In this document: piece after piece, positions 1 through 42,994 of the stretch | Numbering within the stretch: position 1 is the first letter of the stretch | Layout: the number at the start of each line of letters is the position of its first letter | Virus record (IMG/VR): IMGVR_UViG_3300031720_000009 | Location: 1-42,994 of that record | DNA from: a virus | Direction: 5' to 3' (one strand) | DNA length: 42,994 nucleotides | Notes under the pieces: model-generated | What the model saw: only the letters and a program-made list of their open reading frames with translations | The model's database searches: none | Told to the model about the DNA's origin: nothing | Position numbers and translations under genes: made by a program

Positions 1-20
1 TAATCGTGTAGGATATCGGT

Positions 21-395
21 ATGGTAAAGGCTCGCACCGCCACACCACGGACAGCGAAGGAACTGGCGGAACACCAGGCGAAGCGTCGGCAGGCGCAAAT
101 GCGGCGCGTCTACGACCAGCGCGATGACCTGCTGATCGCGCTCACGAAGGTACTACCCTCGCATCTTATGCCGACGAAGCGCGCTGCGGTGGTCGCCGGC
201 AGCGATGACGATTGGCTATGGAGCGTTTGCGTTCACGGCCCAGAGCAACTGGTCTGGCCGCTTGATAATCGCTCAGCGGGACGCTTCGGCCATTTGCCGC
301 GGTCCCCGGCGAACCATTGGGATGGACATACCTCAGAGGAACGCTCGAGACGTATTGATCGCCTGCCGACGTGCGATCCACCGCTTGACTCGTAG
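21..395 (+). CDS. Conserved hypothetical phage protein
   Basis: A 124-residue soluble protein with no signal peptide. It has a basic, Ala/Arg-rich N-terminus (residues 1-30), then a segment DDLLIALTKVLPSHLM and a C-terminal part reading FGHLPR...WDGHTSEERSRRIDRLP. This pattern (short helical start, then FxHLP...WDGHTxxEK) resembles a recurrent small phage protein of unknown function; that is from memory of the pattern only. A weak AGGA lies about 10 nt before the ATG. It ends in TAG inside the 385-415 tandem repeat, just before a new promoter. Position 20 bases from the window edge means an upstream operon partner may be missing. Confidence 0.65.
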   Translation: MVKARTATPRTAKELAEHQAKRRQAQMRRVYDQRDDLLIALTKVLPSHLMPTKRAAVVAGSDDDWLWSVCVHGPEQLVWPLDNRSAGRFGHLPRSPANHWDGHTSEERSRRIDRLPTCDPPLDS

Positions 396-415
396 ACCTC
401 TTGACGCGTAGACCT
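385..415 (+). repeat. Tandem direct repeat, 16-bp period
   Basis: TTGACTCGTAGACCT (385-399) is followed by TTGACGCGTAGACCT (401-415): two 15-bp units, one mismatch, spaced 16 bp. The second unit supplies the -35 element of the promoter at 401-428, and the first supplies the stop codon of the upstream gene. The spacing of about 1.5 helical turns and the overlap with a -35 box suggest an operator or a duplicated promoter box; the binding protein is unknown. Confidence 0.6.
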
Positions 416-428
416 ACAGTGCTATACA
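401..428 (+). promoter_or_regulatory. Sigma-70-type promoter
   Basis: TTGACG (401-406), a 16-bp spacer and TATACA (423-428). The predicted start site near 435 is only a few bases before the ATG at 438, so the transcript would be essentially leaderless. It would drive the rightward operon from 438. Confidence 0.6.
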
Positions 429-437
429 GTGTCCTAC

Positions 438-683
438 ATGATGATTCAACATGCATTTGCCGCTTGGGTTGATCGCTTGACTGGCGATCGTCACAGCTTC
501 GCTGTGGACTACGCCGCTTACTGGACCGAAGGCGGACGCGCACCGCGTATCGCTGACTACAACATCCAGCCTGCGACTGGACATGCCATCATGCAGCGCG
601 TTCAGACCTTCTGTCGTGCCGAAGAACTCGCGGTGAAGGCCGCAGAGTATTACGACAAGGCCATCGCAGAGGGGCGTTTCTGA
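438..683 (+). CDS. Hypothetical protein, possibly leaderless
   Basis: An 81-residue protein beginning ATG ATG. An in-frame GTG at 429 also exists, but it lies inside the predicted -10 region, so 438 is preferred. No Shine-Dalgarno is visible and the promoter at 401-428 would start transcription at about 435, so translation may be leaderless. The C-terminus is helical and charged (KAAEYYDKAIAEGRF). The stop overlaps the next start as TGATG. Family not recognised. Confidence 0.6.
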   Translation: MMIQHAFAAWVDRLTGDRHSFAVDYAAYWTEGGRAPRIADYNIQPATGHAIMQRVQTFCRAEELAVKAAEYYDKAIAEGRF

Positions 684-1213
684 TGACCCCCGACAAGATT
701 CTCGGATGGAGCTTAGACGTATCAGGTAAACACTCGCATCTTGTGTGCGAGTCCGCCGTGGTCGTTGGGACGCGTAGCGCCGTTGATGGGCTCGTCAAGT
801 TCCTGCTCTGCGGCCACACGTCAGAGACGATTATCGGCGTAGCCGACGAAGCCAATCAGCCGATGTGCTCCAAATGCCTCTCTTGCGCCTTCAAACTGGC
901 GAAGCGCGATGCCCTGCCAGACATGGAGACACGTGCATTAGCTGCTGACAAATTGCACCATTTTCACTCTGATAAGTGTTATGGCGTAGGGCCTGGCGAT
1001 ACCGAAGTGCTCATCTGCGGATACGAAGGCTCTCGTATTCGGCCATCTATCATCGTTGCTCACGTGTGTGGCGGCCGGCAGGCTCGTATCTGCCCGGTCA
1101 CTAAAACAGAGCACGACATGAGTGTCGTTGTTCGCTTCAAAGACGGCGGATCTGTGGCCTGCAAGGACTGCGGCGCGACAGCGATGGAAATAGACATGAT
1201 GGAGATGCCATGA
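683..1213 (+). CDS. Cys-rich hypothetical protein, probable zinc-binding
   Basis: 176 residues. Cysteines and histidines cluster in three places: LLCGHTS...CSKCLSC (about residues 42-67), HSDKCYG...ICGYEG (about 94-115) and ACKDCGA (near residue 160). The CxxC pairs indicate one or more zinc ribbons. No catalytic motif is seen. It is coupled upstream by TGATG and downstream by ATGA to an RHH gene, so it belongs to the same transcript. Confidence 0.65.
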   Translation: MTPDKILGWSLDVSGKHSHLVCESAVVVGTRSAVDGLVKFLLCGHTSETIIGVADEANQPMCSKCLSCAFKLAKRDALPDMETRALAADKLHHFHSDKCYGVGPGDTEVLICGYEGSRIRPSIIVAHVCGGRQARICPVTKTEHDMSVVVRFKDGGSVACKDCGATAMEIDMMEMP

Positions 1214-1392
1214 AGCGCGGCAGTGGTCACACCGCGTATCCGTCTCGTCTTTTAATCCGCCTCTCCAAATCTATGCTTGAGCGCGTGAAGAGAGAAGCCG
1301 GGAAGAAAGGCCAAAACGCATCTACGTATGTCCGCCTTGCGCTCATCGATGCGTTGCAGCGAGATATGCCAGCAGAGGAGCGCAACCCATGA
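1210..1392 (+). CDS. Ribbon-helix-helix (CopG/Arc-like) DNA-binding protein
   Basis: A 60-residue protein. An N-terminal strand SRLLIRLSKSML precedes helix ERVKREAGKKGQNASTYVR and a second helix LALIDALQRDM, the usual order of the RHH fold (strand, helix A, turn with N-A-S, helix B). Such proteins dimerise and bind operator repeats; the 15-bp tandem repeat at 385-415 and the inverted repeat at 1871-1890 are plausible nearby targets (inference). ATGA overlaps at both ends. Confidence 0.75.
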   Translation: MKRGSGHTAYPSRLLIRLSKSMLERVKREAGKKGQNASTYVRLALIDALQRDMPAEERNP

Positions 1393-1584
1393 GAGTGTCA
1401 CCGACCGAACGCTACCACAACGGATCCTCAGTTCCGGCAGTTGGTGGATATGCTCTACATCGCCATTGAGCGCGCCGATTTCACGCCGACTGAAATCCGC
1501 GAAGCTGCCATGCTCGCCCAGATCAAATACGAAGAATTACACATTCGACCGCTGATCGTAGAAGCGGGTTGGCCAACGCGGTGA
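1389..1584 (+). CDS. Small phage protein (TPxEIREAAMLA type), apparent frameshift
   Basis: The ATG at 1389 overlaps the previous stop (ATGA), but its frame runs out after 27 codons at about 1472. The frame one base later, open from 1393 to 1584, carries a typical small-phage-protein core, ADFTPTEIREAAMLAQIKYE, with coding-like sequence (DPQFRQLVDMLYIAIE) before its first ATG at 1450. Joining the two frames near 1420 gives a normal-looking protein of about 65 residues. Either there is a one-base sequencing or real frameshift near AACGGATCC, or the protein starts at TTG 1441, GTG 1444 or ATG 1450. Confidence 0.55.
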
Positions 1585-1829
1585 CCGTCAACAACACCAC
1601 AGTCGCTGAAGTGTTGCCCTCGTACTACTGGCCTCAAAATGCTGTCGTAATTGTGACCGCGTGCGGCCATCGGCACGTGCGACCGATCAGGCCAGTGACC
1701 ACCGTCGGCGACAAGTTCCTATGTCCGTTCTGTTTGGACAATGCACCAGGTGCAGGAGAGCCGATGAGCGCGATCCCCACCCCAGGCCCCTGGCGCGTCG
1801 AGGGCGTTGAAGTGTATGGCGACATCTGA
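1581..1829 (+). CDS. Zinc-finger-like protein with a fused truncated gene start
   Basis: 82 residues from GTG 1581, which overlaps the preceding stop as GTGA. A Cys/His cluster (ACGHRHVRP...LCPFCLDN, about residues 28-55) suggests a small zinc-binding fold. The last 22 residues (MSAIPTPGPWRVEGVEVYGD onward) are not native. They are the in-frame product of a 64-bp duplication of the start of the gene at 3391, cut off by a TGA seven codons after it diverges at the latest. The original C-terminus was probably near GAGEP. Confidence 0.6.
   Translation: MTVNNTTVAEVLPSYYWPQNAVVIVTACGHRHVRPIRPVTTVGDKFLCPFCLDNAPGAGEPMSAIPTPGPWRVEGVEVYGDI
1758..1821 (+). repeat. 64-bp direct repeat, copy 1
   Basis: Identical to 3385-3448. 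It contains the ATG and first 19 codons of the MSAIPTPGPW gene plus its GAGCCG leader. Copy 1 runs into an unrelated sequence and a stop codon 6 bp after the repeat ends, so it is a dead gene start. Confidence 0.9.
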
Positions 1830-1835
1830 TATTAG

Positions 1836-1864
1836 TTGACACGCTGCTATCACTGCTGTATTCT
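1836..1864 (+). promoter_or_regulatory. Sigma-70-type promoter
   Basis: Perfect TTGACA (1836-1841), 17-bp spacer, TATTCT (1859-1864). It lies just after the truncated gene ending at 1829 and would drive the operon starting at 1928. Confidence 0.7.
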
Positions 1865-1870
1865 GTTCTT

Positions 1871-1890
1871 GTCAGTTACGAATGACTGAC
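1871..1890 (+). promoter_or_regulatory. Inverted repeat at transcription start (operator or leader hairpin)
   Basis: GTCAGT (1871-1876), 8 bp, ACTGAC (1885-1890), placed at the predicted start site of the 1836-1864 promoter. Further down the leader is GGCC-GACA-GGCC (1901-1912). The repeat could bind a repressor or fold in the RNA. A similar GGTCAG...CTGACC arrangement occurs at 11504-11527. Confidence 0.5.
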
Positions 1891-1927
1891 CTCTAACGCT
1901 GGCCGACAGGCCGAATGCGGGGACGAC

Positions 1928-2119
1928 ATGACGAAGCTCCAGAAGACCCAAGCCAAGCTCGATAAAGCCAACGAACTGATTGCCTTCCTCGTAACAGCGC
2001 TTAGCAATTGCCAACGCGCAGACAATCTTGATTACGTGCGTGGCGCTGCTGAGTTCGCCATTAACCGCGCGAACAACGTGCGTGAGCGCAATGCCAACGG
2101 GTATCTGGAGGTGCGCTAA
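1928..2119 (+). CDS. Small coiled-coil hypothetical protein
   Basis: 63 residues, largely helical with heptad-like spacing in the N-terminal half (KLQKTQAKLDKANELIAFLV). First gene after the 1836 promoter, with a leader of about 57 nt. The stop overlaps the next start as TAATG. Function unknown. Confidence 0.65.
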   Translation: MTKLQKTQAKLDKANELIAFLVTALSNCQRADNLDYVRGAAEFAINRANNVRERNANGYLEVR

Positions 2120-2223
2120 TGCGCCGACTGCTGAACTGGATTCGCACCTATGGGAAGTGCCCGCGTTGCGGGTACTTCGCCTTCGATGGTTATGAGTGTC
2201 ACGATTGCGGGTACCGCCGATGA
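2119..2223 (+). CDS. Tiny zinc-ribbon protein
   Basis: 34 residues: MRRLLNWIRTYGK, then CPRCGYFAFDGYECHDCGYR. Two CxxCGY knuckles 14 residues apart make a minimal zinc ribbon. It sits between genes with TAATG upstream and ATGA downstream overlaps, which supports its being real despite its size. Confidence 0.65.
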   Translation: MRRLLNWIRTYGKCPRCGYFAFDGYECHDCGYRR

Positions 2224-2444
2224 ACCGCAGTCGAACGAAAACACGCACAATCTACAACGAGAGATACATCACTCGTGCTGTCCACATAACACAGAGCGAA
2301 GCGCTGAAGATCGCTGAGGAAGCGAGCTGCATCTACGCCGTTGAGCAGGGCGAAATCGAGATCCCGTCATTTGAGAATCAGCGACGACTTGTCTGTGTCC
2401 TGCGCTTTGAACGTATCCTCCCGAAAGAATCCAATGGCCAATAG
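2220..2444 (+). CDS. Hypothetical protein
   Basis: 74 residues. The ATG at 2220 overlaps the zinc-ribbon stop (ATGA), so it is preferred over longer starts. Basic N-terminus (NRSRTKTRT), then an alpha/beta stretch with no recognised motif. It overlaps the start of the next gene at 2434 by 11 bp. Confidence 0.6.
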   Translation: MNRSRTKTRTIYNERYITRAVHITQSEALKIAEEASCIYAVEQGEIEIPSFENQRRLVCVLRFERILPKESNGQ

Positions 2445-2583
2445 CTACGTCTTCCGGAAGATCGACGGCGACTTGTGGCGAGAGGCCCGCGGTGAATGCA
2501 CGAAGCAGGGGATTAACTTTCTCGAACTCGTGCAGCAAATGCTTCGCGCTTGGCTTGATGGCAAGCTGACTATCAGCAACTGA
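2434..2583 (+). CDS. Small RHH-like protein
   Basis: 49 residues. YVFRKIDGDLWREARGECTK, a GINF turn and helix LELVQQMLRAWLDG match a frequent phage pattern in which a strand is followed by DxxLWRxxRxxC, helix and helix, thought to be a ribbon-helix-helix variant. The start is internal to the previous gene; CCGAAAGAATCCA before it is only a weak ribosome site. Confidence 0.6.
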   Translation: MANSYVFRKIDGDLWREARGECTKQGINFLELVQQMLRAWLDGKLTISN

Positions 2584-2592
2584 GGGCGTGTG

Positions 2593-2922
2593 ATGAAATA
2601 TCAAATCTTGAAGTACAACCCGGCACCGGAAGCGTTCTACTTTGAGCGCGAATCGGAATATCGGAATGGCCATCGCCCGATCCGGCAATGGGACACGCTG
2701 GAAGAAGCCAAGGAAGCCGTCCGCCGTATGCTCGATTTCTGCCCGACGGACCTTGAGCACATCATCGTGACCGTGCATGCCGGGTTTTCTCACACGACCA
2801 CGTATCCGCCCGTGAAACCCGTACACATCGTCAAAGAATTCACCTTGGAGTCAATCGAACAGCGCGATAAACCACAGTCTGTCGCCGCGGTAGATCCAGT
2901 CGGTGAGAAGGTCACGGACTGA
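2593..2922 (+). CDS. Hypothetical protein with AVDPVG tail
   Basis: 109 residues from ATG 2593 (GTG 2590 is also in frame). Soluble alpha/beta protein, function unknown. Its last 14 residues include AAVDPVGEKVTD, encoded by a 21-bp boundary element (2881-2901) that also occurs at 10073-10093. Two minus-strand proteins (ending at 5436 and 9630) finish with the related AVDPVGDD and AVDPDVEK tails in the same frame. Confidence 0.65.
   Translation: MKYQILKYNPAPEAFYFERESEYRNGHRPIRQWDTLEEAKEAVRRMLDFCPTDLEHIIVTVHAGFSHTTTYPPVKPVHIVKEFTLESIEQRDKPQSVAAVDPVGEKVTD
2881..2901 (+). repeat. Boundary element family GCGGTAGATCC
   Basis: GTCGCCGCGGTAGATCCAGTC, 21 bp, is identical at 2881-2901 and 10073-10093. 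Related copies: 5847-5866 (plus, GACGCGGTAGATCCTGTCGC), complement of 5471-5490 (GCAGTAGATCCTGTCG), complement of 9651-9670 (GACGCGGTAGATCCGGAC), and the GACGCGGTAGGTCAGCC form at 5194-5210 and 41658-41674 (both complement). Nearly all lie at or within about 50 bp of a gene end. Function unknown. Confidence 0.75.
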
Positions 2923-2932
2923 CCACGCGCGT

Positions 2933-2968
2933 ATGAGTCTTCACGTTCTCGACGAGTGTAAACAGTGA
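2933..2968 (+). pseudogene. Truncated gene start (MSLHVLDECKQ)
   Basis: An 11-codon frame whose TGT AAA CAG is followed by TGA. One further base change would give a CKQC zinc knuckle, so this looks like the start of a zinc-ribbon gene cut at the point where the next gene begins (GTGA overlap with 2965). Could be a chance short frame. Confidence 0.35.
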
Positions 2969-3234
2969 GCCGAGCCGCACGCCACGCCCTCGTATTTCTC
3001 GGAATTGTGATGATTTGGACGCTGCTTATGGTTCTAAAGGTGCGAGTCGAAATCTCAGGATACGAGCCGGGGCCATATGGCATTGGCACGATCTACCCAT
3101 GCATTGCCGTTGATGTGCAAAAGACGCGCTTCATCGTGTCATGGGTGCCGCGCTGGCGTTATAGCTGGAATCCGTTCACCTTCTCAATTGTTGATCTCAA
3201 GCTCTTAGATCTCGGAAAGGTTATGAAGGCATGA
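2965..3234 (+). CDS. Single-pass membrane protein
   Basis: 89 residues from GTG 2965. A hydrophobic segment at about residues 8-24 (LVFLGIVMIWTLLMVLKV) follows a positive N-terminus (SRAARH), so it is a signal anchor with the C-terminal domain probably outside the cytoplasm. That domain is beta-like and aromatic (WVPRWRYSWNPF). The first 23 bp reappear at 3232-3254 as a broken copy. Function unknown. Confidence 0.6.
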   Translation: MSRAARHALVFLGIVMIWTLLMVLKVRVEISGYEPGPYGIGTIYPCIAVDVQKTRFIVSWVPRWRYSWNPFTFSIVDLKLLDLGKVMKA

Positions 3235-3266
3235 GCCGAGCCGCACGCCCCGCCGACAAAAATTGA
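3231..3266 (+). pseudogene. Truncated duplicate start (MSRAARPADKN)
   Basis: TGAGCCGAGCCGCACGCC at 3232-3249 is identical to 2966-2983, the start of the membrane protein gene at 2965, with similarity continuing a further 5 bp after one mismatch. This copy terminates after 11 codons and its ATG overlaps the end of that same gene. Confidence 0.55.
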
Positions 3267-3394
3267 GAGGTAGGAGGCACTATACGGGGTGTCGACGACG
3301 ACGCGCCGATCGGCCACAACCCACACCGATCGAACTCTGGGCGAGCGATGAACGACGGAAACGCGTACGAAAGAAGCAGGAGCCGAGCCGATGA
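3263..3394 (+). CDS. Small basic hypothetical protein, start uncertain
   Basis: A frame open through RPQPTPIELWASDERRKRVR and ending in TGA that overlaps the ATG at 3391 (ATGA), the normal junction in this operon. The sequence is coding-like and very basic (RKRVRKKQEPSR end). No ATG in frame; TTG 3263 is the only conventional start, and the AGGAGG at 3272-3277 is badly placed for it. The true start may have been lost in the rearrangement around 3231-3266. Confidence 0.4.
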   Translation: MRGRRHYTGCRRRRADRPQPTPIELWASDERRKRVRKKQEPSR

Positions 3395-3448
3395 GCGCGA
3401 TCCCCACCCCAGGCCCCTGGCGCGTCGAGGGCGTTGAAGTGTATGGCG
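3385..3448 (+). repeat. 64-bp direct repeat, copy 2 (intact gene)
   Basis: Identical to 1758-1821. This copy belongs to the intact 132-residue gene at 3391-3789. Confidence 0.9.
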
Positions 3449-3789
3449 CCAATGGCAAACATGTCGTCTGGGAACTCGGCAATGATAATCCTGCGGACCA
3501 TGCGCTGATTGCTGCCGCGCCGGATCTACTAGCAGCGCTACGATTTTGCCGAGCCATCATCGGATCGGGATCGAAAGGATCACGTCTTCGGGTTGAACCT
3601 GAAGCCATTGCGCAAGCCGCTAGGATGAGAATTCCAGAGGCGCCACTACTAATTGATCTCATCCGGCGGCTCGTCCACGAATGTCGCAAGCACAATGCCG
3701 ACTATCACCATGTCACGGACGAGGCCTTGCTACGTGACGCCGAAGCCGCGATTGGGGCCCTGAGAGCGGCCGATGGGTGCTCAGGATGA
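3391..3789 (+). CDS. TPGPW / LIAAAPDLLAAL phage protein
   Basis: 132 residues. The N-terminus IPTPGPWRVEGVEV and the segment NPADHALIAAAPDLLAALR (about residues 32-51) are the hallmark of a family widespread in early and accessory regions of phages and prophages, related in pattern to Ead/Ea22-type proteins; its biochemical role is not established. The C-terminal half is helical with a repeat of acidic heptads. AGCCGAGCC precedes the ATG rather than a clear Shine-Dalgarno. Its first 57 bp are duplicated at 1764-1820. Confidence 0.75.
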   Translation: MSAIPTPGPWRVEGVEVYGANGKHVVWELGNDNPADHALIAAAPDLLAALRFCRAIIGSGSKGSRLRVEPEAIAQAARMRIPEAPLLIDLIRRLVHECRKHNADYHHVTDEALLRDAEAAIGALRAADGCSG

Positions 3790-3914
3790 ATCCCCTTGAA
3801 TTAGCTATCCGTCTCGCAGGAATTGAACACGATTTGCACTGGATTCTCGCGATGCTGGCGCTGCTTGTGGCTTTGCTGATCATCCGATCAGCGGTGAATA
3901 TGTGGAGGAATTAA
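3786..3914 (+). CDS. 42-residue membrane peptide
   Basis: ATG 3786 overlaps the preceding stop (ATGA). MNPLELAIRLAGIEHDLH leads into a hydrophobic segment WILAMLALLVALLII (about residues 20-34) and a short RSAVNMWRN tail. One predicted membrane helix. Its 3' end carries TGGAGGAATTAA, a strong ribosome site for the next ATG at 3915. Role unknown; small hydrophobic early proteins often act on the host envelope (inference). Confidence 0.6.
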   Translation: MNPLELAIRLAGIEHDLHWILAMLALLVALLIIRSAVNMWRN

Positions 3915-4154
3915 ATGATTGCCAAACCGTTTAAGGTCCGCGATCTTCGCGGCTTTGAATTCAGCGATCTGAATGGGGCGAAAGGGACGGTTCAAGAAAG
4001 CTCACTGGCGACGGAATATGGCTGCTGGCTTGGCTGCGACGGCCATCGGCTGTTGCTGTCAACGCTTCAAGCGGGAGAGCTGGCGAGTCTGCTCATGGAA
4101 TTCGCAACGACGGGACAGTTGCCATGTATCCCTAAACGAAAGAAGGCCAGATGA
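3915..4154 (+). CDS. Hypothetical protein
   Basis: 79 residues with a strong GGAGG six bases before the ATG. Beta-rich first half (FKVRDLRGFEFSDLNGAKG), C-terminal basic tail PKRKKAR. Coupled to the next gene by ATGA. Not recognised. Confidence 0.65.
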   Translation: MIAKPFKVRDLRGFEFSDLNGAKGTVQESSLATEYGCWLGCDGHRLLLSTLQAGELASLLMEFATTGQLPCIPKRKKAR

Positions 4155-4375
4155 CTGCCAACTATCTCGCTGAGACCGACTTTCTGCTCGAGGCCGGCGC
4201 GATCCTCAGAGGCGAGACACGCAAGCTCCCGACGCTTGAGCATCTCAAAGCCTTGGAACAGGTTGTGCGACGTGCGGATCATCTACTGCGACATGCGCGC
4301 ATTTTCATCAACGATCCAGAAGGTGAGCCTGAAGGTTTCGAGGACTGGCTCAGAGAAGCCGCCAAGCTCGGCTAA
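4151..4375 (+). CDS. Helical hypothetical protein at the end of the rightward operon
   Basis: 74 residues, predominantly helical (AETDFLLEAGAILR, LEHLKALEQVVRRADHLLRHAR), acidic C-terminus. Its TAA (4373-4375) overlaps the complement stop of the convergent nuclease gene (4372-4374), leaving no intergenic space between the two arms. Confidence 0.65.
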   Translation: MTANYLAETDFLLEAGAILRGETRKLPTLEHLKALEQVVRRADHLLRHARIFINDPEGEPEGFEDWLREAAKLG

Positions 4376-4863
4376 ACCTCAAGGATCGAGATTCCCCAGC
4401 AGGCTTCGACAATCTTCTTCTTGAGCTGGTACACCGCCGTCCGCGTGCCCTCCGATTTCACATCGGCCACCACCCGCACGCCTGATGGACACTCGTAGAA
4501 CACGGCATCCGCCAGCCATTCCCCCACGACGACAGGCCCGTCCAGCCCGCGCACAATCAACGCAAAGGGCTCTTGGAGGCGTAGATCGGTGATTTCCCCA
4601 GCCTGCCGGCGGAGCGCTAGCGCCTGGTAGTAATCGGCCTCTTTTTGCGAGTCAAAGGTATGGCACATCCGGTGATGCCCGTGCACTACTTCGAGCTCGC
4701 GGAACGTTACCAGCGTCGGGATGTTTTTGTACTTCCGCGGTCTCTGGCTGCGTAGTTGCCGAGAAGGTGCCGGGAAGGGACCTAGCGTGCCCGTCGCGCG
4801 CTTTTGGAGCCGTCGCTGATGCTGGACCAGCCAGTCCTCAGTAAAGCCCTCTGGAGGGCTCAT
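4372..4863 (-). CDS. DUF1064-like nuclease-fold protein
   Basis: 163 residues; the ATG at 4863 overlaps the upstream stop (ATGA), so it is chosen over longer frames. After a basic N-terminus comes KYKNIPT, then FDSQKEADYYQALALRRQAG, LRLQEPFALI, a segment ending WLADAVFYE and VVADVKSEGTRTAVYQLKKK. This is the DUF1064 pattern (substrate-like EAxYY, then D...D/ExK), a PD-(D/E)xK-related phage family suggested to act as an endonuclease or junction resolvase in recombination or packaging. D and K of DVKSEG are likely catalytic. Last gene of the leftward arm. Confidence 0.8.
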   Translation of the reverse strand: MSPPEGFTEDWLVQHQRRLQKRATGTLGPFPAPSRQLRSQRPRKYKNIPTLVTFRELEVVHGHHRMCHTFDSQKEADYYQALALRRQAGEITDLRLQEPFALIVRGLDGPVVVGEWLADAVFYECPSGVRVVADVKSEGTRTAVYQLKKKIVEACWGISILEV

Positions 4864-5192
4864 GAGGCGGCGTCCTGCGCGCCGACGCGACAACGAAAGC
4901 ACATACGTAGCGGCACATCGCGGCCATTGATACGATCGGCAACTAGGCGCCCACAGTGATTCGGGCAGGGCACATAAGACGCGGATTGGCCAGAGACGAT
5001 CCAGTCAACAGAATCAAACTCATTGCTGGCGAGCGCCGCGATCAGCGTCTCCACCTCCCCGACGGTAAGTCGTAGATCTACCGTTGGATACGGTGCTTCG
5101 GTATGCTGCAGGACGGTCCGGGCGTCGGTGAGACGCAGGAGTAAGTCAGGCAAAGATGATCCGTCCCGCATGGACAAGTGGGGTCCAGTCAT
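4860..5192 (-). CDS. Zinc-ribbon-ended hypothetical protein
   Basis: 110 residues from ATG 5192, preceded by GGTAGGTCAGCCG within the boundary element (5194-5210). The N-terminal two thirds are helical (SLPDLLLRLTDARTVLQH; VGEVETLIAALASNEF). The C-terminus has CPNHCGRL...RMCFRCR, a four-cysteine zinc ribbon. A longer in-frame extension upstream lacks coding character. ATGA overlap with the DUF1064 gene. Confidence 0.6.
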   Translation of the reverse strand: MTGPHLSMRDGSSLPDLLLRLTDARTVLQHTEAPYPTVDLRLTVGEVETLIAALASNEFDSVDWIVSGQSASYVPCPNHCGRLVADRINGRDVPLRMCFRCRVGAQDAAS

Positions 5193-5193
5193 C

Positions 5194-5210
5194 GGCTGAC
5201 CTACCGCGTC
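5194..5210 (-). repeat. 17-bp boundary element (copy at gene junction)
   Basis: Complement reads GACGCGGTAGGTCAGCC, identical to the complement of 41658-41674. Here it holds the stop codon of the membrane gene and the ribosome-site region of the gene starting at 5192. Confidence 0.75.
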
Positions 5211-5398
5211 CGCCGCGTGGGTAGTTGCCAGACCCCGAGCGCGAAGGTAATGCAGCACCCGATGAGAGCAAGTGTCATGGTGATGACGCAATCTGCAAGA
5301 AACGACGGCCAGAACGTAAAGGGAGTGATATCGGCTTGCACGTACGCCACGAAGGCATTGAAACCAAGAAATCCAACGAGGCCAGCGACTATTTTCAT
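5201..5398 (-). CDS. Two-helix membrane protein
   Basis: 65 residues. Two hydrophobic segments, IVAGLVGFLGFNAFVAYV (about 3-20) and FLADCVITMTLALIGCCITFALGVW (about 32-56), and a basic end PTRRTR. Its TAG stop lies within a boundary element. Two-helix topology is compatible with a holin-like or envelope role, but the gene lies far from the lysis-type cluster at 12-14 kb. Confidence 0.55.
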   Translation of the reverse strand: MKIVAGLVGFLGFNAFVAYVQADITPFTFWPSFLADCVITMTLALIGCCITFALGVWQLPTRRTR

Positions 5399-5435
5399 GA
5401 GCACGACGCGCGCACCTTCAAGAAGAACAAATCCA

Positions 5436-5828
5436 TCAATCGCGCGTGGACGGATCTGCCGCATCGTCACCGACAGGATCTACTGCGCTCACCGCTTGAC
5501 GTACTTCGTAAATATGCAAACCACCGCGAGCAGACAATAGCCAGCACATACCGACGACGAGAAAGTTGCCGTCGAGCGCGTTGATGATGCTCTCATTGCC
5601 AGACCATCCACCGGTCGCGAAGCGGTAATAGTCAGGCATTGGCTCGTCGGCGTGGCCATCCCGGACCAGCAGGAGTTCATCAGCGCGCAATTCCCGTGTC
5701 GCCCATCCGTCCCAATGCCACGCGCGTTGCGCAAGCTCCAACGCTTCGCGCGGCGCTGCCGTTCGAATGCGCTCAAGGGTCTCATCAGTCGGATAATCGC
5801 CGTCGGTCAATTCCGGATCATCAGCCAC
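5436..5828 (-). CDS. Acidic hypothetical protein with AVDPVG tail
   Basis: 130 residues from GTG 5828, with GAGGTGA placed six bases upstream. Very acidic start (ADDPELTDGDYPTDETLE), a helix ALELAQRAWHW, then a beta-like region DYYRFATGGWSGNES. The C-terminal AVSAVDPVGDDAADPSTRD derives from the boundary element family. Function not recognised. Confidence 0.65.
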   Translation of the reverse strand: MADDPELTDGDYPTDETLERIRTAAPREALELAQRAWHWDGWATRELRADELLLVRDGHADEPMPDYYRFATGGWSGNESIINALDGNFLVVGMCWLLSARGGLHIYEVRQAVSAVDPVGDDAADPSTRD

Positions 5829-5831
5829 GAA

Positions 5832-5933
5832 TCACCTCGTTGCTGGACGCGGTAGATCCTGTCGCTCGGAGAAGCACTCCCCGTCTACGTGCGCTAAATC
5901 GTTCTTCGTCTTTTCGTATCGTTGGGGGCTCAT
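5832..5933 (-). CDS. 33-residue hypothetical peptide
   Basis: Starts MSPQRYEKTKNDLAHVDGEC. The ATG overlaps the preceding stop (ATGA) and its end supplies the GAGGTGA ribosome site for the next GTG start, so the whole interval is used as in neighbouring junctions. A boundary element copy (5847-5866) lies in its 3' half in antisense orientation. No fold can be assigned. Confidence 0.45.
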   Translation of the reverse strand: MSPQRYEKTKNDLAHVDGECFSERQDLPRPATR

Positions 5934-6124
5934 CGCGTCTCCAAGGCGGCGGGCGCCGCCGCCACCTTGATCATTTTCTCGCAGGTCTGAAACCCGAAGA
6001 ACGGATGATCAACGAGATCCCACCGCACCTCGCGATCGCAGTGCAGGCAATGCTCCATGTCCGCATTCCAGCCGGTGATCGTTCGTCCGCCTTCGCAGGC
6101 TTTTTCGTCGCAGGCATTCATCAC
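5930..6124 (-). CDS. Small Cys-rich protein
   Basis: 64 residues; GGAGGAG sits eight bases before ATG 6124. NACDEKACEGG and EHCLHCDREV give two Cys pairs, followed by FFGFQTCEKM. Probably zinc-binding. It starts inside the 3' part of the gene at 6009-6320. Confidence 0.65.
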   Translation of the reverse strand: MMNACDEKACEGGRTITGWNADMEHCLHCDREVRWDLVDHPFFGFQTCEKMIKVAAAPAALETR

Positions 6125-6320
6125 GAGGGCTCCTCCGGGGCCGGGACGCCGCCATTCGATCGTGGTCCTTGATACGAATGCCTCCGAACTTCAGATGGCC
6201 GCAGTCCTCACACCAGAGGTATTCCGTGAGATTTCCGGGACGAGTCGTTCGCCACGGACCCCAACGGTGCCGGCGCAGACACCACCAGCAAAACCGCCTG
6301 CCCGCGTTTATCATCGGCAT
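6009..6320 (-). CDS. Zinc-ribbon-like protein, extended 3' overlap
   Basis: AAGGAG nine bases before ATG 6320 supports this start. FCWWCLRRHRW...YLWCEDCGHLKFG (residues 11-47) is a treble-clef or zinc-ribbon arrangement. After about residue 66 the frame continues another 37 residues of Arg-rich, low-complexity sequence inside the next gene. The original stop may have been lost there, because junctions nearby overlap by only 4 bp. Confidence 0.55.
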   Translation of the reverse strand: MPMINAGRRFCWWCLRRHRWGPWRTTRPGNLTEYLWCEDCGHLKFGGIRIKDHDRMAASRPRRSPRDECLRRKSLRRRTNDHRLECGHGALPALRSRGAVGSR

Positions 6321-6322
6321 GT

Positions 6323-7411
6323 CTATGGCTCCTTCCGGGCGCTGACTGGGCGCACTGCTCGTTTCTGACCCAGCACGTTGGCGTCTACTTCCTCGTCGCG
6401 ATCGCGGGTGGGGCGGCCGGACACGAGCACCTTGTTCAGCTTCGTGATGACGCCATCGAGATCCGCCGCACAGGCATAGCGGAGGCGTTCCTCTTCACTG
6501 TCCGGCGAGCGATTGTAGTGCCACGCCGTATCGCGATCTTTCTCCAACTGCGCGATCAGCGCGCGCAACCTCGCGAGGACGCCGTCGGTCTCTACTCCGT
6601 GGTTATGAGCCGCCACAGCGTCAGCAACATACCCGTCAATCGCGTGACGCGTATCTTGGAGGGCCTGCCGCAGCCCAGCGACGAGGGCGGCGGACTCCTC
6701 AGTAACCAAGTAGCGAGTAGCAAATGTCTCCTGACACTGCGAGGGTGATGATAGATAGCGCTGGATCGCATCAGCGTCCCGTCGTAGTTCATCTACTTTC
6801 GTTCGTAACAACTCACGCAACGGGTCGTAGTGACTGTCTCGCTTCATCTGCTCACGCTGTTCGTCTGTGAGCAACGCGGGCTCGCGGGGGGCGACGAGGG
6901 CGGCTGGAGCATTTGCCTGTGACGACCCGTCGGAAGTGGCGGAGAGGCGAGGATCGCCAGTCTGCGGCTTTCCCGCAGCGCCTTCGAACTCCGATCCCGC
7001 AGTCGTCATCACAGGCAAATTCGAGGAGTGGGGGACGACGAGGGCGGCGTCTACCTGCCCTGTTGGCGATAGACAGCCGACATGCTCAATGCCCAGCACG
7101 ACGAATTCGGGTTGCTGAAACGCCACCGTCATGTAGATCACGCGCTCGGCAAGTTGCTGCCCGCTATACGTCTGCGTGTCCGGCTCAAACTCCTTCAGCA
7201 CCAAGCAATCGCCGACCTGGTAGTCTCGGTCATTCCTGCGGATCTCGAACCGCTTCTGTCCCCGCTGAATGGCGCGGAAGAACTCCGGCCAGCATTTCAG
7301 AAGATGCGTCTTCCCATGCGGCGCGCGGGCGGGGCGGGCGTCTGGATCTCCTGATTCTTGATCGCAAATCACGCAGCGGCCTGCGTGGAAAACATGTACA
7401 CAGGCGCTCAT
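6323..7411 (-). CDS. ASCH/DUF3850 domain protein with long helical extension
   Basis: 362 residues. An N-terminal C/H cluster (CVHVFHAGRCVICD) is followed at about residues 35-105 by a DUF3850/ASCH-type module: KCWPEFFRAIQRGQKRFEIR, NDRDYQVGDCLVLKEFEP and TYSGQQLAERVIYMT. ASCH domains are PUA-like beta barrels that bind RNA or modified nucleic acids; DUF3850 proteins are common in phages and have no settled role. The remaining 250 residues are charged and helical (EREQMKRD, LRTKVDELRRDADAIQRYL, ARLRALIAQLEKDRD), unlike the usual stand-alone domain of about 80-100 residues. ATGA overlap upstream. Confidence 0.75.
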   Translation of the reverse strand: MSACVHVFHAGRCVICDQESGDPDARPARAPHGKTHLLKCWPEFFRAIQRGQKRFEIRRNDRDYQVGDCLVLKEFEPDTQTYSGQQLAERVIYMTVAFQQPEFVVLGIEHVGCLSPTGQVDAALVVPHSSNLPVMTTAGSEFEGAAGKPQTGDPRLSATSDGSSQANAPAALVAPREPALLTDEQREQMKRDSHYDPLRELLRTKVDELRRDADAIQRYLSSPSQCQETFATRYLVTEESAALVAGLRQALQDTRHAIDGYVADAVAAHNHGVETDGVLARLRALIAQLEKDRDTAWHYNRSPDSEEERLRYACAADLDGVITKLNKVLVSGRPTRDRDEEVDANVLGQKRAVRPVSARKEP

Positions 7412-7629
7412 GGCTGCCTCTGAGACGCCGCAATCAACCTATCGAGTAATGCGCTGGTCGCATGATGCAGCCGACGTGTCGCGGCCTCAAGTGTCTGATA
7501 GGCCTCTTCGTCGTTGGCGTAATCTTCCAGGCAGGGGCCTTCAACGGCATCGGTAAACCGACGATAAGCGCGATCGATCTCGTCAATCTCCGCAGCGATA
7601 TTCCCGATTCGATTTACTGTGCGGTTCAT
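7408..7629 (-). CDS. Helical hypothetical protein
   Basis: 73 residues, almost all helix (NRIGNIAAEIDEIDRAYRRF; LEAATRRLHHATSALLDRLI) with a coiled-coil look. ATGA overlaps at both ends bind it to the zinc-finger peptide upstream and the ASCH protein downstream. Confidence 0.6.
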   Translation of the reverse strand: MNRTVNRIGNIAAEIDEIDRAYRRFTDAVEGPCLEDYANDEEAYQTLEAATRRLHHATSALLDRLIAASQRQP

Positions 7630-7793
7630 TCCTGCCTCTCAGCGGAGGGCCGCTCCGCCGTATGTTTCCTGCAACAACTGGCCTCCGGCTTCACGCATTT
7701 CTGGTTTGTGCAGCGATACCAGCCACTACAGACACCATTCGTCTTGTGGCCGTAACAGCGGTAGCAGAAATGCTCATGAGCCCTGACGCTCAT
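7626..7793 (-). CDS. 55-residue Cys-rich zinc-finger-like protein
   Basis: ATG 7793 follows directly on the TAG of the upstream gene and its own stop overlaps the next start (ATGA). FCYRCYGHKTNGVCSGWYRC then TNQKCVKPEASCC: seven cysteines with a CxxC start, likely one or two bound zinc ions. The end AERPSAERQE resembles the VPPERP tails of the two upstream genes. Unknown role. Confidence 0.6.
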   Translation of the reverse strand: MSVRAHEHFCYRCYGHKTNGVCSGWYRCTNQKCVKPEASCCRKHTAERPSAERQE

Positions 7794-7985
7794 CTAGGGC
7801 CGCTCCGGAGGGACGCCAGCTAACACACGCTTCTTTCGTTCCGCGATGAATGTCGACGCCTCAGCACGAGTGCCAAATCGTACGAGCGTCTCTTGTCCCC
7901 ACGACGGACGGCCATCGGTATATCCGATGAACCGTTCGACGCGATAACGACCCTCTTTCTTGCGAATGCGAAATTGCGGAGTCAT
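7794..7985 (-). CDS. Hypothetical protein (tyrosine-recombinase arm-domain look-alike)
   Basis: 63 residues from ATG 7985 (ATGA overlap; CCGGAGCGGCC gives the ribosome site). FRIRKKEGRYRVERFIGY...TLVRFGTRAEASTFIAERKK resembles the beta-beta-beta-helix arm-binding domain found at the N-terminus of phage integrases, but no catalytic domain follows. It could be a stand-alone DNA-binding domain or simply share the fold. Ends GVPPERP, repeated from the upstream gene. Confidence 0.6.
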   Translation of the reverse strand: MTPQFRIRKKEGRYRVERFIGYTDGRPSWGQETLVRFGTRAEASTFIAERKKRVLAGVPPERP

Positions 7986-8656
7986 GGCCGCTCCGGCGGG
8001 ACGGGGAACGCGACCAAGGCTGCTTCCAATACGCGACATGAGTCGGTCAGTTGGCCGTGTAGCCGCCATTCCATGACCGCATGTTTCGCTGCCTCGATAA
8101 GGGCCTGCCACGGCGCCGGATCGGGGCGGGGCCCTACCTCGGCCCGTTGACTGAGTGATTCCGCGTGACCGATATGCAGCGCCGCAGGTCCATCAATCAA
8201 GGCATCGGGAAAGGCCGCGTGATACACCGACATCGCGGCACCATAGCCTTCCATGCTCGGCTCGAAGATTCTGGCCTGACGGTAGGCACGCAACCGAATG
8301 GCTTCTATCTCTGTTGAGAGAGAGTCGGACGGTTCTGACCCGTCTGCTGATTTCAGGCTGCTTTCACCAAGGAGCGTCTGGCGCGCATGTACGCCAACCT
8401 GTTGCGGTAGTACCCCCCCTTGATTACTCGTCAGGCTAGCCCCGTCCCTCAGCCCCTTTACCATCGGGAGCCCGTCACCATCCGGGCTGCGACTCTCACA
8501 CTGCTTCAACGTCTCCGCGATCGATCGGAACAGCTCGGCATTCTTCTGATGTTGCTGCTTCCACATCTGAGAACGCGTGCGTTTCCCGCGATCGTCTTGC
8601 CATGCCGCTTCCCGCTCCACAAATTCAATTTGGTCGGCGATCGATCGCTCCGTCAT
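7982..8656 (-). CDS. Hypothetical protein, helical
   Basis: 224 residues. N-terminal helices (DQIEFVEREAAWQDDR; MWKQQHQKNAELFRSIAETL), a low-complexity centre, then LSTEIEAIRLRAYRQARIFE and WQALIEAAKHAVMEWRLHG. GGGTAGGGGG precedes the ATG. Its last residues PVPPERP and the underlying DNA (GTCCCGCCGGAGCGGCC) recur at the end of the following gene. Function unknown. Confidence 0.6.
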   Translation of the reverse strand: MTERSIADQIEFVEREAAWQDDRGKRTRSQMWKQQHQKNAELFRSIAETLKQCESRSPDGDGLPMVKGLRDGASLTSNQGGVLPQQVGVHARQTLLGESSLKSADGSEPSDSLSTEIEAIRLRAYRQARIFEPSMEGYGAAMSVYHAAFPDALIDGPAALHIGHAESLSQRAEVGPRPDPAPWQALIEAAKHAVMEWRLHGQLTDSCRVLEAALVAFPVPPERP

Positions 8657-8665
8657 CCCCCTACC

Positions 8666-8773
8666 CTACTTTTTGAAAGACGATAACGACGAAGATGATC
8701 CGCGTATACAGTCCGGTGACGCTGGCCCGAGCGTCCCGTCCACGCGAAAGGACCGCAACGAGATGATCGTCAT
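8666..8773 (-). CDS. 35-residue Ser-rich peptide
   Basis: ATG 8773 overlaps the upstream stop (TGATG). MTIISLRSFRVDG then a Ser-rich end (GSSSSLSSFKK). Only the junction geometry supports it. Confidence 0.4.
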   Translation of the reverse strand: MTIISLRSFRVDGTLGPASPDCIRGSSSSLSSFKK

Positions 8774-9087
8774 CAGTTGATCTCTTTCTTCGCGGCCTCG
8801 AATGCCTCGTCGAACGCTTTCCTGACGTTCTTCGCGGCCATGATGTCCCACGCGCCTTGAATCTGAGACTTCATCATGACCATGAACTTCTTGTAGTCAT
8901 CAGCCGACAATGATTCGCTGAGTTGGACCGCGATCCATGGCAACGCCCCAATGATCGAGGCCGTCGCTCTCGGGAAATCCTGCGCGCCGCCAGCGGCCTC
9001 AATGATGGCAACAATGGACGGAGGTAGATAGACACCGACGCGGTGATAACCTTCCGACAACGGGCGCTCTTCGTTTTTTGTCGTCAT
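8773..9087 (-). CDS. Hypothetical protein, possibly RHH-like N-terminus
   Basis: 104 residues. RVGVYLPPSIVAIIEAAGGA followed by FPRATASIIGALPWIAVQL resembles strand, helix, helix with a central small-residue turn, as in RHH proteins; the second half is charged helix (DDYKKFMVMMKSQIQGAW; VRKAFDEAFEAAKKE). The DNA-binding assignment is tentative. Confidence 0.6.
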   Translation of the reverse strand: MTTKNEERPLSEGYHRVGVYLPPSIVAIIEAAGGAQDFPRATASIIGALPWIAVQLSESLSADDYKKFMVMMKSQIQGAWDIMAAKNVRKAFDEAFEAAKKEIN

Positions 9088-9232
9088 CAGCGATCACTTA
9101 TCTCCATCGGCGGTTGTCTCGCGGTAGCCACTCCGGTCACTCATCTCCGGAGGACTGTATTCGCGAAAACTCTCTCTTCGTCTGTCCGCTCGCCCCGGCG
9201 CGGCGCCCCGCCGGCGATCGGCGCGGCCGGCG
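9088..9232 (-). other. Intergenic, GC-rich patch
   Basis: No convincing gene. A 16-codon frame (9094-9144, MSDRSGYRETTADGDK) follows GGAG but with only one base of spacing. The interval 9190-9235 is extremely G+C-rich with several overlapping palindromes (GGCGCGGCGCC, GCCGGC, GGCCGGC), so a strong RNA structure is likely between the flanking genes. No U-tract, so not an obvious terminator. Confidence 0.4.
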
Positions 9233-9562
9233 TCACCCTTCCTCGCTTCGGCAGTTCTCGCACAACGTCGACAGTCCGCAGTCGAACTGATCATATGAGC
9301 CAGCGATGAACGTCCCGCAGCCACCGCAATAGCCCGCCTTCACCGCATGCTCACTGCACAGATACTCTTCGACTGCCTCCTCGAAGGGCGGCAAGCGACA
9401 TTCAATGCCAGGATTCGGACAGTTGGGCTCTTCGCAGCAGTGATGATCAGTCTCGAACAAGAAGCCGCTGTGGCAGTTGCAGCAATGCACGTCCATCGCC
9501 GTGCCATGCTGGCAGACATAGTCGCCAGAGTCATCCTGCCGAATCTTTTCGGGCTCACGCAT
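9233..9562 (-). CDS. Cysteine-rich multi-zinc protein
   Basis: 109 residues from ATG 9562; GAGGAG nine bases upstream favours this over an earlier TTG. Cysteines occur as YVCQHG, VHCCNCHS, HHCCEEPNCPNPGIEC, YLCSEH, GYCGGCGTF, FDCGL and LCENC: at least 13, enough for three to four zinc sites. No enzymatic motif seen. The high Cys/His content matches many of the neighbours. Confidence 0.65.
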   Translation of the reverse strand: MREPEKIRQDDSGDYVCQHGTAMDVHCCNCHSGFLFETDHHCCEEPNCPNPGIECRLPPFEEAVEEYLCSEHAVKAGYCGGCGTFIAGSYDQFDCGLSTLCENCRSEEG

Positions 9563-9629
9563 GGGCCGGCGCTCCTCTGGACGCGACAATCAGTGCAAGT
9601 ACAAGGCACGAAGACTCTTACGCGCGTGG

Positions 9630-10052
9630 TCAGCCCGTGCTTTTCTCAACGTCCGGATCTACCGCGTCGACGGACGGTGGTGTTTCCAACGGAAGCGTCA
9701 TGCGCCCAGAAATGAAGGCGTCGAACTTCATTGCCCCGATCACTATCGCATCCATCGTCGCTGGACGAATCACAGAGCCATTGCTCCGTGCTTGCGAATG
9801 CGCCTCGCGGAGATATTCAGCATCCTTAATGATCAGATGTTGATAGGCTTGGATCGACAACATCAGCGCTGTCGTGCGGCGCTTCTCCTCTTTCGTGAGA
9901 TCAAGGTGCATCTGCGTCGGATCGAACGCCGTGTCGCTCTCTTCGAGCACCTGGGTATCGACATCGACGGGTTCTCCGGTCTCGGCATTGACCGTAGCAA
10001 TCTCGAAACCGCCGCCACTGCCGGGCACTTCTACACGAGTTTTCTTAGACAT
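9630..10052 (-). CDS. Hypothetical protein with AVDPD tail
   Basis: 140 residues from ATG 10052 (TGATG overlap). N-terminus SKKTRVEVPGSGGGFEIATV, middle helical region KEEKRRTTALMLSIQAYQHL and EYLREAHSQARSNG. The C-terminus PSVDAVDPDVEKSTG comes from a boundary element. Family not recognised. Confidence 0.65.
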   Translation of the reverse strand: MSKKTRVEVPGSGGGFEIATVNAETGEPVDVDTQVLEESDTAFDPTQMHLDLTKEEKRRTTALMLSIQAYQHLIIKDAEYLREAHSQARSNGSVIRPATMDAIVIGAMKFDAFISGRMTLPLETPPSVDAVDPDVEKSTG

Positions 10053-10246
10053 CAGTGACTTATCTCCCTCTCGTCGCCGCGGTAGATCCAGTCCTCGCAG
10101 ATAGCGTAGAACCGTCCACGCGCGCCACATTCGTCTTCGTTCGTTTCGCCTCTTGCCTTCATCGGGGCGCCCGCCCGGCCCGCGGACGATCCGCTAGGCT
10201 CTTTGCCTTCACGCAACTCTTTCAAATTGCACAGGCGCTCTGGCAT
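10052..10246 (-). CDS. Small hypothetical protein, start uncertain
   Basis: 64 residues from ATG 10246; an internal ATG at 10162 would give 36 residues. Charged sequence, with an end reading FYAICEDWIYRGDEREISH. Neither start has a clear ribosome site. Its 3' end carries the 21-bp boundary element in antisense (10073-10093) and its stop overlaps the next start (TGATG). Confidence 0.45.
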   Translation of the reverse strand: MPERLCNLKELREGKEPSGSSAGRAGAPMKARGETNEDECGARGRFYAICEDWIYRGDEREISH

Positions 10247-10634
10247 CCGTGAATTCACGCCCAGGCATCGACGGCATTGTGAACGTCTTCGTGGCGACGA
10301 TGATCCACCGCTCATTCACCTTGCCTGTCACGAGCTCATGACACGTCAGACATAAACAGAGCGCGGCCTTTGACTCAAATCGCAAGTCCCCGCCGCGCCC
10401 ATGAATGTGATGCACCTCGCAGCGTTCTGGCACGCGCGCAACCACCACTTTGACGGCTCTCAAGCACTTCCGACACTGATAGCGATCGCGCGCACGGACT
10501 TCGGATTTGAACGCCTTGTCGTCAATGACGGTCACCTTGCGACCGGCGACGGTCTGCTCAAGCCTTGATTGGCCTTTATGCAGCCACTTGCCACGCCGTG
10601 CCGCATCCACTTCGGCCATCGTCATCAACTTCAC
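10209..10634 (-). CDS. HNH endonuclease
   Basis: 141 residues from GTG 10634 (GTGA overlap). The HNH core is in the second half: YQCRKC (about residue 53) and CLTCHELV supply the structural Cys pairs, ERCEVHHIHGRGGDLRFESK supplies the catalytic HH, and the segment closes at LCLTCHELVTGK. This matches McrA-like HNH proteins that nick or cut DNA with a single metal ion. In phages they often sit near packaging genes; here it sits among small accessory genes instead. Confidence 0.8.
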   Translation of the reverse strand: MKLMTMAEVDAARRGKWLHKGQSRLEQTVAGRKVTVIDDKAFKSEVRARDRYQCRKCLRAVKVVVARVPERCEVHHIHGRGGDLRFESKAALCLCLTCHELVTGKVNERWIIVATKTFTMPSMPGREFTDARAPVQFERVA

Positions 10635-10786
10635 CGTTGCGTCGCCTCGCGTAAATACTCCAGCCGCTTCAGTTCGGGATTGTCATTCGGCGACAAACAC
10701 GCGTCACAGATTTCCACGTTCACCGCCGCGGACGAATATACGCGCTTCTCTTTCCTACAGACGCGACAGAGGATGACCCACTTCAT
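10631..10786 (-). CDS. 51-residue zinc-ribbon protein
   Basis: MKWVILCRVCRKEKRVY, then EICDACLSPNDN: two CxxC knuckles about 22 residues apart. Its stop overlaps the GTG of the HNH gene, so the two are probably translated together. Confidence 0.6.
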   Translation of the reverse strand: MKWVILCRVCRKEKRVYSSAAVNVEICDACLSPNDNPELKRLEYLREATQR

Positions 10787-11037
10787 CGGTCGCGCTGCTT
10801 TCCGAGGATCCGCTCGTAGGCTTTCTCGCGGGCTTCCGTGGCGATCGGATCGCTCTCGCGTTTCACGAAATCGCCGAGTTTGTCGTGGACCACCCATCCG
10901 ATGATCTCAGAATCGGGAAAGCGTTCGTACCGCAGATACGACGTGCACCATCGGCAGGCGATCTCGAGCCCTTCAAGGGGCACGCGTGGGCCGTAGTGCT
11001 TCAGCGTATCTGAGCAGCAGCGTGGGAGACCGGTCAT
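10783..11037 (-). CDS. Cys-containing hypothetical protein
   Basis: 84 residues from ATG 11037 (ATGA overlap). PRCCSD and IACRWCTSY could form a metal site; then GWVVHDKLGDFVKRESDP and a helical end. Longer upstream frames run through the neighbouring membrane gene and are not credible. Confidence 0.6.
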   Translation of the reverse strand: MTGLPRCCSDTLKHYGPRVPLEGLEIACRWCTSYLRYERFPDSEIIGWVVHDKLGDFVKRESDPIATEAREKAYERILGKQRDR

Positions 11038-11219
11038 GATTTGCGCCCCATCCGCGCGATGGCCTCCATCGAGATCCGACCGAGCCGAGACATGTCGCGT
11101 GCCCGTCGGCGGTGCCACCATCGAGCCAGGGCAATCGTCGCCAAACCAGCCCCGACGGCAAAGCCCGCCAGGAGACACCAGACCACCAGGAGCACGGCGA
11201 TCAGCTCAACCCACTTCAT
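11034..11219 (-). CDS. Small single-pass membrane protein
   Basis: 61 residues from ATG 11219, overlapping the RHH stop (ATGA). MKWVELIAVLLVVWCLLAGF continues to about residue 32 as one long hydrophobic helix, followed by a very basic tail (RWWHRRRARDMSRLGR), giving N-out/C-in topology. Unknown role. Confidence 0.6.
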   Translation of the reverse strand: MKWVELIAVLLVVWCLLAGFAVGAGLATIALARWWHRRRARDMSRLGRISMEAIARMGRKS

Positions 11220-11383
11220 TGCTGCGCCTCCAATTCTGCCCGACGAATCAGACCCTGCTCCACAAGCTCGCGGATCATGAACGCGATCGTGCGCTTTTCT
11301 GACTTCGCAATCTTTGAGATTTTGGCGAATAGCGGATCGGGAAGCCGCAATGGATAGGTCGTCCCGTAAATCGTGCGCTTCAT
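11216..11383 (-). CDS. Ribbon-helix-helix (Arc/CopG-like) regulator
   Basis: 55 residues. Strand TYPLRLPDPLFAKI, helix SKIAKSEKRTIAFMIREL and end VEQGLIRRAELEAQQ follow the RHH plan, with the basic turn KRTIAF. It is the first gene of its transcription unit; immediately upstream lie two tandem TTCCACAATC units and an inverted half-site (11385-11411), inside its own promoter, so autoregulation is likely. It may also control the diverging plus-strand RNA at 11443. Confidence 0.75.
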   Translation of the reverse strand: MKRTIYGTTYPLRLPDPLFAKISKIAKSEKRTIAFMIRELVEQGLIRRAELEAQQ

Positions 11384-11384
11384 G

Positions 11385-11411
11385 TTCCACAATCTTCCAC
11401 AATCGTGGAAG
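11385..11411. promoter_or_regulatory. Candidate RHH operator
   Basis: TTCCACAATC occurs twice in tandem (11385-11394, 11395-11404). The second copy also forms a perfect inverted repeat CTTCCAC-AATC-GTGGAAG (11394-11411). It lies between the -35 box (11415-11420) and the RHH start codon (11383), where a bound dimer pair would block transcription. Confidence 0.6.
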
Positions 11412-11420
11412 CCGTGTCAA
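11392..11420 (-). promoter_or_regulatory. Leftward promoter of the RHH operon
   Basis: On the complement: perfect TTGACA (11415-11420), 17-bp spacer, weak -10 GAAGAT (11392-11397). The -10 falls inside the operator repeats. Confidence 0.4.
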
Positions 11421-11427
11421 GGGTTTT

Positions 11428-11436
11428 TGCTATACT
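11428..11436 (+). promoter_or_regulatory. Extended -10 promoter, rightward
   Basis: TGCTATACT: TGn motif plus TATACT, an extended -10 that can work without a good -35 box, and none is seen at the right distance. It points away from the RHH gene into non-coding sequence. Confidence 0.45.
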
Positions 11437-11442
11437 TGATTC

Positions 11443-11540
11443 GTCGGATCCACAAAAGCTGATTACTGATGGCCGTAAAGGCCTCAGGCAGCAACCCCTA
11501 GGCGGTCAGTTCAGAGATGGGCTGACCGCTTAGCCATTTC
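11443..11540 (+). ncRNA. Candidate structured RNA
   Basis: Starting about seven bases after the extended -10. Hairpin 1: CTGA-GGCC (11466-11474, one bulged T) with GGCC-TCAG (11480-11487), loop GTAAA. Hairpin 2: CTAGGCGGTCAG (11498-11509) with CTGACCGCTTAG (11522-11533), a 12-bp stem with one G-U pair and a 12-nt loop. On the other strand that pair becomes an A-C mismatch, so the plus-strand transcript folds better. A C-rich linker (GCAGCAACCCC) faces a G-rich loop (GATGGG) and could pair with it. No protein frame fits. Known riboswitch or ribozyme classes were considered and none matched. Confidence 0.4.
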
Positions 11541-11562
11541 TGGAACATTTGCCGTGGAGGAA

Positions 11563-11916
11563 TTAATCGAGGGAAATTTCGAAGAAGCGTTGCCGACTGG
11601 GCGCGAGATCGCGCGTCCGTTCGTGGACCGTCACGACCGTATCATATTCGCGTTCATACCAGGCGATGTATTGCGCCTGCGTGACCTCCCGCAACGTGAA
11701 GAAGGGCTGGGCGGAGCTTCCGCCTGGATGCTCCAACTGTTCTTGACGCGCGAGACCGACCGGAGCGGTGCCCATGTGGGCCGGGACCTGTACCGCTTTA
11801 CCCATGCGGATGGATTCGTAGGCTTGTCGACGGACTCGTTTGATCGTCCGACCCACGGCACGCGGATCATGGACCTGCCCCACGGGCAGGCCTTTCATTC
11901 CAGTGACGATCATCAT
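11563..11916 (-). CDS. Hypothetical protein
   Basis: 117 residues from the double ATG at 11916; a TTG at 11934 is in frame but less likely. Basic helical stretch (RTIKRVRRQAYESIRMGKAV), then PFFTLREVTQAQYIAWYERE and a charged C-terminus. No signal peptide. Last gene before the non-coding block, on the exported/membrane protein cluster. Confidence 0.6.
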   Translation of the reverse strand: MMIVTGMKGLPVGQVHDPRAVGRTIKRVRRQAYESIRMGKAVQVPAHMGTAPVGLARQEQLEHPGGSSAQPFFTLREVTQAQYIAWYEREYDTVVTVHERTRDLAPSRQRFFEISLD

Positions 11917-11983
11917 CGACACACTTGCACCCAACCAGTCGCCGGCCGCAAGGAGGTATCGAGTCCCTGCACCAGCAGCCAGC

Positions 11984-12406
11984 CTACTGACCCGACAGAT
12001 TGGTTGGGGCAGAAGGGACCGCAGCCGTCGCCGTCAACGTGAAGACATTCGACTTCGCCCCCTCAGAGGTCCCAGCTACTGCTGTGGTCTGCAACGTATG
12101 GACCCCTGGGGTGGAGGGCACGACGTAACTCCCGCTGTAGACCGTCTTCCCGCTCACGGCGGAGGTCGTGCCTTTCGTCATCGTGATCGGCGTGCCGGTG
12201 CCGTTGTCATAGAGCTTGAACGACGTCGGGGCGACATTCACGGTGCCGCTCTGGTCCTTGCCGTCGTTGCAGTGCTGCAGCGTGAGCGTGGCGCCGACGA
12301 TGGCCGATCCGTTCGTCGGTTGGGGGGTGTCACAGTAATGGGCCTGGGCCGCCACAAGGCGAGGCGTCAGCAGGAACAATGCAAAAAGAAGCAACGATCG
12401 TTTCAT
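11984..12406 (-). CDS. Exported Ig-like beta protein
   Basis: 140 residues with a Sec signal peptide: MKRSLLLFALFLLTPRLVAA, cleavage probably after VAA or AQA. The mature part has two cysteines early (HYCDTP, LQHCND), which may form a disulphide in the periplasm. It continues as a Thr/Ser/Gly-rich beta domain (YSGSYVVPSTPGVHTLQTTA) like a bacterial Ig-like or fibronectin-type repeat. A perfect AGGAGGT seven bases before the ATG predicts high expression. Phages sometimes export proteins that block adsorption or modify the envelope; that role is inference. Confidence 0.7.
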   Translation of the reverse strand: MKRSLLLFALFLLTPRLVAAQAHYCDTPQPTNGSAIVGATLTLQHCNDGKDQSGTVNVAPTSFKLYDNGTGTPITMTKGTTSAVSGKTVYSGSYVVPSTPGVHTLQTTAVAGTSEGAKSNVFTLTATAAVPSAPTNLSGQ

Positions 12407-12487
12407 TCAAAGACCTCCTATGTTAAGATTCAGTTTGGTTTGGGACCTTCCTTGGCTCTCATCATGGAATGTCTCTGTGGTTGGAAG

Positions 12488-12520
12488 AGGCCGTGAGTGA
12501 CATCGCGGCCTTTTCTTTTT
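12488..12520 (+). terminator. Rho-independent terminator, rightward orientation
   Basis: AGGCCG (12488-12493), 12-nt loop, CGGCCT (12506-12511), then TTTTCTTTTT (12511-12520). The T-run reads on the plus strand, so it stops transcription coming from the left even though the flanking genes run leftward. It could limit antisense transcripts such as one from 11428. Confidence 0.55.
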
Positions 12521-12528
12521 CACTACCG

Positions 12529-12888
12529 TCAGACCGCCGCCTGCAAGATCGGATATGCCCACGCAAAGTACGGCTCGAGCTCAGGATGGTCATGGGCCGT
12601 CGTCTGCAAGATCGTCAGAATCGAGTTGATGAGCAACGCCTGATTGCTCGTCGAGATCCCATCGATCGCATCAAACGCCGCCAGTCCGTCCTTGCAGATT
12701 TCGTAAGACTTCGCCCCAAACGTCATCTGCCCAGGCTGACATGCCGCTTCAAATCCGCCTTTGGCGAAGGCTTCGACTTTGCGCGCGTTCAGCGTCCCAT
12801 CGGGATTTCTGAACGGATCGTGGGCCTTCAGGGTCGCGCAGCCGACCATGCTCAAGGCGAGACCGCCGACCGCAAGCCATGTTCTCAT
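12529..12888 (-). CDS. Lipoprotein
   Basis: 119 residues from ATG 12888 with AAGGAACGG as ribosome site. MRTWLAVGGLALSMVGC is a lipoprotein signal peptide with lipobox LSMVGC, lipidation at Cys17. Mature sequence: HDPFRNPDGTLNARKVEAFA, FEAACQPGQM, YEICKDGLAAFDAIDGI; two further cysteines may pair. It lies beside small membrane proteins, so an outer-spanin or other lysis/envelope role is possible, but spanin features (short Pro-rich chain) are missing. Confidence 0.65.
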   Translation of the reverse strand: MRTWLAVGGLALSMVGCATLKAHDPFRNPDGTLNARKVEAFAKGGFEAACQPGQMTFGAKSYEICKDGLAAFDAIDGISTSNQALLINSILTILQTTAHDHPELEPYFAWAYPILQAAV

Positions 12889-12899
12889 TCCGTTCCTTT

Positions 12900-13091
12900 T
12901 TACCACGGAGCAGGCGGCGTTGGCCCGACGAGCACATACACGACGGCGATACAGGCCACGAGCACGCGCACGAGTTCCCAGACTTGGCCAGCCATCGCGA
13001 AGCCCACGACATTCATGAACATCGGAAACACGACGAGGAAGATCACCACGCAGATCACGGCATAGAGCATCCGGAGCAGGAAATTCTTCAT
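12900..13091 (-). CDS. Two-helix membrane protein, holin-like
   Basis: 63 residues: FLLRMLYAVICVVIFLVVFP and a second hydrophobic stretch LVRVLVACIAVVYVLVG, short loop between, Pro-rich end. Size, two helices and position in a run of membrane proteins fit a class II holin, but such proteins have no diagnostic motif. ATGA overlap upstream. Confidence 0.55.
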   Translation of the reverse strand: MKNFLLRMLYAVICVVIFLVVFPMFMNVVGFAMAGQVWELVRVLVACIAVVYVLVGPTPPAPW

Positions 13092-13318
13092 AATCTCGGT
13101 CCTTTCGGCCAGCTCGGAAGCCCGGCCGGATCGTCCGAACGCCGCTCCGCCCTCCCTTCCGCATGAGAGGCTTTCGCGGTTTGCTCGAGCAATTCTGTCA
13201 GCCGACTATTGACCGCCAAATGCAATTCTCGGATATCTCGCTTGTTGCGCAGCGACACAAGGACCGAGAGTGTCCCCGGAATCGCCGCGACGATCGCCAC
13301 AAGCACGGCATCGCTCAT
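13088..13318 (-). CDS. Small membrane protein with cytoplasmic coil
   Basis: 76 residues from ATG 13318 (ATGA overlap). One hydrophobic segment, VLVAIVAAIPGTLSVLVSL (about 5-23), then a charged helical tail NKRDIRELHLAVNSRLTELL and a disordered end. Resembles one-helix holin/antiholin or spanin-like phage proteins; assignment not possible from sequence alone. Confidence 0.55.
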   Translation of the reverse strand: MSDAVLVAIVAAIPGTLSVLVSLRNKRDIRELHLAVNSRLTELLEQTAKASHAEGRAERRSDDPAGLPSWPKGPRL

Positions 13319-13569
13319 GGATGTGGAGTCCCGGCCTTGTACACCTTCACGACCCATTCCTTGAAGGCATAGAGCGTCCCCTTGCCGGCGACATCCCAGG
13401 TCTCATCGAGATATTCGCCGATTTGCTCGGGCGAGTACGGGCCAGCGCCAAGGGCATGCGTCAGGAGCTTCACCCACGACTTGATGCGCTTCGCGCGATC
13501 GCCATCGCCTTGATTGCAGCATACACCACTGGCGCAATTGACCTGTTGCTGATCATCTCCGTTGCTCAT
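13315..13569 (-). CDS. Hypothetical protein
   Basis: 84 residues. Cys-rich N-terminus (VNCASGVCCNQGDG), then KRIKSWVKLLTHALGAG, YSPEQIGEYLDETWDVAGKG and an amphipathic end. It sits between the two lysis-like membrane genes and is coupled to both by short overlaps. Confidence 0.6.
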   Translation of the reverse strand: MSNGDDQQQVNCASGVCCNQGDGDRAKRIKSWVKLLTHALGAGPYSPEQIGEYLDETWDVAGKGTLYAFKEWVVKVYKAGTPHP

Positions 13570-13997
13570 TTGTCTCTCCGCTCCCGTTGAAATTCGTTGC
13601 TCAGCTGCTGAATCTCCAGACGTCGCATTTCCATCTGACGCTGCAGATTGTCGACCTTGTCTTCGACACTCTTGGCGCGTTCTTCGCCCCTGACCAGTTG
13701 TTCTCGGATGGGCTGATTCGTGAGCCAGTTGCCAGTGACGATCGATACCACGAGCCCGATAATTGCCAGTACCATCCGAGGATTAAAGACAATCTGCCCA
13801 ACATCGATCGGAGCCTTCGCGGCCTGCTCCAGGGCGGTCATGCGATTCTCCAAGGCCCGTTGGGCCCCCTCAAAAGCGAGCATGCGCGATTCCGCGCGAT
13901 CCAAATCACTGCGGAGGCGCCCATGACCTTTGTCGTGTTTCGCATCGACATCACGCGCGAATTGCAGAACAGCGGCCATGCCCGTCTTCTCGGTCAT
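13566..13997 (-). CDS. Membrane protein flanked by coiled coils
   Basis: 143 residues. N-terminal charged helices (RLRSDLDRAESRMLAFEGAQ...RALENRMTALEQ), one membrane segment MVLAIIGLVVSIVTGNWL (about 75-92), and a C-terminal coiled coil (SVEDKVDNLQRQMEMRRLEI). This single-helix, coil-flanked design resembles inner-membrane spanins and some holin-associated proteins. First gene of the presumed lysis cluster. Confidence 0.6.
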   Translation of the reverse strand: MTEKTGMAAVLQFARDVDAKHDKGHGRLRSDLDRAESRMLAFEGAQRALENRMTALEQAAKAPIDVGQIVFNPRMVLAIIGLVVSIVTGNWLTNQPIREQLVRGEERAKSVEDKVDNLQRQMEMRRLEIQQLSNEFQRERRDK

Positions 13998-14007
13998 CCA
14001 TGCGCGC

Positions 14008-14757
14008 TCACTTCACCTGCCGAGAGCGGAGATAGAGCGTCATCAACGAACCGAAGCGGGTTGGATTATCGCCTGCGACGTGCTTTACGGCTGCCGAGGG
14101 TGGCGCCCCATCCGCAATCAATTTCTTCACCGCTGCAATGTCTTGATCGGCATTCGCACCGCTTGTCGACTTCAACAGCGTATCGAATTTCGCTTGTTGG
14201 GCTGGCGATAAATGCGCAGCAAAGGCCGCGAGATGTTCGGGCGTATTCAGTTGCTCATTTGCGCTGCCCTCAGCCGTCAGACTTCCTAAAAGCGGTCCCG
14301 CCTGCTTCAGCACTGGACCCGCTTTCTCAAGCGCGGTGGCGATGGGTGCGGCCACTTTTTGAAGTCCTTGCGTGAGCCAGTACCCTCCCTTGCCCGCGAC
14401 CCATCCTTCGGTCGGCGCCGCGAGCACTTGGGACATATCGCCGCTATAGAGCCCTCGACCAAGTGCAGCCAATGTCGTCGCGCCGCGCGCGATCGCTCCG
14501 CCTGTTTGTGCGGCGGTCGGACTTGTCGCGAGATGTTCGAGCGCCCGTTGCGCGAGAGGAGCGGCAGACGCCGCCGCAGCCGTCCCCAATAACACCGCTG
14601 GCGTTTGGGATGAGTGCGGCGAAGGCATCGGCAAGGCTGCCGCCGTGGCTTGATCGTGGAGTTTTTTTACGGCTGCCGTGACATCGACATCAGACATGGA
14701 GTCTGGGAACTCCACGACGCCGACACCGGGAATCTCGATCTGTTGAGTCTGCGGCAT
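14008..14757 (-). CDS. Putative DNA-ejection (internal virion) protein
   Basis: 249 residues. The start QIEIPGVGVVEFPDSMSD followed by VTAAVKKLHD is a short domain seen at the N-terminus of several podophage internal virion proteins. The rest is Ala-rich helix with hydrophobic but not membrane-length segments (LLGTAAAASAAPLAQRALEH; ALEKAGPVLKQAGPLLGSL). Lies directly after the 541-residue ejection-type protein and is probably carried in the virion and injected. Confidence 0.65.
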   Translation of the reverse strand: MPQTQQIEIPGVGVVEFPDSMSDVDVTAAVKKLHDQATAAALPMPSPHSSQTPAVLLGTAAAASAAPLAQRALEHLATSPTAAQTGGAIARGATTLAALGRGLYSGDMSQVLAAPTEGWVAGKGGYWLTQGLQKVAAPIATALEKAGPVLKQAGPLLGSLTAEGSANEQLNTPEHLAAFAAHLSPAQQAKFDTLLKSTSGANADQDIAAVKKLIADGAPPSAAVKHVAGDNPTRFGSLMTLYLRSRQVK

Positions 14758-16383
14758 CTATTCCAGCTTTCCCGTCGCTGGATTGTATTTGCGCACGCGC
14801 GGCGGCGTACCAGTAGATGCCATAGGACTCTGACCGAGGCCAGCTTTGACACTCGCGATTTGTTCGTTCAGTCCGCTATGGACATTTGCCATGTCCTGTT
14901 TGAGCACTTGCGCCACGCGCTTGATCTGCGCAAAGGTCGCATTCGCCGGAGAGAGGCCTGCGACTTCGGCGCGAGCCGAATCGGTCAGCGCGCCAGAGAG
15001 TTTCGGATCGTTCGTGACTCGCGCGATTTCTCGCAAGGCGACATCGCGAGCCGCATTGAAGGCCGCTTGATCTTCTGAACCGAGCAATTTCGCATTTACC
15101 GTGCGAATCGGCGCATTGACCCATGGCACGCCCGTATCAGGAATCTTCGCCGCCGTGGAGAGGAACTGATCGAGATTTTTGCCAGCCGTGCGCTCGAATG
15201 CCGAGAGTGTGCCTTCGGTCGTCTGCAGCTTGACCAAATTCGCTTGGTCCGCCTTGAAGACGGCCTGATTCCGCGCGAGCGCTGCCTTGGGATCCATCTC
15301 TGCCGCCCGATTCTGAATCGCCGTCTTTTGCAGCACGCCAGCGGTCCCGAATCCTGGCGGCAAAATACCCGTCTCTAGATATTTCTGTGCGGCTTGATCA
15401 AGGGCCGCTTGGCTCAGCGTACCTCCAGTGATGGAGACTTGCGCCGCTGTGGGAATCGGCTTGACGCGTTTCGCGGCATCAGTAATCGGCTGGCCGTTCA
15501 AATCACGCACATCGCCGGGCTTTTTTGGATCGACCAGTACGAAACCAGGCTTTCCATCGATCAACGCCGGCTGTTTTTGATCGCTATCGGCCGCCTTCGG
15601 CTTCAAAATCGCCATCGCCTGCGTCGGATCACCGCCGGCGGCTTGTAGCGCGACCTCGGTCTCTGTGGGCGCCGCAGGACTCGCCGCGCCACCCGTAGCC
15701 AGCACTTGCCCGCCTGAGACCTGTTGCGCGGGCGCTCCGCCACGTGGCGTGGGGGGCAGCACGACCGGCTTGGCGCGCTCTTCCTGCTGCTTTTGCCGTG
15801 CTGGCGAGAATTTTAGATAGTTCGCCCGAAGCGCTTCCCAACCATTCGGTCCGCTCTGGTCTGCGGCCCCGAGAATGCCGTTCGCGGTTTTCTCGTCGAT
15901 CTGCCCATGCGCCGCGAGCAGTCCCACACTTGAGGTGAAATCTGCGGGCGAGGTCGCATGGAAGGCCGCGTCCCCGATCGTCGCCATCGTATGCGCCTGC
16001 AGATCCTGATTCGCCTTCAGCGCGGCACGCTTCATCTCGTCCAGCTTCGACAGGTTTTCTTTGTTCTTCGTCGCCGTCGACAGCCATGATTCCGCGATAT
16101 CTGGAAAGCCTTGCGCGCTCAGCTTCGTCGCGATCCCTTCGTAGTCGGGGCCACTCTTGCCCATCGGCGTGCTCTTTATCGCCATGGCCAGCGCTTTGCG
16201 CCCGTCCACGGAGCGCCGATACTCCTGCATCTTCGGATCGGTCAGCGCCTGTAGCGTGCCTTGTGCCGCTTGCGACACCCCGCTGATCGTCTGGCCGGCG
16301 ATCTGGCCGGATTGCTGGGCGGCATTCGCCGCGATATTCCCCTGATTGAGCAGGAGCTGCGTGATCTCCGAACCAATACTCAC
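14758..16383 (-). CDS. Large internal virion / DNA-ejection protein
   Basis: 541 residues, Gln/Ala-rich and helical. N-terminus SEITQLLLNQGNIAANAAQQ, long helical regions to residue 200, a Pro/Gly/Ala linker (about 205-245), then a C-terminal helical domain (AERTAGKNLDQ-like stretch, REIARVTNDPKLSGALTDSA, FAQIKRVAQVLKQDM). Position between tail and lysis genes and the composition match P22 gp16/gp20- or T7 gp15/16-type ejection proteins. No transglycosylase motif was found. Confidence 0.65.
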   Translation of the reverse strand: MSIGSEITQLLLNQGNIAANAAQQSGQIAGQTISGVSQAAQGTLQALTDPKMQEYRRSVDGRKALAMAIKSTPMGKSGPDYEGIATKLSAQGFPDIAESWLSTATKNKENLSKLDEMKRAALKANQDLQAHTMATIGDAAFHATSPADFTSSVGLLAAHGQIDEKTANGILGAADQSGPNGWEALRANYLKFSPARQKQQEERAKPVVLPPTPRGGAPAQQVSGGQVLATGGAASPAAPTETEVALQAAGGDPTQAMAILKPKAADSDQKQPALIDGKPGFVLVDPKKPGDVRDLNGQPITDAAKRVKPIPTAAQVSITGGTLSQAALDQAAQKYLETGILPPGFGTAGVLQKTAIQNRAAEMDPKAALARNQAVFKADQANLVKLQTTEGTLSAFERTAGKNLDQFLSTAAKIPDTGVPWVNAPIRTVNAKLLGSEDQAAFNAARDVALREIARVTNDPKLSGALTDSARAEVAGLSPANATFAQIKRVAQVLKQDMANVHSGLNEQIASVKAGLGQSPMASTGTPPRVRKYNPATGKLE

Positions 16384-17006
16384 CCAGTCACCGATTGGCT
16401 GGCCGCTTGCTGGCCGGCATGCTGCTGATCCAGTAAGGCCTGATAGTAATCATTTGCCGCGGTATGGCTCGTGTTGTAATTCGTGTTGTAGGCGTTCAGG
16501 GATTGCAAGTTCCCCAACTGGAAATTTTGCACCCCGGCCGCGTACTGATTCTGCGCATTCTGACTGGCATCCTGAAAGCCGGTTTGCTGGGTTTGATTAT
16601 TGAAGCCCGTTCCCTCCAGCTTTTGATTGAAGGTCGTGCCGTACAGCCCGCTGGCGACATTTGTCAGATAGTTGCCGAGCTCCTTCTGAAACCCCCCACT
16701 GAGGAGTGAGCCCTTGGCCGCCGCACTACGTTCCGCGCCGAGCTGCGCTTGCTGGAGGGCAAATTGCGTCCCCGGCGACTGCGCAGCCTCTTCGGCCGTG
16801 GGGGCCACAAAGGCACTGAACGTGGGCACAGCCGGCGCTTGATAATTCGGGAGCGCGATGGACGGGGGGACATACGCATTGGGCGCTTGGCCATAGCCGC
16901 TGATTTGTCCCGGCGCTAAGGGCTCCCCGGTCCCGCCAGGCGCGAGCGGTTTTTGTCGCCACCAATCGCCGGTGTCCGTCCCATAATTCGGAGGATCGTT
17001 GGCCAT
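16380..17006 (-). CDS. Virion-associated protein, probable ejection partner
   Basis: 208 residues. Pro/Gly-rich first third (ANDPPNYGTDTGDWWRQKP), then an Ala/Gln-rich helical part (FALQQAQLGAERSAAAKGSL) and an Asn/Gln-rich end with repeated NxxQTQQ and YNTNYNTS. This pattern recurs in podophage gene sets next to ejection proteins. ATGA overlap with the 541-residue gene. Confidence 0.6.
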   Translation of the reverse strand: MANDPPNYGTDTGDWWRQKPLAPGGTGEPLAPGQISGYGQAPNAYVPPSIALPNYQAPAVPTFSAFVAPTAEEAAQSPGTQFALQQAQLGAERSAAAKGSLLSGGFQKELGNYLTNVASGLYGTTFNQKLEGTGFNNQTQQTGFQDASQNAQNQYAAGVQNFQLGNLQSLNAYNTNYNTSHTAANDYYQALLDQQHAGQQAASQSVTG

Positions 17007-17279
17007 CTAGCCTCCGTATCCGTAGCCGTTCCGGCGCGCGGCGCGTAGCAACAAATCATTGATGCCTGATGTCGCGGTCGCCCCCGCCTGCACGTAGGGC
17101 GCTTCATTCTCTTGGAGCTGCGTGTACCGTTGCCGCGCGAAATCCAACGCTCGCTGTGAGGCTTGGGCTTGCGCGTCGGTGGCATGCTCGAGCGCCTGTT
17201 GCTGGGCTTTCCCGGCGCCAATCGCGCCTAAGCCCCCGATCGCGCCCCCTATGATCGGTCCGAAGAATCCGGCGCCCAT
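17007..17279 (-). CDS. Glycine-zipper internal virion protein
   Basis: 90 residues from ATG 17279. GAGFFGPIIGGAIGGLGAIG (residues 2-21) is a glycine-zipper hydrophobic helix, followed by a polar helix rich in Q/A (KAQQQALEHATDAQAQASQR). Small proteins like this (T7 gp14-like, P22 gp7-like) form part of the channel through the cell envelope. It overlaps the GNAT gene by 31 bp. Confidence 0.65.
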   Translation of the reverse strand: MGAGFFGPIIGGAIGGLGAIGAGKAQQQALEHATDAQAQASQRALDFARQRYTQLQENEAPYVQAGATATSGINDLLLRAARRNGYGYGG

Positions 17280-17659
17280 ATCGGGACTCCTTCTGCGACC
17301 ACGACGGCGAAATGCTCGCCGGGCAAGGGCATGGCCTGGCCCATTTTCTGGCACAGAGCGGCGGTGCGTGGCGTATAGGCCATCATATACACTTCGCTGA
17401 CATGCAACGCCTTGAACAAGGCGCGGATGGCGCGCAACAACCGACGGCCGACGCTCACGCGGCGCCGATAGGCCGGATGAATCCAGCTCCCCTCTAAATG
17501 AAAGACTTGGAATAACGCCGTGCACGCGACAATCGTCTCGCCGTCCTCCACCGCAATGACGCGATGGGTCAGCGGACTGAAGGTCTTCCACGCGGGATCC
17601 AAGAGCGTGCCGCGCAGCCGGTACCATTCTGCGGGGGGCAAGAGCCGCTCTGTTAACAT
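17249..17659 (-). CDS. GNAT-like acetyltransferase domain protein
   Basis: 136 residues from ATG 17659 (TGATG overlap). A strand THRVIAVEDGETIVACTALF precedes HLEGSWIHPAYRRRVSVGRR and the helix LLRAIRALFKAL. The WIHPxYRRRxxGRRLL segment corresponds to GNAT motif A, where the R-x-x-V-G-R/G loop would hold the acetyl-CoA pyrophosphate. The loop here (RRRVSVGRR) lacks the usual glycines, so activity is uncertain. Similar domains occur in podophage genomes near internal virion genes, possibly as assembly factors. Confidence 0.65.
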   Translation of the reverse strand: MLTERLLPPAEWYRLRGTLLDPAWKTFSPLTHRVIAVEDGETIVACTALFQVFHLEGSWIHPAYRRRVSVGRRLLRAIRALFKALHVSEVYMMAYTPRTAALCQKMGQAMPLPGEHFAVVVAEGVPIWAPDSSDRS

Positions 17660-18216
17660 CAGACTTGCCCCGCAATCGCCCACGCGCCAAAGCTCGCGCT
17701 GAAGACACAGATGGCGCTGTTCCATTGGGCGGCCAACCCATGCGTGCCAGCGCCGTCGACATTTACCCCGTTGCCTGAGATCGTGACGGCATTGCCGCTG
17801 GCGTCCGTTTTCTTCACGATGACGCTCTGTCCATCAGACGGTCCGGCAGGGAGCTTGATCGTGGTCGCGCCTCCGGTGGCATCGGTCAACACCATCTGTC
17901 CCGCGCTCGCAACGAATCCCGTATCGGCAAAGGTCTTGGTGACGGTCGCCCATCGCAGATCCCGCTGCGGAATGGCTGGCACCGTTGAGAACGCCGCGAC
18001 GGCTGCCGCCACGGTGAGAAACGTATAGCCCGTGGCGAGGAGTCCCAAATCTTCAGCGCCGGTGAGCGTGGCATCGGCCGTGGTGATGACATAGGGCGCG
18101 ATCGCAGAGGCCGCCCCCTGCTGAAACAAGTTGAAGTAATCGAGCCAGCGGGGATCCACGATATCGTTGCGCCCGATCATCGGATTGCGATTCGGCGGCG
18201 GGGGATTCTGCATCAA
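17659..18216 (-). CDS. Tail or fibre-associated structural protein
   Basis: 185 residues. Pro/Asn-rich start (MMQNPPPPNRNPMIGRND), then WLDYFNLFQQGAASAIAPY and a beta-rich C-terminal domain (QSVIVKKTDASGNAVTISGN) typical of phage fibre tips. Probably virion surface. Confidence 0.6.
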   Translation of the reverse strand: MMQNPPPPNRNPMIGRNDIVDPRWLDYFNLFQQGAASAIAPYVITTADATLTGAEDLGLLATGYTFLTVAAAVAAFSTVPAIPQRDLRWATVTKTFADTGFVASAGQMVLTDATGGATTIKLPAGPSDGQSVIVKKTDASGNAVTISGNGVNVDGAGTHGLAAQWNSAICVFSASFGAWAIAGQV

Positions 18217-18794
18217 TAAAACTCCACCACCGTGAATCCCCCTGTCATATTCGTCGCCGCCCCTGCCGTCAATGTCACGGTCGTCGCATTCGTCAGCTGG
18301 ACGATCGCGGTCGCCTGCGCATGCGGGGACAGATCGCCGATCGGGCCCGAGAAGCCTTGGTAGAGCAGCAGCGTTTTCGCGACGACGACGGCCGTGATCG
18401 TGGCGGTCCCCGAGATCCCTGCGGCTAAGGTCACGGTCCCTTGCTGCACGGACTTAATGAGACCGGGCCAGCATTCGACGACCATGCCACTGATCAAGGG
18501 ATCCGCCCCATGACCGACATCCTGCGTGCCCGTCACGGTTGTGCTGTTCGTCAACGCCAGACGACCGATATCGCGATTCACGGCCGTGGCCAGCGCGCTC
18601 GTCGAGCCGAGATAGATCACGAAACTATTGGCCGTACTGACGGCGGCGATGGTGGCCGTGGCCGTCGTCGCCCCCGTCAGATCGATGGTGAAGGATTGCA
18701 CCGCCTTGATGCCATTCGGCTTCAACCATTGAGAGACACGGGCGTCCGAGCGGTCTCCTGTCAAGCGTGTGCGATGAATGGCTCCAACGCCCAT
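18213..18794 (-). CDS. Beta-repeat structural protein with internal duplication
   Basis: 193 residues. Two copies of one beta unit: residues 29-103 (IKAVQSFTIDLTGATTATAT...FVIYLGS...ALTNSTTVT) and 112-193 (IKSVQQGTVTLAAGISGTAT...LLLYQGFSG...QLTNATTVTLT). Thr/Ala-rich, no signal peptide, likely a trimeric fibre or decoration component. The duplication arose within the gene. TGA/ATG overlap with the gene below. Confidence 0.65.
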   Translation of the reverse strand: MGVGAIHRTRLTGDRSDARVSQWLKPNGIKAVQSFTIDLTGATTATATIAAVSTANSFVIYLGSTSALATAVNRDIGRLALTNSTTVTGTQDVGHGADPLISGMVVECWPGLIKSVQQGTVTLAAGISGTATITAVVVAKTLLLYQGFSGPIGDLSPHAQATAIVQLTNATTVTLTAGAATNMTGGFTVVEFY

Positions 18795-19166
18795 CTACGG
18801 CACCACGCGCAAAATATAGGCATAGACCATGATCACATTCGTCGCGCTCGCGAACGCACCGACCGTTAAGCCTGAGCCACCATTCCCGATTAATGGCAAT
18901 CCGTCCACGACAAGGACTAAGCCTTGCTTAAATGGCACCGGAAAGACCTGAATGAGATTATCTGGAGAGGTCGTGCCGCCGAATTCAATCGTGAGATTAC
19001 GATCCACCGTGTCTGAGTTCACCGCGAACATATACAACCGATCAAGCGTCGTCGCGCTGACACCTGTCGTGTGAATCGTCGTACCAGGCGTACTCGTCGC
19101 CGCGATTTTGACGGCCTTGCCTTGCGTGGAGCCGCTCGGGATGACAATCGAAGTGGCGTTACTCAT
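18795..19166 (-). CDS. Small beta-rich structural protein
   Basis: 123 residues: TSIVIPSGSTQGKAVKIAAT, LTIEFGGTTSPDNLIQVF, GLVLVVDGLPLIGNGGSGLT. Beta-sandwich look; probably tail or capsid decoration. Abuts the next gene without overlap. Confidence 0.6.
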   Translation of the reverse strand: MSNATSIVIPSGSTQGKAVKIAATSTPGTTIHTTGVSATTLDRLYMFAVNSDTVDRNLTIEFGGTTSPDNLIQVFPVPFKQGLVLVVDGLPLIGNGGSGLTVGAFASATNVIMVYAYILRVVP

Positions 19167-19169
19167 GGT

Positions 19170-19529
19170 TTACGTCACGAAACATTCGATTTGGACGAAG
19201 TCGATATCGGTGGTCGTCGTCGTACCGGCTTGATCCGGCACCGCGAGCACATTGTCTTGCGCCGGCCGGACGAGATTTCCGCTGGCATCATAGACCGCGA
19301 CTTTGTAGGTGAGACCGACTTGCAAGTACACCGTCGCGCGCCCATTCGCATCAAGCGGCACGACGCCGGTCCCCGGCCCCCACGGCGTCCCAGCGCTATC
19401 GCGGTAGACGTTGATCGGCGTCGTGCTGCCCGCGGCAAACCAGTTCATCACGCCATTGCTGGCGATCGCGCCAAACTGATCGGTGAACTCGAGCCACGGG
19501 TCCGGCGAGAGCGTGAAGGTGCCAGCCAT
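19170..19529 (-). CDS. Tail fibre-type head-binding domain protein
   Basis: 119 residues: NWFAAGSTTPINVYRDSAGT, PLDANGRATVYLQVGLTYKV and AVYDASGNLVRPAQDNV. The pattern of YRDSAGT...NPxxLDANGRA...YKVxLxDASGN is characteristic of the N-terminal particle-binding domain of many podophage tailspikes and fibres. Here it stands alone with no receptor-binding domain attached; the following small beta proteins may complete the fibre. Confidence 0.75.
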   Translation of the reverse strand: MAGTFTLSPDPWLEFTDQFGAIASNGVMNWFAAGSTTPINVYRDSAGTPWGPGTGVVPLDANGRATVYLQVGLTYKVAVYDASGNLVRPAQDNVLAVPDQAGTTTTTDIDFVQIECFVT

Positions 19530-19530
19530 A

Positions 19531-20991
19531 TTACAGCAGCCCCGCGCCTGGAGTTATCCGAAGAAACAGACCCGGACCCCATGCGGTGCGAATGCTATCC
19601 GTCTGTGAAATTTCAAGCACGAGCCGATCGGCGCGTGATCGTCCAAGGTTGCGCCAGATACATCGCGCCACGAAATCGCCGACTTGTCCGACGCTCGCAA
19701 AAATCTTCTCCGTCCATGTCTGCGCGGCATCGCGACTGATGCGCAGCATCACTTGGGCTAGTGACCCTTGCGTATTGGTCGGCAATCCTACCCCGACTTG
19801 CGCGCCCAGTTCGACCTGATCAAGAAAGAGCCAGTCGGCCGATGCACTCAGATACGGCGCCCTTCGGAGCCGTTTGCGCGGTTGACCATTGTCCGTGAAC
19901 GTGTCCAGATCCAACAGGTAGAAATCGCCCGTCGCATAGTCGCCGACCAGCACGCCAGCGGAGGTTGAACAGGCGCCCCCGCGCACACGCCAGCGTGGAT
20001 ACGTGTCCGTCGTCTGGTCCCATGCTTGCCGTTGATGCCACGCTTGCTCACGCGTGTCGTAGCACCAGGTATCGCCAGAGGAGAAGGTCCACCAGGCGAA
20101 CGTATGGCCTTCTTGAAAGTACGAGCCAGCCTCCGCCGTCGAGACATCGTAGGCAGCGAGCGCGAAATCAATCGCGGGCGTGGAGACTTCTTGGGGCTGA
20201 TAATCACTGGCGCGATTGATGCGGCCCCGGCCCAGATTGTCTTCCGCCAGCCAGTAAATCGATTCATCCGCGATGATAATCCCCCAGGGCGTGCTCGCAC
20301 CTTCCTGCATGACTGAGCCAGGGTAGGGCAAGAACGGTGTATTGAGATCCCCGCTGTTGTAGAACACTTCGGTCGTTTGGGAACCGAAGACCCAGATCCG
20401 ATCGCGCAGCACGGCAATGCCCACGACGGTGTCGCTGACATGGGAGCGCGCGAAGAAGTCGAGCGCGTTCCAACTAGTGCCATCCTCCAGCGCACTGAAC
20501 CAGATGCGGTCGCTCATCTGTTCGGTCAGCAAGAAGTAGCCATCCATGAAGGCCCCTTGCACGGGGGACGTCACCAGCGGCAATGCAATCGGTCCGGTGA
20601 AAAGATTCGTGGCGAGATTGAAAATACTGACCGTCCCGCCGCCCACGATCATGACCTGATTCCCGCCCTGTCCATTACTGACGATCGACACGGGATTCCC
20701 ATCATTCGGAATCATGCCGAGCGCCGTCACGGTGGGTGGGCTCACAAAGGTGTTGATCTCTTCGCACACATTCCCGCTCACACGGAAGGTCCGGCGATCC
20801 TGACTGAAACACCCGCGCTGTCCCGCATTCGCCGAACTGCCATATGCCTTCAGGCCAGGCGTCGCATAGAGAAATGAGGACTTCGCTTGGCCAGGCAGCG
20901 TTTCGACGTACAGATTGATGGCCATATCCGCGCTCGCGGTTTGCGAGCGTGACCGATAGGCGGGGCCGCAAAATCCTGTGAAGGGCTGCAT
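19531..20991 (-). CDS. P22 gp10-like tail-needle / packaged-DNA stabilisation protein
   Basis: 486 residues from ATG 20991, whose TAATG overlap with the upstream gene favours it over a GTG six codons earlier. QPFTGFCGPAYRSRSQTASA, INLYVETLPGQAKSSFLYAT and PGLKAYGS match the start of the Phage_stabilise family; the body is beta-propeller-like (IWFSALEDGTSWNALDFF, DRIWVFGSQTTEVFYNSGD). P22 gp10 is about 470 residues and closes the head-tail channel with gp4 and gp26. High confidence in the family. Confidence 0.85.
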   Translation of the reverse strand: MQPFTGFCGPAYRSRSQTASADMAINLYVETLPGQAKSSFLYATPGLKAYGSSANAGQRGCFSQDRRTFRVSGNVCEEINTFVSPPTVTALGMIPNDGNPVSIVSNGQGGNQVMIVGGGTVSIFNLATNLFTGPIALPLVTSPVQGAFMDGYFLLTEQMSDRIWFSALEDGTSWNALDFFARSHVSDTVVGIAVLRDRIWVFGSQTTEVFYNSGDLNTPFLPYPGSVMQEGASTPWGIIIADESIYWLAEDNLGRGRINRASDYQPQEVSTPAIDFALAAYDVSTAEAGSYFQEGHTFAWWTFSSGDTWCYDTREQAWHQRQAWDQTTDTYPRWRVRGGACSTSAGVLVGDYATGDFYLLDLDTFTDNGQPRKRLRRAPYLSASADWLFLDQVELGAQVGVGLPTNTQGSLAQVMLRISRDAAQTWTEKIFASVGQVGDFVARCIWRNLGRSRADRLVLEISQTDSIRTAWGPGLFLRITPGAGLL

Positions 20992-21455
20992 TAGGCCGTC
21001 CGCTTCCACATATAGATCGCAATATACGGCATCAGATTGTTGTGGGCGCCATCGCCGCCAGTAGTCTGGTTCGTCGCCGTGGTACTCCCGGTGATGCCAG
21101 CGCTAGACGTGGCCCCTCCGCCCAAGAGGCCTAAGCCGGTCCCGGTCGTGACGGGCAGGGTATGTGTGTGGGCATCTTGCACGTGTGTATGCGAGGGCAT
21201 TTCAGACGTCGTCAACGTGTGCGTTTTTTCACCGCCCGTTTGTTCCACGCTCGCGAATTCTGTTTGTCCGGTATCCACGCCCACCAATGTGCGCCCACTC
21301 CCAAACTCGACCCACGTGCCAAAGCCAATCACGGTTGCCGGATTCGCTGGATCCACTGACAAGAAGATCGCGCCGATCGGCCATGTCTCCGCCCAATAAC
21401 CACTCGCATCGCTCGGCTGCCCGCGGGTCAGCGTTTTGGGCGTCCCAACAGGCAT
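20991..21455 (-). CDS. Tail fibre tip / collar-like protein
   Basis: 154 residues. WPIGAIFLSVDPANPATVIG, FGTWVEFGSGRTLVGVDTGQ, TGGEKTHTLTTSEMPSHTHV and the end NNLMPYIAIYMWKRTA. This is the common phage baseplate or tail-collar domain; the HTHV...HTHTL HxH motifs may bind metal at the trimer axis, as in T4 gp37-like tips. Probably contacts the host surface. Confidence 0.85.
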   Translation of the reverse strand: MPVGTPKTLTRGQPSDASGYWAETWPIGAIFLSVDPANPATVIGFGTWVEFGSGRTLVGVDTGQTEFASVEQTGGEKTHTLTTSEMPSHTHVQDAHTHTLPVTTGTGLGLLGGGATSSAGITGSTTATNQTTGGDGAHNNLMPYIAIYMWKRTA

Positions 21456-21458
21456 GCA

Positions 21459-21905
21459 CTAACTCACCGCGGTGACAATGCCGCCCTTGACGGTAATACT
21501 CGCGACGGCACTCGGACCAAACGTCGCCACGCCAGCGGTCCCTCCCGCGGCATAGCCCGTCGTCACATTTACGACGCCTGAGCTTTGCCGGGTCAGTTGC
21601 GTGTCGATGCCCGTCTGGAGATCAATGCCTGAGGTCGCACTGGTCCACGACAGGGATCGACTCGCGAGCATGGCAATCCCAGCATTGGGGATCAAGCCCA
21701 CAATGGCGTTGGCGCCGTCATTGTTCGTGAGATAGAGACTGCCAGAGCTCACCGATGAGAAGTAGAGCCCAGACTGCGTCGCCGCCGCATTTGTGATTGA
21801 CGGCGCAGACACACTGCCGGCTGGAAAACCCATCGGCAACGAGGGATTGATGGTGACGCCGTTATTTGTGAACCCCCCTGACCCTAAAAAAATCGAATTT
21901 GACAT
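21459..21905 (-). CDS. Fibre-like structural protein
   Basis: 148 residues, Gly/Ser/Thr-rich beta repeats (GLYFSSVSSGSLYLTNNDGA; SLSWTSATSGIDLQTG). Resembles the shaft of phage fibres and is placed directly before the collar-like gene. Confidence 0.65.
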   Translation of the reverse strand: MSNSIFLGSGGFTNNGVTINPSLPMGFPAGSVSAPSITNAAATQSGLYFSSVSSGSLYLTNNDGANAIVGLIPNAGIAMLASRSLSWTSATSGIDLQTGIDTQLTRQSSGVVNVTTGYAAGGTAGVATFGPSAVASITVKGGIVTAVS

Positions 21906-21906
21906 G

Positions 21907-22110
21907 TCACCCAGACTCCGCCATTAGGGCGGTCAAGACGCGAATCTCGCCATCCAATTCCAGTAAGGCAAACTCGACTTGCTGCGCCCGAAGGAGCAGC
22001 TGTTGCCGTTGCGCTTCGAGCTGCTGCCGTTCCAAATAGAGCGCAATGCTTTTCGTCTGCGCCGCTACCAGGCGCTCCGCCAAGGTCATTGCGCCCGACT
22101 TCTTTGTCAT
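21907..22110 (-). CDS. Small coiled-coil protein
   Basis: 67 residues from ATG 22110 (ATGA overlap). Continuous helix with heptads LAERLVAAQTKSIALYLERQ and QLEAQRQQLLLRAQQVEFAL. Longer upstream frames overlap the neighbour in an unlikely way. Possibly a tail needle or chaperone segment; not assigned. Confidence 0.65.
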   Translation of the reverse strand: MTKKSGAMTLAERLVAAQTKSIALYLERQQLEAQRQQLLLRAQQVEFALLELDGEIRVLTALMAESG

Positions 22111-22487
22111 GAATTCACACTCATATCTCGACTCGTCACAAGGATAGAGCCGCCGCCCGTGATGGTCGAGGAAATCCGCACGCGGTACCACGCGAACGCG
22201 GCGATCGTGGCATGCACTGCCAACTGGACGCCGCCGGTAAACCCGCTGGCCGCCTGCGACAAGATCGTGCTCCATGTGCCTGAATACGGCAGCTCAAGGG
22301 GTCCCCAATCCGCTTCTTCAATCACGACGGTGCCACCGCTGGTCGTGCCGATGCTGCGCAGGTAAATCGAGACGAGGCCGCGTCCGTCGGCCTGAATCGG
22401 CTGGCTCGTACCAGTAGTGACGCCGGTGACGGTACCATCTGAATTGAACGTCCCGAGGAGCAGAATCTGTCGCGGCGCGATAGGCAT
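22107..22487 (-). CDS. Small beta structural protein
   Basis: 126 residues: QILLLGTFNSDGTVTGVTTG, EEADWGPLELPYSGTWSTIL, FAWYRVRISSTITGGGSILV. Beta-rich, found between the gp4-like connector and fibre genes. Structural role inferred from position. Confidence 0.65.
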   Translation of the reverse strand: MPIAPRQILLLGTFNSDGTVTGVTTGTSQPIQADGRGLVSIYLRSIGTTSGGTVVIEEADWGPLELPYSGTWSTILSQAASGFTGGVQLAVHATIAAFAWYRVRISSTITGGGSILVTSRDMSVNS

Positions 22488-22491
22488 AGGA

Positions 22492-23232
22492 TCACTCGCC
22501 CAGTAGAACGGAGTACCACCGACGTCGATCGTTCTGAATGACCACCGGATCCGCCGGCAGCGTCACGATCTTCACATTGCTGACCTTTACGCGCCGGAGA
22601 CTGTTGACGGCGATCTGCTTGTCTTCCGGCAGCAAGGATCGTCCGTTCATGCCGGCCAAGCGCGTGGCCAAGTTATAGACGAACATTTCGTCATAGCCGA
22701 GCGGGAGATCGTAGGCCGCCGTGAGATTCACGAACAACGGCAGCTGCGCCTTGCGATACAGCCGAATCGAATTCACCGTATTGTTCGGCACCGGCCACAG
22801 CGAAAGGGATCCCAAGCCGCCGATGTATGTGGGGTTGTACCACGCGCCCGTGAAGAGCGTATTCGCTAGGGTTTTGATTCGCAGCGCCTGATATTCATCA
22901 TCGGTGAGCAGCGGATAGGGAATCTCCACCACTTCTGGCGCGATCGCATTCAACACCAGCGCAATCCCATTCAAAGCCGCTTGCGATGGCGGCCGGACCG
23001 TATTCAGATCGCCGCCTGGTCCCACCGTATACGTTTCCTTGTTCGCCACGATCGGATAGGTTTCGATCGAGACGCTCGGATACGTTTGCGTCTGGAGACC
23101 AAGGCCGCCGACGAATCGATTGAGAAAACGGAAGGCTTCCGCAGCATCAGGCCCCGGCAAGGGATCCGAAGCCATCAACACATTTGGTATGCGGAGCGCA
23201 TCGCGAATAATTTCAAGCGCTGAGCTACTCAT
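22492..23232 (-). CDS. P22 gp4-like head-tail connector (tail accessory) protein
   Basis: 246 residues. ALEIIRDALRIPNVLMASDP and DAAEAFRFLNRFVGGLGLQT are the two N-terminal helices of the gp4/adaptor family (iirdALrlxgvl...psxeexxxaLxxLNxml). YDEMFVYNLATRLAGMNGRS matches the conserved helix near the end. P22 gp4 (about 166 residues) extends the portal; this one is longer. Pairs functionally with the portal and gp10-like proteins. Confidence 0.8.
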   Translation of the reverse strand: MSSSALEIIRDALRIPNVLMASDPLPGPDAAEAFRFLNRFVGGLGLQTQTYPSVSIETYPIVANKETYTVGPGGDLNTVRPPSQAALNGIALVLNAIAPEVVEIPYPLLTDDEYQALRIKTLANTLFTGAWYNPTYIGGLGSLSLWPVPNNTVNSIRLYRKAQLPLFVNLTAAYDLPLGYDEMFVYNLATRLAGMNGRSLLPEDKQIAVNSLRRVKVSNVKIVTLPADPVVIQNDRRRWYSVLLGE

Positions 23233-23912
23233 GCGGCCCTCGGTTGGGCGAGCACATCGAAGACATCTCGCCCCGTATACAACAAGGGGAGCGGGGATAC
23301 GTCATATCCTCTGGCATTCAGCCATTCCACGAGATCATCATGGCTATCGCCGTAGCGTTTAAGCTGAATACCGCTCTCAATGACCATCACAGGATGATGC
23401 CGCGCAATCGTCTGCGCGGCGCCGCGCAAGGCTTGGAGTTCGAACCCCTCCAAATCCAGCTTCATGAAATCCAGGCGCTCAAAGACAAACGCATCGAGCG
23501 GCACGACATCAATCCCGTCTTCGGATGGCACGACATAGGTCGCACTACCGTTCCGCTCCCAACGGGCGAGTTTCACGAACGAGCGCGAGGCTCCCAAGGC
23601 GGCTGGAAGTAGCGTGATTTGCTGTCGGCCTTGCGTATTGAAGATCAGGCAATCGAAGGCATCGGGCTCAGGTTCGAAGGCCCACACATGGCCCTCTATC
23701 CCCACGCGGTCTGCGAACGCGACCGTATGATCCCCGATAAACGCTCCGCCATCCACAACCACGCCGCCGACTGGAATCATCGGGCAGAGCAGTTCCTTAA
23801 TGCGCGGATCGTAGTCGGTCAGGCTCCCTGACTGCGCAATGCGCCGCGAGAGCCCATAATCCTGATCTGGCTCAAGCACCGCGATCGTGCCATTCGCGAC
23901 GAGATAGCTCAC
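23229..23912 (-). CDS. FkbM-family methyltransferase
   Basis: 227 residues. VVVDGGAFIGDHTVAFADRV (51-70) is SAM-binding motif I, HVWAFEPEPDAFDCL (75-89) motif II, and RLDFMKLDLEGFELQALRGA (about 143-162) is the FkbM signature. Such enzymes O-methylate sugars or glycans. It is translationally coupled to a glycosyltransferase (ATGA), so the pair may tailor a surface glycan of the virion or of the host. Confidence 0.85.
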   Translation of the reverse strand: MSYLVANGTIAVLEPDQDYGLSRRIAQSGSLTDYDPRIKELLCPMIPVGGVVVDGGAFIGDHTVAFADRVGIEGHVWAFEPEPDAFDCLIFNTQGRQQITLLPAALGASRSFVKLARWERNGSATYVVPSEDGIDVVPLDAFVFERLDFMKLDLEGFELQALRGAAQTIARHHPVMVIESGIQLKRYGDSHDDLVEWLNARGYDVSPLPLLYTGRDVFDVLAQPRAA

Positions 23913-24709
23913 GCGCCAGCCTTCTGCCGCTGGAGGCGAATCAAGTCTTCGGCCCTCGCTAACCGCAGATGCTCGCGCGGCACTTCAGGCTGCGGAAAGG
24001 CCGTAAATGGCTGCGTGTCTGAAAGGACCGTCAACCATTTGCCTTCCTGCTTCAAACAGAACGCCACCGAACTCACGCGATGTCCGAAGCTCACATCAAG
24101 ATCGCAGTAGAGCGGAATGCCAGCAGCTTCCATCTTTCGATAGAACGGAAAATCTTCGGCGTAATCATCGGGCGCCCCAGGCGGGGAGACGAATTCGAAC
24201 CAGCCATCAGCGCCGATGTTCTGATAACACGACGTCTTCATCAGCAGGCCAGCGAGTCCAGCGCCAGCCACCTTGATCAGGCCAGACTCATGGTCCTGCA
24301 TGTAATGCTGCCGTGCATGCCATTTTCGGCCGCCATCACCATCCACCGCATCGTAAATCAGGGGAAAGAACGGCGAGCCGCGGCGCACCGAGAGCGGGAT
24401 CACGGCATCAACCTGTCGCGCAAACAACCGATCCAGATCGCCAGGACGTTCGATGGTGCCAGGATCGAACGGCTGATCATCGTCCAGCATCCAAATGTAG
24501 TCGGCGCCGACAGTGATCGCTTGCCTGACAATCCGATTTCGCGCCCCAGGCACGACGCCTGACATCGAGAAGAACGGCGCCTGATTGATGATTTCGAATT
24601 CTTCGCGTGGACGCGCGCATGTCAGCGCAACGGCTTGATCGAAGGCCCGAAAGACCCGACCTTCCACCAGACACGGAATGCCAATGAGAATACGCGGACG
24701 TGTGGCCAT
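23909..24709 (-). CDS. GT2-like glycosyltransferase
   Basis: 266 residues. ILIGIPCLVEGRVFRAFDQA (7-26), PGARNRIVRQAITVGADYIW (54-73) and MLDDDQPFDPGT with metal-binding D76-D78 define a GT-A fold. IKVAGAGLAGLLMKTSC and PPGAPDDYAEDFPFYRKMEA with the ED acceptor motif complete it; IPLYCDLDVSFGH follows. Known for transferring a sugar from a nucleotide donor; donor and acceptor here are unknown. A 14-bp-stem hairpin and GGAGG lie upstream of the ATG. Confidence 0.8.
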   Translation of the reverse strand: MATRPRILIGIPCLVEGRVFRAFDQAVALTCARPREEFEIINQAPFFSMSGVVPGARNRIVRQAITVGADYIWMLDDDQPFDPGTIERPGDLDRLFARQVDAVIPLSVRRGSPFFPLIYDAVDGDGGRKWHARQHYMQDHESGLIKVAGAGLAGLLMKTSCYQNIGADGWFEFVSPPGAPDDYAEDFPFYRKMEAAGIPLYCDLDVSFGHRVSSVAFCLKQEGKWLTVLSDTQPFTAFPQPEVPREHLRLARAEDLIRLQRQKAGA

Positions 24710-24730
24710 AGACAGTGACTTCCTCCCTCC

Positions 24731-24770
24731 GTAGACGCTCGATCCGTGGCCACCAAGATCGAGCGCCTAC
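24731..24770 (-). promoter_or_regulatory. Long intercistronic hairpin
   Basis: GTAGACGCTCGATC (24731-24744), 12-nt loop, GATCGAGCGCCTAC (24757-24770). On the leftward transcript all 14 pairs form, one being G-U; on the other strand it would be A-C. No U-tract follows. It ends a few bases before the GGAGGGAGGAAG ribosome site of the glycosyltransferase, so it could act as an attenuator, processing site or mRNA stabiliser. Confidence 0.7.
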
Positions 24771-24798
24771 GCCGAGAGGTGTATGCCGAGAACCTGAA

Positions 24799-25455
24799 CT
24801 ATAGCGCCGCTTCGTACCACGCGGTCGTGATACAGCACGTCGCCGCAAGAGCCGTGCTTGCCATCAAGTGAATCGCGTTGCCTGGAGCCACGATCATGGA
24901 GCCATCATAGTCTTCCTTGGCCACCCACCACGCCGTCGCTCCAGCAAGCGATGTGGAGCCGACCGCAATCCCGGTCGTCCGGAAGAGTGTTGCGGCGGCG
25001 ACCAGCGTGGTCGTGCCGCCCGTCGCGCACCGGAGCTGCGCGACCTTGCCAGATCCGAGGTTCGCATTGATCGCGGTGCCAGAACCGAACGCGACGAATG
25101 GCGCCGTGCTCGAGATACCAGAGCCCGCGTTTGTCGTCGCCGTCCAGACCACGCCGCCCGCAACGGCCGTGACGGTGCCCCATGCGATCGCGAGACTGAC
25201 CAGCACGACGTTCTTGCCGGAGCCTGCCGGATTCCACAGCGAGTAGGTCGGGGTCAACGTTGAAGACGTGATCAGCGCGACGCCGGCCGCCGTGGTGGTG
25301 GTGTAGTACAGATTGCCGCGATAGCACTGCTCGTAATACTTTCCGTGCAATTCCGCAACGAGCGCCTCGTTCGAACGACCGAGGTTGATGTTGGAGGTCG
25401 TCCCATCAGGGACTCCACCTGCGGAGGGATCAACAACGACGCCTTGTGCAAACAT
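24799..25455 (-). CDS. Structural protein, head-fibre-like
   Basis: 218 residues. N-terminal extended part (GVVVDPSAGGVPDGTTSNIN), EALVAELHGKYYEQCYRGNL, then a Thr/Ala/Gly-rich beta domain (YYTTTTAAGVALITSSTLTP). Similar proteins follow capsid genes in several podophages and may decorate the head. GGAG precedes the ATG (AAGGAGTCTCACC). Confidence 0.65.
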   Translation of the reverse strand: MFAQGVVVDPSAGGVPDGTTSNINLGRSNEALVAELHGKYYEQCYRGNLYYTTTTAAGVALITSSTLTPTYSLWNPAGSGKNVVLVSLAIAWGTVTAVAGGVVWTATTNAGSGISSTAPFVAFGSGTAINANLGSGKVAQLRCATGGTTTLVAAATLFRTTGIAVGSTSLAGATAWWVAKEDYDGSMIVAPGNAIHLMASTALAATCCITTAWYEAAL

Positions 25456-25470
25456 GGTGAGACTCCTTCG

Positions 25471-25740
25471 TTACACGTTGGGTTGCGACGACGACGACAA
25501 CGCGGATGCGTCCGTCTCTCCGACATCGGCCTCGATCGGCACATGGATCGCGGCAAACGCTTTCTTCCAATACCTCTCAAACATCTCTGACGGAGGCACG
25601 TATTTCACCGAAGATACTGGCATGTCGAACTGCACGACACGATCGCAATAGATCATTTCCACGATTACCGTATCGAAGTTAAACGACTGCACCGCGAGTC
25701 GATGCAATCGCTCATCCGCGAAGACATGCGGGACGTCCAT
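25471..25740 (-). CDS. Hypothetical head-module protein
   Basis: 89 residues: VFADERLHRLAVQSFNFDTV, EMIYCDRVVQFDMPVSSVKY, FERYWKKAFAAIH. Mixed alpha/beta, no motif recognised. Overlaps its upstream neighbour by 1 bp (stop/start TAATGG-type junction). Confidence 0.6.
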   Translation of the reverse strand: MDVPHVFADERLHRLAVQSFNFDTVIVEMIYCDRVVQFDMPVSSVKYVPPSEMFERYWKKAFAAIHVPIEADVGETDASALSSSSQPNV

Positions 25741-26084
25741 TAACTCGTCAGGCTGGCATCATTCGCCAGAATATCCGGACGCATGATCGTGACCGGATCA
25801 TCGTTGAGATTGAACGCCTGCGCCATCATCTCGCTCTGCGCACGGGCCTCAATCACCAATTGCTGCATGCGAATCGCCAGTACTTGATCCGTACCCGTGC
25901 CGAGCGTGTACGTATCGTAGGGCGCCGGTGGGACGGGCGTTGTGGTGCCGAACGGCGTGGAACTCCATGTGCCTGGGCCGCCGAGCGCGTTGAAGGCCGC
26001 GAGACTCGTGACGATGAGGGCCGGCTGACCCGCGGAATTATAGGCGTACGAGGGGTAGGCAGGATTTCCACTCGGTGCAGCCAT
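25740..26084 (-). CDS. Hypothetical head-module protein
   Basis: 114 residues. Pro/Ser/Tyr-rich N-terminus (SGNPAYPSYAYNSAGQPALI), VTSLAAFNALGGPGTWSSTP, then helix QVLAIRMQQLVIEARAQSEM. Often present after the coat gene in related phages; likely structural or assembly-related. Confidence 0.6.
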   Translation of the reverse strand: MAAPSGNPAYPSYAYNSAGQPALIVTSLAAFNALGGPGTWSSTPFGTTTPVPPAPYDTYTLGTGTDQVLAIRMQQLVIEARAQSEMMAQAFNLNDDPVTIMRPDILANDASLTS

Positions 26085-26086
26085 CG

Positions 26087-26593
26087 TCAGACTCCTGCGG
26101 CCTCAGCCGCCTGTTTCGCGGGCCGTCCCCGCTTTTTCGCCCCATCTACGGCCTTGCTCACACGCTTTCTGATCGCCGTCACCGGCACCATCGGCAGATG
26201 CCCCGCATGCGCGTTCTGCGCGGCCTCCACTTCCGCCACGGCGTTCGGCGAGAGCTTGAAGCGCTTCTCGTATTCGAGATTCGCCGCGAGTTTCGCGATC
26301 TCGGTGTCCTGCGCCTTCAGTTGTTCGACGGCCAGCGACGGATCGCGATAGAAGCCATAGGCATTCCAGTGCGTTTCCTGATCCAGGGAATCCACGCTCT
26401 TGGTCTCGATGATCTCGTAGGCGCCGAGCTTCGGATTGCCGTCCTTATCGAGCGGTTTCCCGGCCTTGTGCAGCATCAACGGGAATTCGCGATAGATATA
26501 GGGCCGTTCGCCGGGGCCATAGGGCGAGTACTGCGCTTCCCACTTGCGCCGTTCGGCCGCTTCGGCGGTTTCTTGAACGATGAGTACGGCCAT
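26087..26593 (-). CDS. Hypothetical protein with basic AT-hook-like tail
   Basis: 168 residues. VQETAEAAERRKWEAQYSPY, FPLMLHKAGKPLDKDGNPKL, a coiled-coil EQLKAQDTEIAKLAANLEYE and the tail DGAKKRGRPAKQAAEAAG. The RGRP core with basic flanks is an AT-hook-like DNA minor-groove binding motif. It might contact packaged DNA; unproven. Confidence 0.6.
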   Translation of the reverse strand: MAVLIVQETAEAAERRKWEAQYSPYGPGERPYIYREFPLMLHKAGKPLDKDGNPKLGAYEIIETKSVDSLDQETHWNAYGFYRDPSLAVEQLKAQDTEIAKLAANLEYEKRFKLSPNAVAEVEAAQNAHAGHLPMVPVTAIRKRVSKAVDGAKKRGRPAKQAAEAAGV

Positions 26594-26602
26594 AAATCAC
26601 TC

Positions 26603-27244
26603 CTAGCTGATCGTCACATTGTTGGCGGGAGACGCGAAATTCCACAGCCCGTTCTCCGCAGTGACAATCATCGACGCGCCCTGCTTGCTGTTGAACGTGG
26701 CCGTGGAATGCGGCAACGTGCCCGTCCCATCCTGATAGAGATTGGTCGCGGTGATGACATGCGCGACCGCGGTATTCGAGGTGAACACCAACGTCAACCC
26801 ATTCAGCGTCACGGGAGGCGCCGGCAACACCAGCGCGAGCGCCGTCACCTTGTTGATGTTGTAAATCGTATTGGACACCGGAATAACCAACGTGCCGTCC
26901 TGGCCGATCGTCTGCGGCGCATCGTTCGCCGGATCGAGCGTCTGCGTCTGTCCCACGCCAGGCACCGGGAAATCCCCAGGTGTCGCGCTGACGCAGACGT
27001 TCGACAGAATGTCATGCGCGACAGCCGCGCCTTCCGTGCCGCGCCCACGGACGATGACGTTCCCGGCAGTGGGCTGGGAGACGACATACATCAACTCCGC
27101 ATCGATCTGCATCGGATTGCCGACGGGCAACGGCAGCGCACCGACCGGCGGGAGCCCCGACTGATTCGTGGAGATGTTCGTGAGATTGAACTGCAGCTGC
27201 GATGCCGTGATCGAGCTGGCGAGCTGTGCGGTAGTGAATGCCAT
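26603..27244 (-). CDS. Structural protein downstream of the coat gene
   Basis: 213 residues from ATG 27244 (GGAG ten bases upstream). AFTTAQLASSITASQLQFNL, VGNPMQIDAELMYVVSQPTA, VIVRGRGTEGAAVAHDILSN, then a beta-rich C-terminal domain (NGLTLVFTSNTAVAHVITAT). Probably a decoration or fibre-anchoring protein. The upstream flank was invaded by the HNH gene, but the ribosome site survives. Confidence 0.7.
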   Translation of the reverse strand: MAFTTAQLASSITASQLQFNLTNISTNQSGLPPVGALPLPVGNPMQIDAELMYVVSQPTAGNVIVRGRGTEGAAVAHDILSNVCVSATPGDFPVPGVGQTQTLDPANDAPQTIGQDGTLVIPVSNTIYNINKVTALALVLPAPPVTLNGLTLVFTSNTAVAHVITATNLYQDGTGTLPHSTATFNSKQGASMIVTAENGLWNFASPANNVTIS

Positions 27245-27279
27245 CGCTAATTCGCTCCAAGTAGTGTAAAATCTCCCAT

Positions 27280-27813
27280 ATGGGAAGACGTAGACTTCTG
27301 CTTCTTGGTCAGCGTTTCGGTAAATTGCTCGTAGTGCAACCATCCAGTGATCTGCCGACGAAAGGTCACCGGCTCAGATGGTTGTGTAAATGCGAATGTG
27401 GAGGTTCGACATTCGCCACTGCAGGCAACCTCAGAAACGGTAAAACCACTTCTTGCGGCTGCATTCGGATAGAACACATCCGCAACATGAATCTGACCCA
27501 CGGTCTTTCGCAGACTCGCGAATACATCACTTGGAGTCACATGCGTGCGAGATGCGAAAATCACAACACCGCAGCTTACAAGCGATACGGTGGTCGCGGT
27601 ATCAAGGTCTGTGATCGTTGGCGCGAATCGTTTATGAATTTCTTGGACGATATGGGCCTTCGACCATCTGACCAGCATTCTCTTGATCGCATCGATGTCA
27701 ATGGCAACTACTGCCCTGAAAATTGCCGATGGAGTACCCCTGACGTTCAATTGACGAATCGACGATCGAATCGCAAACTGCTTTTGAACGGGCGCACCCA
27801 GACAATCAGCTAG
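27280..27813 (+). CDS. HNH homing-type endonuclease, amber-interrupted
   Basis: 177 residues to the TAG, on the strand opposite the head operon. LGQRFGKLLVVQ, then WLCKCECGGSTFATAGNLRN and TTSCGCIR form the N-terminal zinc module; THGLSQTREYITWSHMRARC, YKRYGGRGIKVCDRWRESF, DQHSLDRIDVNGNYCPENCR and WSTPDVQLTNRRSN form the HNH core common to freestanding phage homing nucleases. The usual C-terminal DNA-binding segment is present after the stop (see 27811-27957). Start ATG lies in the palindrome TCCCATATGGGA (27274-27285); no ribosome site is seen. Base use (A+T-richer) differs from the flanking head genes, as expected for a mobile gene. Confidence 0.75.
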   Translation: MGRRRLLLLGQRFGKLLVVQPSSDLPTKGHRLRWLCKCECGGSTFATAGNLRNGKTTSCGCIRIEHIRNMNLTHGLSQTREYITWSHMRARCENHNTAAYKRYGGRGIKVCDRWRESFMNFLDDMGLRPSDQHSLDRIDVNGNYCPENCRWSTPDVQLTNRRSNRKLLLNGRTQTIS

Positions 27814-27957
27814 TGGAGCGAGGAATTGAAAATTTCTCGCCACACGATCAGATGTCGACTTGATGCTGGATGGTCCGTTCATCGTGCTCTCACAGAGACT
27901 GTTCATCACAAACACCGCACGCCATCACGACCACATGCGCATCGCGAAGTACGGTAA
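27811..27957 (+). pseudogene. Read-through tail of the HNH gene
   Basis: In frame after TAG (27811-27813) comes WSEELKISRHTIRCRLDAGW, then SVHRALTETV and a basic end, to TAA at 27955-27957. Proteins of this family normally continue here with a (S/T)LSEWAxELGIxxxTIxxRLxxGWSxxxAL motif, so the stop replaces one residue, as a single base change (GAG or CAG to TAG) would. The last 33 bp overlap the coat gene antisense. Confidence 0.75.
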
Positions 27958-29160
27958 AATTGTGGCGACTCCCCCTATTGAGTCCAATCTTCGAGGCAGT
28001 TGATCCGTGGTGATCGAGTACTGGTCGACGTACCTCATCGAGATTTTGTCATTGCGCCCGACTTCTTCGGAGGTGCGTCCGGCCTTGGCGCCTGCGAGAT
28101 TGACCGGCAGGTCCGCCATCACGAAGGCGAACGCGCCCGGGTTGAAGAGCAGCGACTGCTTCGAGCTGATCGCGGACATCGTGGCATTGACGGTGCCCGT
28201 GGCGCCCACAAAGGAGATCGAGGCATTGTTGGCCGGCGAGGCCGTGACGGTCTGCAGCGGACCAGACGTGATGATCGGCGGCGCGAAGCTCAACGTGGCC
28301 GTGCTGGCGCCGGACTGATCCGCGAGCAGCACGAACGCTTGCGGATCGCCAGAGTCCGCGTAGCTGTACGGATGCACCGCATTGACACCCGCGAGATAGA
28401 ACGTATCTCCCTGCTTGAAGGCGTAGGTGCCCCACCCGCTCGTCAGAAGCGTTGAGCCGGTCTGGCTGGCGCCGCTCACGAGCGGCGTGCTCTGAGTGAA
28501 CGTGCCCGTGGTATGCGTGGGCATGTTCGGATCCCACATCCAGGCTTGCGCGCCCATCGCTTCGCCCGCAAACTGTCCTGAGCGCCAGTACTCGGAAATC
28601 TGCCGTTGCGGATTGAACTGACCGAAATTCGTCGCGAGCAACTTGCTCTGCGTCTTCGGATCCATCACGACGATCAGATCCTCTGGCACGGCGACGTTGC
28701 GCAACTTCGCGATGCCATCGGTCCACGTCGCATCGGATGTGATCGGCACGCCGGGGCTGCCCATCTGGAAGTAGACATTCCGATAGACTTCCTGCCCGGC
28801 GACGAGATCCCACTTGTTCGCCATCGCCTTGCCGGCGGGCTCGTCGTAGAGATGCTGCGCCTCTTCGATCACGAGCGCATCGTCGGCTGAGGACCAGCCG
28901 TGCGCGACTTGGAACTGATGGTTGATGGTGATCGGGACCGTCTGATTCAGGATCGCCTGGAGCTGCAAGGCCTGGCCTTCGAAGACCTGCCAGCGCTGTT
29001 CGATCCGGACCTGAACGGTATAACCCTTTTTGGCGCCGTCGGCTTCATCGCGCCACGTGCTATTCCAGTCGCGGGAGAATTCGCCGATGAGGCGGCAATG
29101 ACTGTCGAAGTACGCGGCGGTATCCGTCGCGATCCAGTTCGGTGTTAAGAGCGTATTCAC
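27925..29160 (-). CDS. Major capsid protein, P22 coat-like
   Basis: 411 residues from GTG 29160. N-terminus NTLLTPNWIATDTAAYFDSH, GYTVQVRIEQRWQVFEGQAL, ITINHQFQVAHGWSSADDAL, ANKWDLVAGQEVYRNVYFQM, LNVAVPEDLIVVMDP-like segment and a C-terminus MRYVDQYSITTDQLPRRLDS...MRMWS. These are features of the P22_CoatProtein family (HK97 fold; P22 gp5 is 430 residues). The abundant beta insertion after residue 230 corresponds to the extra domain. Most abundant virion protein expected. Confidence 0.85.
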   Translation of the reverse strand: MNTLLTPNWIATDTAAYFDSHCRLIGEFSRDWNSTWRDEADGAKKGYTVQVRIEQRWQVFEGQALQLQAILNQTVPITINHQFQVAHGWSSADDALVIEEAQHLYDEPAGKAMANKWDLVAGQEVYRNVYFQMGSPGVPITSDATWTDGIAKLRNVAVPEDLIVVMDPKTQSKLLATNFGQFNPQRQISEYWRSGQFAGEAMGAQAWMWDPNMPTHTTGTFTQSTPLVSGASQTGSTLLTSGWGTYAFKQGDTFYLAGVNAVHPYSYADSGDPQAFVLLADQSGASTATLSFAPPIITSGPLQTVTASPANNASISFVGATGTVNATMSAISSKQSLLFNPGAFAFVMADLPVNLAGAKAGRTSEEVGRNDKISMRYVDQYSITTDQLPRRLDSIGGVATILPYFAMRMWS

Positions 29161-29206
29161 TGGCGACCCTATGGGGATCGCAGCAGAACGACTCAGCCCG
29201 TGAAGC

Positions 29207-30271
29207 CTAGCGGCGGCGACGCCCGTTCTGATGAAAGGCGCCTCGATGTTCCCGCAGGGACATCTTCGACGGATCCGGCGGTTCGCTGGATCGCGGCATC
29301 GGGCCTGTCTTCACCGGCGTGGGAAGGCGAGGACTCGGGGTAATCATCTGGGCAGGCTCAACGCGCCGGTCCGTACCGTTGACGCCTGCAGCTGAACCCT
29401 GAAACACGTTGCCCAAAGCAACGAGACGCTCAAGCTGATCCTCCACCGGGAGCGCCATAATCTCGCGGGTTTCGGCGAGATGATCCGGTTGGAGCAGGTA
29501 GTATAGCAGTTTTGCGCCGTACGGGCGACTCCAGATCCACAAATCAATCGGGGAGCCCTTCTGCCAGGGCACGGGCTGGCTCGCGATGGCCTCGAAATCC
29601 TTGATCTCGGCTTTGGCCGTCTGCCAGCGTTCCGCGAAACGCTTTTTCCCTTCCGCCTGATCGCGCTCGAGCTGCGCCGCCTGCCGTTTCGTCTCTTCCG
29701 TGCGAATGGTGTCGGCAACGGTGAACGCCGTGAGGTCTTTTAGATACTTCGGATCGGCAACGCCGTAGGGGTATTTCTCCGCATCGCTCGCATCGGGTTC
29801 TTTCAGATCCGAAGGGGCCGAGAATGTCTGACGCGACGTGGGTGCTTCGCGCGCGATCGTCTGGGCGGGTGCCGCTTTCAGATCCCTCACCGCTTGTGCG
29901 ATGGCCTTGCGGCGGCGCAATTCAAAGAGCCGCGGCGATTCGCCCTCATTCGGTTTCAGCCCGAGTGAGTCGGAGACGGCCTCTTCGATTTCGCGCGCTT
30001 CTTTTCCAAGGGCACTGATCTGCTTCAGCTCATCGGGACTCGCATCCTGACTGCGTGCGCGATGGCGCTTCGGCTTCTCTGCAGGCGGTGTCTGTTCCGC
30101 TTCGAGGGCCTGACGCGCCGCTTCCACGGCTCGTGTCCCGCGCTTGTCTGAAGGAAACTCCTCCCGATGATCCGCGAGCGAACCTGTCGATTCGATCGGC
30201 GTGCGCTCAATTGGCGTCTCAACTACCGTCTCGATCGGGGTCTCCGTCGTCTGGACTTCAGTCGGTTCCAT
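29207..30271 (-). CDS. Scaffolding protein
   Basis: 354 residues, highly charged and low in hydrophobic core. Acidic, Thr/Glu-rich start (EPTEVQTTETPIETVVETPI), basic KPKRHRARSQD, helical KQISALGKEAREIEEAVSDS, KRQAAQLERDQAEGKKRFAE, and an Arg-rich end (HQNGRRRR) that would dock on the coat protein. Its position between portal and coat genes is that of P22 gp8. Sequence similarity is not needed for this call. Confidence 0.75.
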   Translation of the reverse strand: MEPTEVQTTETPIETVVETPIERTPIESTGSLADHREEFPSDKRGTRAVEAARQALEAEQTPPAEKPKRHRARSQDASPDELKQISALGKEAREIEEAVSDSLGLKPNEGESPRLFELRRRKAIAQAVRDLKAAPAQTIAREAPTSRQTFSAPSDLKEPDASDAEKYPYGVADPKYLKDLTAFTVADTIRTEETKRQAAQLERDQAEGKKRFAERWQTAKAEIKDFEAIASQPVPWQKGSPIDLWIWSRPYGAKLLYYLLQPDHLAETREIMALPVEDQLERLVALGNVFQGSAAGVNGTDRRVEPAQMITPSPRLPTPVKTGPMPRSSEPPDPSKMSLREHRGAFHQNGRRRR

Positions 30272-31119
30272 TAGGCTCCCGCTAATACTGCGTCAGATTG
30301 TATATTTAGCCACTGCGCGCGCACGCGCCCACCGGAGAACTGATCTTGCGGCCAGACTTCGCCATTGTCCGCGTGACCTTTCGTGATCGGATAGGTGAGC
30401 GACACGCGCCCACTGGCGTACAGATTCACGCTCTCCACCTCGCAGTAATGAACGTCCCAGTAGCAGACCTCGAGCGGTCCCCACTGATAGACCGGCATTC
30501 CATGAACATGATGGTCAACCGGCTTGCCCAACATCGGGTCACCGACATGTGGCTGTCCGTAGGGCTCACGGAAATTCACGCGCCGCGGGCCGAAACACGC
30601 AATCGTGTTCAACGTGCTCTCTAAATCCCGCAGGTTTTGTTCTGGCCCCAGAACAATATTGACTTTGATATCGCGTTTACTGGCGAGGATCTCTGGATAA
30701 TTCGGACAGGCGCCGCCCATCATTTTCCGATTGACCGCCTGATCGACCGAACAGATCGTCAGGCTGGCTACATCGTAGGCGTCCCATCGATCGCGATGAA
30801 CGCCAAAGGCCACGCCGTTGGTTCGCACGCCGATAGGCACAGCCAGAATTTGAAGCGCGTCCACCAGTTCGCGCGTATGTCGGAAGAGCAGCGGATCGGT
30901 ATTTGTGCCGGTGACATATACCGCCTTCACTTGTTGTGCGCGACATTGCGCGATGAACTCGTCTATCCCAGCGAGCGGCCACGTATCAAGCACATTGAGC
31001 GGATCAAGCGCCATCATGTGCTGACCGATGCAGAAATAGCAGGAACGATTACATGGCCCGCTCAGATGCACATTACCGAACCAATGCGGAAATGCGCCAT
31101 GGTCGTTCAGACATCCCAT
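30271..31119 (-). CDS. Radical SAM enzyme
   Basis: 282 residues. GPCNRSCYFCIGQ gives the CX3CX2C cluster motif at C23, C27 and C30 for a [4Fe-4S] centre that cleaves SAM. VKAVYVTGTNTDPLLF (about 64-79) is the GGE-like SAM-contacting strand, and LAVPIGVRTNGVAFG and DIKVNIVLGP are later barrel strands. No twitch or SPASM cysteine set is clear; WGPLEVCYWDVHYCEVESVN holds two further Cys. Substrate unknown. The gene is coupled (ATG/TAA overlaps) to scaffold and to a small gene after the portal, an unusual place for such an enzyme. Confidence 0.8.
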   Translation of the reverse strand: MGCLNDHGAFPHWFGNVHLSGPCNRSCYFCIGQHMMALDPLNVLDTWPLAGIDEFIAQCRAQQVKAVYVTGTNTDPLLFRHTRELVDALQILAVPIGVRTNGVAFGVHRDRWDAYDVASLTICSVDQAVNRKMMGGACPNYPEILASKRDIKVNIVLGPEQNLRDLESTLNTIACFGPRRVNFREPYGQPHVGDPMLGKPVDHHVHGMPVYQWGPLEVCYWDVHYCEVESVNLYASGRVSLTYPITKGHADNGEVWPQDQFSGGRVRAQWLNIQSDAVLAGA

Positions 31120-31361
31120 TAAGCGCCCGCCTCATCAGGCTGAGAGACCAATACATCGAAGTGCGCAGTCGTCGTATCGGTCTGAATGTCATACTGCATC
31201 ACTAAGCGAATATGACGCGCGCCGGTGAAGATCTGGGCGCCAGGCACGTGAGCATCGAAGGGCTTCGTTGTAGATCCTTCCGGAAGCCCGCGACATAGCT
31301 GTTCGAGAGCCGCCATGATCGCAGCCGCATCGAACTTCCTCGAAGAGACAATCACGTCCAT
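31119..31361 (-). CDS. Small hypothetical protein beside the portal
   Basis: 80 residues: VIVSSRKFDAAAIMAALEQL, GAQIFTGARHIRLVMQYDIQ, TTAHFDVLVSQPDEAGA. Alpha/beta with no known motif. 1-bp overlaps with the portal and radical SAM genes, so it is translated with both. Confidence 0.65.
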   Translation of the reverse strand: MDVIVSSRKFDAAAIMAALEQLCRGLPEGSTTKPFDAHVPGAQIFTGARHIRLVMQYDIQTDTTTAHFDVLVSQPDEAGA

Positions 31362-33823
31362 CAGGCTCCTGCCTCTGTCGTCGGCTCAGGCTGGAGCGCG
31401 GCGGCTTGCTGCTGTTGATCAAGCGTGTTCTGATGTTCCTGTGCGGACATCGTCTGCTCATGTTGCTGTTGATCTGCTTGCAAGGCCATGGCGCTCTGAT
31501 GTTCCAGGTTGCTCTGCAGATGATCATGGACCTGCTCACCGACACGAGCGCGTTCCTCGAGAAACACTTGCATCATGTTCTGCAATGTTTCGATCTTCGC
31601 GCCGATCGCGGCGACCGCTAATTTGGTTTCATTGTTCTCGCGTGAACGCTGCGTCTCGCGCTCTTCCTGCATCTCAGCGATTTTGAACTTGCCCGCCGTC
31701 TCTTGCGCCTTGGCTTTCATTTCCTGATCGGCCATCTGGAGCAACTGGTTCGCATGATCGAGCTGCGCTTTCATGCCTGTGAGTTGCTGTTGCACCATCG
31801 GCGGCAGCGGCTGTTGGCCTTGCTGCTTCTGTGCGACGTACTGTGCCACCGGAGGAATCAAGCCGCCCACACGCCAACGCTCCGCGATCTCTTTGTGCCC
31901 TGGCTGATCGATCGTGTCGAAGAGCACGTCGCCCATGATGCCCATCGCTTGCGGCACCGTCTCGGCGATCTTCCCGAGAAATTCTGCCTCCTGCGATCGG
32001 CGCTCGTCGCTGTTCGGTTGAATCTTGATCACCACGTTGAAGTTGGCATCGGGCGTCAGTCGGTACTGCGGCGTGACTGGCGTTCCCATTCCTTGCGGAA
32101 CATTTGGCTGTGCCACTTGATTACCTGTTTGAAAAGCCGCGGCAATGGTGCGGGTCTCTTCTTTGTTGTTGCCAGTGATGATTCGGATGAGACGTCCAGG
32201 CCGCTTGCCGTAGATCGGGTAGAGCAGATTGTTGATGATTTGTCCTTCATAGCGAATCGATCGTTTCAGATTGTCCAGATAGTCGGACTTGCCCAACTGC
32301 GATTGCCCGATCAACGCGGACAGCGCTTTCCCACTCTTGATCGACGGCGCGACATTGCCAAGTTCTGGATCGCCTGTGCCCATCGTGGACTTCAGTGCCG
32401 CATCAAAGAGCGCGACAGATTGCGCGATGGCCGAAATATTCGTATCGATCTGTGTCCGCGTCGGGGGATTCAGCGGACGCCCTTGCTCGTCGTACTGGTT
32501 GTAGTGCAACACCGGAATCGGCTTCGTCGTCGCGATCGCGTACTCATCATCGAAGCCTTCCGTTGCCGCGGGATCGCCTTGGAACGGCGCGATCGGGGAG
32601 TAGGCCACGGCTTCGACTTGCTTCGTGACCATCGCGTTGAAGCCTTCTTGCGCACCGCGGCCAGGGCGCACCATCCCTTGCGCGCGTCGTTCGTTGTCAT
32701 AGGGCTGCAGCTCTTCGCCCATGACTTTCACAATCGGAATGTCGGGTCCCTCCCAATCGGCTTCATCCAGGAGATCATAGCCGTCGAGCTTGCACCATTT
32801 GATTTTCTTCTGCACGACCGTGCGACGATTCACGATCATGAGGTCTTTCGGGAAGTCTTCATCGAACCAGTAGACGTCACCGTTCGTGAGTTGCACGAGT
32901 TGCCGCGAGACGCGTTCGGTGTACCAGTAGTTCATCACGCGGACCCCGCGCGTGATCGTGCCATCGCGTTCTTTCGTCGAGGTGAACCAGTCGGGCGACT
33001 CATCCCCGAGGGCGCGCCATTCAGCGTCAGTGCAGTCCACGAGCGAGTTCCTGCGCGTCTTCCCGTCTTTGCTCACGCGCTCGGGATACTCGGCACAGTA
33101 CGCATCCCACGACCGATCGCTACCGATGAACCCCCAGTCGGCATCGGATCCGTCCGGCTGTTCATGAAACGGATCCACGCTCACGCAGGCTTGGTTGTAG
33201 AACCGCTCGACGTAGACTTCGCGGTCCATCGTCTTGCCAGGCGCGTAGCGCACGCAGACGCCGTAGAAGCCGCGGCCCGCGATCGTGGCGCGCATCGCCG
33301 CCCAGAACCGCGCGTCTTCCGCTTCGCTGCTCCGCTGAATTCTCCGCATTAAGCCTTCGCGCAGTTCGATCTCTTCGGTCGGTGGCGCCTGCGCGATCTC
33401 GCCGAAATCATCGGCCGGCGCAAGCGCGATGCCGAGATCCGCTTGCCGAATGCCATTGAGCACTTGCTTGACGGGCTCACGCTGCTTATTGATCGTGATG
33501 GTAGGGCGCGCGGGAATCGCCGGCAAGGTCGCCGTCTGCGCTTGGCCCTTGCGTGCGTTGAGAATTTCTGTCGGCCACTGATCGCCCGCGTAGAACCGCA
33601 AATCCTCAAGCTCGCGTTCGCGCTGTTTGCGATCGGCCTCTTCCGCTTGGGCGAATCGAGCTTTCGCTTCGTCAACGATCGCCTGCTTCTCGACGGTCGA
33701 GAGACGCTTGACAGGCGCGATGACGGGAACATCTGAGGCGAGAGCGTCTGGAATGGTGCCGTTGACGCGTCGGCTGCGCGGCGTGCTGATCGTACGAGAG
33801 ATTTTGATCTCGCGCTTCGCCAC
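31361..33823 (-). CDS. Portal protein, P22 type
   Basis: 820 residues. ELEDLRFYAGDQWPTEILNA, RPTITINKQREPVKQVLNGI, the region VCVRYAPGKTMDREVYVERF and DVYWFDEDFPKDLMIVNRRT, and GAQEGFNAMVTKQVEAVAYS belong to the P22 portal family (gp1 is 725 residues). The C-terminal ~130 residues are Gln/Ala-rich coiled coil (LQNMMQVFLEERARVGEQVH...DQQQHEQTMSAQEHQ), matching the long helical barrel of P22 that projects into the capsid. Forms the dodecameric DNA gate for terminase and the head-tail joint. Confidence 0.9.
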   Translation of the reverse strand: MAKREIKISRTISTPRSRRVNGTIPDALASDVPVIAPVKRLSTVEKQAIVDEAKARFAQAEEADRKQRERELEDLRFYAGDQWPTEILNARKGQAQTATLPAIPARPTITINKQREPVKQVLNGIRQADLGIALAPADDFGEIAQAPPTEEIELREGLMRRIQRSSEAEDARFWAAMRATIAGRGFYGVCVRYAPGKTMDREVYVERFYNQACVSVDPFHEQPDGSDADWGFIGSDRSWDAYCAEYPERVSKDGKTRRNSLVDCTDAEWRALGDESPDWFTSTKERDGTITRGVRVMNYWYTERVSRQLVQLTNGDVYWFDEDFPKDLMIVNRRTVVQKKIKWCKLDGYDLLDEADWEGPDIPIVKVMGEELQPYDNERRAQGMVRPGRGAQEGFNAMVTKQVEAVAYSPIAPFQGDPAATEGFDDEYAIATTKPIPVLHYNQYDEQGRPLNPPTRTQIDTNISAIAQSVALFDAALKSTMGTGDPELGNVAPSIKSGKALSALIGQSQLGKSDYLDNLKRSIRYEGQIINNLLYPIYGKRPGRLIRIITGNNKEETRTIAAAFQTGNQVAQPNVPQGMGTPVTPQYRLTPDANFNVVIKIQPNSDERRSQEAEFLGKIAETVPQAMGIMGDVLFDTIDQPGHKEIAERWRVGGLIPPVAQYVAQKQQGQQPLPPMVQQQLTGMKAQLDHANQLLQMADQEMKAKAQETAGKFKIAEMQEERETQRSRENNETKLAVAAIGAKIETLQNMMQVFLEERARVGEQVHDHLQSNLEHQSAMALQADQQQHEQTMSAQEHQNTLDQQQQAAALQPEPTTEAGA

Positions 33824-34023
33824 TAGCCTTCCACGAGGGCATGACTGAGCGTTTTGCTTTTTTCGAGCAGATCAAGTTGCATGGCGACAGCATTCATGAG
33901 GGCCGCTTTCATCACGGCAGATTGCGGTTGGGTCTCGCGCATTTTGGCGAGCCGTTGCACAATGAGCATCGCCACTACGATTTCCGCCTCATTCTCGTCA
34001 AATGCGCGTTCGGCGTCCGTCAT
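33823..34023 (-). CDS. Small helical protein before the portal
   Basis: 66 residues, helical: FDENEAEIVVAMLIVQRLAK, MKAALMNAVAMQLDLLEKSK. Stop overlaps the portal start by 1 bp. Unknown; small helical proteins here may help portal assembly. Confidence 0.6.
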   Translation of the reverse strand: MTDAERAFDENEAEIVVAMLIVQRLAKMRETQPQSAVMKAALMNAVAMQLDLLEKSKTLSHALVEG

Positions 34024-34211
34024 CTGATGCTGGCTCGTTGAAACAGCTTATGGAGTCGAATTGAGGCCGAATGAATCGCGCGAGACTTCAGGAGATCATC
34101 GCTTTGCGGCACGCGGAAGTTTTTGACGTGCACGCCTGGATATACCGCCAGCACGCAATCCGTGATGTGCGGATCATAGGTGACGTTCAGGAGTTTCGTC
34201 GAGGACGTCAT
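34020..34211 (-). CDS. Small hypothetical protein
   Basis: 63 residues with NVTYDPHITDCVLAVYPGVH and SASIRLHKLFQRASIR. ATGA overlaps on both sides. No recognised motif. Confidence 0.6.
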   Translation of the reverse strand: MTSSTKLLNVTYDPHITDCVLAVYPGVHVKNFRVPQSDDLLKSRAIHSASIRLHKLFQRASIR

Positions 34212-34414
34212 TGGGCCTTCTTCGCGAGAATCTTCGCTCGGGCCTGTCTCAGCGTTTTGAGTTCCACATCAGACAGAGACTGCACGTCGGCATGGACCGC
34301 TTTCTGAGGGCCGTTCGGACCGACAGCGACAGTCTCAGCGCATGCTTGGCAAATCTGAATCGTGCCAGCGGTTGCCGCAGGATCACCGTCATGGTCGCAC
34401 GAAGGACAGATCAC
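34208..34414 (-). CDS. Zinc-ribbon protein
   Basis: 68 residues from GTG 34414, overlapping the previous stop (GTGA). ICPSCDHDGDPAATAGTIQI then CQACAETVA: two CxxC knuckles 17 residues apart, a zinc ribbon. The C-terminus is helical (DVELKTLRQARAKILAKKAQ). Longer in-frame starts overlap the neighbour too far. Confidence 0.65.
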   Translation of the reverse strand: MICPSCDHDGDPAATAGTIQICQACAETVAVGPNGPQKAVHADVQSLSDVELKTLRQARAKILAKKAQ

Positions 34415-34596
34415 GCAACTTCGTCCATTTCGATTCGCTGACAACGCGGGCACTGCACGATCACGATCGGCTTCGCGTCGGGCACCCGCTTCGGATTCGG
34501 CAGCACCTCGTCGCTATTCTTGTTCACGAATCGATCGATGGGGATCGTGACCTTCACGAGCATGCGCTCACCCGCGCAGTAGTGACAGCCTTTCAT
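34411..34596 (-). CDS. Zinc-ribbon protein
   Basis: 61 residues. KGCHYCAGERMLVKVTIPID at the start and VIVQCPRCQRIEMDEVA at the end, two CxxC pairs bringing the termini together. ATGA overlaps with both neighbours. Confidence 0.65.
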   Translation of the reverse strand: MKGCHYCAGERMLVKVTIPIDRFVNKNSDEVLPNPKRVPDAKPIVIVQCPRCQRIEMDEVA

Positions 34597-34799
34597 CGCG
34601 ATTTTTTCGGATGAGCCCAGTGCCGGAGGTTGTGAATCGGCTGATGCTTCGGCTTGGCGGCAGCTTTCATCTGTCGTTGTTCGCTGAGCGCGATGGCGAT
34701 CGCCTGAGAGCGCTTCTTGACGACTGGTCCTTTCGGCGAACCAGAATGCAACGCCCCTTCGGCATATTCGTTGAGGACGCCGCGGACATCCTTCGGCAC
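34593..34799 (-). CDS. DUF6496-like small basic protein
   Basis: 68 residues. RGVLNEYAEGALHSGSPKGP followed by VVKKRSQAIAIALSEQRQMK matches the small phage and bacterial family (often annotated DUF6496) with the pattern F-K-x-G-x-L-x-SGSKxGPxVKxxxQAIAIALSEA. Basic C-terminus. Function unknown; frequently encoded close to phage packaging and head genes. Confidence 0.7.
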   Translation of the reverse strand: MPKDVRGVLNEYAEGALHSGSPKGPVVKKRSQAIAIALSEQRQMKAAAKPKHQPIHNLRHWAHPKKSR

Positions 34800-34800
34800 G

Positions 34801-35010
34801 TCAGAATCCTTTCGCGATCAAGAGGCGATCCCAGGCCGCGAGAATCATCCAGGCCGTTTCGCCCCGCGCTTCCCTCACCGTGAGCGCGAATTCGTCGTCG
34901 TCCGGGCGCTCGGCGAGTTCCATATCGATCGACATCGGCTCACAAGCGTACTCCCGCTGGAGATAGGCTGCCTCATGGCGAAACCACGATTTAGTGATCA
35001 GCGTGTTCAC
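34801..35010 (-). CDS. Small hypothetical protein
   Basis: 69 residues: ITKSWFRHEAAYLQREYACE, ALTVREARGETAWMILAAWD, ending RLLIAKGF. Two likely helices, no known family. Confidence 0.6.
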   Translation of the reverse strand: MNTLITKSWFRHEAAYLQREYACEPMSIDMELAERPDDDEFALTVREARGETAWMILAAWDRLLIAKGF

Positions 35011-35013
35011 AAA

Positions 35014-35289
35014 TCACGCGTTGATCGCGGCCTGGATCGTATCGATCTTCGCGCCCAGACCATCGAGTTCGGCTTGCGTCGCGACAGACGGCGGCTGATT
35101 CTGCAACTGGATCACGAGCGCCTTCAGCGCATCAACGCTGGTCTTGAGGGCATCGAGCTTGGTATCGAGATCGGCAACGGTCATGAGCAAAATCTCCAGA
35201 AGCAAATCGAGGGCAATGCGCGACGAGTGGTGATCACTCTCGCGCCAGTCGTCATGGCGGTGCCGCCAGTCGTCATGCCGCTGGCTCAT
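35014..35289 (-). CDS. Small coiled-coil protein, start uncertain
   Basis: From ATG 35289 (GGAG seven bases upstream) it is 91 residues and begins SQRHDDWRHRHDDWRESDHH, a short internal repeat. From ATG 35184 (GGAG nine bases upstream) it is 56 residues: MTVADLDTKLDALKTSVDAL, continuing as coiled coil to IQAAINA. The shorter form looks like many small phage proteins. A dual start is possible. Confidence 0.55.
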   Translation of the reverse strand: MSQRHDDWRHRHDDWRESDHHSSRIALDLLLEILLMTVADLDTKLDALKTSVDALKALVIQLQNQPPSVATQAELDGLGAKIDTIQAAINA

Positions 35290-35449
35290 GGGAGGGCTCC
35301 GGCGGGACTTCGAGGATCGCTTGGCAGCTTGGGCACTGCGTGAACGGGACGGGGCCGCCTTGGCCATGCAAAATACTCCACTTGGCCTCAGCCAAGGCAT
35401 GTCCACAGTGCGGACAGGACGACGGGGCGTTACTCGGCGCGGGGAACAT
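35273..35449 (-). CDS. Zinc-ribbon protein
   Basis: 58 residues from ATG 35449. SSCPHCGHALAEAKW then FTQCPSCQAILEVPPEP, a clear four-Cys zinc ribbon. The in-frame extension to 35575 is not coding-like and contains a possible promoter, so the shorter start is preferred. Ends overlapping the next gene by 17 bp. Confidence 0.6.
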   Translation of the reverse strand: MFPAPSNAPSSCPHCGHALAEAKWSILHGQGGPVPFTQCPSCQAILEVPPEPSHEPAA

Positions 35450-35463
35450 GCGGAACGGGCAGT

Positions 35464-35492
35464 AACTTAGCCCATATCTGGCCTGAGAGCAA
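35464..35492 (-). promoter_or_regulatory. Possible leftward promoter
   Basis: Complement: TTGCTC (35487-35492), 17-bp spacer, TAAGTT (35464-35469), with an A-tract just upstream (AAAAAAG). It would restart transcription after the terminase gene. Match to consensus is modest. Confidence 0.3.
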
Positions 35493-35587
35493 CTTTTTTC
35501 TGCCGGATCGACCCAGAGGACCACCCGGAGGGCGATCGGGGCTCTAATCGCCTGCCAGCGGCCTTCCTGGGGCATCTCAGAACGGCG

Positions 35588-37036
35588 TCAGGCCATGTAA
35601 TCGAGACTCGTGCCTGGTCGGGGCTCGGAGAAACCACGCCGATTGCGCCGGCGCTGCTCTTTCTCGGCTTGTGTGCGCTGGCCGGCGCAAAAGTTCAGCA
35701 TGATGTTCTCGACGCAATGAATCGCGTTCGCGAATTTGTCATCTTCGCGCGCTTGCCGAACTTCCTTGTTGCTCACCGAGACGAAATGCGGATCCCATGT
35801 CATGCCGGCCTCAAACGCGATGTGCATGAAGGGCGACGGCTTCAATCCTTCGCGCGAGGCGATGAACCAATGGTCTTCCGAGTTATTCACGATGAGCGAT
35901 TCTTCCCCGTTCGGCGTACGGCGTCGCAAATAGCCGGCGATGTCTTCGATCATCGCGAGTCGCACGTCGGGCGCGTTCCCGTTTTCGCGATAACGCACCG
36001 CGAAGCCTGCATCGCGGAGCAGATTCAGCGCCGTGAAGCGCGCGTTCATGCTCGTCGTGGTTTCTCCCATGGGTGCGGTGCACGCGAGCGGGCGAGCCAT
36101 GGGCGGCAACCAGCGGGCCCGATGCTCCTGCACGATCGGCAGGAAGTCATCGAGCATGATTTCCGATCCGCGCAGACCGCCGATGAGCGTCAGGCCGCCG
36201 CTGTAGCGCACTTGCGCCAGCACATACGTCGGATTGTGTTTCCCAATCTCGAACGATTCCACGAAGAAGCCCGTCGTGTTGATGCTGATCGGGCGGTGAT
36301 GCAGATCACGGCGATAGAGCCCTTCGAAGACGGGTACGCCCGTGATATTCGGCCCACGACGGCCGAGCACCATCGTCTGATGCTTCGGATGTTCCGGTGG
36401 ATACGTCCGGAGAATGCTCTCGATCGATTCAGCGGGCAGATGGCGATTGTCGAAAACACTCAGCGAGTACAGACGCCGACCCTTGATGCGATTGTCTTCT
36501 GGAAATTCTTTCGAGAGCCAGAACTCCGCATCTTCAGGATTCGCCACGAAGGTCAACTGAAACGGAAAGTTTCGTCCGGTCATCGTGGCCGTGAGATCGG
36601 GCCGCAAGCGGGCGCGGAGTTCGCCCGCGACTTGCTGGGCCATCTCTTCGACCTGATCGCCGGCGATTCTCGAGACGCCGAGGCCGCGTATTTTGTTGAA
36701 CTGCTCGATCGCGCTGACGGTTTTCAGCCCGAACATATAGGCCATCGAGCCGTTCTCGAGCACGAAGCGTTTTTCTTTCGATTCCCAGGATGCCAAGATG
36801 CCGCGCAGCGAGAGTAGCTCCTGAAAGGCCGGCGAGAGTTTTGTATCAACGGCATCTTGTGACCAGCGAAACAGCAGAATCGGAATCCCGGGCCACTTCA
36901 GCAGCGCGTCGATTTCCTTGTCGAGAAAGACCGTGGTCTTCGCGGAGTTGAGCGACCCTTCGATCAGGATTTCTGGCGTCTTCCAATCAGCCTTGATGGC
37001 TTCGTGAATCGGCATTCCCGTCCAGTCAAGGTTCAT
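35588..37036 (-). CDS. terL: Terminase large subunit (TerL)
   Basis: 482 residues. Walker A variant GSLNSAKTT (27-35), Walker B region VSRIAGDQVEEM (121-132, D127 and E130/E131), coupling segment LTFVANPEDAEFW, then the RNase H-like nuclease half with GFFVESFEIGKHNPTYVLAQ and GGLRGSEIMLDDFLPIVQEH, whose acidic residues are likely metal ligands. It packages DNA into the prohead through the portal. Gene order terminase, then portal is conserved, but eight small genes are inserted between. It overlaps the sigma-like gene by 4 bp. Confidence 0.85.
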   Translation of the reverse strand: MNLDWTGMPIHEAIKADWKTPEILIEGSLNSAKTTVFLDKEIDALLKWPGIPILLFRWSQDAVDTKLSPAFQELLSLRGILASWESKEKRFVLENGSMAYMFGLKTVSAIEQFNKIRGLGVSRIAGDQVEEMAQQVAGELRARLRPDLTATMTGRNFPFQLTFVANPEDAEFWLSKEFPEDNRIKGRRLYSLSVFDNRHLPAESIESILRTYPPEHPKHQTMVLGRRGPNITGVPVFEGLYRRDLHHRPISINTTGFFVESFEIGKHNPTYVLAQVRYSGGLTLIGGLRGSEIMLDDFLPIVQEHRARWLPPMARPLACTAPMGETTTSMNARFTALNLLRDAGFAVRYRENGNAPDVRLAMIEDIAGYLRRRTPNGEESLIVNNSEDHWFIASREGLKPSPFMHIAFEAGMTWDPHFVSVSNKEVRQAREDDKFANAIHCVENIMLNFCAGQRTQAEKEQRRRNRRGFSEPRPGTSLDYMA

Positions 37037-37515
37037 GCGGCCATTCTCTCACGAGCTTCGTGCAGCAATTGGGTCACGCGATCAGGTCCGACCCCGAGCG
37101 CACGTCCGATGTCCGCGTGTGAGCACCCCGCAAAATAGAACAGCCGGACCGCGGTGCGTAAGCGCGGCGAGAGACGCTGCATCGACTGACGTGCCGTGAT
37201 TTGTGAAATCAGCCGCGGCTCGAGCTCGCGTGCATCCGCATAATCGTGTGCGAGCGGTTCAAACGTCGGCGCAACGTACCGCGAGCCTTGCTGCTGAGGC
37301 CGTGAGCCCATGTACCACTTGCGCAAGGCATCCTGCATCGCATGCTTCACGCGAACCGCCGCGTACCCGTCGAAGCGTCCGCGCCCGTCGAAGTGTTTCA
37401 GTGCGAGCGCGTACCCGACGAGTCCGGCCGAGATCAGTTCATCGCGATCCCGAGGGGGAAACTTCTTCGCGATGGACGTGATGAGCCGCATCGGATCGCG
37501 ACGATCATCGCTCAT
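37033..37515 (-). CDS. Sigma-70-like transcription factor
   Basis: 160 residues. Region 2 at 24-67: RDELISAGLVGYALALKHFD then RFDGYAAVRVKHAMQDALRK, the core-binding and -10-recognition helices. Region 4 at 115-158: LSPRLRTAVRLFYFAGCSHA then DIGRALGVGPDRVTQLLHEA, the -35-binding helix-turn-helix. The linker (68-114) has no clear region 3, so it is a compact two-domain sigma. It takes the position usual for the small terminase and is coupled to TerL. It may direct late transcription; a DNA-recognition role in packaging is also conceivable. Confidence 0.8.
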   Translation of the reverse strand: MSDDRRDPMRLITSIAKKFPPRDRDELISAGLVGYALALKHFDGRGRFDGYAAVRVKHAMQDALRKWYMGSRPQQQGSRYVAPTFEPLAHDYADARELEPRLISQITARQSMQRLSPRLRTAVRLFYFAGCSHADIGRALGVGPDRVTQLLHEARERMAA

Positions 37516-37547
37516 TCGTCATCGCTCCCAGGCTCACGGAAGGGCAT

Positions 37548-37826
37548 TTATTCGCGAGCAAACTCCTTGAAGGCGCCGCGTGTCCGTGGAGGTGTCGCCG
37601 CTTGAATCGGACGCATTCTGATTTCTGCGAGACGTTCTTGCACGGACAAGTGCACGGGATCGTCGGGAAGAGCCGGGGGTACATCACCGTCCGCGCACAG
37701 CGCACAGCGTACGAGTTGACGATTGAGACCATGTCGCGAGATCGTCTGCATCGGCATGCCCGCCGATAGCAACGTCCCGCAGCCACCACAGCGTTCCTGA
37801 TATACCACCCGTTCCCATGTTCTCAT
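37548..37826 (-). CDS. Zinc-finger-like protein
   Basis: 92 residues from ATG 37826 (ATGA overlap with the gene above). ERCGGCGTLLSAGMPMQTIS followed by LVRCALCADGDVPP gives two CxxC pairs about 27 residues apart; the C-terminal part is Pro/Arg-rich (PIQAATPPRTRGAFKEF). Similar to the treble-clef proteins seen next to phage replication genes. Confidence 0.65.
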   Translation of the reverse strand: MRTWERVVYQERCGGCGTLLSAGMPMQTISRHGLNRQLVRCALCADGDVPPALPDDPVHLSVQERLAEIRMRPIQAATPPRTRGAFKEFARE

Positions 37827-38053
37827 ATGCCTTCGATCTCGCGAATGTAGCGATGCCACCACGCGATTCGCTCGATGCACTGCTCTCGTTTTCCACAAAA
37901 GTCCGTCTCATGCGGACAGGCGCCAGCGGCAGGTTCTCCATATTTCCGACGGGCAAAACTCCAACCTTCCAGCCATTTCGTCGCGCGCGTCACTTCCCAA
38001 TCTTCAAACGGCGCTTCATCCGGATCGATGTCAGCGATTCCGAGGTACGCCAC
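37823..38053 (-). CDS. Small Cys-containing protein
   Basis: 76 residues from GTG 38053, with AAGGAG six bases upstream, a good ribosome site. AYLGIADIDPDEAPFEDWEV, ATKWLEGWSFARRKYGEPAA, then ACPHETDFCGKREQCIERIA with three Cys and one His, possibly a metal site. It overlaps the 3' end of the DUF1376-like gene by 23 bp. Confidence 0.65.
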   Translation of the reverse strand: MAYLGIADIDPDEAPFEDWEVTRATKWLEGWSFARRKYGEPAAGACPHETDFCGKREQCIERIAWWHRYIREIEGI

Positions 38054-38639
38054 GTCGCTTCTCCTTTTGCCAGGGTCTATCCATGGCACGTGCTGCCGCA
38101 TATCGGGCTGCTTTGTCTTGTTCCTCTTGAGAGAGCGAACGAGGTTTTTTGCCGTTTTCGCTGGTGGTAGAAGCAAGAACGTTGGAATTATCTAGATCTT
38201 TCAAATCAGGGTAGGAAGACGAAGACGAAGACGAAGACGGAGGGTTGACGGCTGTTGGGGGGTCTGTTGACGGTCTGTTGTGTGCCTGTTGACCTTCTGT
38301 TGCCCGTCTGTTGGCTGATTCAAGCCCAGCCTTACGCTTTAATTCGCGATAATCGGCCTGTTTTTTACGTTCTCGCTCGATCCGTGGATTCACGAGCGCC
38401 CCGTCCTTGGGGACAAAGGCCCTTTTTAGCTGCCCCCATATCCGGGGCCAGTCATGGCCGTCATATTGGGAAAGGCGTCGGAGCTCTGATTGGTCGGCTG
38501 TGACGAAGCCCGTGAGCCAGCAGTGACATAACAACACGATGTAACAGCCCCTAGCGGTTGTGCTCATCGCCATTACTTTGTCGTCGCAAAGAAAATCTCG
38601 TGGATAGAACTGAAAGGCGGGAGACGACTCACGTGGCAT
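38031..38639 (-). CDS. DUF1376-like phage replication protein
   Basis: 202 residues. PAFQFYPRDFLCDDKVMAMS, TTARGCYIVLLCHCWLTGFV and ADQSELRRL at the N-terminus match DUF1376, a winged-helix-like domain found in YdaU-type proteins and phage replication initiators. A polar linker with eight Ser follows (encoded by a GAAGAC tandem repeat), then a basic tail LSQEEQDKAARYAAARAMDR...KEKRRGVPRNR. The length equals initiator N-domain plus tail; no DnaC-like partner is found. First gene of the leftward arm. Confidence 0.75.
   Translation of the reverse strand: MPRESSPAFQFYPRDFLCDDKVMAMSTTARGCYIVLLCHCWLTGFVTADQSELRRLSQYDGHDWPRIWGQLKRAFVPKDGALVNPRIERERKKQADYRELKRKAGLESANRRATEGQQAHNRPSTDPPTAVNPPSSSSSSSSYPDLKDLDNSNVLASTTSENGKKPRSLSQEEQDKAARYAAARAMDRPWQKEKRRGVPRNR
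38215..38238 (-). repeat. Hexanucleotide microsatellite (GAAGAC)4
   Basis: Four perfect GAAGAC units encode the Ser run of the DUF1376-like protein in the complement. Length variation by slippage would change the linker by two residues per unit, without frameshift. Confidence 0.8.
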
Positions 38640-38683
38640 ACGGGCTCGGCAATAGCATGCTGTGACCTGTCAGAAGATGCAGA

Positions 38684-38712
38684 AGTATGCTCCCCTAGAG
38701 ATGACAAGTCAA
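38684..38712 (-). promoter_or_regulatory. Leftward promoter
   Basis: Complement: TTGACT (38707-38712), 17-bp spacer, CATACT (38684-38689). Start site about 38677, giving a leader of roughly 38 nt for the 38639 start. It is the main visible entry to the leftward arm. Confidence 0.6.
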
Positions 38713-38728
38713 TATATCAAGTATTGAC
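38708..38728. promoter_or_regulatory. Operator between divergent promoters
   Basis: GTCAATA (38708-38714), 7 bp, TATTGAC (38722-38728): a perfect inverted repeat whose arms are the -35 boxes of both divergent promoters. A protein bound here would block both arms at once. The RHH protein encoded at 38781 is the obvious candidate. Confidence 0.6.
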
Positions 38729-38751
38729 AGGCGTTATACTCGCGATATAGA
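38724..38751 (+). promoter_or_regulatory. Rightward promoter
   Basis: TTGACA (38724-38729), 16-bp spacer, TATAGA (38746-38751). Start about 38758, immediately before the RHH gene. Confidence 0.6.
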
Positions 38752-38780
38752 CTGTCGGCGTTGTGAAAAGGAAATCAGTG

Positions 38781-38915
38781 ATGGTCCTCTTGGCGATGCC
38801 GAAGCCGCTGGTGGAATCGCTCGACAAAGAGGCGAAAAAGCAGGAACGCCCTCGATCGTGGGTGATTCGTCAGCTCTTACTCCGCGCCTTGGCGAGCAAT
38901 GAGAAAACCGCATGA
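38781..38915 (+). CDS. 44-residue RHH regulator
   Basis: ATG 38781 with AAAAGGAAATCAG in front; GTG 38763 is in frame and would add six residues. Strand MVLLAMPKPLVESLDKEAKK, then ERPRSWVIRQLLLRALASNE: strand, helix, basic turn RPRS, helix, the RHH plan. First gene of the rightward arm, directly behind the shared operator, so it probably regulates both arms. Its last 33 bp recur at the end of the next gene. Confidence 0.7.
   Translation: MVLLAMPKPLVESLDKEAKKQERPRSWVIRQLLLRALASNEKTA
38883..38915 (+). repeat. 33-bp duplicated gene tail
   Basis: 27 of 33 bases match 39161-39193. Both end in a RALAS(N/H)EKTA peptide, a TGA and an overlapping ATG, so two successive genes share the same C-terminal tail and junction. 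Confidence 0.75.
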
Positions 38916-39193
38916 ACGCGTATCGCGTGGAGTACACAACACGCTTTTCAAGTTCCAGCGGGAACCGGCCGTACAGCTACGAGGAATCGAAAGTCGCGTG
39001 TGTGTTGGCCGACGTCGATGAGATTGCGAGGGTACTCTCTGAATCGGTGCGCTGCGATCGACAATCGCAGCTCCTGGAAATTCAGAAAATCGAATTGGTC
39101 GCGACATGCATATGCGCGACAGGGCCAGTGGAAATAGCGTTGAGACACAGTGGTAGTCCGCGCGCCTTGGCCTCCCATGAGAAGACGGCATGA
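38912..39193 (+). CDS. Hypothetical protein
   Basis: 93 residues, ATGA overlaps at both ends. NAYRVEYTTRFSSSSGNRPY, then VACVLADVDEIARVLSESVR and a Cys-containing region LVATCICATGPVEI. Tail SGSPRALASHEKTA was copied from the RHH gene upstream or vice versa. Function unknown. Confidence 0.6.
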   Translation: MNAYRVEYTTRFSSSSGNRPYSYEESKVACVLADVDEIARVLSESVRCDRQSQLLEIQKIELVATCICATGPVEIALRHSGSPRALASHEKTA

Positions 39194-39408
39194 GGGATTT
39201 CTATCTTGGGGATGTCTGCGCCATTGGGAAGTCGCCAACGCGATGGGTCGTCGTGGAAGTGACACCGACGGTGAGATTCGCGCGGTATGAGTCTGAGAGT
39301 GCGCAACGGATTCTGAATCAGATCCCAGATGCCGGCGCGGCGCATTGCGAAATCTGTGCCTCACAAGAGGTGCGGATTGAACGCATCCGTTGCCGAAAGC
39401 ACGCGTAG
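39190..39408 (+). CDS. Small hypothetical protein
   Basis: 72 residues: RDFYLGDVCAIGKSPTRWVV, ILNQIPDAGAAHCEICASQE and RIERIRCRKHA. HCEIC and RCRKH may form a zinc site. Adjacent to the next gene without a gap. Confidence 0.6.
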   Translation: MRDFYLGDVCAIGKSPTRWVVVEVTPTVRFARYESESAQRILNQIPDAGAAHCEICASQEVRIERIRCRKHA

Positions 39409-39675
39409 ATGCTGCTCCTGCTTGCGGTGAACGGATTGCTGGTGGTGATTGCGCTTGGGATCCAACAGCGCACGATCTGGCTGCTACATCGGCGCGTCGC
39501 GCATCTCGAGACGCATCGTTTGGAAAGCATCCGCGAGTACATGAGTACCGTCGAGAACGAGCGGATCGCCGCATTGAATCAACGCATCTTCGACGAAATT
39601 ACGGACGCGCAGATCGTGCAGGACAGTCTTGAACTTGAGGACGACGAGGACGCCGAGCCCGTCACGAGACACTGA
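39409..39675 (+). CDS. Signal-anchored coiled-coil protein
   Basis: 88 residues. MLLLLAVNGLLVVIALGIQQ is a single N-terminal membrane anchor, followed by a helix RTIWLLHRRVAHLETHRLES and an acidic end (LELEDDEDAEPVTRH). Reminiscent of small phage proteins attached to the inner membrane; no specific match. Confidence 0.6.
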   Translation: MLLLLAVNGLLVVIALGIQQRTIWLLHRRVAHLETHRLESIREYMSTVENERIAALNQRIFDEITDAQIVQDSLELEDDEDAEPVTRH

Positions 39676-39678
39676 GCC

Positions 39679-39894
39679 ATGCCATGGGATCTGACAAAAG
39701 CAAATCTCCTCTATCGGCGACCTGAGTACGATCAGAACGAGCAAGCGTTTCTCGAAGGCGACGTGTGGGAATTTACCGAGCCCCCGTTTTACGAAATCGA
39801 TCCGATCACGTACGAGACGAAACCCACGTTGCAATGTTTTCGCGTCGGTCGAGAACTCTCGCTCATGCCCGTCACACGGAATTCGTGGACATGA
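39679..39894 (+). CDS. Small hypothetical protein
   Basis: 71 residues: PWDLTKANLLYRRPEYDQNE, FLEGDVWEFTEPPFYEIDPI. Aromatic and acidic, probably a compact beta fold. Last gene before a new promoter region. Confidence 0.6.
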   Translation: MPWDLTKANLLYRRPEYDQNEQAFLEGDVWEFTEPPFYEIDPITYETKPTLQCFRVGRELSLMPVTRNSWT

Positions 39895-39951
39895 AGCCGC
39901 AGACGTTCCTGCTGTGTTTTGAGCGGACGACCTGAGCCGATATGAGCCGAC

Positions 39952-39976
39952 TTGACATGTGTGATTCAACTATAAT
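39952..39976 (+). promoter_or_regulatory. Unusual promoter-like sequence with 13-bp spacer
   Basis: Perfect TTGACA (39952-39957) and perfect TATAAT (39971-39976), but only 13 bp apart, too short for normal sigma-70. Just upstream TGAGCCGA occurs twice (39933-39940 and 39943-39950). It may need an activator that twists the DNA, or the TATAAT may act alone. The 140-bp interval 39895-40036 has no other gene. Confidence 0.4.
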
Positions 39977-40036
39977 CGTGCGGGTGATTCCGCAGATGGA
40001 TCGCCCGCGGCGCACGGAGGGAGAGGACGAGACGAC

Positions 40037-40366
40037 ATGAGGAGTGCTCGGATTATTCTGTTGCTGCTGCTGATCGGAAGTGTTGGCGTAGAGGCTAAAG
40101 GCGGCGCCGCTCGAGCCACACATCCGCACACCGCGAAATGCACGACCTGTCCGCGCGATGCGAAAGGACGGATTCGTCGGAATCCAGCTGTCGTCCACGA
40201 GTTTGAGCGGCAAACGGGCTATCCCCATGGACGCCCAGGCTACGTGTTGGATCACATCGTGCCGTTGTGTGCCGGCGGGGCAGATGGCGTGAGCAACATG
40301 CAGTGGCAATCCGTGGCGGACGCGAAGGCCAAGGATGTGCGCGAACGCGCGCAGTGTGGAGGATGA
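40037..40366 (+). CDS. Exported HNH nuclease
   Basis: 109 residues. MRSARIILLLLLIGSVGVEA is a Sec signal peptide (cleavage after VEA). Mature: CTTCPRDAKGRIRRNPAVVH, FERQTGYPHGRPGYVLDHIV, PLCAGGADGVSNMQWQSVAD, AKAKD. This is the H-N-H family DHIVPLxxGGxDxxSNMQWQ with a structural CxxC, whose members are mostly annotated as secreted or periplasmic. GGAGGGAGAGG lies upstream. In a phage it could cut DNA in the periplasm, for example of a superinfecting virus (inference). Confidence 0.8.
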   Translation: MRSARIILLLLLIGSVGVEAKGGAARATHPHTAKCTTCPRDAKGRIRRNPAVVHEFERQTGYPHGRPGYVLDHIVPLCAGGADGVSNMQWQSVADAKAKDVRERAQCGG

Positions 40367-40581
40367 GCGACAGAGAAATACTCGCAGACTACGGGCCGCA
40401 TTATGTCGGCGAGCGCGAGATCGTGAATTGGACGCGTCCAGATGGACAGACGTACTTCAATGTGCCGATCATGTATCTGCGTGAAGTGACCCCGGCCGAG
40501 TACTTGGAGCAGAAGCCGCATATGGTTGGGCATCCTGATCTCACACGTGCGGTCTGCTTCTGGGAAGTGAGTGTCGATTAG
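40363..40581 (+). CDS. Small hypothetical protein
   Basis: 72 residues from ATG 40363 (ATGA overlap with the nuclease). REILADYGPHYVGEREIVNW, YFNVPIMYLREVTPAEYLEQ. No motif recognised. Ends on a 28-bp boundary repeat. Confidence 0.6.
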   Translation: MSDREILADYGPHYVGEREIVNWTRPDGQTYFNVPIMYLREVTPAEYLEQKPHMVGHPDLTRAVCFWEVSVD

Positions 40582-40607
40582 ATTTAGGCGTGCCGACCCT
40601 CTGAGAC
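40580..40607 (+). repeat. 28-bp boundary repeat, copy 1
   Basis: AGATTTAGGCGTGCCGACCC followed by TCTGAGAC; 27 of 28 bases match 40897-40924. Both copies start at the stop codon (TAG) of a gene. Confidence 0.85.
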
Positions 40608-40619
40608 TTCTAACGCGTT

Positions 40620-40904
40620 ATGAAAAATCTGATTGTGCGAGAACCACCGGAGCGAGTTGTTCAGCACTTTATCTCGATCGGCGACAAATTCGCTGACGCC
40701 GATATGATCGAAGTGAGAGTAAAGTTGACACCGCTGCGATGGGTGGAACCGCGAACGTCTGAGCAGCTCGAGCAGGCAGGATTAGCCATCTACGCCGAAG
40801 AGCGCATTGTGATGCTTGAGGCAAAAGATAGCCGCTATCTCTTTCACTGCGTACGGCAGTTGATTCGATTGCTGGTCAAGGAATATTTGAACGTCGAGAT
40901 TTAG
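40620..40904 (+). CDS. Hypothetical protein
   Basis: 94 residues: NLIVREPPERVVQHFISIGD, MIEVRVKLTPLRWVEPRTSE, RYLFHCVRQLIRLLVKEYLN. Alpha/beta fold, not recognised. ATG follows ACGCGTT without a good ribosome site. Confidence 0.6.
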   Translation: MKNLIVREPPERVVQHFISIGDKFADADMIEVRVKLTPLRWVEPRTSEQLEQAGLAIYAEERIVMLEAKDSRYLFHCVRQLIRLLVKEYLNVEI

Positions 40905-40924
40905 GCGTGCCGGCCCTCTGAGAC
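40897..40924 (+). repeat. 28-bp boundary repeat, copy 2
   Basis: Matches 40580-40607 at 27 of 28 bases and runs on into the CTGAGACCGACCGCCGACC element at 40918-40936. Confidence 0.85.
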
Positions 40925-40954
40925 CGACCGCCGACCTTTCTGGAATGATTGACT

Positions 40955-41407
40955 ATGGCAGGGCTGAGACCGATGTATCAGCGAGAGCGTCCGAATGTCT
41001 CCGAGATCGTGCCATTAGCGAATTCCTACCATTTATTTCCTGGGTGTGGCGCTGGAGGTTCGCTCCATATCGTGATCGATGATCCGAATTTCGAGGATGA
41101 GAGCATTCAATATTGCATAGAATGCGCTCGCAATCCTGGGTTTTGGGTCTGTCGCGATCATTACGATGGTCATGATGAAGCGGGTGAACTGCTTGGACGT
41201 TTGTTGCTCTTGATGTCCATCACACAGCGGCGGCAAGTCCATGCCATGTGCGATGGCGGCTACGGTAATGGACCGTATTTAGATCGACCGTCGTTTCTGC
41301 TTCGCTGCCGTGAACTACTTAAGAAATATGAATCGGCGCCTGGCGTACCGGGCATTCTGAGACCGACCGCTGACCCCAAAACACATGAGCGACGTCATGA
41401 TAGATAA
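40955..41407 (+). CDS. Conserved phage protein with PGCGAGGSLHIVxDD motif
   Basis: 150 residues. HLFPGCGAGGSLHIVIDDPN, then DESIQYCIECARN, CRDHYDGHDEAGELLGRLLL and LLMSITQRRQVHAM. This arrangement (PGC..GG.LHIV.DD.N......C...A....D..G...LL.LS.T.R) recurs in many phage accessory regions; function unknown. Its C-terminal GILRPTADPK is encoded by the CTGAGACCGACCGC element at 41357-41375. Confidence 0.7.
   Translation: MAGLRPMYQRERPNVSEIVPLANSYHLFPGCGAGGSLHIVIDDPNFEDESIQYCIECARNPGFWVCRDHYDGHDEAGELLGRLLLLMSITQRRQVHAMCDGGYGNGPYLDRPSFLLRCRELLKKYESAPGVPGILRPTADPKTHERRHDR
41357..41375 (+). repeat. CTGAGACCGACCGCYGA boundary element
   Basis: 17-bp core in three copies: 40918, 41357 and 41591 (CTGAGACCGACCGCCGA or ..GCTGA); a partial ACCGACCGCCGA is at 42557. 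The 41591 copy contains the TGA of its gene, and the others are close to gene ends. Confidence 0.8.
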
Positions 41408-41594
41408 GAATGATTTAGAGCCTGCACCACTGCTTGAAATCACATTGGCGCAAGAACAGCTCGGCTATGTGATTCAAGGTGTCTACGAACGACAGCGCTA
41501 TCGCATTCTGAGACGAGAGCAGGATCGCATTGTTGCTGAGAACCCAGAACATGAGATGTGGAGAGCGCGAAATCACAAGGATTGGGTGCTCTGA
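41385..41594 (+). CDS. Small hypothetical protein
   Basis: 69 residues: SDVMIDKNDLEPAPLLEITL, AQEQLGYVIQGVYERQRYRI, EMWRARNHKDWVL. Helical, charged. Starts 23 bp inside the upstream gene and ends on a boundary element. Confidence 0.6.
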   Translation: MSDVMIDKNDLEPAPLLEITLAQEQLGYVIQGVYERQRYRILRREQDRIVAENPEHEMWRARNHKDWVL

Positions 41595-41697
41595 GACCGA
41601 CCGCTGAGACTCACGCACGAAGAAGAGTAGGCGCGCGGACAAGTTGGGTTCTCTGTAGGCTGACCTACCGCGTCGCAGCTCTGGAGATGATTGGACG
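41595..41697 (+). other. Intergenic interval with boundary element
   Basis: No gene. Contains the 17-bp element at 41658-41674, shared with 5194-5210, whose flanks form GTAGG-CTGA-CCTAC (41655-41668), a small hairpin. CTGGAGATGATTGGACG leads into the next ATG. Confidence 0.6.
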
Positions 41698-42549
41698 ATG
41701 ATTCCGGATTTCTTTCACGCGCTGACTGCTTGGCGCAAGTTCGATGTCGCCGCACATGCGCGCATTCTTGCGAGTGCCGGACACACCGATCACTGGTGGC
41801 CAACCGCGGATTTGGGCGAGGCGATCTGTCGTGCGTATCAGAATCATGATGCGCCGCAACTCGAATGTACGTGCGGATTTTACTGCTTCAAAGCGCGTGT
41901 CGATGCGGAGCAACATCAGCAAGGATCGATTCTGGCTCGCGTCGAAATCTGGGGCAGACTCGCGGAGCATCGACGCGGGTATCGCGCGCAGTACATGAGA
42001 ATTGAGGAACTGTTTGTCTCACCGTCGTTCTCAGCGCGGCCGGCGCTCGAGTCGCGCTATCACGTCCCTGTCACTGTTGATCAAGGAGCCGACACATGGA
42101 TCTCGGAGAACCCGTGCGGATTGTCACCGTGGAGCCAATTGCAGAGCCTGCCGGTGAGCCAGTTGCCGTACCTACTACAGAACCAAGTGAACCCGTCGCC
42201 GTACCAGCCCAGCGGCCAGCACCAGCAACAACTGTTTAACCAGCAGTTGGCACAGGCGCAGACGCAATATCACCAGCAATATCAGGCAATGGTGAATCAG
42301 ATAGCAGCCATAGCCGCGGCGCCACAAGCGCCGTTCATGCTTCCACGGGGTGTGTCTATCCCGCCCGTCGCCACATCGCGACCGGCGCGGTTTGACGTGC
42401 TGTTCGGTGTGGCTTCTGTTGGGACATCGATCAACACGACGCTGACCGCATACTGGGCAGAGATCGCAGCAGACGAAGAGGCGAAGATCGTTGAGGACTT
42501 CGATGCAATGGCTGACCGTGTCACAAAACATCTGACGGAAAATACTTAA
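41698..42549 (+). CDS. Phage protein with Cys-containing N-domain and Gln-rich linker
   Basis: 283 residues. LECTCGFYCFKARVD, then SILARVEIWGRLAEHRRGYR and AQYMRIEELFV resemble a small phage domain (CxCGxYAxK...VxGxVxLWGxVxEHExGYRA) of unknown function. Middle: Pro/Gln-rich LPYLLQNQVNPSPYQPSGQH to QQQLFNQQLAQAQTQYHQQY. C-terminal: helical, charged EEAKIVEDFDAMADRVTKHL. The low-complexity linker may be an acquired extension. Confidence 0.65.
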   Translation: MIPDFFHALTAWRKFDVAAHARILASAGHTDHWWPTADLGEAICRAYQNHDAPQLECTCGFYCFKARVDAEQHQQGSILARVEIWGRLAEHRRGYRAQYMRIEELFVSPSFSARPALESRYHVPVTVDQGADTWISENPCGLSPWSQLQSLPVSQLPYLLQNQVNPSPYQPSGQHQQQLFNQQLAQAQTQYHQQYQAMVNQIAAIAAAPQAPFMLPRGVSIPPVATSRPARFDVLFGVASVGTSINTTLTAYWAEIAADEEAKIVEDFDAMADRVTKHLTENT

Positions 42550-42586
42550 AGCGGAAACCGACCGCCGATCCGAGGAGGAAAACGCG

Positions 42587-42721
42587 ATGATGACGTACGG
42601 GATCGTACTGCTACTGTTCGTGATCGCCGTGGAGCTCGAGCAGATCCGCGAGACCATGATGCGTGCGCATCCGAAGGCCGAATGGATCAAGGGAAAGTGG
42701 AACGGCGTGAAGGACGTCTAA
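42587..42721 (+). CDS. 44-residue membrane-associated peptide
   Basis: A perfect AGGAGG lies seven bases before ATG 42587. MMTYGIVLLLFVIAVELEQI has one hydrophobic helix, then RETMMRAHPKAEWIKGKWNG. Good ribosome site makes it likely to be expressed strongly. Unknown role. Confidence 0.6.
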   Translation: MMTYGIVLLLFVIAVELEQIRETMMRAHPKAEWIKGKWNGVKDV

Positions 42722-42725
42722 GAGG

Positions 42726-42950
42726 GTGGCCGCGCAGCCGTGGAAATATTGGTGTCGCGAATGCGGCCAAGTCTGGAGCGCCCACTTAATCGATCGTTGC
42801 CAAAAGTGCCAGAGTTTTCTTGTCTCGAGACTGCCAGCGAAAGTTCTTGACTTCTCTTCTGCAAGACGTTCTAGCGAATCCGTTAGAAAGCACTTCACAG
42901 AAAAAAGCGATCTAGGACAACTGTGTAGTAGGCTCGAGCTGAAATGCTGA
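42726..42950 (+). CDS. Zinc-ribbon protein
   Basis: 74 residues from GTG 42726. WKYWCRECGQVWSAH then IDRCQKCQSFLVS form a four-Cys ribbon; the rest is polar (DFSSARRSSESVRKHFTEKS). The only ribosome signal is GAGG overlapping the start. 42951-42994 holds no complete gene; a frame beginning ATG 42978 (MAAKC) runs off the edge and does not look coding if joined to base 1. Confidence 0.55.
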   Translation: MAAQPWKYWCRECGQVWSAHLIDRCQKCQSFLVSRLPAKVLDFSSARRSSESVRKHFTEKSDLGQLCSRLELKC

Positions 42951-42994
42951 GCAGAAATAGCTGTGTCTGATAACGGAATGGCCGCAAAGTGCTT

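Follow-up and report, generated by a model that had tools for sequence, protein, structure and literature searches.

What a radical-SAM (rSAM) enzyme might do when its gene lies among the head genes of a virus is the question raised by the window analyzed here, a virus record of 42,994 bp. The gene belongs to an operon with the order portal, 80-aa ORF, rSAM, scaffold, and coat, consisting of the following members:

31361..33823, minus strand: P22-type portal protein, 820 aa (PF16510, E=7e-97)
31119..31361, minus strand: 80-aa ORF between portal and rSAM, with no family match
30271..31119, minus strand: radical-SAM gene, 282 aa (MGCLNDHG...), recognized by its ORF, profile matches, and family alignment
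29207..30271, minus strand: head scaffolding protein, 354 aa (phrog_8865, E=1.4e-9)
27925..29160, minus strand: P22-type coat protein, 411 aa (PF11651 and phrog_283)

The first three junctions are 1-nt stop/start overlaps, with TGATG between the portal gene and the 80-aa ORF and TAATG on both sides of the rSAM gene. The first-pass annotation had described the gene as locked by overlaps into the head operon; such overlaps are indeed found on each side of it, but the 80-aa ORF separates it from the portal gene. The same overlaps agree with the proposal that the gene is arranged for expression with the head genes, as is predicted here. A weak relative (32%) of the 80-aa ORF is located upstream of the portal gene in L094, a related locus.

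The rSAM reading frame starts with ATG and includes no internal stops. The Radical_SAM profile of Pfam scores 27.6 bits (E=3.8e-6) with the window protein in hmmscan, just below the cut-off of 29.5, 28.7 bits in a six-frame search, and 29.7 bits, above the cut-off, when the neighbours in frame are included; it matches 13 of the 14 members of the family alignment. In an alignment extended to 18 full-length sequences, in which the relatives are 49–60% identical to the window protein, more than 50 columns are invariant, including M1-G2-C3, the cluster motif, REPYGQ, and WDVH. The main conserved elements, numbered according to the window protein and defined by this alignment except where stated, are listed below:

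31105..31119, minus strand: N-terminal MGCLN; M1, G2, C3, and N5 invariant, L4 nearly so
31030..31053, minus strand: CX3CX2C [4Fe-4S]/SAM motif CNRSCYFC, residues 23–30 (C23, C27, and C30)
30892..30912, minus strand: TGTNTDP, residues 70–76, at the position of the GGE motif, placed by alignment to viperin
30814..30825, minus strand: RTNG, residues 99–102; R99, T100, and N101 invariant
30550..30570, minus strand: REPYGQP, residues 184–190, a family signature; R184–Q189 invariant
30448..30462, minus strand: YWDVH, residues 220–224, the C-terminal family signature; W221–H224 invariant

The window protein thus combines the two hallmarks of the radical-SAM superfamily, the CX3CX2C motif and the radical-SAM fold. 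Because the key residues of the cluster motif, TGTNTDP, and RTNG are invariant or nearly so in the 18 sequences, the gene is real and its motifs are not due to chance. All three motifs are intact, in accord with the original description of an active-type radical-SAM enzyme, and the protein is predicted to be intact and catalytically competent. Judged from the alignment, it is a member of a strongly constrained radical-SAM family that carries no curated name.

Comparison with the known radical-SAM enzymes places the family nearest to viperin and MoaA, and inside none of the known families. No curated library names it, and the best NCBIfam match of the window protein, MoaA, reaches 26.5 of the required 284 bits. 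The predicted structure is fair overall (mean pLDDT 81, pTM 0.82) with a weak C terminus, and it indicates no substrate; a deeper alignment gave no better model. A fold search with this model, comparing it with MoaA, viperin, and the peptide-modifying enzymes as had been proposed, returned all of these types; the score cut-offs of MoaA and viperin are not reached. Among the leading hits, MoaA (GTP 3',8-cyclase) matches the fold best over the full length (TM 0.63 by query length), but its C-terminal cysteines, which serve a second [4Fe-4S] cluster, are absent from the rSAM family. Viperin, which belongs to the radical-SAM nucleotide dehydratases (SAND), has a TM of 0.53; it shares with the family the radical-SAM core over residues 16–180, the type of cluster motif, a similar length, and the lack of an auxiliary cluster. 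Aligned viperins, however, have AGG-EPF where the rSAM family has TGTNTDP, and the family differs further by its own invariant MGC, REPYGQ, and WDVH, as well as by its NAD gene neighbourhood.

The kinship with viperin is the source of one alternative, according to which the enzyme dehydrates or otherwise modifies an NTP, its product affects NAD-dependent or polymerase reactions, and the link to NAD genes is indirect. Viperin profiles match, although weakly, all 14 members (best 3e-9), and fungal viperin heads the profile search of the PDB (8e-7). In addition, ddhCTP inhibits the NAD+-dependent activity of GAPDH (PMC9642334), and viperins are present in vibrio phages that carry NARP2 (PMC12028318). 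On the other hand, the window protein attains only 11.9 of the 180 bits required by the viperin family, the alignment is limited to residues 16–180, and MoaA is the better match in fold. This kinship makes a nucleotide substrate plausible and keeps the viperin-like alternative alive, although we regard it as rather unlikely.

Two further alternatives are drawn from this comparison. The appearance of SuiB and SkfB among the fold matches would suggest a maturase of RiPP-type peptides, but no invariant or nearly invariant cysteine is found past residue 30 in the 18 sequences, and consequently the C-terminal SPASM clusters of such maturases are absent; nor does a conserved precursor gene adjoin rSAM in the 20 loci whose neighbours were clustered. 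We therefore consider a maturase highly improbable. An enzyme modifying RNA, DNA, or tRNA, QueE-like or other, would fit the fact that phages often carry QueE, and models of QueE weakly match a few relatives. Those matches are far below the cut-off, and the window protein itself has none. The deazaguanine partner genes that accompany QueE are also missing: QueC, QueD, FolE, and Tgt were not detected when 30 ORFs of the window, rSAM included, were scanned against Pfam, as the first-pass annotation had reported for queuosine and deazaguanine partners. As a nucleic-acid modifier would also leave the NAD neighbours unexplained, this alternative has very little probability. Filing of the family under MoaA, viperin, QueE, or the SPASM maturases was rejected, since either the score cut-offs or the defining cysteines are lacking.

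The position in the head operon had led to the idea that the enzyme modifies a virion protein during assembly. In its favour, the gene is coupled to the head genes by the 1-nt overlaps, and the homologue in L039 also adjoins head genes, as it lies between genes that appear by eye to encode a large terminase and a portal protein. However, a search with the portal protein identified 25 related loci, in which the coat gene, and often the scaffold gene, follows the portal gene where the contig is long enough, and rSAM is matched in none of the 25. In the nearest of them (L094), the portal protein is 67%, the scaffold 58%, and the coat 76% identical to that of the window, and the gap between portal and scaffold contains a 149-aa ORF; the same gap is occupied by a 354-aa ORF in L099 and by several small ORFs in L110, and is empty in some others. 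Since its content differs among related portal loci, this gap is a variable cargo slot, of which rSAM is one occupant. The remaining homologues are mostly found in other settings, away from head genes; two of these are bacterial and adjoin NAD genes, and NAD salvage is the context that recurs. Modification of a virion protein was therefore set aside, with only a very slight chance left to it. A lack of the gene in all relatives that share the head operon had been proposed as the mark of a random insertion. At the portal–scaffold position the gene is indeed lacking in these relatives, but the insertion is not a meaningless one, since strong constraint is seen among homologues from unrelated phages and settings and the NAD salvage context recurs.

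The distribution of the family is sparse. Scans of IMG/VR yielded about 25 matching contigs, several of which are near copies of one another, and the viral carriers are unrelated contigs. Among 84,980 bacterial and archaeal genomes only two carriers were found, a Berkelbacterium (L026) and a Saccharibacterium (L027), both Patescibacteria. No further cellular copy was detected in 393 Saccharimonadia apart from G002 or in 55 genomes of the class of G001 apart from G001 itself, and 380 genomes of the same phylum added no member, their remaining matches being to radical-SAM proteins in general. None of 50,697 named phage records has a match to rSAM, and a plasmid search gave only MoaA-like matches. 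The GC content of the copies, which spans 39 to 61%, tracks that of the surrounding DNA, and they are thus not recent arrivals.

Several contigs were treated separately. L018, L019, L024, and L047 were kept out of the alignments because their sequences are probably chimeric at the rSAM gene. L018 and L019 switch sequence inside this gene at about 6000–6110, being the same downstream and different upstream, whereas L024 and L047 switch to another sequence about 230 bases into the gene, rSAM residues 1–78 in L024 being followed by a sugar-dehydrogenase-like reading. These junctions probably reflect chimeric assembly or recombination. L090 and L091–L093, the latter added as matches to the C-terminal pattern, were dropped as chance matches. 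A diverged relative in L085 (about 12775–13430; 30–38% identity in two pieces) has a frame that looks broken or split, on a contig that also includes DNA polymerase-like and clamp-loader-like genes. In L045 (11157–13310), two more radical-SAM genes follow the family member downstream, both within 2.5 kb, with no match in named phages.

An indication of function comes from the neighbouring genes. When the neighbours in 20 loci were clustered without naming any genes beforehand, rSAM itself was present in nearly all of them, followed by a cluster of NadM and NrtR-type Nudix proteins in five loci and by NAMPT in three. If closely related phages and single pairs with replication genes are disregarded, NAD genes are the only recurrent neighbours of note. 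In two large phage contigs, the gene is a part of the NadM–NAMPT group, with the order nadM-rSAM-NAMPT in L038 (gaps of 0 nt to nadM and 72 nt to NAMPT) and rSAM-nadM-NAMPT in L042, where rSAM is 19 nt ahead of nadM; Pfam identifies NadM with Nudix and NAMPT_N beside rSAM in both. In the Saccharibacterium, the order is pncB-pncA-rSAM-nrtR-nadE-nadD, and in the Berkelbacterium nrtR-rSAM. NrtR adjoins both cellular copies (Nudix and NrtR_WHD, 82–86 bits), and Pfam recognizes around the Saccharibacterial copy an isochorismatase-type PncA, NAPRTase (PncB), and NAD_synthase (NadE), with NadD assigned by PF01467 and position. The tree does not unite the NAD-adjacent copies in a single clade, so that the link to NAD has either arisen or been retained repeatedly.

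NAMPT occurs in 11 of the 26 records searched, including most of the large viral ones, but as large phages often encode it (1910 of 50,697 phage records), its mere co-presence was set aside as evidence. The NAD pair of most large phages lies far from rSAM; the two are adjacent in two of eight large contigs (viral according to the IMG/VR label), with a rough chance probability of 0.004 for a test chosen post hoc. The window has no match to NAMPT, NadM, or Nudix, as is also the case for most other small phage records, and for this reason its link to NAD rests on relatives at about 50–55% identity. Phages are known to salvage or reconstitute NAD+ through NAMPT–NadM, NARP1 (Adps–Namat), and NARP2, and the literature on NARP that was searched nowhere mentions a radical-SAM enzyme.

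Regulatory sites point in the same direction. The palindrome AGTGT-N7-ACACT is found 65 and 80 nt upstream of the starts of the two cellular rSAM genes. In the Saccharibacterium, rSAM diverges from pncA, and the shared promoter contains TTAGTGT-ATTGTCA-ACACTAA, and the motif recurs, with the same 7-nt centre, in front of nrtR and in the nadE–nadD interval; in the Berkelbacterium, the palindrome is found upstream of nrtR and again upstream of rSAM. The whole Berkelbacterial genome has two such sites, exactly those at rSAM and nrtR, and the Saccharibacterial genome four, at pncA/rSAM, nrtR, nadE/nadD, and one other place. The fourth box (L127, 1501–2182) precedes a 209-aa ORF without known function. 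When the 120 bp ahead of each cellular copy were shuffled 20,000 times, such a site appeared 0 and 3 times. As the mycobacterial NrtR palindrome, GTTTTCGA-N7-TCGAAAAC, has the same 7-nt centre (PMC6800001), we assign AGTGT-N7-ACACT as the predicted NrtR operator of these bacteria.

The stricter form TAGTGT-N7-ACACTA is present in 24 of 245 Saccharimonadia genomes. One locus was examined in each of the 24: in seven genomes besides G002 it lies at pncA-pncB or nadD/nadE, in one near nrtR, and in 15 no match to these genes was found at the locus. The genome G560 has 11 such sites, far above most related genomes. Both cellular homologues thus show the characteristics of an NrtR regulon of NAD metabolism, an operator-type site upstream and adjoining NAD genes, with the palindrome placed before rSAM in the same manner as before pncA, nadE/nadD, and nrtR. 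The operator is absent at the window copy, and no NrtR-type box is found within 400 bp upstream of any phage copy. Most of the weight of the NAD link falls on these operators, which are assigned by pattern and come from two genomes. The viperin-like alternative gives no direct reason for them. The terms 'radical SAM' and 'NrtR' were not found together in the literature searched.

The reading that we favour, with moderate confidence, is that rSAM represents a new family of radical-SAM enzymes that would serve the metabolism of NAD or nicotinamide nucleotides, and that it is carried as phage cargo in the window. The [4Fe-4S] cluster bound to CX3CX2C would cleave SAM to yield the 5'-deoxyadenosyl radical, which would then remove hydrogen from a nucleotide (nicotinamide or adenine) of the NAD pool; candidate substrates are NAD(P), NMN/NaMN, ADP-ribose, and nicotinamide or a damaged form. 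The product may help to keep or rebuild usable NAD. Since the enzyme stands alone at 282 aa in unrelated phages, with no universal partner gene, its substrate is suggested to be available in any host. In phages, rSAM is carried as a moron. Large phages usually encode NadM and NAMPT, the pair for nicotinamide salvage, in addition to it, and in them the enzyme may help against defences that deplete NAD or when the pool of the host runs out. In small phages, that of the window included, it is carried alone and would draw on the NAD pool of the host; in the portal–scaffold slot, the gene is probably read by translational coupling. NrtR binding, the class of substrate, the reaction, and what the phage gains are all inferred.

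We know of no radical-SAM enzyme for NAD synthesis, salvage, or repair, and literature searches found none. We can speculate, as a tentative proposal falling short of an even chance, that the family performs a hitherto undescribed step of NAD metabolism based on radical-SAM chemistry, by which nicotinamide nucleotides would be modified, repaired, or supplied in an alternative way. NrtR is predicted to control this step in a few Patescibacteria; phages would spread it as a third part of NAD salvage, in which it may help against immunity that depletes NAD. A highly constrained family without a name that is tied to NAD genes in bacteria as well as in phages indicates that a reaction has been missed, one that phages possibly use when bacterial defences destroy NAD.

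Elsewhere in the window, an FkbM methyltransferase gene adjoins a glycosyltransferase-like gene with a weak match to phrog_842 (23229–24709), a gene of the Sigma-70 family (ECF-like; 37033–37515) overlaps by 4 nt the start of a large-terminase-like gene, and a 362-aa protein (6323–7411) contains a DUF3850/ASCH domain.
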